From Sipunculus nudus (lineage: Eukaryota > Annelida > Sipuncula > Golfingiida > Sipunculidae): 64,000 bases of DNA. How positions within the stretch are numbered: position 1 is the stretch's first letter; each line of letters starts with the position of its first letter. Below are positions 1-64,000 of this stretch, piece by piece. The position numbers and the translations under genes are program-made. The notes below the pieces were generated by a model, which saw only the letters and a program-made list of their open reading frames with translations, made no database searches and was not told the origin of the DNA. The DNA lies in NCBI GenBank assembly GCA_026874595.1, contig CM049307.1, positions 27,998,362 through 28,062,361 of the forward strand, read 5' to 3'.

Positions 1-1545
1 AAGATATAAAAAAATATACAATATTTTATAATGGAATTCACAAATTTTGTTTTTCCTACACAGGCTAAAACAATTTGAATAAAGAGTACCCCATTCTTCT
101 TCCAAAATATTATATTTAAGGCTATATATTAATTTTGTTTCAGAAGTTGGTCTTAGCTGACTGACAAAATAGTCATAAACCTTTCTTAAAGTAATATTCT
201 CCATTACAGATCTCTCTTATAGTATGACTGTACAATAAGTTGACCTGTTTAACCACGGATCTATATACTAAATAGTCTCTTTGTTTTGCACCATTAGCTA
301 GCCAGTAATCAAACTTCCTTACGGTACCGTCATCTTTAAATATCTGATTTACATGGACCAATCCGCTTTCATATAAAGATTTACAGAATATCGGTCTTCC
401 TTCAGTTGTTATAAATTTATTATTCCAAATAGATACGGATTCATCTCGAACTCATATCTTTCCAACTCCTAAGTATATCAAGATAAAAATTTGGAATAGT
501 CCCTTTTAGGTAATCTATGGTGTAGTTCCAGTGTAGCAGAAATTTTAAGCTTCCATACCTGGCACTAAAATTATCAATAAAAAATTTCCAATCTTTATCT
601 GTATTATCCAAGTATCTCTTGATCCACATGATTTGTTGCCCTTTAATATAACTATCTATGTGTAGCATGTTCAGACCTCCACTCTTCACTGGTTTCACTA
701 AAATTTCTCTTTTTACTTTTCCTTTTGTTTGACCTTTCCATATGAATGACCATAATATTTTCTTTATTCTCTCTTTATAGCTTTTTGGTAATATAAAGTT
801 TGATATTAGATGTGCAAATTTTGAAAAACATAATGTTTTAACTATTTAAATTCTACCTTGTTAAGTGAGGTTTCTTTGTCTCCATATGTTTGTAAGCTCA
901 TAAATATTTCTTATTTTTTAATCAAAGTTCAATTCATTGCACGTCTCTTGGTTGTAGGATATGTGGATACCTAGAACTTTGATACAAGTGGACCATATTA
1001 ATCCTAATGGTTTTTTCATTACTATTTTTAAGTTTCCCTAACCACGTTGCCTCAGTTTTATCTTTATTAATTTTCAAACCTGAATACTGCCTGAACAGTC
1101 TAAACAAGTTTAAAACAACTTTAGCGGACTCTAAATCATTCACAATTACTGTAGTGTCATCTGCATACAACACTAATTTTAATTCCTCATTTTTTAATTT
1201 AATACCATGTATTTCTAAATTATATCTTATATTAATTGCCATAATTTCTAAACAAATTATAAAGATATATGGCAACAGTGGATCTTGCCGAACACCCTTT
1301 CTTATTTTAAAATACCCTGAAGAATGACCACTATTCATATTACATGCCTGAGCATCTTTATATAATAATCTAACCCATTTTAAGAATGAAGGACCAAAAT
1401 TGAAAGTTTCTGATGTTGCATTAATAAATTTCCATTCTACAGTATCAAAAGCCTCCTCAAAATCTATTGTTAAAAGTTTACCATTTAATTTCTTTTGATT
1501 TAAATAATACATTGAGTCAAGAATAGTTCTAATTGCTTCATTTAT
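1..1545 (-). mobile_element. L1-like LINE ORF2, RT core to C-terminus (3' part, interrupted)
   Basis: Reverse transcriptase half of a non-LTR retrotransposon ORF2, read on the minus strand. From 1545 downward it shows the RT motifs in order: LTIDFEEAFDTVEW (catalytic Asp block), GVRQDPLLPYIF (normally GVRQGDPLSP, so one Gly codon is lost) and the active-site box LVLYADDTTVIV. Farther on, near 860-440, come a KGQTKGKVKREI-like stretch and GGLNMLHIDSYIKGQQIMWIKR, typical of the region after the RT in L1/Tx1-type ORF2. The 361-173 frame continues as C-terminal ORF2. Frames change several times, so this copy is dead. It enters the window from the left, so its 3' end and tail are not visible. Its upstream half is at 5294-6976, separated by an inserted element. 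The L1-like assignment is family knowledge; exact clade is not determined. Confidence 0.88.
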
Positions 1546-1546
1546 T

Positions 1547-1575
1547 AGCTCAGCTGACTGAAAGTCATCTGAGCT
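1547..1575 (-). other. 3'-terminal hairpin of pearl-like copy 1
   Basis: Two 13-base arms, AGCTCAGCTGACT and AGTCATCTGAGCT, separated by three bases. One mismatch in the stem. On the element strand the loop is TTC. It lies next to CTATAG (1574-1579) and the microsatellite, and directly abuts the insertion point in the LINE. Confidence 0.85.
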
Positions 1576-1589
1576 ATAGCGATCACTCT

Positions 1590-1632
1590 TTGTCCGTCGT
1601 CCGTCTGTCCGTCTGTCTGTCCGTCTGTCCGT
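1590..1632 (-). repeat. (ACGG)/(ACAG) tetranucleotide tract of pearl-like copy 1
   Basis: On the plus strand the tract is CCGT/CTGT units, on the element strand ACGG/ACAG units. This tetranucleotide run just inside the 3' end is a hallmark of bivalve pearl elements and recurs at 15922-15950 in copy 2. Confidence 0.85.
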
Positions 1633-1699
1633 TAACCAGGCACAAATCGTAACCGCTAGAACTGGAATCTTCTTACTTGACATTCTGGGAGGTCCATGA

Positions 1700-3770
1700 A
1701 AAATCTCCTTGGAAACCAGAAATTAGGTCTCTGTTACCCATATCCTTCGAGCTATGGGGCCCCAAAGTACCCCCCAGAAAAGTCCAAAATTTCATACAAA
1801 AACTTCAATATCTCATTAACTACTTGACTGATGGTCATGATTTTTGGCATACATATTGATCATGAGAGGTTCCATCAGTTCCTGAAGACTGGTGGCGCCA
1901 CCTGTATTTTTCGATTTTTTACGAATTTTTTTCTCTATTTTTGAGACCTTTAAAGAATGAACATCTGTTAACAAGGCACAAATCGTAATGACTGGACTTA
2001 GAATCTTCATTCTCGACACACTAAGAGACCTATGAAAAGTCTCCATGGAAACCAGAAATTAGGTCTCTGTTACTCATATCCTTCCAGCTATGGGGCCCCA
2101 AACTACCCCCCAGTAAAGTAAAAAATTTCAAACAAAAACTTCAATATCTCATTAAATACTTGACTGATGGTCATGATTTTTGTCATACATATTGATCATG
2201 AGATGTTCCATCACTTCCTGCAGACTGGTGGCGCCACCTGTATTGTTCAATTTTTTACGAATTTTTTTCTCTATTTTTGAGACCTTTCAAAATGTAAACA
2301 TCTGTTAACAAGGCACAAATCCTAAAGACTGGACCTAGAATCTTCATTCTTGACACACTGAGAGACCTATGAAAAGTCTCCATGGAAACCAGAAATTAGG
2401 TCTCTGTTACCCATATTCTTTGAGCTATGGAGCCCCAAAGTACCCCCAAGAAAAGTAAAAAATTTCATACAAAAACTTCAATATCTCATTAACTACTTGA
2501 CTGATGGTCATGATTTGTGGCATAACTATTGATCATGAGATGTGTCATCACTTCCTGCAGACTGGTGGTGCCACCTTTATTGTTCGATTTTTTACGATTT
2601 TTTCCTCTATTTTTGAGACCTTTAAGGATGCTGTCATCTGTTAGCTTGGCACAAATCGTAACGACTGGACCTAGAATCTTCATTCTTGATACACTGAGAG
2701 GTCCATGAAATATATCCTTGGAAACCAGAAATTAGGTCTCTGTTAACCATATCCTTCGAGCTATGGGGCCCCAAAGTACCCCCCCCCCCCCGAGTAGTCA
2801 AAAATTTCATACAAAAACTTCAATATCTCAATAACTACATCACTGATGGTCATGATTTTTGGCATACATATTGATTATGAAATGTTCCATCAGTTCCTGC
2901 AGACTTGTGGGGCCACCTGTATTGTTTGATTTTTTACGATTTTTTCCTCTATTTTTGAGACCTTTAAGGATGCTGTCATCTGTTAACGTGGCACAAATCA
3001 TAACGACTGGACCTAGAATCTTCATTCTCGACACACTGAGAGACCTATGAAAAGTCTCCATGGAAACCAAAATTAGGTCTCTGTTACCCATATTCTTCGA
3101 GCTATGGAGCCCTAAAGTACCCCCAAGAAAAGTAAAAAATTTCATACAAAAACTTCAATATCTCATTAACTACTTGAATGATGGTCATGATTTGTGGCAT
3201 AACTATTGATCATGAGATGTGTCATCTGTTCCTGCAGACTGGTGGCGCGACCTGTATCGTTCAATTTTTTACGATTTTTTCCTCTATTTTTGAGACCTTT
3301 AAGGATGCTGTCATCTGTTAGCATGGCACAAATAGTAACGACTGGACCTAGAATCTTCATTCTCAACACACTAGAAGACCTATGAAAAGTCTCCATGGAA
3401 ACCAGAAATTAGGTCTCTGTTACCCATATCCTTTGAGCTATGGGGCCCCAAAGTACCCCCCCAGAGTAGTCAAAAATTTCATACAAAAACTTCAATATCT
3501 CAATAACTACATCAATGATTGTCATGATTTTTGGCATACATATTGATTATGAGATGTTCCATCAGTTTCTGCAGACTGGTGGCGCCACCTATGTTATCTA
3601 TCAAGAGGGTACAAATTGCAACAGCTGGACCTAGAAACTTCATTCTTGTCATGCAAGGAGGCCCATGAAGAGTGCCTGTGGAAACTTGAAATTAGGTCTC
3701 TGTTACCCATATCCTTCAAGCTATAGGTCTTTGAAGTATCCCTTAGAATAATGGACAATTTGATACAAAA
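1700..3770 (-). repeat. Tandem ~337 bp core repeats of pearl-like copy 1
   Basis: The landmark GGTGGCGCCACC (a perfect 12-bp palindrome in its best copies) occurs at 1891, 2227, 2564, 2906, 3241 and 3578, giving spacings of 335-342 bp. Each unit also repeats the phrases ACAGAGACCTAATTTC, GGACCTAGAATCTTCATTC (plus-strand form) and AACTTCAATATCTCA. Two more palindrome copies, at 3995 and 4606, are spaced irregularly (417 and 611 bp). Open frames of about 60-100 codons in these units are repeat artefacts, not genes. Confidence 0.9.
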
Positions 3771-5293
3771 GCTGAAGTATCTGAACAACTAATACGGAGA
3801 TCATCATGATTCTTTGCATGGATATTGACCATTAAGTGTTTTTAGCTCAGCTGACTGTAAGTCATCTGAAGTATCCCTCAGAATAATGGACAATTTGATA
3901 CAAAAGCTCAAGTATCTAAACAACTATTGCAGTGATCACCATGATTCTTTGCATGGATATTGATCATGGAATGTGTCATCAGTTTCTGCAGTATGGTGGC
4001 GCCACCTGTATTTTTTTTTATTTTTACGAATTTTTTTCTCTATTTTTGAGACCTCATAAGATGCGGTCATCTGTTAACATGGCACAAATCGTAACAACTG
4101 GACCTAGAATCTTCTCTCTTGACATGCTGAGAGGCCCATGAAAAGTTTCCTTAAAAACTTGAAATTAGGTCTCTGTTACCCATAACCTCTGAGCTATGGG
4201 GCTCCGAAGTACCCCCCAGAATAATGGAAAATTTGATACAAAAGCTCAAGTATCTGAACAATTATTATATTGATCACCATGATTCTTTGCATGGATATTG
4301 ATCAGGAAATGTCCGTCGTCCGTCCGGCCATCCAGGCGTCTGTCTGTTAACAGGGCACAAATCGTAACCGCTAGACCGGGAATCTTCTTACTTGAAATCC
4401 TTGGAGGTCTATGGAAATTCTCCTTTTAAACCTGAAATTAGGTCACTGTGACCTATATTCTTCGAGCTATGGGGTTCTGAAGTACCCCCCAGAATAATGC
4501 AAAATTTAATACAAAAGCTCAAGTATCTGAACAACTAATGCATTAATCACCATGATTCTTTGCATGGATATTGATCATGGAGTGTTTCATCAATTTCCGG
4601 AGATTGGTGGCGCCACCTATATTTTTTTTATTTTTTACGATTTTTTTTCTCTACTTTTGTGATCTTTAAACATTTGGTCATCTGTAAACAGGGCACAAAT
4701 CATAATGACTGGACCTAGAATCTTCTGCCCTCACCTCCAGGGAAGCCCATAAAAGGTCTACATGGAAACCCGAAATAAGGTCCCTGTTACCCATATCCTT
4801 CATGCTCTGGGGCTCCGAAGTACTCCCAAGAATAAAGATTTGGTCATCTGTTAACAGAGCACAAATTATAATGACTTGACCTAGAATCTCCTTTCTTGAT
4901 ATGCTGGGAGGCCCCTGAAAGTCTCCTTGTGCACCTGAAATTACATCTCTGTTACCCATATCCTTCATCCTATTTGGCTTTGAAATACCCCCCAGAATAA
5001 ACATTTGGATTTGTTAACAGGGCACAAATCATAATAACTGGACCTAGAATTTTATTTTTTGACATGCTGGGAGACCCCTGAAAAGTCATCTTGTAAACCT
5101 TGAAAATAGGTGTCTGTTACCCATATCCTTCATGCTACAGAGCTCCATAGTACCCCAATGAATATTGGATGATTTTATACAAAAGGTCAAGTTTGGAAAA
5201 AGTATTTCATTCAAATTTGACATTCAGATGATAAAATTACTTTTGTCAATGTCTTCCTGGTCAGCTGTGCGTCATGACCCCTGGGTCACTTGT

Positions 5294-6976
5294 TGATGTA
5301 TTTTTCATAAACCCATATTGGTTTCTATTTATAATATTTGTTAACACTGACTTAAGCCTAAAGCTGAAAGCTTTTGTCATAATTTTATAGTCTGTATTCA
5401 GTAGAGATATTGGACGCCAATTTTTAGGTTTTGTACGGTCTTTATCCTTTTTTTTCAACAAGTGTGATTACAGCTTGTCTCTGAGATAGTGTTAAAGAGC
5501 CATTATCCAAAGAAAAATTGAAAGTATTACCTATTATTTGACCCAACTTATTCCAAAACGTTTTTATAAATTCTGATGTGAGGCCATCATTTCCTGGGGA
5601 TATATTTGGTTTAAATGTATTCAAAGATTTCAAACATTCTTCAACAGTCAGATATCCTTCACATTTATTTTGCGTTTCAATGGTTAATTTTGGAATGTTA
5701 TTATTATTTAAAAAATATTATCTTTAAAGTCTGTTTGATTATTTGTTTGAGAAGAGTATAATTTAAGGTAGAATCTTTTCTGCTCATTTAATATATTTTG
5801 TGTACCTATTATTAGTTTTCCGTCATCATCTACCAATTTTTTATATGGTTTTTTTGTCCATTTTTTTTTCAAAATTATAAAAACACTTCGTGCTCTTTTC
5901 ACCTTTTTCTACCCATCTTATTTTTGCTCTTGTTATTATTCCCTCCACTTGAGTTTCATAAAGATCATATAGTTCTTCTTGAAGCTGTTCATAGTGGTCT
6001 TTTTCCTGTTGAATATCTTCTAGAGCTTCTATTTCTCCAATAAGACACAATTCTCTTTCTTTATCATCTTTCTTTTTTTTTTGCCAATTTTATTGTTTCT
6101 TGTCTTATTTTATATTTAATGAATTCCCAGAGGCTGCTTGGATTCAGCATCTCATTTTCCTTCAGCCATTCATCAATTTAATTATTTATCAAATTTATAT
6201 AATATTGATTATTAAGAAGCTGATTATTAAATTTCCAGTATATCCTTTTCCTCTTTCTTCGAATGAATTTTCTTTTATTGTAATTTTTATTCCTGAGTGA
6301 TCTGACATAAAAGCTGGAGTGATAGAATTATCTGTTATTTCATCCTGTAAATGACTTGTAATAAAGTAATAGTCTAATCTACTGTAAAACTTTTTTTGTT
6401 TTTTGTCTCCATGTGTATTGTTCTTTTTTTTGGGTTCTTGATTCTCCATATGTCATTGAGATCAAACTTACTTTTTAATTTTAAGATTTCTTTAATTACT
6501 TTTGATTTTAGAGGTGTTTGTCCACATATTTTATCTCTACTACTGAGAGCACAATTCCAGTCCCCTCCAATAATTATATTTTGTTGGTGTGTTAGCTCCA
6601 TTTCATTCAATTTTTTAATAATACTATTAAAGAACACTATTTGCTTTCCTTCATAATTTGGAGAATAGATGTTTATAATATTATATAAAATGTCGTTTAC
6701 TTCTATTTGACAAATTAGTAATCGGCCCTCACTATCATTTAAAACTTTGACTATGTTATATTTAATTTGGTTTGTAAACAAACAAGCTACTCCTCTGCTG
6801 TGGTTACTCCCATGACTAAACAGAATATCCCCCCCCCCCCATTCATTTTTCCAAATATTTTCATCAGTTTTTTGGCTATAGGTCTCTTGCTATAAAATAA
6901 TGTCTGCTTTATGTCTCCGTATCCAGCTAAAGATAGCTCTTCTTTTTTTAAAGGTTATAAGGCCTCTTACATTCAT
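5294..6976 (-). mobile_element. L1-like LINE ORF2, endonuclease domain and start of RT (5' part)
   Basis: The amino-terminal half of the LINE ORF2 interrupted at 5293. Reading from an ATG at 6976: MNVRGLITFKKRRAIF, then QETYS (the catalytic Glu block), IINIYSPN, IIGGDWN and finally SRLDYYFIT with MSDHSGI (6449-6195), which are the motifs of an AP-like endonuclease in order. After a linker (6050-5708) come SPGNDGLTSEFIKTFW and KNWRPISLLNTDYKI (5633-5261), the start of the RT domain, ending at NQYGFMKN just before the inserted element. A stop after ADIIL, a frame change at a 12-C run (6829-6840) and further shifts show it is inactive. No ORF1 is recognisable upstream on this strand. Confidence 0.88.
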
Positions 6977-8279
6977 ACTAAATATCTAGATCTCTCCTAT
7001 CATGTTATTTTTTTCGTGCAGTCTGAAATAAAGCTGAATCTACATGAACCATTAAAGTTTGACTCTATATAATATATCTGAAACTTCATTGAATTTGAGT
7101 TGAAATTAAAATAATAGGTATGACATATAATACAAAGAACATTAAATATAAATGGATTGACAGCAATTTCCCAATATAACATTAAGATAATAGGTTGATT
7201 AAATACATTTTTATGCTGTCTCCCCATCAAAGTTCTGTTAAACCAGATCAATGTGCAAATATGACCAGCATTCCAACTGGCTCCTATTTCTATTTTTATT
7301 ATAATTGTTTTAATATTATCAGGTGTTTTTATAATAATAAAACAGATAATATGTTTGCTGTTTGAATATTTATATTTAATCTGAACTGAACTTTCTGTAG
7401 TTTGCAATTTATTTTGTTTACCTTGCTTCTTATAAAAAGAATTTTTGTTGAATTTAAGGTGTTATACAAATTAAACTATTTCTATATTATGTGCCAGCTA
7501 AACTATGATAGTGCTGTTATGATATACTGACAATCTGTTTCAATACAAACTAAAATTAAGTAATTCCGGTTCCTACCTTCAGTGGTGTTATGGGTTAAAT
7601 GTACATACAGCAGCAAACGGACGACGGACAATGTATCATAGCAACAACATAACAATACAACCCTGGTGCTACATCAAAATAACAAAAGCTTAATGTGCCT
7701 TTCTATTACACTTTCTCCACTCTCCTATAGGCTCGTACGAGTCTGCAGTATGAGCAGTCTCCATGATTATGTATTTAATGTGAAAATTCTCACAATAATT
7801 AACCACCCTATGTCTTCTACTATTGACATATGTACTGCTTTCAATAAAACAGAATCAGTCTGATATAAACAAGGAAAACGTTTGTATCCAGTCAGATTAC
7901 AAACTTTGTTCCCATAAACCTAATAACATACCGTTCCTTTGCTCCTTGAATTGTCGGACTTCTAACAAAGGAATATTATACATGTACACGCAGAGGTTTT
8001 ATTTCCCTGTGCCATCTGACTCATTTTAACCAGCTAGTATGGTTTAATACTGGATGTCATACTATAATTACCATATTACTTTAATGCAATTTCATTTGAA
8101 TTTTGAATCTCACTTATATCCAGAAGCTAATGTAACGGAACAGTAACACAGTTTCCAGTGTGCTAATTTCAGTTTGGCATCCGTATCTTATTTCTCAAAC
8201 AGCATATGCCTGACCTCGGTTCAGTTGAATTCATGTAAATTACACTTTTATTCTCAGGATTTAAATAAAATACGGATCA
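6977..8279. other. No gene seen; AT-rich, one possible pearl 3'-end remnant
   Basis: Only short chance frames. At 7617-7645 the string ACGGACGACGGACAATG followed by ATCATAGC resembles the microsatellite-to-CTATAG junction of the pearl-like elements, so a small relic may sit here. Confidence 0.4.
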
Positions 8280-10560
8280 GTCCAGCATTTTTTTACCTAA
8301 AAAAACATGTCCAACAAAGACAAAAACAGGGTTGTAAGCAGTAACACTTATACTCCCTCAATTCACATCAGTGTTGTTATGTTTATAATTTACAGTATGA
8401 ATTATTATTTAATATGGTTCTAAGCAATTTATCACTACTATCAGCTATAAGTTTAATATATGTCAATTCTGATACAATTTATACCATGACTCCCTGGTTG
8501 CTCATTTAATAATCAATTTCTCTTGTAAATTCAATTCTGCTATAGGAAATACTAATTTAAATATAATCTGCTTTTAACTGGAACCAAATATCATTTCACT
8601 GAAAAGGCACCTGGCCAGCCTCCTTTCATAAAAATATACCATATTATTAATCAAGTATTAACAAGTTTTTTAAACTAATGAGGCATTAAACAATAATATA
8701 AATACACCATTATCCCCTTGCTCTGTTGTTTTGTTTATGGTATCTATTACAAATCTAATTTACAAATCTAATATTACACACTAATTTTTTTCTTTTTTTT
8801 TTTCAAATCATTACACCTTCATATCCACATCATAATAATTTTTTTTATTTATTTGTTTATTTATTTATTTATTTTTTTAAATGGCTACCTGATTCCTTAT
8901 TAAATATTAAAATTCTCATGAAAACTCTAGATATACTTTAAGACATACCGATACCAATTTACTCTGCTTTCCATAGAATATAGTTTGGAGTGACGATCTA
9001 ACCAGCATTGTATAACAATATATCATGTTATTAACAGAATAAATATGTCTTCCAACAAAACCAAGACAGACATAAATCATTTTGATTTGTAGCACTAATA
9101 AGATATACCAGTGTCAATTTATAGATACTTTACATTCATCAGAATATGATCTTTAGCAAGGATTTGACCAGTATGGTTTAAAAGTATATCATAATATTAA
9201 CCAAATGAATATTCTTTCAGCATTGTTTAAAAATATATTGTATTATTAACCAAATGAATGTGTTTTCCAGCACAGCTCAGACAGGAAGAATAATTTTGAT
9301 ATACCAATACCAATTTACATGCATATACTCTGCTTTCCTCAGAATATTATTTGAAGCAATGACCTAACCAGCATTATATTAAAAGTATATCCTGATATTA
9401 ACCAAATAAATGTCTTCCTTCACAACCATGACAAAACTAAATAATTTTAATTACAAGCACCTGTATGATATACCGGTGCCATGTAATGTATATTCTGCTT
9501 TCATCAGAATATGATTTGACTGAAAGAAAAGATCTGACCGGCATTATATAGTAGTATGTCATAATACTGACCAGCTGAATATGTCTTCCAGCCCAACCCA
9601 ACCTGGAAAATTATTTTGAAATACCAATTTACATATGCTCTGCTTTCATTATAGTTTAATTTGAAGTAATGATCTGACCTGCATTATATAAAAGTATATT
9701 ATAATATTAATCAAATAAATATGTCTTCCAGCACAACCAAGACAAGAATAAATAATCTTAATTCATAGCACTAATATTATTACCAGTACTAAGCTATATA
9801 TATATTCTACCTGAAGTAAGTATTTGACCAGCATTATCTAATAGTATATTGTAATATTAACTCGATATATGTCTTCCAGCACGACTCAATGAGGAGAGGA
9901 AATTTTGAAACACCAATTACTCACCGCAGAGTTGTTACATTTATAAACCAGTAACCCGCTACACCTTTATTTTATAATAATGCATAATAAAAAATCTAAA
10001 TAATTTATCACTTCTGTTAATACTCAATCTCACTGTAACCACATTCCATTAAATATTTACAATGGCCCTCTACTAAGTTGCTTATTGAATGTTCAAATTC
10101 TAATGGAGATTTACTTCTCCTATGTAACATACTAACATAGTTATATACTCTGCTTTTAACAGAATATAATTTAACTAAAGTAAGGATCTGACCAGCATTA
10201 TATAGGGATACTATCAAGTTTGTCATAATGATTAATACTTATATAAAATGTTGTCTGTCAACAAAGCAGACCCAGTATGAATAGCTTCTATACACAAATA
10301 ACTCTATCAAATAATCTTTTTTTTTCTAAGACTCACTGGTTTCCAATCAAACATACAAGTTCTCCTACAAATTTCATATTAAAAATTCCTGTATGATATG
10401 CTGATAAATTTAAATATATAAACTGCTTCAAGTTACCAAAATGAGGTTTTGACTAAAGAATGGTTCTGTAGAGCAAAAAGCACAAAACTAAAGATTACCA
10501 TAATATTAACCATATCCATGATAGTGTAGTTTTCAACACAACCAATACACTTATAGTAAT
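8280..10560. repeat. Decayed tandem array, ~140-200 bp units
   Basis: A recurring unit contains TATACTCTGCTTTCATCAGAATA, then a block like GATCTGACCAGCATTATAT, then AAAGTATATCATAATATTAACC, then ATGTCTTCCAGCACAACC. The GACCAGCATT landmark falls near 9001, 9169, 9366, 9536, 9676, 9828 and 10189. Spacing varies from 140 to 197 bp, with one double step. Copies are strongly diverged. The array is AT-rich, has no coding potential, and its edges are approximate. It lies directly upstream of the LINE ORF1 at 10966. Confidence 0.7.
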
Positions 10561-10965
10561 TAAGTAAACTCATCCGACACTGTATTCCAGGCTTCAGTCT
10601 AACGTATCCCTACCAGAGTATCAATTACACGGTACTCCGTACAGTCTCGTGTTGACTATGAAACCGGATGTTTATATGTTTATATGGGAATGTAATATAT
10701 ATGTTGGTTTCAAATTAATTATAACAAGTATAAATCAATATAAAAGTATGATTACCTTACATTGCACGTAAATAATATGTCATTTTTACATCGTCACATC
10801 TAATTTAGTATCTGCTGACTTGAAAACTACTCTTCACATTTCTCATCAGTTGTATGGTAGCGTAACCGAGTTCATGAAGTCTCTCCTACTCAGTTGAGTC
10901 AGTTCCACTCAGGGAAACCCCTCTGTTGAGATTTCCAGCAATAATTTATAGGAACAAACAAAGTT

Positions 10966-11792
10966 ATGTCCCCAAAAAGTCAAAGAAAGGGCAGAGGAGG
11001 GGAAAAGCCTAGTGAAAGTGAAGGAATGGAGTCAATTGAGGGCTATTTATCACGAGAAACGGAGGGTCAGCTTTCAGTTATACCAAGTCCAATGGCTGAA
11101 CAGAGTCAAGGTGACCCTGGGGCATTGGAGAGACGCCTGACTGGTCTCATTAACAAAGTGACCGACAGTATGAAAGAAGCATACAAAGAGGAATGTACAA
11201 AACTCCGCACAGAGTTGAGTGAGCAAATTAAAACGGCGACAGCAGGATTCAAAGCGAGCTTAGAGCTCACTCAGAAACAGGTTCAGGATCTAACGGAGGA
11301 AAAGTCAAAGTTAGAAGAAAAGGTGAAAGTACTTGAAAGTAAGCTAGAGGATAAAGACTTAGAACTTAAGACATTAAGAAATGATATGGAAGAGTCCGTG
11401 AATGCATTAGAGAGACACAGCAGAGAGTACAATGTACGCGTGATAGGAGTGACAGAAAACAAAGGGGAGAATGTACGACAGAAAGCTATAGAAAAGTTAG
11501 AGCAACAAGGAGCCGGCAGAATGGACGTATTAAATGAGAAAATAGAAATAGTACATCGCACAGGTCAGTGGAAAGAGACAGACACATTATGATAAGATTT
11601 TATAGCATGGATGATAGGAATGAGATACTAAAGAAAACTAAAAGTTCGGTTGTTGAAGATCTTACGAAAATGGACCTGGCACTAAAAAGAAAAGCATTGC
11701 CAATTATGAACAGAGCTTTCAACCAAGGAAAGAAAGTGAAATTTACACATGGAAGGTTGATTGTTAAAGGTCAACAAGTGCAAATTATATAA
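10966..11792 (+). pseudogene. LINE ORF1 protein (coiled coil + RNA-binding C-terminus), frameshifted
   Basis: First frame: 208 codons (10966-11592). It has a polar N-terminus, a long Lys/Glu/Leu-rich coiled coil (roughly residues 55-150), then SREYNVRVIGVTEN and IEIVHRTGQ, which are landmarks of the L1-type ORF1 RNA-binding domain. The frame then ends in TTATGA, but the next frame (11568-11792) carries straight on with RHIMIRFYSMDDRNEILKK and closes with KKVKFTHGRLIVKGQQVQII, the typical ORF1 C-terminus. A single frameshift near 11570 therefore splits an otherwise full ORF1. ORF1 proteins coat LINE RNA as trimers. No ORF2 follows in the next 1.3 kb, which is unusual because LINE copies normally lose their 5' rather than 3' end. 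The LINE ORF2 at 1-6976 is on the other strand. Confidence 0.82.
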
Positions 11793-13164
11793 CTGCCTTG
11801 AACTACAGACGAGCAGAAACCTATGGAGACGCTTACACAATGAACGGTATTAAGAAGACAAAAGGAGACGGTCACAGCTGAAGTGTCGCGGGAAAGCAAT
11901 TAGGCTCACCAGATCGCCATCTGTTAGACAGCAAAGGAACCAAAACCGGCATGGAGTAGGAGGTCGCATCTACACAATTACAAAATAAATAATAGTCGAT
12001 CAATTTCAGAGGTTATTCTTATACATGTGGCAGTCGTTCCGTCGTTATTAAATTTATTTTTGACCTAGGTATGATTTATGTCCGATCACACGCGAGTCTG
12101 AATAAAAAAAGGTTGGTTCTTCTATACCTAATAGTGTATTTAGTGAAAAACAGTCCTACCGTGTATCAATGGCATAGAAGGCAGCGGGACGGACAGGTGT
12201 GGTGGATCTGCTTGAGTATATTTCGCCTTTTTTCATAGCTGCGGATATAATTAGTATTTCTGGTTAGCTCTTTGAACGAATACATGTATAATGGTTAATA
12301 ACGAATTATGTTGGAAAACATTTGTTATAATTGAGCAATTAAGATACGCTATACTTCAAAAACACATTTCCCCCTGGAACACCTCTTTCTATCAATTTGA
12401 TAAATTACGATTTGTTTTCACAGTATATGGTATTTTTTTGTGTTGAAGCTTTTAGTAGAGGATTTGCTGGTGTCAATGTGATAAACATCTATAAATAATG
12501 TTGTTCAATTTAAAAAGATGTTCAGATATTTAAGTGTAAAATAAGGTAAAGGTAACAATTCACTGAAATACTGCATGTGTCCTCTGCAAATGAACATACT
12601 CTTCGCATTCCCACACCACGTACATTCTCTATGCAATACCATAGCGTGATATCATATAAAACAAATCTATATGATGAAATCCGTCTTTCATATCATAATT
12701 GACTAATAAGTAATCCTAATACAAACACTGATTTTCAAAAGGATACTTTTAATATTATTTAATGTTTTATATTGTTTAATTGAAGACAATTTCCCCTTTA
12801 TTAGCTGGGATTCCAAAATATTAATATATTAATTCCAACGTTTCTGCGTAAATCCTGACTAATCACATGACTGGGGAACATAAACTGGTCAAAATAATCC
12901 TTAATTTATTAGCTAGAAAAATTTATTAACTAGTTAACTATATTAACTAGTTATATGTGACCAAAATTATTATATCAAAGTGGTGTAAACAGGATCAAGG
13001 AACACAAAATCATTCTTACCTGATAATTGGTATAATAAACATGTTTTTGGTGAATTCATCAATCCTTAATGCCGTATGGATGTGAAAAATTCTTCTTATT
13101 TTGTTTGCTAAAAGGTTAAACTTTTGTAATGGATACGAGTTTTCTGTCGAAACTGTTCACATTA
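11793..13164. other. No gene seen
   Basis: AT-rich sequence without a reading frame of note. Around 12926-12955 the palindrome TAACTAGTTA occurs twice within AT-rich DNA. Nothing resembles an ORF2. Confidence 0.5.
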
Positions 13165-14639
13165 ACAAGTGAGCCATGGGTCATGACGCTCAGCTGACTG
13201 GGAAGAGATTCGCAAAAGGAAATTTTATCATCAGAATGGTAGTATATACCCATTCCACTGAAGCATCAAACAGATGAACCAACAGGCCAAGATTTGGTCT
13301 GTATTTATATATCTCAAAAATAGAGAAAAAATGTGTAAACTTTAAAAACTAGAATACGGGTAACTGACAAGTGACTACGTGTATCCGCCAAATTCAGAGT
13401 GGAACGGGTGAAGTGAGGCATGGATTGAGTGGCCAAGGGAAATAGAGTGAGGTATGTTGCATATTTGCATGGATGTCTGCAGCCTAAATGTGTATGTAGG
13501 TTGTGCCACCTACCACAAATCCAGAAAGCTGTCCAAGTTGTATGCATATGCAAAATTTTAGGCAGAAAAGTCAAACCACTACATGTATATGAGTGATTTT
13601 AGCCCACGGCAGACAAACAGACAGACACTGTGCAAAATGGTTGCAGGTGACCCCTCCAGTTTTGTGTATGATAAAGACCTATGTGAGATCTAAACACATG
13701 CACAATTTTGGCCCAATCAGTCAAATGGTTCCTTAGATATGAGCTTAGATGTGTGCAGCGTTAACTAGAATGTAGGTGGCGCCACCGGTCATAAAATCAA
13801 GAAAGCTGTCAAGGATGTATAAACCTGCAAAATTTCAGGCAGTTATGTCGAACCACTACAGAGAAATGAGTGATTTTAGGCCACGGCAGACTAACAGACA
13901 GATGCTGTGCAAAATGTGCAAAAATGGTTGCAGGTGGCCCCTCCAGTTTTGTGTATGATAAAGACCTATGTGAGATCTATACACATGCAAAATTTTGGCC
14001 CAATCGTTCAAACGGTTCCCGAGATATGAGCTTGGATGTCTGCAGCATAAACTAGTATGTAGGTGGCGCCACCTACAGCTATCAAAGGGCTACATTTGTA
14101 TCAATTTTATTTCCTGATCGGTCAAACGGTTTCCAAGATATGAGCTTGGATGTCATCAGCGTGAACGTGAATGTAGGTGGGGCCACCTTTCGTAAAATCA
14201 AGAAAGCTATCCAAGATGTATACGCATGACGAATTTCAGGTGAATTAGTCAATTCACTGCAGAGATATGAGTGATTTTAACACAAGGCCGATGAACAGAT
14301 GGACACTGTGCAAACATGGTTACAAGTGGCGCCACCATTTTTTGTGTATGTTATAAAGCAATCCAAGGGCTACATTTGTATAAACTTTATTTCCTGATCG
14401 GTCAAACGGTTCCCGAGATATGAGGGTTTATGTGTGGAAACAGACCCACAAATGGACGCCGGATAGAGAGGAAAGGTCAGAGGTCAACGCAAATTGGTTA
14501 GGCACCATGTGACCCGATAATTGGTGTAAGTTTCCGAGAAATCGGTCCATTAGTCTAGAGGAGCTCTCTGGAAACGAACGCGGCGGCGGCGGAGGAACCC
14601 GGTCAAAAACTTCGTTTTGGCAGATACAAAAATACAGGT

Positions 14640-15880
14640 GGCTCCACCAGTCTGCAGAAACCAATAAAAACACTTAATGGTCAATATCCATGCAAGGAAT
14701 CATGGTGATCTCTGCATTAGTTGTTCAGATACTTCAGCTTTTGTATCAAATTGTCCCTTATTCTGAGGGATACTTCGGAGTCCTATAGCTTGAAGGATTT
14801 GGGTAACATAGACCTAATTTCAAGTTTCCACAGGCACTTTTCATGGGCCTTCTTGCATGACAAGAATGAAGATTCTAGGTCCAGCTGTTGCGATTTGTAC
14901 CCTGTTGACAGATAACCACATCTTTAAAGGTCTCAAAAAAAAGAGTAAAAAATTCGTAAAAATTTGAAAAAATAGAGGTGGCGCACCCAGTCTGCAGAAA
15001 CTGAAGGAACAGCTCATGATCAATATGTATGCCGAAAATCATGACCATCAGTGTTTTAGTTATTGAGATACTGCAGTTTTTGTATCAAATTTTCCATTAT
15101 TCTGGGGGGTATTTTGGAGCCATACAGCTTAAAGAATATGGGTAACAGAGACCTAATTTCAGGTTTCCATGGAGACTTTTCATGGGTCTCCCTGTGTGTC
15201 AAGAATGAAGATTCTAGGTCCAGTTTTTATGATTTGTGCCACGCTAACAGATGACAGCATCCTTAAAGGTCTCAAAAATAGAGGAAAAAATCGTAAAAAA
15301 TCTAACAATACAGGTTGCGCCACCAGTCTGCAGAAACCGATGGAACATCTCATGATCAATATGCATGCCAAAAATCATGACCATCACTGATGTAGTTATT
15401 GAGATATTGAAGTTTTTGTATGAAATTTTTTACTATTCTGGGGGGTATTTGGGGCCCCATAGCTCGAAGGATATGGGTAACAGAGACCTAATTTCTGGTT
15501 TCCATAGAGACTTTACATAGGTCTCTAAGTGTGTCGAAAATGAAGATTCTAGGTCCAGTCGTTACGATTTGTGCCACGCTAACAGATGACAGCATCCTTA
15601 AAGGTCTCAAAAATAGAGAAAAAAATTCGTAAAAAATCTAACAATTCAGGTGGCGCCACCAGTCTGCAGGAAGTGATGTATCATCTCATGATCAATATGT
15701 ATGCCAAAAATCATGACCATCAGTCGAGTTGTTAATGAGATATTGAAGTTTTTGTATGAAATTTTTGACTTTTCTGGGGGGTACTTTGGGGCCCCGTAGC
15801 TCAAAGGATATGGGTAACAGAGACCTAATTTCTGGTTTCCAAGGAGATTTTTTTATGGACCTCTCAGAATCCCAAGTTAC
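14640..15880 (+). repeat. Tandem ~336 bp core repeats of pearl-like copy 2
   Basis: Palindrome landmarks derived from GGTGGCGCCACC fall at about 14637, 14977, 15313 and 15649, a period of 336 bp. Each unit repeats the same sentences as copy 1 in the opposite genomic orientation. Confidence 0.85.
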
Positions 15881-15921
15881 AAGGTTCTAGGTCCAGCGGT
15901 TACAATTTGTGCCTGGTTAAC

Positions 15922-15950
15922 AGACGGACAGACAGACGGACGACGGACAA
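15922..15950 (+). repeat. (ACGG)/(ACAG) tract of pearl-like copy 2
   Basis: Runs of ACGGACAG and ACGGACG just inside the 3' end, followed within 20 bp by CGCTATAG. Confidence 0.85.
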
Positions 15951-15964
15951 AGAGTGATCGCTAT

Positions 15965-15993
15965 AGCTCAGATGACTTTCAGTCAGCTGAGCT
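15965..15993 (+). other. 3'-terminal hairpin of pearl-like copy 2
   Basis: Arms AGCTCAGATGACT and AGTCAGCTGAGCT with loop TTC and one mismatch. Same position and loop as in copy 1. Confidence 0.85.
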
Positions 15994-15995
15994 AA

Positions 15996-18176
15996 AAAAA
16001 AGAAATGTTTTTAAGTACGTTGCACTTTATTATAATTAAAAATAGAACTATTGAAAATTTAAAATAAAACAAAAATGGCCTTAAAGTGTTATCATTTCGT
16101 ATCCTCCATACTGACTTCTATCATTTTGTATTCCTTTCCAAGTTCTATTGCTCATGTTTAATATAAACAACTACACGGGTAGATCTGATATAAAGAAAAT
16201 GATGCAATAACTTGCAAATAGTGGAATAAAATGCATTGATATTTGCGGAGAAAATACATTGTTACGGTATTTCAAATCAGTATTGATAGACAAGATTGGC
16301 GATATATAAAAATGAATACATGTTTAGTCACTGGTTGGATTGCAATATCCCGATTTAATATTTAGTTCTCATTTTACTCACAAAACGTAAATTTCTAACA
16401 AAATATGGAACAATTTCTTACTCTTTTATTGTTAACATAGAACATATATCAAGATTAAAACATTGTAATGCCTTGTGTTAACAAAAGACTGTTTGGTACA
16501 GGCAAATCTAAGAAATTCGATTAGTACCATTTTTTAACTGCCGTTTTGCAGTCATTAAGCTGAAAAATCTCATTTCCTGAAATAACATATTATCTCAGAT
16601 ATTAATTTCTGATTTTTTTAAACTAATCAGATAAATCGTTGTTTGGAAAGAGAGCTTTTTCATTTTGAATCTTTATAAGTCTGATTAAACTTTGATTGAC
16701 AATTGTTTACTTCTTGGGTTAAAAAGGCTGTATTATTTAGGGCAGTAGGGAATGGTTGGAAAAATAGTTTTTCTTTGTAAATTCATCAACAAAGAAATAC
16801 AATAATAAATGGCGAATAACGTGGTAAGGGGTGAGGAATGTTGTTTACCGCGCCTTATCTCGGTATTGTTATATTAGCAACTAAGGCATCTCCTGGATAA
16901 ATAGTCTTAGATCTAGTGTTAAAACGTTGTCTTATGAATGTATTGCAGTTATCAGCACATGTATATATGGCAGTACTGAACGGGTTAGGATCAAGCTGGT
17001 GGATAAGGCATACATTTATTTCTACAGCTTTACACGTCTCCCCCAACGTATCAGCTAGTCACTATTCCGTTGGCGTTGTTACATGTCTTAACAATAAAAA
17101 TATAACCGTCATATCCACTTAGGTTGTGCGAAATTAAGTAATCCTCCTAAGGAATTTTTCAATAGAGTTATTCTCAACAAGTTACATTGTATGATAAAAT
17201 TGAGATGTATTGAGAGACATTGATGGTAAACATGTAAATATTCTTATGCTAATTCTGTCATGCTTACGTCCCGAGGCTTTGAACAAATATTATTTCGCCG
17301 CTGTTGTTGTAATTGTCAGCGCATTAGTTTGCCAGGTATGATGTTGTTAATTTTGATAGGTATTTTGTTAACCAATCAATATATATTAAGGTCATTCATG
17401 TAAACTATACATGATATACTATATGTGTCATTTCCCGTTTAACCAACCTTTATAAATGTAACTGACCGAAACGTTTGCCTAGCACTTAAAATCACTACAC
17501 ACACCCTTGGCCAATCATTTTCAGTTTAGGTGAGTCATCCGGTTACTTATTTATAACATCTTGCTTGGTAAATTACACTTAGTAAATATATGCCATTTTG
17601 TTCTAGCCCTTTGTTTGTTTATCTTATTATTTTGCTTCAATTCTGCGAGCACTGTACTATCACAACTATGTACTTCAATGACGATTTGTATTTTATTAAA
17701 TGTAGAACCATGGCAAATTTTCCTTTCTTTTCCTAACTCAATTCATTTTACATGGTTTTTTTAAGAAATAGGTTGCAATAACTATTGCGAAGCACTTTCC
17801 ATACACTCATCATGCAGCGGCCTTTCATTGCAGTTGTTTATTATATCCTTTTGACCGCTGCTTTCTGTAGCAAGATTATCCGGGGCTCGCCACGGGGACT
17901 CGCACAGGAAAAAAACGTTATCAGACCAATGAGAGCACGGTATCGCATTGTTACCCAACTCCAGGTTTTAAATCTGGGACATCGTACTTTTGTTGGTCTG
18001 ACTCCTCGTCCTCTCCAAGTCCTATTGCTGAGACCCACGAAAAATTGCTGACCAAGTAGCAGCAGTTTATATGAATCAAAACTGGAACGACTGCAATGTA
18101 TAACCGCTGTGAGAGTAGTGCCACTCTATATAGCTAACATATATACGTTTGGTAGCCTCTGTATTTGATGACAACC
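15996..18176. other. No convincing gene
   Basis: AT-rich DNA. The frame at 17785-18051 (88 codons) contains a hydrophobic stretch after MQRPFIAVVYYILLTAAF that could pass for a signal peptide, but there is no recognisable mature domain and the other strand is equally open, so it is not called. Confidence 0.4.
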
Positions 18177-18179
18177 GGA

Positions 18180-18275
18180 AGACTAGGAGAAAAGCACGGA
18201 TCTTTGATGGGCCACTGCAATCCACTCTCACCTGGAATCGAACCCGGGTTCTCGCGTAGAGAGATGTTATATATG
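18180..18275 (-). repeat. tRNA-derived SINE fragment
   Basis: On the minus strand CCCGGGTTCGATTCC (18234-18246 region) is a good pol III box B within a tRNA T-arm-like setting, followed by GGTGAGAGTGGA. A related sequence is at 42018-42110, also on the minus strand. No convincing box A is visible here, so it is probably 5'-truncated. Confidence 0.5.
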
Positions 18276-18578
18276 ACGGAAAAAACACTGTATTGAGTCC
18301 AGTGTATTTACATTCTGATATTTTGGATATTTAGACATATTATAACCATGATGCCCGTAGTGGGCGTGGCACAGTGCAGTACATATTGCCTCACTCGGGA
18401 ATTCCGCGAAACCGCATGAAGGTCGACGACATCCATATTATGACGTCACGTCGAAGGGTCGCCAATGGCAATCCCTTACCAAGCTGCCTGTCAAATGCCA
18501 AAATTATTAGGAACCAACTTTTCTGTATATACCATCTCCGTCTATAAACAATGAACCAGCATTCATATACTCTCTCTC

Positions 18579-19466
18579 TAGTGGTGGGAGTCGGTTCCTT
18601 TTTCATAATCGATCATCGGTTTGGGCAAACCGATCGATGATCGATTATTAATCGGTTCCGACAAATAAAAAGAAATGTGCAATTATATGTGAAACTGTAC
18701 TATCTTAACCAAGCCGGCAAGTCTAAGTAATTCTACCTGACGAAAAAAAGTGGTAGCCCTATTTTTAATTTTCCCTTTATTACTAAAATATGCTTTTTAA
18801 AGTTTCATTTTAATTAATTAAAGTAATCAAGAATTAAACCACAGTCCAGGACACCTACTTGCTGGCCCTCATGAATACTCCCGCGTATCATTTTAACTTC
18901 ACCACCAGGACTTTCATTTTATAACAATTATGATGACTGCCGACATGCATACTGGTTTCACAGGTCTGCCAGAAAAATTACAGGCCCGTATAAATTTTGG
19001 TAAAAATTAAAAAATAAGTAATTGAAAGCTAAAAATTTAATTGACACCTGATGACATCAGTTCAGGAGATTATTTCTAAGAGACTCTCGCACAATTTGCA
19101 TAGACCTGGAGCATTATTGAGCATTTTAACGCCATATCGCCCATATTTTGCAATGAACATCTCGTTAAAAAACTCTCCGCTAATTCCGCAGCTCCCTGCC
19201 AGTTCACAGAGGTTTAATAATCCTCCGTTCTCTCATCTACCGTGTCATACTCACATATGGAGGTTATTTGGGAACACAGACTCATTATATGAAGCGCTGA
19301 ATGTTGTAAAAAATGGAAGAGTAATTTTTGCCTATAACTTAAAGACATTCTGGTAAAAACAATCATGAGTATGATGTAATCGATAGTTGCCATTCGTAAT
19401 CGAGCGCTTGAAAGTGGCAGCAAACCGACTGACTTTCGAAAAAACTCGACGATCGGCCCACCACTA
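18579..19466. mobile_element. Non-autonomous hAT element (MITE-like)
   Basis: An 888 bp element bounded by inverted TAGTGGTGGG / CCCACCACTA. The flanks on both sides read TCTCTCTC (18571-18578 and 19467-19474), an 8 bp target duplication as expected for hAT elements. The TIR continues imperfectly (GTCGGTT with a T-run and TTC on both sides). A subterminal hairpin (18608-18649) is built from TAATCGATCATCG and its complement. TAGTGGTGGG termini with ATCGATTA-type subterminal repeats are familiar from invertebrate hAT families. No transposase is encoded. The target duplication lies in a TC microsatellite, which weakens it as evidence. Confidence 0.72.
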
Positions 19467-19519
<53 letters not shown>

Positions 19520-19521
19520 TC
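19467..19521. repeat. (TC)n-(TA)n compound microsatellite
   Basis: TC units followed directly by TA units, then a GT-rich stretch to about 19560. Confidence 0.95.
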
Positions 19522-19559
19522 TCTTGTTCTTTGAGAGTGTGTGTGTGGTTATGCGTGTC

Positions 19560-20307
19560 TGTATGCTGGAGGGATTGTGTGTATGTTAAAAATACTTGTG
19601 CCCCGTAAAATGCTCAGAGTACGTTGACTATTTGTAAATGCTATAGTGAAATCATGTTTATTCGGCGCTACATAATTCTGTTCAGGCGTCAGTATAATCA
19701 ATTTAGTGTAATCATGTTACCTTTATATAAATATTCTTTTCGCCAGTTCTAGTGGTAGCAGTTTTATGACAAGCAAGGATAATAAATTTGTGTGAAAACA
19801 GTTGCATTATTGTAATAAAAAATATCATTTTGTAAACCTACTTTAAATTATTATTTCCACAAAAGCCCTCCGAGCCACGCAAACATGCAAGCATCGTGCA
19901 TGTCATTCCTGTCAAACTATAAAGAGAGCTTTCTATATTCTTCAGACAGAACCGAGTTCAGCACTTTCCCATTATGGTATGGCAACATGATCAGCTGACT
20001 GTTCTAAAATAACAGCATATAGTTGTCAAAATATATATCATCTGATGTAAATTTTCTATTCATTACATCTCAATGGCAATTAATGTTCATACATTTAATA
20101 ATTACAGGTATCTGTTATCTTTCAATTCTCTCTCAATTTATGAGAGTATCTTCTTTCTGAAAAAAAATGATAGACACTAAGCATATGACTTTTGATGGCA
20201 TAGTCAATAAGACACTGTACCAGGAACTTGTGAGGTGGTTTATTAAACGTAAATGTATAGATAATCCCCAAAGTGTACGCAGCTTCCACACTCTGTTGTC
20301 TTTATGA
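19560..20307. other. No gene seen
   Basis: AT-rich sequence with no supported feature. Confidence 0.4.
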
Positions 20308-20781
20308 ATTACTTTATGCAGTCTTCACCACAAGAGTGTGCTGTTTCAAATGAATTGTACTGGTCACGGGAGGAAGGCAAATGTAGGACCAATGACCTTC
20401 CACCTGATATGGCAGTATGCTCCCCAGGGTGATGGGAAAAGCTACAAGAATGAACCAGCCCAAAGACCAGGAATGCAAAGTGTAAAGTGGGTTGAGACTG
20501 ACATCGTCGGTGATATCAGACTATCAGAAACCCCCACCTTTTTCAGTTATATTACCAATCCTGTTTCCATGAGGAACGTTAGGTTTTGGCACAGTTTCCA
20601 TTAACACTGTTACTCTCCCCTGTACATCAGCTGCGGATTTACACTCACAAACAGCTTTGATTCTTATAATTGCACCGTGAAAGGTTATTCCGTGAACATC
20701 ACGGCAAGCCGTGCAACACTTACCCACGGATTAAACAGTGGTCTCGAAAACAGACCGGGAATATGTCAAAGGATGTTTTAA
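20308..20781 (+). pseudogene. Interrupted reading frame, secreted-protein-like; possible gene relic
   Basis: One frame runs from 20308 to a stop at 20781 with a single internal TAA at 20602-20604. It has coding-like composition: MTFHLIWQYAPQGDGKSYKN and VKWVETDIVGDIRLSETPTF before the stop, and SPLYISCGFTLTNSFDSYNC with VKGYSVNITASRATLTHGLN after it. Several NxS/T sites (NCT twice, NIT) and spaced cysteines suggest an extracellular protein. I do not recognise the family. Alternative frames are also partly open, so a frameshift in addition to the stop is possible. It could be an exon relic of a host gene or a piece of an unknown repeat. Confidence 0.35.
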
Positions 20782-22034
20782 TGACATGCTCTGAAAGATG
20801 GCTAGGAAATAACATTTCTTTGGAAAGAACACCTCATTGTCTATCATCTGATAACATTTCTAACATCTGCTGCATAAAGAAACACTTTTAAAGTAGTTTT
20901 CTTATAATTTCTGAAGTGATTGGCAAGACAAATTTATAAATGTTGGCATTTAAAGGAAATAAATACATACTGTACTGCCAATAAACATAAGTTCTGATTT
21001 CATCCTTTGCCAATCTTTTGTTCTCGTTGTCCTCACTTGACAGTTCTTCCCGTTTCACTTTTTTAAGTAAACAATATTTGTATTTAGAATAAATGTGTAA
21101 TTTACTTAGCGTGTAAATCCCACACAAATGAGCGTATTTCATATATATTTGCTATCTTTGTCATGCAGCATATAAAAAGAAATATATAGTGTAAGATATG
21201 AAATATCGTTCATGAACTACAGACGTTCGTACAAAAGAAAAAAACAAGTGTCTGCCTGAAATTTTGTCTTGAGTAAATAGGCATACTTACCCCAAATAAT
21301 GAAGGCTTCTTCAGTAATATGTGCCACGGCCAGCAGGAAAGCAATAGCTTTTAGAAACATGACAAACCTGGACAATTAAGTATTTAAAAAAAGTTGTCAT
21401 GAAAGCGAAGTATATGAATAAAGGTATGTCAGGTAAATTTTATTTTATGTATTTACAATACTTGTTTATTGTAGGCTATTGTACACGGAGTATTGCGAGA
21501 AGGACCGTTTTCCATGGTTAACTAAAAAACATATCACTTTTTTTACAACTACTTATGTCTTTACCTAAATCTTATCAGGAAAAAAAGCCGTCTCTCTTTA
21601 TTTCCCTTAAAACATGACTGTTTAAGGTTGTCCCTTTGCAATTTCTATGTTTTCGGATTAAGGAAATGTACTAAGCAGTGTTTCCACAGAAAAAAGTCTA
21701 TATTTGTGTGAGAAGAGAAAACTATGAACGTCTTGAGCCATGTAAAGTTGCTACGGTGGGACAAGGATTTTCTCTTAATATTAAGGAAAAAATATAGTTA
21801 TATTTTCGAAATATTGTTTTTAGGGGGTATATATTACAATAAAAAGTCCGTTATCGGATAATAAAAAAACAAAAAAGGTAAAGTAAGTTATATATAATAT
21901 TAAAATATGTCAAATAAAAATTGAAAATTGATAAGTATACATGAAAAGTGTTCGTACATGGAACAGTTGTAACATATGACGCTGATAGGAGTACTGACAT
22001 TTCTCACTGAAACTCAAATGATTACAATTAACGA
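20782..22034. other. No gene seen
   Basis: AT-rich sequence without supported features. Confidence 0.4.
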
Positions 22035-22110
22035 TCTTCTTTGGTCTAGGGGTAGAGAGCACAGGGCTGACAGCAGGGAGATCATGAGTTCAAATATCAT
22101 TCTAGAGCGG
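22035..22110 (+). repeat. tRNA-derived SINE head
   Basis: GGTCTAGGGGTAGAGAGC (22043-22060) matches a pol III box A, and GAGTTCAAATATC (22086-22098) a degraded box B, 43 bp apart as in a tRNA. The following CCTCCAGCC and CCTGGTTTTTCAATGGGC stretches up to about 22300 may be the SINE body. Confidence 0.6.
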
Positions 22111-22309
22111 AGAGATGTTTCACTGTCGGCCTCCAGCCACGATGTGTGTTGTACAGGCTAAGGGGTTTCGATGATTGCTCCTGGTTTTTCAATGGGCATA
22201 CGGTGCCTATTGACGGCGGTCGACTACGGGTTTTTACTCTAAACCCTGAATGAAACCTGACGCTTGTTGGGTAGCATTAGATCATTAAGGATTAAGTACA
22301 GCCTTAACC

Positions 22310-25302
22310 CGATAATAAATCCCAAGAGCACATGTAGATTCTCAGATACTGTTATACCTACCTGCTTGGCTTGGTGGCATCACGTCTATTGGCACTCAAA
22401 ATTATGCTTGAGGAGCGCACAGGGCTGGGGTCTTGACCACAGCAACCTGTAGCTGCTCGACAAAGCGAAAACATCTTCATTCACTCTACAATGGTACTTA
22501 CCGTACCACACGGTGTGTTTGAGAATTCACGACGCACAGCTGCCACGTCTTTGCAATTCGACGTTTTAGCTGTTTACTTTACTCAATTAGGTTTTAAATC
22601 CCCTGACTAGGGAAGCTTAAAATGTAGGGCAAGCCAAAATTGCAAGTCTTATTAGACGGGACCAAGTAATAGCTTCAGAAGAATTGGTTTAAGGAGGAGG
22701 GGCTGCAGCTGTACTCACAGATATATATAAAGATTAGGAAGACTTTATGGTAGATTCTGAGAAAGAAGCAAGGAGTCTTATGCCATCATCATCAAGGTCA
22801 ATGATTCATAGCTGTTAACCAAGAATTAAAGAGTACGATGCTGGGGCTGGCATTTATAAATTTTCGTTTTTGTTTCAATATTTCTCATATTCTTATGTTT
22901 TACTAATTTGATCCTGAACCATAGCAAAACGTCGAAAAGCTGCGCAAAACGTTTTAAGTCGTAATTTGCCAGATTGTTATCATAGTGAGCCCTAGTAGGG
23001 CCGAAGCTTAGCCGTACTTAACTTAAGGTTAGTCGATCGGAGTGAAACATTGGCCAAATCTTACCTGGAACCTCCTGAGCCGTACAGGAACCGTGACACC
23101 CCGATGTCCAGCCCTAGTGTATCATACCTGAGCTGTACGTGAACGGTTCTCTTGAAAGGGTGCGGGCTCTTACGGGGGGGGGGGGGGGGGCAAGGGCTAA
23201 GGGATCAACTAGGGTAGGGTACCGTGTCGATTTAATCATGGTTGATCACAGCTAAGCATTGCATACATACCTTTATCGCCACTGTTTGCCAATTATGTTT
23301 AACAGTAAATTGTCTTGTGTATAATATAATTTAATTACAGAAGCCTGTTCCGATATCGGATGTCTAAAATTATCTCCTGAACATCATAAAAATAGACCAG
23401 AAAACGAAGGTCCCGGCGCACATAGGATGTTTGTGTTGTTTATATTCATGTATTAATAATATGTGGGGCCGGCCATAATAATTACTTCATTCATCTTAGG
23501 CATATGGCTGCAAGTCACACAGACCAGGGCATTTTGGAACTAATGACATTTCAATTTCCGCATATATGTAACAACCGCATTAGGTTACATGTTTTGTTCA
23601 TATTAATGCATGTACCGTATTTTACTAATAGCTTGCAGATTAACAGTCTAATAACTTAGGTCACTGGGGCTAAATATGATTTTTTTCTGTACAGGACTTA
23701 CCAATGGATCATCAATATGAATGCCATCTGAGCCAGAAATCGTATACATTTAAAGTAGATGAATAGCTAGCTTTAAGACGAACAATTTCTTTCATTTGTG
23801 CATGCATGTCTCTAAACATGTCTTTTTTATGTATTATCCTGAAATCGCAATAGTTATAACGATGGCCACTTTTGCAGACCCTTGTGTTTCTTATTTGCTT
23901 TTAGCATGAGGCAATTCCGTTCATGCAAGCGTTCATGGTGTAGGATTTTGCTACTAATAAATTAAGGAACACTGCACTTTTAAGTTTTAAATCACCAAAT
24001 TCCCGAAAGGTCTGTATTTTTATTTGTTATTATTAAACGGATACAGGCGCATACTGACAGTCCAATAGTTTAAGGCGATGAGTAAAGAGCTGTATAATCG
24101 CTGCGGGCACTACCAAAGGTTTATTTTATGTCTATTAAAATTTGTCTCACTAGCTCGTTATGGTGACTTGACTAAGTGAAGTCTTAGACGTGTGTGATTC
24201 GGGGGTTTGCTCAGGTGAGTTTTTTTTTTTCACCCTGTGAAAGGGCAGTTTACTTTATCTTGGGGGTATTAATGAATCAGTTCACTCTTAGTAAAGGGGC
24301 GTTGGTCGGTAGCCTGGTAAGAAGCCTGATATCTGACAACGGTTAGGTCTTGTCAAACGTTAGGTTTGGAATGCACGTGTTTACGTGTTTGTCTTGTGCC
24401 TGCCTACCCAGTGTTGATGTAAAGCAATGTTTTCATGTGTGTAGTTATCGATTTCCCAAAAATGTTTTACAGTTCTATTAACAAAAAGGTATTCATAATC
24501 CCATATGGGACCTGTAAAAATCAGGGATCACACTAAGCCCATTAAGACTTCTATAAGGCATGTGGTAAATTAAAGACGATATAAGCACACTTATTGTAAA
24601 GCCCAACCGAAATTATTTGTCAAAGACAACCCCTTCCAAGTATTCGAAATGAAGGGAGGCTTATCTGTTGCCTTCTGTGTTCCGTTCTGTGTGGATCAGG
24701 GCTGATGCTCTGCTGATGACTGGTGTTTCATATTTCCTTTTACCTTTTGCCTGGTAGGTGTGGCGGCCACGACAACATAGCCAGGTGTTCTCGTAAACAA
24801 ACAAGTTCTAATTTGCATTCTCTGACATTCATGTAAAACATAAAAAAAAAATATTCCAAATGACAACACGGGAGGCTGAATGTTCAGACATACATTTTAC
24901 AATATGGTCAAACGACTGTTTAAATAGTCTCATGAGAAGTCACAAAGCATACCTCCTGGAACCTCAGTGGTACTCTAAATCACTTACATTCACAACAAAC
25001 AGAAACACACAGGTTTAGAAGGTAATAAATCAGGTCATTCAAATAAAATACATAAGATTATAAAAATCAATCACACTTGATTCGAAAAAGGAATTACATT
25101 ATAATGTTTAACATACCAGAGTAAGTTATATTATATTCACAAATAGCGTCTTTCACTTAAACCAATGAACTTTTCAAAACATCAAATCATTCAAAGGAAA
25201 ATGCGAAATATCTACAACAGAGTCCATTGGAATGATTAACTGTGATCGGTATGATAATTAATCATCTGCATTATTTCCTTCTGAAGTAATGTTCATGAAT
25301 GA

Positions 25303-25307
<5 letters not shown>
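22310..25307. other. No gene seen; one G homopolymer
   Basis: No supported coding sequence. 23174-23190 is a run of 17 G. Confidence 0.4.

Positions 25308-25358
<51 letters not shown>
25308..25358. repeat. (TA)n microsatellite
   Basis: About 25 uninterrupted TA units. Confidence 0.97.
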
Positions 25359-25362
<4 letters not shown>

Positions 25363-25944
25363 TTGGGCGATTTCCTTGATTTACAGGAACATATTGTTTC
25401 ATTGATATGCTTTATGGCTAGGTGTAGCACATTGGAATTTATATTGTGTACCTGGTATGGTGCAGTAGAATAATGTACATATTTTGTACATAAGATGTAC
25501 ATAGAAACCAAGCTCTTAATTTGCATAATAATTATTTTTACTTGGTCGTTATTCTTGTTAGATTTGCTATGATTTACAGAATTATTTGCTAACCTTTAGA
25601 ATTCATGTACTTATCAAACTTTATATGACTTTTGTTCTCTCATATATTAAATATGGCTAGATAGAAACATACACATGAAAAGACATTATGGGAAGAATAG
25701 TCTTGAGTTCAATAATTTATTATAGCTATAAATGTCAGTTAAATATAAGTGCAGTAAGGAACCAGCTGAATGGCCAAGTAACTAGAGAAATTATTCGCCA
25801 GAGATTCAACTTCTCTAGAATTTCAGAAAGCATTTATTTTTACAGCAGGCATGCTAACAAGTGAGTGGCACTGGCATTGTTAGAAAACTGCTTTTTTCAA
25901 ATGATGTTTCAAATGTAGGGTCAATATAAAGCGCGTGCAATTTA

Positions 25945-26010
25945 CTGATCATACAGTAAGGCGGTGACTGGGTCAAATGTCAGGTCAAACATGCTTAAGT
26001 CCGGCACTGA
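25945..26010 (+). repeat. Dispersed repeat, copy A
   Basis: This 66 bp segment is closely similar to 35465-35530. Shared phrases include GGTGACTGGGTCAAATGTCAGG versus CAGTGACTAGGTTCAAATGTCAGG, and AAACATGCTTAAGTCCGGCACT versus its close variant. GGTTCAAATGTC in copy B resembles a pol III box B, so this may be a short SINE relic. Confidence 0.6.
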
Positions 26011-26092
26011 AAGCAGGGATTATTCATTGTGCAAAAGAGACCTTATTCCATCGCGGAGATTTGACACTCTAGCCCTTTTATTATTACACCAG

Positions 26093-26242
26093 TAACCTAG
26101 AGATGGCAGCACAAGGAATACAACAATGTACGCTAACCAACTACAGGAAGCAGCACAAGCAACCCAATCAGCACATGGGTCCAGCCATTATGCAAACATG
26201 GGATCTGTCTATGAAATCCAGGATGGACCATGCACATATTAA
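26093..26242 (+). CDS. Possible 3'-terminal coding exon (uncharacterised tail with Tyr motifs)
   Basis: A short frame of about 45-49 codons ending TATTAA, with GC content well above its surroundings. It contains STRNTTMYANQLQEAAQATQ and then SSHYANMGSVYEIQDGPCTY before the stop. Upstream lies a pyrimidine-rich tract with CAG (CTTTTATTATTACACCAG, ending 26090) and CTAG a few bases later, so an acceptor at about 26091-26101 is plausible. The tyrosines in YANQ, YANM and YEIQ settings look like a cytoplasmic receptor tail. No upstream exon is recognised and no family is named, so this is a hypothesis from composition and splice context only. Confidence 0.25.
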
Positions 26243-28874
26243 TACGCATACCAGGATTATGCGCCGAAAGTATGCTTAGACAACCCCCATTCTAAATATA
26301 ACCAACAAAAGGTTTTTGTCCGTGAAACATATTTTATATTTTTATAAACCTGTGGATCTTTTATGCGTTGTAATATGCATGACGTGGAATTGTAAATATA
26401 AACAGAAACTTACGCACTTGCTTCCTTTGATAGTTTACGTGATACAACCGTTTCAAGAATTGTTGAAAATGTAAATGTATGGTGATAGTGTATGTCAACA
26501 CTTCTTGTGGTCTTTGTATAAATAAGTATATATTGTACTTTGTAATATATAACCTTAAATCGTTTTATCGAGCAATAGGGAAAAAAGGTTATGGGCCTAA
26601 GAGTTTTCCCAAAGGATGTATTTCTAAAACAGTTCTAAACAGTTCTATCTAAAAACATTTTCCAGATATGGCCATATGAGCTAAATATTAAATTCCAGGA
26701 AATTTCGCCCAAATTCTTGATTGAGTATACCAGTGGTATGCATGGCAAGAGATGTTAATGGAATGCTCTACAATTTTATAGCAATACATCACTTTGTGGG
26801 CACAATTGAATGTGTACTTTAATCATTGTAACCCCTTGTGATACAATACAAAATCCACAATGTAGCAAATGTAAAGAAAAATAATGAATTGAAAAGGGAA
26901 AATTATAACAATCATCTAGTTTATGCATCCTGTCTGGGGGAGGGGGGGGGGGGGGCAGTGAGGAAGCGAAGCTAAGCTAGACCAAGTTGAAGACAAGCTA
27001 AGGTTATGTAAACCTATTCCACTTGCGTTTGTTGTGTGAACGGAGATTTTCATCAAGATCCAATACCTTGCCCTGATTTGAATGGCTGGTACACATGTGA
27101 CATCATTGACTGAATTTTTATCAACAACGTAGATTTAGTGATGCATGTTGTTATTATTCTCTGTTGAAAATTTGGGTCTGACAGTGGCAGAAATACTGTA
27201 CTTTTACTGAGATCTAAAATTTGTGGTCACAGGGGATTTCCCACTGTGTGACGTCACTGCCGAGTTGACAGTGCTCCTAGATGTGCCAATATTTTTTAAC
27301 AAATCATGTTTTAACCTCATGTTTTTAGTAGAAAAATAGAAAAAAATGTGTTTCCTCCAGGAATTGGGCTCATTTAATGTAAAGTCTATATTAATATCTT
27401 TCTCATAAGCAATTATGTTATATGATAATTAAATGAGATTTTGAATACGTTTGCTTGACCCTTAGCTGAGCTGGCTGGAGTGTGGAGTGATTACATAACA
27501 CAGGTTACCCCAGTATACACCACTGTTCAAAAGAGACCACCTTGGCGTTGTCACCAAAGACAGCCCCTTCCAAACCACATCTAGAACTGTGCCACATCAA
27601 TTTTTTCACATGCTGTAAGCTTTTATTGTATTTGTGTACATTCATAAACTATAATTACATGTAGAAAAAAAAATGTTTACATTATATGACTTTATACATA
27701 TAGTAAATGCAGTCGCTGTAGGATATTCTACTTCCGCTTGTTAATTATTTCTTGTATTTATTATCCAAATTATACCAGAAATGAAATACAGAAGCAATGC
27801 GTAGGCCTAGATAAAGGGAAACAGGATCCTGTGGCTCATAAAGCATACAAAGCCATAGAAAAAAGAGCTAGGTATTGTAGCGGGCCTGGGGTACGACCCA
27901 GGCCAAGGTCTGCAGGAAAACTGTACTCTAAAAATATATTACTCATAACTCATTGTCTAGTGGATTTAATAAGCTCGTTACGACACACAGACCTCTGGCT
28001 AATTCCGAGATCCTTGGTCGCATCGCGAACCAGCCCAGCACTAAGGATTTATTGTGAAAGGACACGTGTTTCAAGGACTTAATGACAAGTAATCAACACC
28101 AATATTATATTAAACTTTATTGCAGTTCAAAGATATAATAAAAAAATAAAAATAAAAGTGTCTACTGTATTTCTCTTACTCTACATATATGAATGGCGCT
28201 AAGATTTTATGGAATTTAGCATGCAAGCTGGATTTAGATTTTCCTAACAAGTACTTGTGAGCATTGTTGAGCTTTCTTGAAAACTTATGGGCTTGTGTGA
28301 ACATTATCTACATGTATGGTAGAAGAAATTCGGGACATCTAACTGTATGCCGAATTTCGGTTTTGTAAAAACATGCCCTGTTAACGGACGGACGCTCAGC
28401 TTGGCGGTCAGCTGATTTTACCAACACCTCTGGTCACAAACGTCTTTCACTGTCTTCCCTCTCTGCTGACTGAGTGCCTCTGAACAGGGGGAGCAGGCCT
28501 GTATATTAGGTTGATCAACCAATCAGAATCGAGAACACTATTTCAGTAAAACATCACCTGACTGACGCACATAACTTGGATGTAAACTATACTCTGCACC
28601 AAATGACCCGACTCAGTAGACATAACAAGAAGCTGCTATAGTTATTACATAAAAGGGAGAAATATTACAGTTAGCACCCCTGTGTACATAATACAGCTGT
28701 AGCTTCCCTGTACTAAAATTAAACTGGATACATATCAGAATACACCACAGGCTACATACTATGAAGATATTTAGCAAAACTTAATTAAAGATTTATCATA
28801 TATACTTAAAAAAACCTAAAATCATTACAGTATTAACAGAGAAAAGCAGATGAGGAAAATGAAATCAGTACATG

Positions 28875-28878
<4 letters not shown>
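26243..28878. other. No gene seen; G-run, hairpin, pearl-like remnant
   Basis: Contains GGGGGAGGGG... G-rich tract at 26936-26955, and an 8-bp-stem hairpin at about 27881-27902 (GGCCTGGG and CCCAGGCC around six bases). At 28375-28420 there is a relic like a pearl 3' end: CCTGTTAACGGACGGACG followed by CTCAGC and GTCAGCTGA. Confidence 0.45.

Positions 28879-28918
<40 letters not shown>
28879..28918. repeat. (GA)n microsatellite
   Basis: Twenty GA units, directly at the visible start of the decayed coding element that follows. Confidence 0.95.
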
Positions 28919-28921
<3 letters not shown>

Positions 28922-31697
28922 AGTGGCGAAAGATAAAGAGGCAGCAGAGGAAAACGTTAAATAAACGCAGGCGAGATCTCCGAGAAACACCACAAGGACC
29001 ACCAGTTTTAATGGCTGAAAATATGCGGCCAGAGCAACCAGTAAAGGTGCTGTCACATCAGAAAACGGCTTGTAGACGAAAACTAAGGAGAGAATGAAAG
29101 AAAGCTTAAAGAACCGTAGAGAGACAGAAAAAAAGTGATTAAAGCCATGAGCAAAGAATGCTGCCTCAAGAGGCAAATCAATAAACTAAATTCAAGAATA
29201 CAGCAGGAAGACCAAAGGAGCTGGGCAGGAGTCATCTCCAGAATTTTAAACCGAAAGTAATTATAAATAGTGGTGACAAAAAGGAAGTCAAGCGTACCCT
29301 GCTGATTAGGTTTGCTCTCTCTGAGGAACTAAAATTAAAACTGGCTAAAAATGCTTAAAACCACAAAGACAATTAAACAGTTCATAAACTTGTAAGTGAA
29401 CAGATAATGAAGAAGTACAGATTATTAAATAAAGCTAGAGCAGATTTAAAGTCTCTTAAAGACGCCTTCAAAAGGCAGTGCACAGTACATTTGGCAGTAC
29501 TTCTGTGTTCACATGCCGGAGAAAACAAAAACCAGGATTGTAGGAAACAGCTGGAAAAAATTAGACAATTTTTCCTGGAAGATGGGAACAGTGTTCCCTC
29601 TAGTGGAAAGCGGATGACTAAAACAAGGAACAAAGTGAAGATGCAGAGAAGTTACTAACCTGATACTGTGCAAAACATGTATGAAAAGTATAAAGAAAAA
29701 ACTAAGGCCAAAGAGGCATACACTTCATTCTCAAGGTGGAAACCATTCTACTGTGTATCTCGGTCTATCAGTGACATGCAGGGACATGGTTAAATGTAAA
29801 ATTCATATTAACTGTGAATTGAAAGCTAAAAATTTGCCTTAACTCGGACTTTTGAAGAGTTGTAAGCTAACTAATATTACAGCTGATTCTGTTTGCTCTT
29901 CAGAAAGTTACTCCTGCATGTATGACTTGTGTAAAAAACGTAAGAACAAACTAGCAGCTATGTTTAAAAAAAACTGTCAGATGACTCGGTTATTTACCAT
30001 GAATGGCAGTCGAGGCAGGAAATGAGACGGGATTAAAGGGAAATATGAATGTGAAGGTCATATCTGATGTTCCAGTGACAGGAACAAGTCACGAGTTGAG
30101 GGAAGCTTTTATAACTGATGTGAAGATGATTTTGTCACACCAGTACAAGATTTAGCATCAGTATAAAGCAATACAAAGCATTAAACAACAGATGATGTGA
30201 GATGAAGTTATCCTCCATATAGGTTTGAGTGAAAATTATAACTGTAAACCAGCAGAGTAGGTACAAGCCATGCACTTTGGCGCAAGCAGAAAAAAAGTTA
30301 CTTTGCATACTTGCCATGCCACCCTTAAGACATCCAGTTGTCAGTTATACACTAAGTGCTTATGTACAATCAGTGATGACACAAGAGTGAACACATAACT
30401 CATACTCCATTTGGGCTCATTTGGATTCTGTGCTGGGTGAGCTGCAGAAAACTTCCATAAACAAGGAACCCACGGGTCACTGTGCTCAGCTGAAGCTCAG
30501 GGATTGATAAATGCATAAAATTAACAAAATTTACACATTTTGTGTCAGCAACACAATACAAGAACAGAATATTTTTTTTTCTCTTTTGGTCAACCATACC
30601 ATTCTAAAGATACCACACCGACCAGGTACACTGGAATTTTCTTGAGGCTGCACATGCGAAAGGTGCAGCAGATACTGCAGTCAAAGGTACAGCCGTCCAA
30701 ACGTTGGCAAATTGGCTTGATATTCTTAATGGGTCCCAACTCTACAATTCTTTAAAAGATGCCATAAATGTAAAAAAATGTTTCTGATTCAACCAAACAA
30801 AATAGATAAAGACGAACAGGCAAGAGATATTCATGAAACTCTAGGAAGTATCTGGGGGACCATGAAGATACATCAGATGACGTCATCAGCACGTGGTGAA
30901 TTATATCATCGCACGCTTCTTGTTACTGCAGGAAAACAGCTGATGTGGTTTGAACTGCTACTCATCTTTCAAATTTTACTCTTTATTGAACAAATATAGA
31001 ACAGCAGCTGCTGCCATTGAAAAACAACTTACATCTGAACAGCTGCAGAAATTCAGAAACCGCATGACAGAAGGGTATGACATTACAGTAGAGGATTTAG
31101 CAGACCTTACAGCATGACATAAGGGTATAATATTACAGTAGAGGATTTATCAGTCCTTTTCGGAAATGGATAGGAGAGAATATCTCTAATGGAAAACCAG
31201 TTATCTCAGCAACAGGACTGTACTGTGATCAACAATATGTCTACTGATCAAGGAGATGATTACCAAGCACGTGAGAGACCAGATGACGATCCTGACTGGG
31301 AACCAGGCAGTCCTTGAAAACCTGCAGTTAAACTCTCAAACCTTATGCGCAAACAATGTGGCTTAAATGGCACTCTATTAGCGTAAACTTACCTAAACCT
31401 ATAGAAAAATACAAATAAGGAATTTCTATGCTGTTTACTATCAAATGAGAACGAAAAATACCTTTCATATTGGACGTCCTATTGAAACTTATTCTGACAC
31501 ATCAGTTAAATTTAGATATCTGGAGCGTAGATTTGGAACCAATGAATTTGACTGGCCAAGTAAAAATGACATCGATGACCTTGAAACATCAAGAATTTGC
31601 GTGAAGTTCACTTAAAAAGGCCGCCACCATTTGTATTTCCAGATATTCAATATCAAGAACTCCAAGAATTAGCCGAAAAATTCATGTCTTCTTAATA
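28919..31697 (+). pseudogene. Decayed transposase-like gene of a widespread invertebrate repeat family
   Basis: A long coding relic with many stops and frame changes. In order it shows a basic N-terminus (TPQGPPVLMAENMRPEQPVK), SGDKKEVKRTLLIRFALSEE, then KKYRLLNKARADLKSLKDAF (29407-29658), SRWKPFYCVSRSISDM (about 29730), and YHEWQSRQEM with VKVISDVPVTGTSHELREAF (about 29990-30110). Next come SENYNCKPAE, AMHFGASRKKVTLHT (30230-30310), then AHAKGAADT (about 30645-30675), WEPGSP (31300) and finally GRPIETYSDTSVKFRYLERRF (31470-31540). The order (D/S)FSENY-type block, HFG..K..TLHTG, a QY.N block and (H/A)GKG..D is that of multi-copy uncharacterised proteins in cnidarians and molluscs that look like DDE-type transposases. 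I infer a dead DNA transposon and do not name a superfamily. Terminal inverted repeats were not found. Confidence 0.6.
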
Positions 31698-34694
31698 GCA
31701 TGCTGAAAGGCATGTTGCAACACAACTAAGATTCTGCCAAAGTGAATGACAAATTATTTTTTAGAAACATTGATTCTTTGCTATATATGATTTGCATCAG
31801 CCTGGTAGTCTTATAACTTTATCTTAAAAGAAGCAGAACCAATAGCCAAAAGACTGGTTACATATAACCAACCACCAAACTTTTCAGAATTCTAGTAATG
31901 GTTATGATATAACAAAAGTAAATATCAATATAATACCTACAGGGAAGTTATGTTATTTGTATTGGAAATAATCCAGAAAATCCTCCAATATGGTTCAGGG
32001 CTGCTCATGTCTATTGAATGTTATAGGCCTAAATTTTAGGCTGTCGTATTGAAAAAAGTTTGATTTATCATAATTTCAAATACACGCCTTATGCACTGCC
32101 GTAATTACTTTTCTACTAGATCATTTCAGTCTACCACTGCTCTCTCAATAAGGTATTTCCATACACCACCACCGGGGAAGCCGTGTTTATCGGCGCCATG
32201 CAAAGCATGACTGTTTAGGTGATTACTTGACTAACACCTGGAATACCCACACCTCTCATTAGTCGAAAGAATTGTCAAAGTGCCTCATTGATCGAACGAA
32301 TTGTCAAAGTGCTTGAAAAGGACTAGGCCAAATTTTGCAAGCAATAAGAGCTGGTCAGTCCAGTGTGTAAGCCAAGTTTAAACGTTTGGCACGGAGACAA
32401 AATAAACAGCTCTCCCTCATGGTAGTCTACAGCAAATGTTCCCCTTTGGAGCAGGGGGTGTAATGAAATAGATTAACAAGAACAGAATGCGCCCACTGTT
32501 TTAGATGTGTAAAAGGAAATCTGTAGGAAGTAAGCAAAGTTTCAAAGTTGCACTGGAATGTGCCTTCTATTGCTGTTAATTGCAGCTGATAAGAAAATTA
32601 GGTAAGCAGTTCCAACAAAGGTTTCAGTTGGAAATAATCCAGACAATGCCTGAAATTATCATGACTTGAAAGTACAACTATTGTAATTGACCTGGTGTTT
32701 GAATATATATTTTTTTTTAATTCCAATTTAACATGTTTTGTGCATGTACTGTGAGCATTTCGATTTCAGTGTACCGGTATTAATATTTTGTTCTATGCTC
32801 TTGTACAAATGTAAATTTTTGCTTTTATCATTAAACAGTTCATGAAATACCAGTGTATGGTTTCTATTTATGTTAAATCGATTAAAGTATACATATTAAT
32901 ACTGCTTTCCTGATTGATGGTTCAGGAAAATATGAAAAATGAAGAATTACATCATAATGTTTTACATTGGACCAACAATTACTGAAGAGAAAAGCAAATA
33001 TTATAGCCCATGCAGAGCTGCTTTATGAGATTTATAAGCAAATCTTAAAATACAAATATTAGCTGTTCATTTATGCCACACGCCATTATGGCTCTTAAGC
33101 TGAAATAATAATCACAAATAATCCCTTACACAAACACTCCAGGATGTGCTGTCTGAAGAATTGTCTTAATTCAGAATATCTCAGTCTTGAAAAATGATCT
33201 TTATTTACATTGCATCTATGAAAAAAGATGTAGATTTAATAGTTTAACTGTAAAGACACTCGGTCTTGTCTTTGCCGTTAATTCTTTTAAATACAGAAAC
33301 ATAAAAAATAAAGAGTTAAAATCTTTTTTTTTTAAAATGTACTTCCAGCATTGCAGCTTCATAGACGACATGCGAAGCTTATGTAATTTATATTTATGTA
33401 ACTAAATACTGAAATAGGAACAGTTGATTTTTTTAAATATTTTTTTTACCGTTATTTGCCCTTTCTTTTTAAAACAGCCTATATACATGAAGCTGAAACT
33501 GGTACCGGTTTATGTCAATATATTCTTCCCAAATTTATTGTCGATATGAGTCCGGGGATGGACTTTGTGCAGTTGTACCATCTAAGTAATACTAATAGTG
33601 TCTCTTAGGCCAAAAAAAAAAATAAAAGGTATGGTTCTCAGGCACGGCTTGCGTAACTTTTTAACCCCCGCATCATTTTTTTTTTTATATTTATTCACAA
33701 TAAAACTTACCAATTTTGAGCTCCAGCCGCTCCGACATTTATTTCAAGAAGATAAAATCATACAATTTTGATAAAATTTCCTTTGTTTATGTAGTGCTTT
33801 TACTTGTTTAGCATAATAAATCTTTTGTTATCATGCTTTTCCCTTATCATTTGACATTTTATCGAAACATACAAAAAAAATTAAAAATAAAAACCGCCCG
33901 TCCGCATTGATTTATGAGCAAAAGTGCCTGAGAACCAAACCTTTCTTTGCCTTACTAATTAACTTTGTAACATCCGGGGGGGCGGGGGGGGGGGATGGGG
34001 GGAGGGTGTAGACCCAGCTGTGGCTCGATTAAAATTGAGCCGCAGACTTGAACTTTCGAGCCCAAGTTTCTACTTAAGTTAGTAGATTGGTCAATCTTAA
34101 TTATTATGAGAAACTGATGTAACTAATACTTATTTCTATGCCAACCTATGTTTAAAAGAATACAATTTACCCATCCGACCATAATTTGGAACAGTCGGTC
34201 CCTTTTTATATTATATACCAGGAGTATATGGACACAGACCCATCATTGTACTTGGAGTGATGAGTAAGGTGTGTGTTGTCACTAGAACCAGTTGTAGCTC
34301 TGTGAATAAATGTACCTAACATCCTGCCCCAGTGAGCTGGCCACAGCCTTCGCGCAGTTGTTTCGGCCAGCAGGGTACATATATTACATATTCACTGCTA
34401 ACCTTGTGTCCAGTCATGCCGGGTTCCACAAATGGGTGTGTTTAGAATCGGGCCTTTATAAAACACGTGTCTCACGTATTGTTATTTTCTTGCAAATACT
34501 GAAATATTATTTACTTTCCCATATGGATTTTGCCTATACGTGGATACGGTATATTATATTGCACGAGGAGGGGTCCCCTGTTAGAACGGGTGTGAGGGTG
34601 GCAGCCCCGACCTTACATTATATATTAATCTAAAATCAACGGATTAGTTCCACCATTACTCGGCAGAAGGTGCTTAACAAGCTGAAAATAAACT
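31698..34694. other. No gene seen; G-rich tract
   Basis: AT-rich DNA. Near 32265-32310 TCGAAAGAATTGTCAAAGTGC is duplicated. 33975-34006 is a G-rich tract broken by C, AT and A. Confidence 0.4.
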
Positions 34695-34721
34695 GGGGGG
34701 GGGGGGGGGGGGGGGGGGGGG
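34695..34721. repeat. Poly-G homopolymer, 27 bp
   Basis: Uninterrupted run of 27 G, the longest of several G or C runs in the window. Length may be affected by sequencing or assembly. Confidence 0.9.
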
Positions 34722-37060
34722 AGTGCTCCTAAAGCCAACCTAATATTTATTGATAATAATGTGGCCTCCACTTTAAAAAATACTGGCTCTAATGTAACTT
34801 ATATAATGTAACTCAGGTATATGGCCGAATTAAGAGAAGATACTTGGAAATTTTGCGTTAAGCCACAATGATCTTGGATATAATACCTTGCACAAATACA
34901 TCTGACATGTGACTTCCGGTTTTAGAGAAGCACAATGGCAACCCAATGAGCACTTTTGAGAAGCTGGGAGAAAAACCTCCCAGAGTTAAATAAGGGCGCG
35001 GTGATGCGAAACGAAAGACCTCCTCGGATAGAATCCATCTTGGGAGAGAGTTTGGCAGCAAGCAGACGTTTATGCGGTGTATTTACTAAGTTTAGAGTAA
35101 ATAACGTTTTTTTAGACCACGCGAAAATCCGCAAATTATAGTGTAATAAATATTTGTAAAATTTATGTAAAAAAATGAATGTGTGTGAAGTCACGTTACA
35201 ACCTGAACCCCCCCCCCCCCCCCAACCCGCCCCAGGACATATCAATCAAGCCTTCCCCGAGTGCTTCGCCGAATGACGCGCTTCATTATCACGGGTTCAC
35301 TTGGTCAGTTGCTAACACATGCTGGCCCTAACCGTTATGAAAACAGTAACTCTTCACAAATTGTCATCATAATCTGTACTCCATCCCCTTTCAGAATCCG
35401 CGACCTTTTTTAGGCTTTCAGACCATGTTTTTCTAAATCGAGAGTCACATGTTTTTCACATTTGCTGACCATACAAGAGGGTCAGTGACTAGGTTCAAAT
35501 GTCAGGACAAACGTGCTTACATCCGTCACTTACGCTGCGTTCGTTACCGCTCGGAAATATGGTAATTACCAGATGGCAGGTCGTACGTATGACTTGCAAA
35601 CATCGGTACCAAACAAAAGACCCACTGGTCATTAACCTTTCAAATGAGGTATAACACAATGTCATACGCAAAGCGATTTCAGAATAATTTGAGAATAAAT
35701 GTGGACCAACATCTATTCTGGTACCTGCCAAAATGAGAGACATTAATACACAATTATAACGATAATAAGCTTAGAAAAAAATCATTAACAAAGTGAATAC
35801 TACAGATTTAGTAATTTTCCCCCTCTTTATAACGACCGTATTGCCGTATTACGAATTTCAGTCTTTCATTACTAGAATAAATTGAAGGAAATTTTGAAAG
35901 GATGGGCACCGAATAACCAAACCGCGGTTGGTCCGTATTGTCTCCTGTCTGTACATTTTTTTTTCACATTTTTTAAAATTTTACATATCTTAAAAAATAT
36001 ACATCCCAGAAGGTCAAATACATAAGGAGATAATTTATATGTACAGCATGGCTGTAGTCCATTGCTTTTTGAGTTGCCCGTTCGGACGTAAATTTGAATA
36101 ATATACTCTGTTCAGAAACCCCTGTCGTCCTAATTTTTCGCGATATCTAAATCAAACCTATTTCGTTTGCCATTATAAATAAGTTTTTATCAAAAGAGGT
36201 AATGTTGCGATTTGCGCTGATTTTAATAAGTATGAAATATCGATATTTACTTTGCGATGCACGGACGCTACGAAAATGATGAGGTCATTTCATGTGACCA
36301 TATCTGTTTATCTATGCAATGTAGGAGGGACGTATGTGTTCAAATACCACTGTGACGTCATCACTATGAATCGTCACATGGATCTTATTGGTCTATCCAT
36401 CAAAGCCCAAAAGGGAAGGATGTCTCGAATGGAGGAAGAAAGGCCGTTTGGGAACTACTTCCGGGTAGAACTTGATGACAACATACGTCATGCGAACCCC
36501 GCTTCACGTGGTGTCGTGGTCTTTTATGTCCAATAACTGACAAACTCAGCAGGTTTTACCAAGAGGACACACGGTTTATTCCAGCCACATGTTGTACATG
36601 TCTCGAGGTCAAAGGTTACGTGCCGGCCGCTTAGGCCTGCGACTATCGCTTACGGCAATGCCGACATACATGATTATGTTATCATGACACGTGGTATGGC
36701 CAGCTTTTCACAGAACACGGCGATTTTATATGCTTGAGCCTGCTGCCACATAAATAAAAGACACAGCTTATAACTTTAAGATACAATGTATCAAAATGTT
36801 TCCTTATTTATAGCTCATGAGGCGAGATTCCAGTCTCACATGAACCGCGCCCACTTTGATAGGCCCCTTCTGGGATCGTGCTAAATGACGTAACATAGAC
36901 AAAATAACAGTTATATTTACATTGAACTGGAGTAGAAGTATATATAAGTATGTATATATGAATGTTGTATATATTAATTTACGTGTTTTTTATTTTATTT
37001 TTATATTCACAAATAAAAACAAATATATAGTTTCCATTAAGATAAGAATATGCTACACGT
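34722..37060. other. No convincing gene; C-run and dispersed repeat copy B
   Basis: 35208-35223 is a run of 16 C. 35465-35530 is copy B of the dispersed repeat at 25945. The 94-codon frame at 36252-36536 lacks recognisable features and is not called. Confidence 0.4.
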
Positions 37061-37072
37061 ACACACACACCC

Positions 37073-37151
<79 letters not shown>

Positions 37152-37152
37152 A
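37061..37152. repeat. (CA)n microsatellite
   Basis: About 90 bp of CA units with a few interruptions (CCCTC, TC, AAAC). Confidence 0.95.
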
Positions 37153-40100
37153 GGTTTGTCTGTGCTTTGAAATTAAAAACGTCAACCCTATAAAAACCCT
37201 TAAAATTACTGTAATATGTAATACGGAAAGATAATGACAAAAATTGCTGTCCTTTATGTTTTAGATGATCCCCACGTCATATGTAGGAACGAGTAGTTTG
37301 GGAGGATCTCACTGGATTAAATGCAATAAATTATTTTATTGTCCCAATCCAATCACAACAAGCATTTTGCGTCTGAGATCATTTGAAGCGAGCATTAAAA
37401 AATAAAACGTATTGTTACAACGTCCACAGCTACACCGGAAATCTCGCTAAGTCTCGCATCCTGTCAAGCGAGACTTTCCTTCCCTAATGCTCCGCCCTTT
37501 TAGCCTAATTATTATGAGTCCCTGATACACTCCTATTCAGAAGGTCTTCCATGCCGATGGTAGCGAGAGCTGTTTACAACATAATAATGACGTCACAAAG
37601 GTCGAAGACGTAGACGTCGCATTGACTGACGTCATCAATTGGTTTAGCTGTTTTCCATTGTTCAATATATCGCAGTCATTGTGAACTGTCCTGCAATATT
37701 TTGAATTATTTGTCTCATACGAATTACGTGCCAGGTAAGACATTATTATTCACTCGGTAGTCGGAAGAATGGCTCCTGCAACCTATGGCCTTGAACTTTT
37801 TAAACTATCTCCTTCATATAAAAAAAATATCCCGGAAAACATGCCGATAGGGGTACTGGTACAAACCTTACACGTATTCTGTTTCGCAGAGCTCTGTCAA
37901 ATTATGCAATTTTTGTTTTTGTCAGATGATTGACGCTTTACAAAGCTTAAGTTCCGCTGATGGATCCAATGCTTATAATTATTAATCGAATGCGATTAAG
38001 GTAACATAGAGTTCATGGATAGGTCATTTGATCGTCAGCTTAGGTCGTCATTGATATGTCGCAAGACCGTATATCTGATCAGTCATTAACCATATTGAGT
38101 CCATACAAGGGAAAGTATTATTTTGCTGTAAGTTAATCACCACATTTGTTGAATTTGCGTCTGAGGTAAAATTAAGGTAAGCCTTAATTGCATTTCATAA
38201 AAAAGGAATATTAGAAAAAAAAGTGGACAAAGGTAGTTGGATGGAGTATAGTTACAAACTCAGAGGCCAGATGGCAGCACTTGAACGGTGATTGAACGGT
38301 GTCGTCAGTGGAAGCCTATGCCAGGTTCATTCCCGCCAGTATTCTTTAGGAGTATGCCAGACCGCTATCTCCTGGAGACGAAGGAGGGATTAAGTAAATG
38401 CAGTTGAACCAACCTGCACAACGTACTAAACCTAACAAATCATGGAAGACCACTTGCATAATCTGTTTATATTTCATTGGTTTATCTTTCCGTCCAGGCC
38501 TGTTTATGGTGAGAAATTTCTTTTACACAATACACTATGGTTTAAGAAAAGCTAAAAGCGTATGCTATTTGAAAACTGAAAAAACACAAAACATTGATTG
38601 ACAGAAAAGTGAAATCAATTTTCATTATCTTGTTTCACTGAAGTGCAAGTCGAGCAAAATGTTTGTTTTTGTGAGGCAATTGAACAGTTAAGCAGTGAAG
38701 CTTATTTCGTGTAAATGAAATTTTATACTTTGAAAACAAAACCAATTATCTATATACAAGTTCATGTCATTACAGAAGAAGTTTACAATAAAGCTTTAGT
38801 AATAAAAAATTCTTGTTTGGTGTAGGTCTTGCAAAAAAAATTTGTTAATGTTTTGATGTTTATTTGCAAACTGAAAAAAACGGGGTATACTAGACATTGT
38901 AAACAAACCTATCCAGTTCTTTTCCTCTTTTGACATTCTGAGGTCTACTTATATCATAAAAAGAACTTAAAATCCACAATCAATCGAAGTTTTAGTCAGG
39001 TCAATGAAACACTAATTATCAGGTATTTTATTGTCTTTTACAAATACACTTTACAATGTCGTTAACGGATTTTTTCTCAATGTTATTGCACAATATTAAG
39101 ACTGTTTGAAGATGATGTTTTGAATCCGTCTTACGGTAATTCTGACATAGTTATTAAACGACCATCAGTTTTAATATGAGACGACAAATGGCTGTTTTTG
39201 ATGTGAAATCATATTTTTGGCTTATATGTTTTTATAATTTATGTAAAAATTCCGAGATTTCACTATTTATTATGGTATGCATGCCTACAGGCCGAGAATC
39301 TTTGGACTAGTGTTTTTCTACTTGAAAGCACCAAGCGGCACAGATAATCTGAATTAAGACCCTTACTTTGCAGATGTCTGAATCTAAACACCACAGAGAC
39401 ACCTAGGAAAGTGACGAAGATTAGCTGCTGGGCGAGGAAATAACGGACGCGCCGACTAATAGATATAGAAAGGATCAGACGAAGGCTCAAAGTGACGGAC
39501 CAAAGACCAACTCTAAATACCTTGGGATTCAAAAGGAGTCAAAGTCAGACGCTCAATTTCACGAGGGTGGAATAGAACCCCCTTGACAAAGGACCGAAGA
39601 CATAGGAATGATCAGAAGGCGAAACATAAAAGACACACTGTCTTGAATGACGAGTGGCCGTTATAGGGATTTTACTGCGAGAAGGCTATCAAGTCAAATA
39701 TAAAAGATACGTAGGCTGAAAAGGGTAACAGCCGTAATAGAAATGTAACAGGGAAACGCCCCTCAAATGAAATGTAAAGGTATGAAAGCTTAAAAGGCAT
39801 GCGACGTTTATAGGGTTGTAACTGTGACCAACATATCAAGTAAAATATGAAATATGCGATTACTTCAAATGTAGGAAACGGCTAAATGAACCCTTCCTTT
39901 GAAACGGGAACAAATTAAAATGAATTTAACTTTGAACATCCAATCCATAAAATATTTTTAATGAAATGTAAAATGCTAACATAGGGATAGACTGGCCCAG
40001 TCAATGAAATGGCTCTTTATTGTTGCCTCTGGCAGAGAAATCAAACGTTCTCACGCTGTATTGCACTTAGTGTTAGTACTGTCACCTCTCGGCTACTTCT

Positions 40101-42017
40101 ATAACTAATTACCAGTCTCTGACCCTCTTATTTAATCGACTGGTAAACTTTGGCCGTACCAGACAGTCAGCGCCATACATCACCGCCTCGCTGAACTAAG
40201 GTCTTTCCCAGTGACGTAGGAAGTAATTATAGTGGTCTTTTCCAGAATCTTTTTTCAAAACCAACATGATAAATCCAGTAACCGCCTATTGTGGGATTCT
40301 AGTTTGCTATGCATAATCCCATTTAATCAGTCTTAATATTTTTGGGTATTCGGCTATTTTGAGTACGGCAAAACTTTCAACACTATTTCCCTCAGCCTCA
40401 TTGAGTCAATGTGTCACCGTTTATCAGACCATCGCTTTTCAAAGCAGGCCGGTTTAAACATGTATCTTTAGCTCAGCCAAGGCGTGAGATATTCAGGTCC
40501 ACACGCAACGAACGCAGTCAGCTGTAATTCATGTACCGGCTGGCTGAAACGATCACGGCGATCAGCGTGTTGGCAACTTAACAGGGGCAAGACTTTCAAG
40601 TGTAACTTGAACACAAACAAATACATGTACACAGAACAAAATTGATGCGAGAGTGTCTACAATGCACTTACATTTGGCCCATGGACCATAGTGTTCGACA
40701 GTAGAGATATATCATAGGACACGAAGGTCAATGTATGGACTTTCTGAAAACATGATTTAAGTGCGAATGTTACCAAGCGGTTTGAGCTGTCTACAATAGA
40801 CATTGGGACCGCTGCCAGCGTCCTCATAGCAACGATGCCATTCACAGATTATGTAGAATCAAGTTAATTACGAAATATGGTAACATTTTAAAGTTCGTGT
40901 AAAAACAATGGAAATTCATAGGTGGTCTTGTTAGCAAGTAAAATGCGTCCGGAAAGTGCTCAGCATTAACAGAGTGGTAGAATAGTGGTAAATTTTAAAA
41001 TACAAACAAGAAGTATTAAAGGGGGGGGGGGGGGGGGGCAGCAAACATAATGTAGATAATACTAGACTTGTCAGTTGTGGGAATGGCCTGTACAGTTAGG
41101 CCTTGTAATGGTGAAATCGTAGACACTGGTAGAAGGCAGAAAAAAACCTCTTAAAACTACTAAATATACACACCAAAATGCATCCGTTAGTGTCTTTGGT
41201 AGTAAATGGGTCTTTCTGGCAACTTTACCACGTTCTTACTTTAATATATTAATGAAATATTATCCCTAACGATCCTTGTAAGCCCGCGGTGATTTAAACA
41301 TAACAATATACAGGGATTTGTAATGAGCGGACGTTGATCGACTGGTACCCGCCACCGAGACCGATTATCGCCCGCTTTTTCCAGTTCAAACATCGATAAG
41401 ATCAGAGCTGGTTCCCAGTCTTAATCCCGTTGCAAAGGACTGTGGGTCATTTATTGTAATCATGGTGGCTTGTTCTCTATGTAAACACATTAGCTCTTGG
41501 CAAAGTTATGGATAAGTAGGGCTATTGAGCATTATTTTGGTGCCAATACTTTGCAGATGTTTTATAAAATAACCAAAGACAACAAAAAGGTAATTATTTT
41601 ATGTTGACAACGCTTGAAATGTCAATTATACGATTCCAAAGAGGTCTCCTATTTGGAACCTTACGAGGCGTTTTACTAAGAGTCGTTCCCAAGACGTTGT
41701 TGACGGAGAAGAGCAGAGCGGATCGGAATCACACGTCTTGGGCCGAGACAAATACTAGACAGTCTAAATAAGGAAAGAAGAACAGGAAAACTGGACACAA
41801 AAGATTACCGATATTTCGAGGTATTCTACCCGACTTCAACTGTTGCTGTTGTTTTTTAGTCCGGTATAGAACAAATATATTTAGTTTACATTGATTGTAC
41901 AAAAGTGATTAAAATCATCGCGGCACTCTCCATGGATCAGATGGTGGCGTTCGGTAGTCTATATAGGTGGAGGAAACCGGAGAAAAACCTTCGGCTCAGG
42001 ACGAGCAACTATACTTT
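37153..42017. other. No gene seen; G homopolymer at 41021-41038
   Basis: No supported coding sequence in nearly 5 kb. A run of 18 G lies at 41021-41038. Confidence 0.4.
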
Positions 42018-42110
42018 CCACTCTCATAGTCACACCGATGATCGAAACCGGGTCGCTAGCGAAAGAGAGTTTTACCCCTCGACTGTCCAGGCAGATAAAG
42101 GATAGGGCTT
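42018..42110 (-). repeat. tRNA-derived SINE fragment
   Basis: Minus strand CGACCCGGTTTCGATCATCGG (box B-like) preceded by GTCGAGGGGTAAAACTCTC (box A-like). It shares TCCACTCTCA and the GAT(T)CGAAnCC setting with 18221-18246. Confidence 0.45.
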
Positions 42111-42327
42111 TTAACCAAGGTCAATTGCACGTAAAACAGTGCTTCTCAGAACTTGTCTTTCTCCAATTTGACGTCACGTTATATTCATACACCGGTTCTG
42201 TTAAACGGATTTCAAACGCGACATTTCCACACTCTCAGACATTTGCTAATTGAACCATACGTAATTTTAAGGGATACACAGAGAGCGTCAGTCAGGGAAA
42301 ACAATGTTGAGGAATGAGGTAGACAAA

Positions 42328-44105
42328 ACAAGTGACCCATGGGTCATGACGCTCAGCCGACTGACATGTTGACAAAATGTCCTTGCACAGACAACTTATT
42401 AAAATAATTTAGGTGGAATCATAGTACATGCATATCAGCTCAAGTTCATCAAGACCCATAATCACACAAAATTTGGTGACAATCCATTCGGCCGTTCCTG
42501 AGGAACCTGGCAATTTGTGTGTATTTTGCATTTTTTCTGGGTTGGCCTGTAACTCAAAGAATATAGATCACAGTGACCTAACTTCAGGTTTCTGAGGAAA
42601 ACTTTTGAGGAACTCTCAGGATGTCAAGATAGAATATTCTAGGGACAATGCTTTTGATTTGGGCCCTGTTTACAGATTACCGCATCTTTAAAGGTTTCAG
42701 AAATAGAGAAAAAAAATGCTTTAAAATTAAAAAAAAAATCCAGGTGGCGCCACCAGTTTGCAGGAACTGATGAAACACTCCATGATCAACATGCATACAA
42801 ATCATGGTGACCAATGCATTAGTTGTTCAGATAATGGAGCTTTTGTATCAAACTTTAATTATTCAGGGGGTAATTCTGAGCCCGATAGCTTGGAGAATAA
42901 AAGAAAGAAAGACCTAATTTCAGGTTTCGAAGGAGACTTTTCATGGACCTCCCTGGATATCAATTTAGAAGATATTAGGTTCTATGGTTATGATTTGTAC
43001 CTTGCTGGTATCAAATTTTCAATTATTCTGGGGGTAATTATAAGCCCCATAGCTTGGAGAATATGGGTAACAAAGACCTAATTTCAGGTTTCCAGGTAGA
43101 TTTTTCATGGACCTCCCTAGATGTCAAGTAAGGAGATTGTAGGATCAATGGTTACGATTTGTGCCCTGTTAACAGACAACCGCATTTTTAAAGGTCTCAA
43201 TAATAGAAAAAAATGCTTAAAAATTCGAAAAAAAATCCAGCTGGTGTCACCAGTCTACAGAAACTGATGAAACACTCCATGATCAATATGCATACAAAAA
43301 ATCATGGTAATCAATGCATTAATTGTTCAGATACTGGAGCTTTTGATTCAAACTTAAAATTATTCCGGAAAACGTCTGAGCCCCATAGCTCAATGATATG
43401 GGTAACAGAGACCTAATTTCAGGTTTCAAAGGAGACTTTCCATAGACTTCCCTGGATGTCAAGTGATATAGTGGTTATGATTTGTGCCCTGTAAAGAGAC
43501 AACTGCATCTTTAAATGTTTCAAAACTATAGCAAATATGCTTTCAAATTCGAAACAAAATCCAGGTGGCGCCACTAGTCTGCAGGAACTGATGAAACACT
43601 CCATGATCAATATGCATACAAAGAATCATGGTGATCAATACATTTGTAATTATACTTGGGGGTACTTTCGTGTGTGTAAGCTCAGAAGATATAAGTAACA
43701 GACACCTTATTTCAGGTTTCTGAAGTGAACTTTTGAGGAACTCTCAGGATGTCAAGTTAGAAGATTCTAGGTCCAATATTTATGATTTGTGCCTTGCTTT
43801 GGTATCAAATTTCCAATTATTATTGAGGTACTTATAAGCCCCATAGCTCGTAGAATATAAGTAACAGAGACCTTATTTTAAGTTTTTACGTTGTTACGAT
43901 TATTGCCCCGTTAACTGACGACCGCATCTTTAAAGGTCTCAAAAATGGAGGAAACAATGCGTAAAAATTAAAAAACTTCCAGGTGGTGCCACAAGTCTGC
44001 AGGAACTAATGTAACACTCCATGATCAATATGCATGCAAAGAATCATGGTGATCAATGCATTAGTTGTACAGATACTACAGCTTTTGTATCTTACTTTTA
44101 ATTAG
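42328..44105 (+). mobile_element. Pearl-like element, copy 3 (3' end missing)
   Basis: Starts ACAAGTGACCC with the perfect 14 bp palindrome TGACCCATGGGTCA and GCTCAGCCGACTG. Its body is made of core repeats with the same phrases as copies 1 and 2 (ACAGAGACCTAATTTCAGG, TTTAAAGGTCTCAAAAAT) and palindrome landmarks near 42741, 43565 and 43982. It fades out near 44105 with no microsatellite, CTATAG or hairpin, so it is truncated at the 3' side. The short frames in it are repeat artefacts. Confidence 0.78.
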
Positions 44106-44876
44106 TAAACAAATGCCATCCCTTGTGCGAAAGATTCTCAGAAGTGAATAATAAACACTATTTTAAATTTATTTTTCGGTGCATGCTGGTTGAAACTTCG
44201 TACCTCCTTAGTCTTTTTGACGAAGGCCTTGAGTTTATACAAAATCTGTACCTTTGGTTTATCTGAACAATATGTACATAACATACACACCCTGCATGCC
44301 AGATTTTACGACATATGACTCATTGAGAGACACTAATGTGGGTGAGCCTTGATAATCTTCATATTATCGGAAAGGTCACGAGTATCATCGAAGTTAAAAG
44401 AAAAAAAAAAACGCGACATCAAAGACATAGTTAAATAATGCGATATTACAGCGACTGACTTATATTATCAAGGGCAGGTCTGGAACGTGATCTCTCATAC
44501 AGAACAAAGCTACGACGGTCATAATTCCAGACACAAAGTGATAAAGTGAAAAGATCCCTTAATGCCGTCTTTGTTTAACTATGGACCTTGCGGGGGTGGT
44601 CACCAACTTATCATGTACAAAGCCTCATTACCTGGGGAGGTGAAATAATATAACTACGAGAGGACTTTGAAGTCTGACTTCAGTGAGTGTCTGCCAGTGC
44701 TTCACGTGCCTAGACATGTGGTATTTAACATGAAGTGATGACGTTAGAGATGGCACTGTCACACCTCTGGTATATATTACATCCAAGCTGCAGTGACGAT
44801 GCCCCCTTTACTAATTTTTTCATCCATGTATGTATTTATGATTTCGATGTTAAAAAAGGGCTGTACTGAAGGTGTA
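44106..44876. other. No gene seen
   Basis: No supported feature between the truncated element and the minisatellite. Confidence 0.4.
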
Positions 44877-47800
44877 GGCTCTTTGATCCCGAAATAGTTG
44901 TACGTTAATGCAGGTATTGGTTCTCTGATCGTGAATCTATGTACGCTGACGGAGGTATGGGTTCTCTGATCCTGACTCTTTCAAGTTGTACGTGTGCTCT
45001 CTGACCCAGAATCGTTGAACGTTGACCGAGAAACAGGCTCTCTGATCCCGAAATAGTTGTACTTTAATGCAGGTATTTGTTCTCTGATCGTGAATCCATG
45101 TACATTGACGGAGGTATGGGTTCTTTCAAGTTGTACGTGTGCTCTCTGATCCAGAATCGTTGAACGTTGACCGAGAAACAGGCTCTCTGATCCCGAAATA
45201 GTTGTACGTTAATGCAGGTATTTGTTCTCTGATCGTGAATCCATGTACGTTGACGGAGGTATGGGTTCTTTCAAGTTGTACATGTGCTCTCTGATCCAGA
45301 ATCGTTGAACGTTGACCGAGAAACAGGCTCTCTGATCCCGAAATAGTTGTACGTTAATGCAGGTATTTGTTCTCTGATCATGAATCCATGTACGTTGACG
45401 GAGGTGTGGGTTCTTTCAAGTTGTACGTGTGCTCTCTGATCCAGAATCGTTGAACGTTGACCGAGAAACAGGCTCTCTGATCCCGAAATAGTTGTACGTT
45501 AATGCAGGTATTTGTTCTCTGATCGTGAATCCATGTACGTTGACGGAGGTATGGGTTCTTTCAAGTTGTACGTGTGCTCTCTGATCCAGAATCGTTGAAC
45601 GTTGACCGAGAAACAGGCTCTCTGATCCCGAAATAGTTGTACGTTAATGCAGGTATTTGTTCTCTGATCGTGAATCCATGTACGTTGACGGAGGTATGGG
45701 TTCTTTCAAGTTGTACGTGTGCTCTCTGATCCAGAATCGTTGAACGTTGACCGAGAAACAGGCTCTCTGATCCCGAAATAGTTGTACGTTAATGCAGGTA
45801 TTTGTTCTCTGATCGTGAATCCATGTACGTTGACGGAGGTATGGGTTCTTTCAAGTTGTACGTGCGCTCTCTGATCCAGAATCGTTGAACGTTGACCGAG
45901 AAACAGGCTCTCTGATCCCGAAATAGTTGTACGTTAATGCAGGTATTTGTTCTCTGATCGTGAATCCATGTACGTTGACGGAGGTATGGGTTCTTTCAAG
46001 TTGTACGTGTGCTCTCTGATCCAGAATCGTTGAACGTTGACCGAGAAACAGGCTCTCTGATCCCGAAATAGTTGTACGTTAATGCAGGTATTTGTTCTCT
46101 GATCGTGAATCCATGTACGTTGACGGAGGTATGGGTTCTTTCAAGTTGTACGTGTGCTCTCTGATCCAGAATCGTTGAACGTTGACCGAGAAACAGGCTC
46201 TCTGATCCCGAAATAGTTGTACGTTAATGCAGGTATTTGTTCTCTGATCGTGAATCCATGTACGTTGACGGAGGTATGGGTTCTTTCAAGTTGTACGTGT
46301 GCTCTCTGATCCAGAATCGTTGAACGTTGACCGAGAAACAGGCTCTCTGATCCCGAAATAGTTGTACGTTAATGCAGGTATTTGTTCTCTGATCGTGAAT
46401 CCATGTACGTTGACGGAGGTGTGGGTTCTTTCAAGTTGTACGTGTGCTCTCTGACCCAGAATCGTTGAACGTTGACCGAGAAACAGGCTCTCTGATCCCG
46501 AAATAGTTGTACGTTAATGCAGGTATTTGTTCTCTGATCGTGAATCCATGTACGTTGACGGAGGTGTGGGTTCTTTCAAGTTGTACGTGTGCTCTCTGAT
46601 CCAGAATCGTTGAACGTTGACCGAGAAACAGGCTCTCTGATCCCGAAATAGTTGTACGTTAATGCAGGTATTTGTTCTCTGATCGTGAATCCATGTACGT
46701 TGACGGAGGTGTGGGTTCTTTCAAGTTGTACGTGTGCTCTCTGACCCAGAATCGTTGAACGTTGACCGAGAAACAGGCTCTCTGATCCCGAAATAGTTGT
46801 ACGTTAATGCAGGTATTTGTTCTCTGATCGTGAATCCATGTACGTTGACGGAGGTGTGGGTTCTTTCAAGTTGTACGTGTGCTCTCTGATCCAGAATCGT
46901 TGAACGTTGACCGAGAAACAGGCTCACTGATCCTGAATCTTTGTAGGCTGACGGAGGTATTGGCTATCTCATCCCGAATCGCTGTAAGATGACGAATTAT
47001 TGTCTCTCTAATCCGCGATTTTTGTACGCTGGCAGAGGCATGGGTTCTCTGATACGGGATCATTGCACGTTGACGGATAACGGGCTCTCTGATCCTATAT
47101 TTTGTTTGTATGTTGACGGGTTAGGGTCTCTCTGATCCAGAATCTGTGTACGCTGAAGGAGGGATTGGCTCTCTGATCCCGAATCTTTTTAGGCTGACGG
47201 AGGTATGTGCTCTCCAATCCAGAATCTGTGTACGCTGACGGAGGTATGGGCTCTCTGATCCTGAATCTTTTTAGGCTGACGGAGGTATGTACTCTCCAAT
47301 CCAGAATCTGTGTTCGCTGACGGAGGTATGGGCTCTCTGATCCCGAATCTTTTTAGGCTGACGGAGGTATATGCTCTCCAATCCAGAATCTGTGTACGCT
47401 GACGGAGGTATGGGCTCTCTGATCCCGAATCTTTTTAGGCGGACGGAGGTATGTGCTCTCCAATCCAGAATCTGTGTACGCTGAAGGAGGGATTGGCTCT
47501 CTGATCCCGAATCTTTTTAGGCTGACGGAGGTATGTGCTCTCCAATCCAGAATCTGTGTAACCTGACGGAGGTATGGGCTCTCTGATCCCGAATCTTTTT
47601 AGGCTGACGGAGGTATGTGCTCTCCAATCAAGAATCTGTGTACGCTGACGGAGGTATGGGCTCTCTGATCCCGAATCTTTGTAGGCGGACGGAGGTATGT
47701 GCTCTCCAATCCAGAATCTGTGTACGCTGACGGAGGTATGGGCTCTCTGATCCCGAATCTTTTTAGGCTGACGGAGGTATGTGCTCTCCAATCCAGAATC

Positions 47801-48062
47801 TGTGTACGCTGACGGAGGTATGGGCTCTCTGATCCCAAATCTTTTTAGGCTGACGGAGGTTTGTGCTCTCCAATCCAGAATCTGTGTACGCTGACGGAGG
47901 TATGCATTGGCTCTCTGATCACGAATCTTTGTACACCGACGGAGGGATGAGCTTTCTGATTACAAAAATTTGTACGCTGAAGGAGGTATGGGCTCTCGGA
48001 TCCCGAATCATTGCACCCTGAATGAGGTATGGGGTTTGCATATCCCCGATCTCTGTACGCGT
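44877..48062. repeat. Minisatellite array built on ~41-42 bp monomers
   Basis: The base unit resembles GGCTCTCTGATCCCGAATC followed by TTTGTACGCTGACGGAGGTAT. Three domains are visible: a 145 bp higher-order repeat (45036-46920), single diverged monomers (46921-47206), and an 82 bp dimer (47207 to about 47930), with decayed monomers at the right edge. The minus strand is largely free of stop codons, giving frames up to 120 codons. Because 145 and 82 are not multiples of three, the peptide changes frame every unit, so it is not a gene. Confidence 0.95.
45036..46920. repeat. 145 bp higher-order repeat, 13 units
   Basis: GGCTCTCTGATCCCGAAATA recurs at 45036, 45181, 45326 and so on to 46776, with the next unit boundary at 46921, exactly 145 bp each time. 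Each unit holds three related monomers plus a 20 bp remnant (TTCTTTCAAGTTGTACGTGT). Units are nearly identical, differing at a few sites such as GGAGGTATGG versus GGAGGTGTGG. Confidence 0.95.
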
Positions 48063-50512
48063 ACAAATGCACGGGCCTCTTTGAAAAACACGTGTGTCTG
48101 TCCCTTGATCTGTTGATGATCTTAGAGAGAGTGCACGTGTCCTTGCCAATGTGCTATTACTGCACGTGAAGCTCGAGTTTGAAACCAGACTAGCAAACTC
48201 TCTCTTGTTTTTCAAGCCTAAAGATATTTCGATTTTTAAAATATTGTCGTAAAACGAAGTGACGTCATATTTGCTCGACAAAATTCAGATGTACAAAAAT
48301 GTCTATACACTAGACTGTTGCCATGCCAACGGCAGTGATTTTCGTTGTGAATTCCTATGAATCACTGATTTTTAAATGTTTAAGAAACAAAATAAAAAAA
48401 AAGTTATTCCCTCATAACTTATGGACTTAATTCATTTTATAGATACAAAGAAAAGTAGAGAACAAAAATGTGATAGAATTAAAAACGATACATCATTAGT
48501 TGTGTCGTGTAACTGGTGACAAACCACATGATGGAAATGTCTTTGTTTATTCAGACATGAATCCTCACACCGAAAGGCGGGAACATCAAAAAAAAGGTAA
48601 TGAACTTCCTCACAGAAAAGAAACCACGAGAGCCTCAGCTAGAATTGCAGGTGACAAGGTACAAGGTTGGATTAAGAGGGGATGCCAGTGAAGCGCTGTA
48701 TGGCATCTAGAATGATACACGCTTAACACCGAAAAGAAGCGCCGTATTTTGCATACCGCATCCATTTCTGCCTATATACTTTTGCGTGCGAGAGATACGT
48801 ATGACGTCCCTCGGAACATTTGTGCCACGGTGTTGAGCGGGCGATGAGCCCATCTTCCACCCGCTTTTCTTAGATCCCCTGTCCGCCCCTTGATGACGTG
48901 ATGGTTTCTCAATGCTGCAATTTCTAGGCGTTTTGCCCGGCTGTTGTTTACAATGATGAGAATTAAAGTGTTTGTGAGCTAGGGAGTTTACTCCCCTCAT
49001 TGGCTGTCAGCTCTACAAATGAAATTCATTATTGTAAGGAAATGCGTTTTTATTTTTAATTTTTTATTTCTCCCAGATATCGACTGTCCTTGGTTAATTG
49101 CGAGGATAACGACCTCTTGCTTGTGTGGGTTAGATAATACACTGACGTTGGTTAAATCAGTTCTAAAAATAGGGGAATCAAAATGTTTTCCAGTTGAATA
49201 TCTATTCCTAGTCCTTCATGGTATGACAAAATAAGCCCGCCCAGAATTTGTCACAGAAAGAGAAACAAATATTTTATTATAGATATTCTTCTCCCAAAAC
49301 AAAAATGTATGAGAAACATTTGGCATATTTGCAGGAGTTTCTCAGAATACTTAAAGACAATTTGTGCTCTTTTTATAATGATTATACTATCAAGTTCGGT
49401 GTGATAAATATACATCCTCCCCTGAAATCTATCCCCTTGATTACAGGAGGGTTTAAAAATCTACAGCAGGCCGTACATCAGGCACGTGGCCGGTCCTTGA
49501 ATGGCAGGTTTACCCTTAATATTAATGCGCACAGTGCAGTGTGAGTGGATGAGGAAATGGTATAAAAATATAAAATATCTGAACATTTTACATTAATCTC
49601 CTTCGAATGAAACCCTATGGCAGCTGCTTATATATAATGCCACGTGAATGTTTTTTTTGGTTATCACTTTGCCTCTGTAAATTTTTAATATCGAATGAGC
49701 TAATAAAAGCTTTCATCAACCAGTGAATAGGACATGAAAATAGTTATAGCATATAGGCCTCGACTTCAGTGGTTCTTTTCGAAAATACATAACTTCCGCA
49801 ACGATTCTCATGAGTTTTTTTCATTCGGATAGGCAATGTCAGCAGTTATTTAATTACTTTAAAGCAAAAAAAAAAATGTAAACAAGTACACGTTATATCA
49901 GCACATAATGTTTTATCATACAAAATAAAAAATAGATTTATTTACACATGTGTAAGCCTGATCAATTCTGCATTTAGAATGTCGTTAAATTTGAGTTCCG
50001 TATCTGTTTGTTAACCATCTTAGGTACAAATGAACAGTTTCTAATGTATGAAACTTTGCCCTTACGGATATTTTTAGAAAGATATTAGAAATACACTGTT
50101 TTGATAACTTATTATATTATATTATTAATTGTTAGGCAAAAGTTTAAGGTTCAAGTACAAAACTATTTCTGCCGCTTGTATATATCATTATCTTAAATCC
50201 TTAAGGTATAGTTTTCTACCTCTTGCTTACTTTATCAGCGTTTTATTTGAGAGCAACAGTGACCATAACTATATTGAAAGTTTGATGTGGTAATCGTAAT
50301 GAAAACCTTTTTATCTAATGGAAAGCCACCGTGCAGGTGTAAAGTCATATATATATATAAAATATGTACAATATATATGGTATCACTCAATCTGAATCTC
50401 ATTTTAAAAAAAGTCGTCATGTTTTCATATGCTATTACAGGAGGTTTCATATTATCTCACAAAATACAGTGTCTTTGCTCACACTTTTGCAGTAAAATTT
50501 TCCAGAAGTCAT
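48063..50512. other. No convincing gene
   Basis: The 98-codon frame at 49248-49544 and the 97-codon minus frame at 49000-48707 show no recognisable domain and are not called. Confidence 0.4.
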
Positions 50513-50912
50513 AGGCCAAAGGGACAAGTTGTTTAACATGTTCGGTTTACCTAGATTATATTACCCTACCCTAAACCCTTACACTAAACTTACCCATGAG
50601 TGTTTCTTTCTAGAAGACATGTTTAAAAAAAACAGATTAAATGACATTTTTTATATGTTTGGTGTACCGGGATTATAAAACCTTAACCCTTATCTCTTAC
50701 ACTAAACTTAACAATGAAAGGATTTTCAGAAGACATATGACAAAGAGACTAGTTTTACATGTTCGGTATACCGGGATTATATTACCCTACCCTAAACCCT
50801 AACACATAACCTTGAAAGGTTTTCCCGGAATACATAGGACTAAGGAACACGATATTTTCATGTTTGGTTTACCCGGGATTATATAACCCTAAACCTAACC
50901 CTAACCTGAAAC
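50513..50912 (+). repeat. ~105-118 bp repeats containing CCCTAA blocks
   Basis: Four units, each with a CATGTTYGGT(T/A)TACC start, GGGATTATAT, then CCCTAMCCCTAAACCCTWACA and a GAAGACAT-like end. The last unit contains CTAAACCTAACCCTAACC. The CCCTAA blocks resemble the animal telomere repeat (TTAGGG on the other strand). Confidence 0.75.
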
Positions 50913-53222
50913 TTTTTTCCACGAGGATAATACATGGTCACTTCTGTGCGCCAGCTAAATTTTCTATTAGGATTTTGTCCCATTCTAACACTTTGAAATC
51001 TCACATGATGAAGGTGTGTCTACCTCAAGCACAGAGGAATCTGTCATACCATCGGAAAAGTGAAAAATGCTCATCGTGCCCTTAAATCTCTGTTATCATG
51101 CAGTTTGAGGAACGACAGTCCGGAAACTTTATGAGAACTGTGATGGGCATATATTCGAAATCTAAACACGTCATACATATCGTCTTTAAACCGACAGGAG
51201 ATTCTTGCCTGAGGTCTTTGTTTCATATTTTAACAAAGAATATAATTAAGTAAATAGAATCATCTTCCCTTTCAAGGATTGTCATATGGAAAATGGTATT
51301 TTGCCGCTTGTTTTGTTATTCTTGTGCAGTCTATACAGTAAACTACATGATAAAGGACGAAGCAAAGAATGTAAATTCCAAGAATTTACTTTAATATTTA
51401 TCACTAATTAGCGATAATTTTCTGTGTGTTTCATACGAGCCACACCTTGGTGCCATATACTACTGTATACAGATTATTTTTTATGTTGTTTCTCATTACT
51501 ATCGTGACTTCTGATATATATTCAAAATGTATGAAATTATATATTGTGTTAACCTGTTTATATACATTTTAAAATTTACTTGCTTTTCCATGCATTTGTC
51601 GAAATTCACCATAAATAATTAAACTAAGAACCTTTTTATGATTGATATATGTTTTGACTTTTTTTTTACATCTGATCAAAACAAACTTTTCCGAGCAGAT
51701 GTGTATGAGCGATGCAAAGGAAGCATTCAAAAAGAAAGGTATCATCATGCATTTGGCTATCGCTTTTATCTGTGAACGAAAAGACTATGAATATGTGTTT
51801 GTAAATAACCTGAAATCCGTCCCTTTGTGGACTGATCGGTGGATTGTAGTGAAACAAGGAGGGGGGATACACGGGATACACTTGGGTTGATGATGCGGCA
51901 ATGAACATCTGAAGCCGGCAAAAGGATTTCTTTGAAGTTCAATCAACCAGCCTTGCTCAAGAGGAGGAAGGCACAGCGCAAGGCGAACAAACATGGTTAT
52001 ATAACGACGACTGATCGGGGAGACGACCAAAAACTCCACCTTTCCCAAAATTCTGCAAAATCTCAGCCATATAATGATATATATTTTTGTATGAAATATG
52101 CATTTGAATTCACGTGTATCATTTCTAATGGAGGAAGAGCCGTTCATACTCTATCATTTCAGTTTTATATAAATTATGTAAATTAATTTATCATTACAAA
52201 TATTTTCTCCATCCTTATTACACCTGTATAATTATGATTATATAATTAAATGGTTCAATTTTTCTGTGTCAGTTTAAAGGGTAAACATAAACATATAAGA
52301 TAATGAACAAAGTAAGGTTTCTGGGTTTTATAGGTTTATTTGTAGAAAACAAGAAATCACAAACTAATACCTCTACACGTCACCGGAAGTGCAGGGGCGC
52401 TGTTATTTTGGTTTGGCATTCCACGCACTGACGGCGGCCTTATATCACCCTGACAGCACACATAACACAATGACCAGACCGGCAATACAGACATGATGAA
52501 AGTGGCCGCCCACGGTGCTGGTTTCCGGTTCACGAATAGCTACCAGGCACCGCGAGGAATCGCGTTACAATCAGTCACTTCACCTTTTCTCTATTCCACT
52601 TCGCGGAAACATTGGAAATAAAAGGCCCGGATCATCAAACGGTGGATATCAAACTCTGTTGAAGTGAAATGGCAAGGTCGAGATGATCCACTGAGCTTCT
52701 CAGCTTGTTTTGTTTGGAAGGTCTCTGTACCAGTAAAACCGTAGTTTATTAACATTTTATTATTATAAAAATGTAACAAAAGCTTTTATTACGAAATAAA
52801 TTATAGTCCGTCCCACCTAGGGGCGCCCATCGGTTTTGGCATTAGTTATTTAAACATGATTTTATTTTAAAAATACCTGTCAGTAAATTAACCGGGTACT
52901 CCGATAATCATTTGCAAGGAAAACATCACCATGCTGTGCAAAGCATCTGAGCGAAACAATTAAATATTATCTGAGAAAACAGACTATTCCTGTCACGACA
53001 TATTGACTGAAGTTACTGGGTCTAAGGACACTTTTTGACAGACGTTGATTGGATGATGGTAGTGCTTGGTACCATGAATATGATAAATTTCATCTTCAGC
53101 TAAAAGACGCTATCCTGCGCTGTCCATCATGGTTAAACGTCTGGAAATTTACATGATTTTCTGTGATTGTTACATAATTGACAGGAATATCAGCATGTTC
53201 TACTCGCTGAAAAAAAATTAAA
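50913..53222. other. No gene seen
   Basis: Short frames only. None has a recognisable domain. Confidence 0.4.
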
Positions 53223-53224
53223 TG

Positions 53225-53336
53225 GACGCCCTTGGTTAAACGGCTTTTATAATATATCAATGCACACCCTTGGAGTGACGAACTATAATGTCTCAATGCA
53301 CACCCTTGTTGGGACTGACTATAATATCTCAATGCA
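53225..53336. repeat. 36 bp minisatellite, ~3 units
   Basis: Units begin CACCCTTGG or CACCCTTGT and end TATAATNTCTCAATGCA. Two units are 36 bp and a diverged one precedes them. Confidence 0.8.
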
Positions 53337-53619
53337 ATGTCCATGTGACATTATCAAGACGCATGGAAATATGCATATGACGTCAGGCAACTGGACCCTG
53401 CCAAGAGAAAATTGTAATATAAATGATGCACTGGAACATGTGTCTAACTTCTACTGTATAAGGTGGAAGGGAAAAAAAAATAACGTGTGATAATGACCAG
53501 TAAAGTAAGGTTACAGGGACAATTAAAACTATTAATTGTCAATTCCAGTGTTATGGGACACTTGCAATACGGTGTTATGCTGGTAGGGTGTTAAGGGTTG
53601 GGGTATTTTTAATGTTGAA

Positions 53620-53965
53620 GTAAGGAGGCACAAGCAAGATATATCCTTATGCCAAAGGGCAAGATAAAATGTTAATGTTTCAGGCGGCACGGGCAAGATG
53701 TTAATAGGAAAGTCGTTACGGGCAGGATAAAATACACGCTAAAGCGGCACGTTAATGCTAAAGGAGGCAAAGGAAAGATAATATGTGAATACTAAAGGTG
53801 GCACAGGCAAGATAATACGTGAATGGAAAAGCGGCACAGGCAAGATAATATGTGAATGATAAAGGCGGCACGGTCAAGATAACACTTTGGTATGGTCAAG
53901 ATAATGTCTTAAAGCTTAAGCCAAGTAGGCACGGGGAAATTCATTAGTGAGATTGCCCGGGCAAG
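53620..53965. repeat. Decayed ~35 bp minisatellite (GGCGGCACGGGCAAGATAA)
   Basis: The phrase GGCGGCACRGGCAAGATAAT, often followed by RTGTGAATGRTAAA, recurs about eight times with variable spacing. Confidence 0.75.
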
Positions 53966-54109
53966 ATATAATCCTAAGGTTTATGCCTGTCTAAAAACAA
54001 ACAAAAAAACCCGCTGTCTCAAAAAATAGCAATTTAATGGTTAATAATTAAACGTCAACAAACACGAACCAGTACAGCGTCACTGGTGAATTATGTCATA
54101 CAATCACAA

Positions 54110-54800
54110 TCAGCGACCGACAAAGGCAACGTCATGAACCAAACACGGTTACCTGGCAAACCTAACACACGTCACAAGAAACGTCATCAAAATCCTATCA
54201 ATCTCTTGAGGATACCGCCCTCAATTCAAACAGTAACATTGTAAAACCTCCAAAGGTTACTTCGCAACGACACAAACGTAATGCAAGGCGCAACAAGGTC
54301 ATAAACATAATAGAACTGTCCCTGTAAGGTTATCAACATCACACTGGTCGACAAGCCACGTCATGAAACATCGCAAATATTATCTAGCAACCCCATAAAA
54401 CCTTACATACATAACCAGAGAACGTCATTAATCACATACATGTCAACAGGGAACGTTCTGAATATACCCAAACTTAACTTGCAACGTCATAAAAAGCCCT
54501 CAAACATGTCAACAACATGTCATGTCATGTGATGGGTTATAACCTCAGTGAAAAATTCTATTATGGAATCATTTTTATTAATGTTATCGAAGTATTTGGC
54601 GTTAGGTTTAAAAACATACTACATTATTCTTTTTCAGGCGGCAATGCTATTAAGGTTATCAAAATGATTAAGCGTTCAAGTTTAAAATTATACCTCAGTA
54701 ATTCTATTTGAGTAGGCAATGTCACTAAGGTTATCGAAATGTTTGGCGTGCAGGTTTAAAAATGTACCTACAATTATATGTTATTGCCAGGTAACGCCTA
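54110..54800. repeat. Two adjoining decayed repeat tracts
   Basis: From 54110 to 54500 the motif AACGTCAT or CACGTCAT recurs near 54129, 54181, 54359, 54421 and 54483. From 54545 to 54800 a ~75-100 bp unit with GGCAATGTCACTAAGGTTAT, CGAAATGTTTGGCGT and GGTTTAAAAA occurs three times. Confidence 0.55.
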
Positions 54801-56220
54801 TATCAATGTAACAGCCTTGCTAAATCACATTGTCACGTGTGTCCACAAGTGCCATAAGTCGAACCATTCAGTTAATTATTATTCGTAAAAGTTATCATAA
54901 TTTGGGATTATTTCAGATAATATTATAAGATATACATCCACAAAAGGTCATTTTTGCCAACTTAAGTCAATTGATAAATTAAGGTTTCATCAATGGCAGT
55001 TTTTTATTTAATTGTTATGCATTTTGAAATTTTTGGTCTGAGACAAAGTGGACATGAAAATTTGATATGTGAATGACTATACAAGAGAAAGTTAAACCCC
55101 TTATATATAACTCTTGTTTCATTATAAAAACTAAAAAAGAAATAAATAAATAAATTAAATTTACTACTTTAAAAATTATTTACTTCATTACGAGCTTTAC
55201 GGAGATGATACAAACCATTACCTAAATGTATGTAAAAATTGCACGCCTGTTTATACCTAATTATATCATGTAACCGATACCTAATCGTTTGGCAGCGACC
55301 TCTACCGTCATACTTAGATGTCAACGTAAGAACGTAAATAATATTTTAACAATAAATGCCTTTGATATGCACGCTATAAGCATATCTTAATATGATATCA
55401 AAATTGACACGCTACAACCTATATAAATATAGAATATATTTGATAGAAAATTTTCTCAACTTGTAGGTCAGTATACAAGAATATAATCTAATATTTTCAG
55501 TAGAGCTTTCTCTGTGTAAAAATGTTATCATTAATGTATGCATCAATATAATGCATTAAAATAGTTTCGCAATGTGTAAATATATTCCTAATTGATTATC
55601 AGCAGATTTCATTATTCATACAAAACTGTATAACTATAAATATATCAAAATATAATGTTTATCGAAAATATGTATCAATATATGATATTAAATCTTCTCA
55701 ATCTTTTCTGTAAGCTTATACTCTTTAGCGACCAACCTTGTTCAAAAAGGCGTGGCGGAAACAATCCTATCGAAATTATCTCGTCACATCGTAACATACG
55801 ACAACTGTTTGTATCATAGCAACACTATCTACAGCTTTCTCTGTGTGATAATCTTCAATATGTTCAAATATACCACATACGAAAACAGAGCAATGTGTCA
55901 GATAATCTTGCTTGCAAGCTCAACAAAGGATCAAAGAAAATATAACCTAAGCTAGATAATATAGTTATACAGTTGAACGCCACCTATTCGGAAGGTATCG
56001 CAAACTTTACCCGATTAACAATATGAATATATTAACTACAAAGACTTCATTTACAATGTTGGGCTGCTGCTTGACACGTGATGAAACACATGCAAATATA
56101 TGAGCCCGTGAGCTCCAAAGAAAATACAACCGAAAAGGCCGTAAGGGGTGTATGAATCTGACTGCTACCCATATCTTCAGACGAAAAAAACATAAAATAA
56201 AAAGACAACAGCCACTAAAA
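54801..56220. other. No gene seen
   Basis: Very AT-rich sequence without supported features. Confidence 0.4.
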
Positions 56221-56223
56221 TTT

Positions 56224-56255
<32 letters not shown>

Positions 56256-56325
56256 TAATTAGACGTTTAGGTTAAGTATTTATAAATATGTATATATATA
56301 TATTAATTAGACGTATAGGTAGAGT
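56221..56325. repeat. TA-rich tract with a duplicated ATTAATTAGACGT segment
   Basis: TA dinucleotide runs followed by ATTAATTAGACGTTTAGGT and, about 50 bp later, ATTAATTAGACGTATAGGT. Confidence 0.8.
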
Positions 56326-56541
56326 AAATTAGCATGGTTAAATTTCTAATAATACTCAGTGTTACAAATGTACAAATTATCACTTATGGAATATTCTTTT
56401 TGTTATAGTTTATATAATCAGACCATGGCTTTTGAAATGAGCCTTATATCTTTATAACACAGACCGCAAAATATTCCAGCACAGACCGTGTGTTTCACAT
56501 AGTCTTTATGGGTTCCTGATTGCTACTGTAACTTTGCTGTA

Positions 56542-58072
56542 TTAATGACTTCCTTTCCCTCCGGAGGTCTGCGCCACCCCGCTTTTTACAGCCTGCTCAT
56601 ATGAAGGAGGAGGGGACCTGATCAGGCCAAGTTCTATATCATGCTCTAAATCAAACTTATTAAGTGATATGTGGCGCGGACCTTTCTTCTTACCGGAGGT
56701 GGTTCTTCTACTGAACGCTGCAATACTTGAAATGAGAGTTCGCAGACGATCTATGCTGCGAGTGTGGGTCTCCGATTTGGCGGGAGAGAGGCCGGAGCGG
56801 CCGGCTGGTTCCAGCTCTGACCTCCCCGTGGCCCCCTCCTCCCTGCACGTCCCTACCCTCCCATCGTCCCCCGTGGGGGACGAAGCGGTCCGAGCATCCA
56901 ATAAAAAAGGCACAGATTCATATTCAAAAGAGGTTTGGGTTTGTATTTCTCTCCCTTGAGTTTTCCTTGTTGTATACTCAAAATCGCTAGAAAATCCCGA
57001 GCTCTGTATCTTAGAGTCGTCCACGCTGTCTGTTGTGCTATACTGGATTTGATGCATTAATTTAGCGACTTTTCTCTCCACTTCCGAGTCGTCGGTATTG
57101 TTTCTTTTAAGAGGAGGTCGTCGCCGTTCAGATGGTGGACTTTCCTCTTTGTTTGGCTCTGGTTCTTCCTGAATGCTCCATGTGCGCATGCTCCTACTCA
57201 TGCGTCGTTCGGAGCTTCGGGTTTGCGGTGGTGAACCAGCTCCATCAATAACACGAGGCATGCGCGGAGGAATGTCGTAGGCCGGATACCCGCTGTCGCC
57301 GGCCAGGTTGATCATGCGGACACCGCGAGCATCCACAGTCATGTCACTCCCAGCAGACCACGCGCTAAAAGCCGAGAGTTTACGAGAATCTGGGACATCA
57401 GTGCCCGACCATGCACTGAATGCTGACAACTTCCGGGCGTCTTGTATTTCTGTAGCGGACCACGCACTCATCGCAGAAAGCTTACGCGAATCGAATGATA
57501 TCGTACCGATCGATTTGCGGCCAATAGACAAGATATCGCTGGCTTCCTCGTCCATCCCAGATAAACCTTCCCTTCGCGTGTAGCTAATGCTGTCCCGACT
57601 TTGTACGGATACGTCAGCGTCAAAATCAGACTCCCGACCCGAAAAGTCGCCGAAACGGGAGCTGAGAAAGGTAGAGGCCCGGCTGCTGCGACTTCCGGTC
57701 CGTGTACTCCGACTGGTCGCTATCGACAGAGAATACTCAGAAGAATACGGTAGAAGTTCATTTTCCGTCAGGTAGGGGGCGCCCATTAAGTGAGCCCCAT
57801 ATAGAAGAGTTAGAGAATGTCTTGCCATTCCCGGAGGCAGACTCGCTCGGCGGTCATCGATCGTGTCGGCCCGGCTGATCTCGATCCCAGGAAGTTGGTA
57901 CAGCACGGTGCCCTCTTTTGTGTTATCAAGGCTGACTCTCTGGGCGATCATTGATAGACCACGTGGACGGGAACCAAAGGGATTACTGTACTCCTCAAGA
58001 AACACCTTGCTGCTACTCCGGCGTGACCTTGACCCTGCATGTGACCCTCCAAATATAGAACCTCGCTCCGAG
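56542..58072 (-). CDS. 3'-terminal coding exon of an uncharacterised host gene (Ser/Arg-rich tail, PPSY motif)
   Basis: The only long conserved-looking frame. On the minus strand CTTACTTTTTTCAG (58086-58073) is a good splice acceptor. The exon opens with one base completing a split codon, then SERGSIFGGSHAG..., and stays open for 509 codons to a TAA at 56542. The apparent start at 58005 is a GTG inside the exon, not a real start. GC content and codon use are clearly coding-like against AT-rich flanks. It is Ser/Arg-rich and low in hydrophobic runs, with no membrane segment. Counted from the GTG, three near-identical 16-17 residue repeats (DSRKLSAMSAWS, DARKLSAFSAWS, DSRKLSAFSAWS) fall at residues 172-222, each with an RKLS phospho-site-like motif. 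Near the end, RSPPPSYEQAV supplies a PPxY motif of the kind bound by WW domains. It is probably the cytoplasmic tail of a larger, possibly membrane, protein. Upstream exons are not found in the remaining 6 kb. Confidence 0.82.
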
Positions 58073-58086
58073 CTGAAAAAAGTAAG
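58073..58086 (-). other. Splice acceptor of the terminal exon
   Basis: CTTACTTTTTTCAG on the minus strand: a pyrimidine tract ending in CAG at the point where the open frame begins. Confidence 0.75.
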
Positions 58087-59013
58087 AACATTTGCGTCTA
58101 CGCTAAATGGATCACATAAATACTATACGCTTAATAATACGGATTCAACATAAAACTGAAACTATTCCCCTTTCAAAATTAAGTTAAGAAATGGATAAGA
58201 AATGCATGATAGAAAAAATGTCCTTCAGCATGTAAATAAAATACCTTTACATAATCTTAAACCATTGTCGGGCATTTGTCATCGGGCTTTTGTCATCACA
58301 CTGACATTCTCTGTTTATTTTCGTTTTAGAATAACCACTGGCAGAATTCTTTTTTTTTTATTAATGACGCGCTAGTGTTGCAGGATTCAACCTGGGACAG
58401 ACTATAACCTATTATCTAGATTGTTAACACAAGAGTGTGAGCAAGGTTGTCTTCTAAATTTAGCTCAGACGTAATCAGAACGGTTGCGGTCTTTTATTCC
58501 TCATGTCAGAATCCAGGAGACCATCACAAACACAGTCTGGGAAAACATCTCACAGTCCAGAAAACACAAATCTTCCCCACGGCAGTAATTGAAACTAACA
58601 ACCGATCGGCATGCGACAGCTGCAGGCTCTCGGTGAAGGCTTACACTCCCGCTCTACCCTTAAGCAGCAAAAAAGGTTGGTGCCAAATACAAATTCTATC
58701 AATCAAAATCTGCTTTATAAGAATGAATGTCTGCGCACGCGCAGTTGGCCCATATACCTTTCAATATGAACGCGCTAACAATAATCACTGCCTGTGAGCG
58801 CAAATTTATTCGTTCATGCTTGTTGAATTTTCTCACCCTAGGCTTTGAGTATCGCTCATATAAATATTGGATGAAAGAACGTCTTTGCATTTCAATTTTA
58901 CTATTCAATATAAGGCGGCTCATCTGGGTTCCTGTGGCTACCTGGCGCCAAACATATGTATCTTTTCAATGTCTGGGTTAACAGAGCACTTTCTCGAATA
59001 CTAAAGTATATAT
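58087..59013. other. Presumed intron, nothing else seen
   Basis: Upstream of the terminal exon on the minus strand. No further exon recognised. Confidence 0.4.
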
Positions 59014-59148
59014 TGTTACGAAGACAAATTGCTGAAGGGGAAATATTGGGCCGATCCTGGATTCGACCCCATTTTGATGGCGCATATATCCGGCGTTCCA
59101 ACCGCTTCGCTAGAAAAGTTAGGTCCGCTTTTATGTCACCCCGTAACA
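59014..59148 (-). repeat. LTR (3' copy on the element strand)
   Basis: 135 bp, TG...CA ends, paired with 59268-59402. The outer parts are near-identical, the middle diverged. Confidence 0.75.
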
Positions 59149-59247
59149 CACCACCTCTTAAGAGCGTTCTGATATCAGAACAAGACTAATTATCCCAGGA
59201 GTCACACTTTGGTGAGCTTATTCCCTGGGCCACAAAGTTTACTGTCA

Positions 59248-59264
59248 CGTTCGACGAGTCCCCA
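59248..59264 (-). other. Putative primer binding site
   Basis: TGGGGACTCGTCGAACG begins three bases inside the LTR. The first 12 bases match a tRNA-Pro-type site at 11 positions. Confidence 0.5.
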
Positions 59265-59267
59265 TTT

Positions 59268-59402
59268 TGTTACGAAGACAAATTATTCAGGGGAAAATAC
59301 TGGGCCGATCCGGAATTCGAACCCATGTTGGTGGCGAGTCTGGCGTACCAACAAGCTTCACTAGCGAGGCAGTTCGGTCCGCTTTTATGTCACCCCGTAA
59401 CA
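59268..59402 (-). repeat. LTR (5' copy on the element strand)
   Basis: 135 bp, same termini as the partner. Box B GGTTCGAATTCC lies at 59323-59312. Confidence 0.75.
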
Positions 59403-59717
59403 ATATTAATTTATTATAAAATATTAAGCTGAAAACGTGTAACATATATCTGAATACAACGTCCTATGGGTTATAATATTTTAAATATCCATCGATGTAG
59501 CTCAGGTAGTAGGTTTAACATCGAATGGACAGAGATTCTTATTAAATTACGGACTTATTTCCTTAGGTTCCATTGAAGATTACTATGTATTGAAGGGATC
59601 CATAATCAAATGATGACACGTGATACTAGAGTGACTTATTTTTATAAAGGATAGGTCCATGGCCTGTTCATTGCTCTGTCTATTGAATGAGAATAAAATA
59701 CAGTACAATTAGAATAT

Positions 59718-60950
59718 GCTATTAGAGACCCGCTTGAAAAGCGGATGCCCTATAGTAATCGACCTGTCCGTCTGTCTGACTGTCCGTCCTTCCATCCGTC
59801 TGTCCGTCCGTCCGTGCACAAATTCTTTTCCGGATATATGTATTAACCATCTATTAAGGAAGATCCCTATCGATTTTGGGGTCCGGAGGTCAAAGGTAAA
59901 AAAAGTTATTTCACAGTTTGGTGTTAAATTTTAGGTCCCTCTTTCAGCAGGGCAGAAATCATAATTGTAACCATAATTGTTTGTTCCACCTTAACAGTAG
60001 GACAGGTCCTCATGTCAACAGCAACGAGGCATGATATATGGTCATAGTCAGCCATTTCATGCGGTAAAAACCATTACTGAACACCTGGTAAGGTTGCGCT
60101 CTCTTAGCAAATATGCATGCAAAAGGACACACATTGTTAACACAATAACTCGTAAAAAGTATTTTATATAAGGTCCCCAGACTCATGGCAGTGATGGACC
60201 TTTTGATGGGCTAATCTTGTCTGAAGATGGGTCACCTTGATGGATTTTCAAGGTCACAGAGGTGAAAATGCTAAAATGATGTTAACCAAATAGCTCGCAA
60301 ACAATTTGACTAACACTCACTGAACTTGCACCAGTAATGTTTGTTATGGAGGGCTAGGTCAAGTTCGAAGATGGATGACCTTGACAGAGGCGATAATTCT
60401 CAAATAATGTTTATGCAATAACTCGCATAGAATTTGATGAACAATCAAATTCGTTTCTGCATAATAACTCCCCAAATATATGATGGATAGGATTCAAACA
60501 TAATATGTATCATCCATGGCCTAAGGGAAAAGCTTATTGATATTTGGGTCAGAAGGAAAAAAAAGTAATACACAGTTTGGTGTTCAGTTGCTGGTGTCTC
60601 CTTCAGCAGGAAAGAAATGGATTAAACTTTTTCGAGTCACTCGTGTACAGCGGCATTACATTTTCACAGCATATTTTGTACAGACAATTTGAAGATTCTC
60701 CAGAAAAGGATACACTGGGCCAAAGCACCACAGTGGCTCTCATTTAGACCATGTTTGGACAAATCTATCTCCACTTCCAACACCTCAAGGAATTTGGAAC
60801 TATTATAGTGACCATCAACAAATTTACATTTATATTCATATGCAGCCATTCTACACAACACAGCGCATCTGTAGACCCAGGCCCAAGATCAGCTGAATCT
60901 CAGTTCAAGAGAATGACCATTTTACCACTACTAACCAGCAGCTGACTCTC
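59718..60950 (-). mobile_element. Second pearl/Helentron-like family, 3' end and part of body
   Basis: On the minus strand the 3' end has an (ACGG)/(ACAG)-type tract (59763-59816), then CGATTACTATAG, then a hairpin with arms ATCCGCTT and AAGCGGGT and loop TTC (59746-59728), then CTCTAATA. Copies 1 and 2 of the first family have GATCGCTATAG, a TTC-loop hairpin and GAGCTAA in the same places. The body shares nothing obvious with those copies but contains an internal repeat: CACAGTTTGGTGTTAAATTT near 59912 versus CACAGTTTGGTGTTCAGTTG near 60571. The 5' end is not identified, so 60950 is approximate. Confidence 0.6.
59763..59816 (-). repeat. (ACGG)/(ACAG) tract of the second family
   Basis: TGTCCGTC/CTGTCTGA/CCGTCCGT units on the plus strand, next to the CTATAG-hairpin end. 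Confidence 0.85.
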
Positions 60951-61451
60951 CCTAATACTACAAGGTTCATGTACAGAATCAAGCCTCACATATAATAAGG
61001 CCAATTCAACATACAAATACTGGAAAATATTTGACACAGCCCAGCCAAGACTTCAACTAAGAATAATTGGCACAGGTATTACACACATACAGAAACTAAA
61101 ATTGCATGCAGTTCTTTTATATCATTATTTTGATAGCTTTGAACATTTTCACTTTACCTTATCTTTTCTTCCAGTTTATACATGTCAGCTGTTCTTTACA
61201 GGGCCTTTATTTTCAAATATCACTCTATCAGCCCATGCTACCAAAGTACACCAAATTCACAGTACTTCAATTTATAATGACTGCATCTTTTGCGGGGCCC
61301 ATCCTAACCTGTCAGTTTTCTAGTTATTTTGCCATATGGATTACATGTTTTTTATGCACCTGGTTAGGAATAATCCAGAAGTCATAACCTGTCAATATTG
61401 TTAATACACTAGAGCAAATCTCCAAGGTTACAGCCAGCTTTTCCCCATTAC

Positions 61452-61516
61452 CGACGGGGTTCGAACCGGGGTCCTTCAGCTCCGAAGTCTATCCTCTTAA
61501 CCACTAGGTTACGTCC
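61452..61516 (-). repeat. tRNA-derived SINE or tRNA pseudogene
   Basis: On the minus strand, TAACCTAGTGGTTAAGAGG is a good box A and CCGGTTCGAACCCC a good box B, separated by an anticodon-arm-like stretch (GACTTCGGAGCTGAAGG). Stem pairing is too poor for a functional tRNA, so it is taken as a SINE head. Confidence 0.6.
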
Positions 61517-61601
61517 TACATCTACCATAGTGACTTGACAGTGTTGATTTAATTAATATTTATGTCCTGATTAAAGACTATTGAGTAATGATCAATGAAT
61601 A

Positions 61602-61970
61602 ATGTGTGAACTGTTGGAAACTTATTTTAGTAGAATTATGGCGAATCTCAGGCTTTTATTGTCTGGCGTTCAGAATTCGTTAATCAAACGGCGGTTGGTT
61701 GATTTCAATGCCGGATTATATGCCGATAAGCCTGGAAAAGGGCTGGATTTAGCAAACGTAGTTAATATTCGTAATTACCTATTTTTAGATGTAAAAGGTT
61801 AATACAGATGTTATGTCGTACTTCAGTGTAAACAGAATTCAAAGGGTCAGGTGGGAAATGGCAGATAAACACAGAAATTACGAACGTTGAAACGGCGTAT
61901 TACAAGGAAGCGCTTGGCATTTGCGCGTGTAACTACATGTATTACACCAAAAAAATGGGACTTTCTGCAT
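61602..61970. other. Short open frame, not assigned
   Basis: A 66-codon plus-strand frame (61602-61802) contains NLRLLLSGVQNSLIKRRLVD and GKGLDLANVVNIRNYLFLDV. Composition is protein-like, but no family is recognised and no splice context is evident. Confidence 0.2.
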
Positions 61971-62945
61971 TAGACTGGTATCCCGCTCTATTATGGCACC
62001 GCTGCTTTAGGCAAATCATAGAGACGGGCGTACTGCGCCATCTTATGTTCTCCCTGCAGACTGGTTCCAACTCCTGTATGTATTATATATGATAAAACTA
62101 AGCATTTCGTTTGCTCAGAGAAGTTACCAAAAGTTGGCTGTTCATTAAGTGTGACATTAATGATTAGATTAATAGATATTAATAATAAATCATTGCTCCG
62201 TACAGTGGAATAATAAAGATTCAGTATATCGTATTATCTATACATCCATCATTCAATTTTTGTGCAACAACTCATTCTTCAATATTTGAGAACTAGAAAT
62301 AACTAAAGAAAGTTATTTTATAAAAAAAATCTTCACGGATAATCAACGAGGATTGCGAAAATGTCTATGACGACCGGTATGAGCGTGCATACTGGAGTTG
62401 GAACCAGTCTACAGTTAAGTCAGGAATTGCAACTGGGAGTCCTTAAGATGGCGTTGAACGCCTGTCTCTATGGGTCACGTGGTCCTATTTGTTTACATGA
62501 CCTGGGGTCACCACACCAAGCCCTGAACCTGAAGGAGAGTAGTAAATGGTCTGGCTTTCTCTGGTTGGCTCTAGCCATCATGTGCTGGAGCATCAAAAAC
62601 ACCCCATTGTTTGATTTTTAAGTATGTTAAGCATAATTCCCAATAAAATTGACAGTATTGGTCAATTTTTTTTAAATCTATGGCCAATCAAAGAGATGTT
62701 GTCCAAATGCTTGTTTGGGACTGCTTGGTGGGGTATTTTGGGCTTCACTGCATTCGGGCCAGGATGGTTAAAAAAGGAGATACACAAGCCCACTTTTTCT
62801 TGGTCAAGTTTGACTGAAGAAACAACAAATTCTCAGGTAAAAAAAAGTTTAATATCAGAATTTATTTTGAAAATTATTTAAAAGAGGCCCAAACCTCAGG
62901 TGTTTTATAGATGTTATATAGGGAAAATAAATACAACCACGTGTC

Positions 62946-63241
62946 CTATGCTTGGCTCAGGGCCATAATAGAGCAGGGTACCAGTCTACTTTCTGCATGG
63001 ACATCCGAGGGGGATGGACTTGTCGATGTGGTGACAGGTTCATGTGAAACAGTGAGAGGCGTGTTCAGTGTCAGGGAGATGGTGTAGTAATCCCTCAGAG
63101 TAGGTGTCAGAACTGTTAACACAAAGCGATGCCACAGTGACTTGCCATGCATGCGTTTAAGCAGAGGGTTCAGCACAGCTGAGATAATTACGTTATCAGT
63201 GTCGCAGAGTAAATGGCGGAGGTCACAGTTCAGTGAGCCAG
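62946..63241 (-). CDS. Unassigned open frame, possible exon or repeat-borne fragment
   Basis: About 98 codons from after a TAG at 63242 to a TAG at 62946, with coding-like composition: LNCDLRHLLCDTDNVIISAV, LNPLLKRMHGKSLWHRFVL and a Ser/Thr/Pro-rich tail. A hydrophobic block is followed by a basic patch. I do not recognise it. The last codons overlap a 27 bp motif repeated in inverse orientation at 61971-61997, so at least that end may belong to a repeat. No clear splice acceptor is seen. Confidence 0.2.
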
Positions 63242-63720
63242 GGCGCTATTCGTGCGTCTCCATGGGAAGGACTGTCGGGATGGGTGAATACGTAAGAAGA
63301 ACAGTTCATGGACCACTTTGTCATGAGAGAAGCATTGCAGTTCGAATGAATCCGATAACTGTCAGCATATGGACATTTAAGATTTATGGATCATTATTGT
63401 GACTGACCATCACTGTGGGTTGTTTTCCCCCTTAAATAAATATATTGACGTTTAAATCTCAGTCTCGTTGATTTTGTGCGATTGCGTGTATCTCAATTTC
63501 ATTTCCGCAAAAATACAAATTTACGTTTAGATATAACATGCGAATCTCAAAATGAGTGTATTCATGTTCCCTAGACGCATTATCACCAAAACCTTGAACC
63601 TTCATGATACATTCCCTGGCAGAAAAAGTGCAGCCACATAAAATGTTTAAAATGTAATACCTATGCTAATAAAGAAGGTGTAACATCTTGATGTAATGTT
63701 TTCGTAATGTTACATCAGCA

Positions 63721-64000
63721 TTTTTGCGAGCCATACCTTGTAAAGGCACGTTGTTTCTCCTTTCTGTTACGACATGTGTCCTTTAACGGGTTTAAACTCC
63801 TGCCAAGAGAGGGCGTTTCCCTTTTCTGTTACGACACGTGTCTTGTAAAGGTTTTAATATGTCCTTTTCAAACTCCTACTGAGGGAGGGTGTTTCCTTTT
63901 TCTGTTACGACACGTGTCTTGTAAAGGTTTTATTCTGTCCTTTTCAAACTCCTACTGAGGGAGGGTGTTTCCATTTCAGTAACGGATCAATGCTGTCCTT
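63721..64000 (+). repeat. 76 bp tandem repeats, running off the window
   Basis: TGTTACGACACGTGTC (first unit CATGTGTC) starts at 63765, 63827 and 63903. The last full step is 76 bp; the first is 62 bp because of a deletion. Units end CAAACTCCTACTGAGGGAGGG. Each carries the palindrome GACACGTGTC. Confidence 0.85.

Follow-up and report, generated by a model that had tools for sequence, protein, structure and literature searches.

A probable Helenus-type terminal-repeat retrotransposon in miniature with tRNA-type promoter motifs in its LTRs in Sipunculus nudus

What kind of element consists of two 135-bp direct repeats, 119 bp apart, that carry motifs resembling the internal promoter of a tRNA gene? 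Such a pair lies at positions 59014–59402 of the window, i.e., the whole 64,000-nt stretch of Sipunculus nudus DNA that was analyzed (assembly GCA_026874595.1, contig CM049307.1, positions 27,998,362 to 28,062,361). A sequence-only reading had proposed a miniature LTR retrotransposon and, beyond that, an animal counterpart of the plant Cassandra elements with a tRNA-derived promoter, possibly a hybrid with a SINE. Judged by its sequence and by the published description of the group, the element is, with a probability of roughly 0.9, a Helenus-type terminal-repeat retrotransposon in miniature (TRIM).

The two repeats, at 59014–59148 and 59268–59402, have the ends TGTTACG...CGTAACA, enclose a 119-bp internal region (59149–59267, minus strand) with no room for genes, and are bordered by ATAT on the left (59010–59013) and right (59403–59406), a target-site duplication (TSD); the structure first noticed is thus present as described. 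Because all signals lie on the minus strand, 59268–59402 is the 5′ LTR and 59014–59148 the 3′ LTR, and the 389-bp element (135 + 119 + 135) has its 5′ LTR at the high coordinate. The primer-like stretch previously seen three bases inward of one LTR is the primer-binding site (PBS) TGGGGACTCGTC (59253–59264, minus strand), which begins 3 nt past the 5′ LTR and agrees at 11 of 12 positions with the tRNA-Pro primer site TGGGGGCTCGTC given in PMC1769482. At the opposite end of the interior, the polypurine tract (PPT) TTAAGAGGTGGTG (59149–59161, minus strand) abuts the 3′ LTR. A BLAST search of the unit against the window aligned repeat with repeat at 79.7% identity over 143 columns (E = 4e-30) and found at most weak, short matches in the rest of the window, while a global alignment of the two repeats gave 84.7% identity over ungapped columns with 8 gap columns.

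Repeats that differ at 15% of their ungapped columns, besides the 8 gaps, would suit two neighbors of independent origin, i.e., solo LTRs that happened to insert 119 bp apart. The assembly (1,426,538,692 bases in 153 contigs) refutes this reading, to which we assign practically no probability: the interior recurs genome-wide, with 923 candidates when used as a query (40 scored, each 94–100% identical, the window copy included), it is flanked by LTRs in the 30 loci read, and the outer flanks are equal in 25 of 38 two-LTR copies. The 389-bp unit as query gave 3654 first-look candidates (40 scored, 53 matches), and a single LTR gave 2720 (40 scored). Since these candidate counts are loose, the copy number can be placed at roughly hundreds to thousands. 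From the assembly, 80 loci were retrieved, some of them duplicates of one copy. The test set used below comprises 38 different copies, the window copy (L001) included, that are not in tandem and have both LTRs almost complete; L021, L037, L039, L046, L050, L051, and L059 were left out as duplicates of other loci, as was every locus that was tandem, truncated, or limited to one LTR. Among other collections, exact searches with a 20-base LTR end in the viral one (viral_contigs) and a 19-base LTR end in the prokaryotic one (genome_contigs) found nothing, and the unit had no match in the phage collection.

The 38 copies bear the marks of LTR retrotransposition. An exact 4-bp TSD is present in 25 and absent in 13; random re-pairing of the flanks (2000 shuffles) gave a mean of 4.06 and a maximum of 10, and flanks displaced by 1, 2, 3, 5, and 8 bases agreed over four bases in 9, 7, 5, 3, and 5 copies, respectively. 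Identity over 5 bp was seen in 3 of 38. The duplicated sequence was ATAT in 10 of the 25 exact cases and other sequences in the remaining 15. A perfect 12-nt tRNA-Pro PBS occurs in 24 copies, and 32 have a site with no more than one mismatch, compared with a single perfect match (1/38) at a control site past the 3′ LTR. The copies listed have a purine-rich tract ahead of the 3′ LTR (e.g., TTAAGAGGGGGTG), and the interior keeps a length of 111–123 bp throughout the set.

Equally informative is how the LTRs resemble one another. We ranked each of the 76 LTRs against the other 75 over 117 length-stable columns: the partner LTR of the same copy had a median rank of 10.5 (38 expected), came first in 14 of 76 cases, and fell within the first five in 31. 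Mean identity was 0.910 between partners and 0.890 over all pairs. Mean similarities among 5′ LTRs (0.894), among 3′ LTRs (0.886), and between the two classes (0.890) are close, and the arms thus do not form lineages of their own; the two are equalized at each insertion, as by reverse transcription. Whole-LTR identity within copies averages 0.912 (range 0.812–1.0). One copy, L058, has two identical 145-bp LTRs between ATAT/ATAT flanks, and the window copy, at 0.847, is the fourth lowest of 38. By sequence, the family is judged to be mostly old, and the window copy old and damaged.

A SINE is a single unit that lacks an LTR pair, a PBS, and a PPT, and its TSD is variable. A MITE or another DNA transposon moves as a whole unit, and its two arms are not made identical. 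Both were ruled out as candidates: the SINE by the LTR pairs, the PBS and PPT, and the 4-bp TSD of the copies, and the DNA transposon because the arms pair by copy rather than by position and those of L058 are identical. The TSD, the tRNA-Pro PBS, the boxes described below, and the likeness of partner LTRs together identify a miniature LTR retrotransposon instead of a SINE or MITE. The sequence-only reading had named unpaired SINE- or MITE-like copies, or copies with boxes lost, as the outcome that would speak against it; what the assembly holds is paired copies, with a TSD in 25 of 38 and both boxes in 65 of 76 LTRs.

The near-identical ends and drifted middle noted in the window LTRs are real. 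The middle has diverged largely because each LTR lost a different unit of a short duplication that contains box A. The long form of the LTR measures ~156 bp (at most 165 bp among the 76) and, in the LTR alignment, carries the units ...GCTAGTGAAGCTTGCTTT and GCTAGCGAAGCGG..., both of which include a box-A-like sequence. In short LTRs, one or the other unit of this 18–20-bp duplication is missing, with varying borders. In the window, the 5′ LTR retains the first unit, of which TAGTGAAGC remains at 59355–59363 (minus strand), and has lost most of the second, while the 3′ LTR is without the first. Arm lengths within a copy are uncorrelated (rho 0.07), and most unit losses therefore look later than insertion; the identical 145-bp LTRs of L058 show, at the level of sequence, that a length variant can also be inherited.

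Length classes bear on a further reading, in which two tRNA-type modules move as one SINE-like or MITE-like dimer and are not LTRs at all. With LTRs of at least 150 bp counted as long and those below 144 bp as short, the 28 two-LTR copies obtained with the full-unit and LTR queries comprise 21 long plus short, 5 short plus short, and 2 with a mid-length LTR, and the long arm is 5′ in 17 of the 21 and 3′ in 4, as a fixed dimer of unequal modules would have it. This sample leans to short arms because both LTRs of the window query are short, and the 17:4 excess is put down, without proof, to the same query bias. The interior query returned 10 usable copies, of which 4 are long-long, 2 long-short, 1 short-long, 1 short-short, and 2 mid-length. 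Against the dimer stand these 4 long-long copies, the lack of correlation between arms, either of which may be short, the likeness of partner arms with no split into 5′ and 3′ lineages, the fixed 4-bp TSD with PBS and PPT, and a clear solo LTR with its own TSD (L049). We regard a dimeric unit as very improbable, and the narrower idea of two different modules per element was rejected, as short LTRs miss either unit of the duplication and the sample carries the query bias.

A search for solo LTRs had been suggested alongside that for full copies, and both were found. Among 11 single-LTR loci checked, L049 is the one clear solo LTR (flanks ATGT/ATGT), nine are flanked by a PBS or PPT on one side or both, and L031 is ambiguous, its TSD being uninformative because the locus sits within an AT repeat. 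Four tandem arrays were also examined. The array L069 has 6 LTRs and 5 interiors between equal outer flanks (CAGT/CAGT), L075 and L066 likewise have equal flanks (CTGA/CTGA and TAGT/TAGT, respectively), and L062 has unequal ones (ATAT/GTAT). The first three fit growth of the array by unequal recombination following a single insertion.

How would such an element be transcribed? Scoring used consensus strings for box A and box B of tRNA-type promoters. In the 3′ LTR of the window copy, box A TAGCGAAGCGG (59102–59112, minus strand, 9/9 fixed letters) and box B GGGTCGAATCC (59059–59069, minus strand, 9/10) start 43 bp apart, a score that none of 1000 dinucleotide shuffles matched. The sequence-only reading had located this pair; the other LTR scores too, with TAGTGAAGCTTG and GGTTCGAATTC (box B, 59313–59323, minus strand) at a spacing of 40 (7/9 and 9/10), a score equaled by 1 of 1000 dinucleotide shuffles. 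Across the 38 copies, both boxes (at least 7/9 and 9/10 letters) are found in 65 of 76 LTRs, and the best pair is spaced by 43 bp in 57 of 76, a recurrence that alone is no proof of use because the copies share descent. The commonest letters are TAGCGAAGCGG for box A and GGTTCGAATCC for box B; the former reads TAGCG, so that the GGTTC and YGG of Helenus are present and the fifth letter of box A is G instead of Y.

On this basis, we consider it rather probable that the LTR promoter is used by RNA polymerase III. In the predicted cycle, the polymerase would start in the 5′ LTR, 10–20 nt upstream of box A, would occasionally pass the weak TTTT of that LTR (59294–59297, minus strand, ~25 nt past box B), which is a candidate terminator and 3′ border of R, and would halt at the TTTT in the 3′ LTR. 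The resulting RNA, of R-U5-interior-U3-R structure, would be packaged by a helper LTR retrotransposon, most likely a Gypsy element, whose reverse transcriptase would prime on tRNA-Pro and copy it and whose integrase would insert the copy with a 4-bp stagger. Of the 76 LTRs, 64 have a TTTT near the U5 side, and in 26 of 38 copies both LTRs do; the window copy has it in the 5′ LTR and TTT only at that place in the 3′ LTR. A further TTTT occurs in the body of 34 of 76 LTRs, in most cases ~50 nt ahead of box B, as well as in 5 of 38 interiors. A TTTT within the 5′ LTR should shorten transcription and counts against the polymerase III model.

A second point against that model is the TATA-like sequence CATAAAAG (59382–59389 in the 5′ LTR, minus strand, with a counterpart at 59128–59135 in the 3′ LTR), which would be compatible with RNA polymerase II too. 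A conventional TRIM transcribed by polymerase II from this sequence, with boxes A and B as a relic or a chance likeness, would account for the exact CATAAAAG that 60 of 76 LTRs have in their first 25 nt and for LTR columns 8–24, among the most conserved of the LTR (0.96–0.98). The boxes themselves show no clear excess of conservation (0.93 for box A and 0.95 for box B vs. 0.93 in the remaining LTR), and ARAGORN and Rfam found no tRNA fold in the loci scanned; both observations favor the polymerase II reading as far as they go, the former being what is expected of dead copies and speaking neither for nor against promoter use. Against this reading stand the box score of the window 3′ LTR (0/1000 shuffles) and the 43-bp spacing in 57 of 76 LTRs, a recurrence whose weight is limited by shared descent, and the published Helenus group, in the available text of PMC10886601, has like boxes in distant hosts. 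We thus take transcription by polymerase II from CATAAAAG to be unlikely. Under the favored polymerase III model, one might picture a Helenus family in which the tandemly duplicated A block gives each LTR two alternative start points ~18 bp apart. This is a doubtful proposition; if it were true, loss of one A-block unit would shift the U3/R border in daughter elements.

Does the likeness to tRNA extend beyond the boxes? Folding the LTR as a tRNA, as had been suggested, gave a negative answer: ARAGORN found no tRNA in 45 of the 80 loci, and Rfam found none in 18 of the 80 at E up to 1. The 23 Rfam matches over these 18 loci are all below the gathering score, 22 of them to microRNA families (in flanks or at the element edge) and the remaining one a 15-nt tmRNA match in L007. 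By local alignment to a host tRNA-Lys gene (L084), the LTRs score 22.7 on average vs. 16.3 for shuffled LTRs, best around box B. In a box-fixed test, which compared a 73-nt segment of the 29 LTRs with intact boxes with tRNA genes from the same assembly, the mean score for the best gene, L084, was reached by 7.2% of box-fixed shuffles and that for L083 by 15.5%. L083 and L084 are the only host tRNAs in this comparison, as L081 lies on a bacterial contig and L082 is a bacterial-type tRNA-Thr. A molluscan Helenus element was aligned with a tRNA-Lys in the available part of PMC10886601, and a tRNA-Lys likeness in both that paper and the window family is suggestive at the sequence level. Of the proposed tRNA-derived promoter or SINE hybrid, the boxes stand, in 65 of 76 LTRs, while descent from a tRNA or a SINE2 beyond the two boxes is weakly supported by these alignments.

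The tRNA searches also brought up loci of their own. Both L083 and L084 are tRNA-Lys(TTT) genes in an array at C9:40605435-40699894, with mostly one gene per ~1.67 kb among the matches listed. A tRNA hit recurs with one and the same score (69.5 bits) at no fewer than 10 places on contigs C61, C62, C66, C69, C71, C72, C75, C89, and C90 (L085, L086), and the copy read on C61 is, by eye, a bacterial-type tRNA-Gly(TCC). Over 1201 bp, contig C61 (2.17 Mb) agrees with C62 (2.01 Mb) at 99.4% identity, L085 has 33% GC, and PdxA-like and Dtd-like genes, named by eye, are present; the Dtd-like protein reaches a best identity of 52% among 62 loci in genome_contigs. Contigs of this type probably belong to a co-assembled bacterial associate with no close relative in genome_contigs, and perhaps to several bacterial strains.

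The remainder of the window holds other repeats. A satellite of 145-bp units, mostly 98–99% alike and weaker at the edges, occupies 44832–47016 and adjoins a 41-bp tandem array (46964–48001) that holds a 174-aa stop-to-stop frame. One family of ~336-bp tandem units forms three blocks (1541–5192, 14608–15999, and 42514–44104), of which the first two are opposite in orientation and 84.6% identical over 1395 columns, and the third is more diverged. LINE-like fragments lie on the minus strand at 934–1722 and 6374–6889; they match reverse transcriptase (Pfam RVT_1, E = 5.8e-20) and, weakly and short of the Pfam cut-off, an endonuclease. Near the TRIM, a 526-aa stop-to-stop frame (56542–58122, minus strand) has no Pfam match at E 0.01 and is possibly a host gene exon. 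Rfam reported no family at gathering score across the window.

Among known systems, the closest is Helenus, and PMC10886601 was the sole paper found to mention that name together with TRIMs and LTR retrotransposons; among the papers listed, the name TRIMp3 likewise occurred in that one only. In its available text, Helenus (Kojima 2024) comprises TRIMs with tRNA-like LTRs from fungi, six animal phyla, and one plant species, described as Gypsy-dependent, with polymerase III transcription left unvalidated there. The animal families have a 4-bp TSD, a Gypsy-like PBS, and a length of 311–1263 bp, within which the 389 bp of the window TRIM falls, and most box A sequences read TRGCY..YGG, with GGTTC in box B. 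Shared with the window family are the tRNA-type boxes in the LTR, the PBS, the PPT, and the 4-bp TSD; tRNA-Pro is one of the primers of bivalve families (tRNA-Lys, His, Ile, Pro, Glu, or Ser), and tandem arrays are reported for one family. The window family differs in its TAGCG box A (TRGCY in Helenus) and in a box-A unit that is tandemly duplicated and often partly deleted. As far as that text goes, animal TRIMs with tRNA-type promoters have already been published as Helenus, and the sequence-only reading was correct in the type of element it described.

The present family contributes a large number of Helenus-type copies whose structure is well supported (by TSD, PBS, and LTR pairing), and it would widen the known range of the group should its host fall outside the taxa named in the 2024 paper. 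As LTR pairs in the 38 copies range from identical to 19% diverged, some copies are young enough for a test of polymerase III use. A group first described in 2024 could be recognized from the raw sequence of a single damaged copy, and tRNA annotation calls for caution, since tRNA-type boxes may be parts of LTRs.

Other TRIMs are more distant, going by the available parts of the papers that describe them. Plant Cassandra elements share the TRIM structure, a polymerase III-type internal promoter in the LTRs, and tandem arrays of LTRs and interiors, but they carry 5S rRNA sequence and the PBS TGGTATCAGAGC (PMC7215508), unlike the tRNA-type boxes and tRNA-Pro PBS of the window family; Rfam at E up to 10 found no 5S rRNA at 58950–59460, where it gave a single snoRNA match (E = 8.3). 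The biv-TRIM elements of bivalves are animal TRIMs with solo repeats and TDRx-I(x-1) tandem arrays, whereas their repeats of 202–218 bp, interior of 77–80 bp, and PPT of mostly GGGGAGA (PMC6934838) differ from the ~156-bp LTR, 119-bp interior, and purine tracts such as TTAAGAGGGGGTG seen here. Ajax of nemerteans is likewise a TRIM whose LTR contains a small-RNA promoter, and it differs in being 5S-derived, with a 5-bp TSD and a tRNA-Leu primer (PMC10886601).
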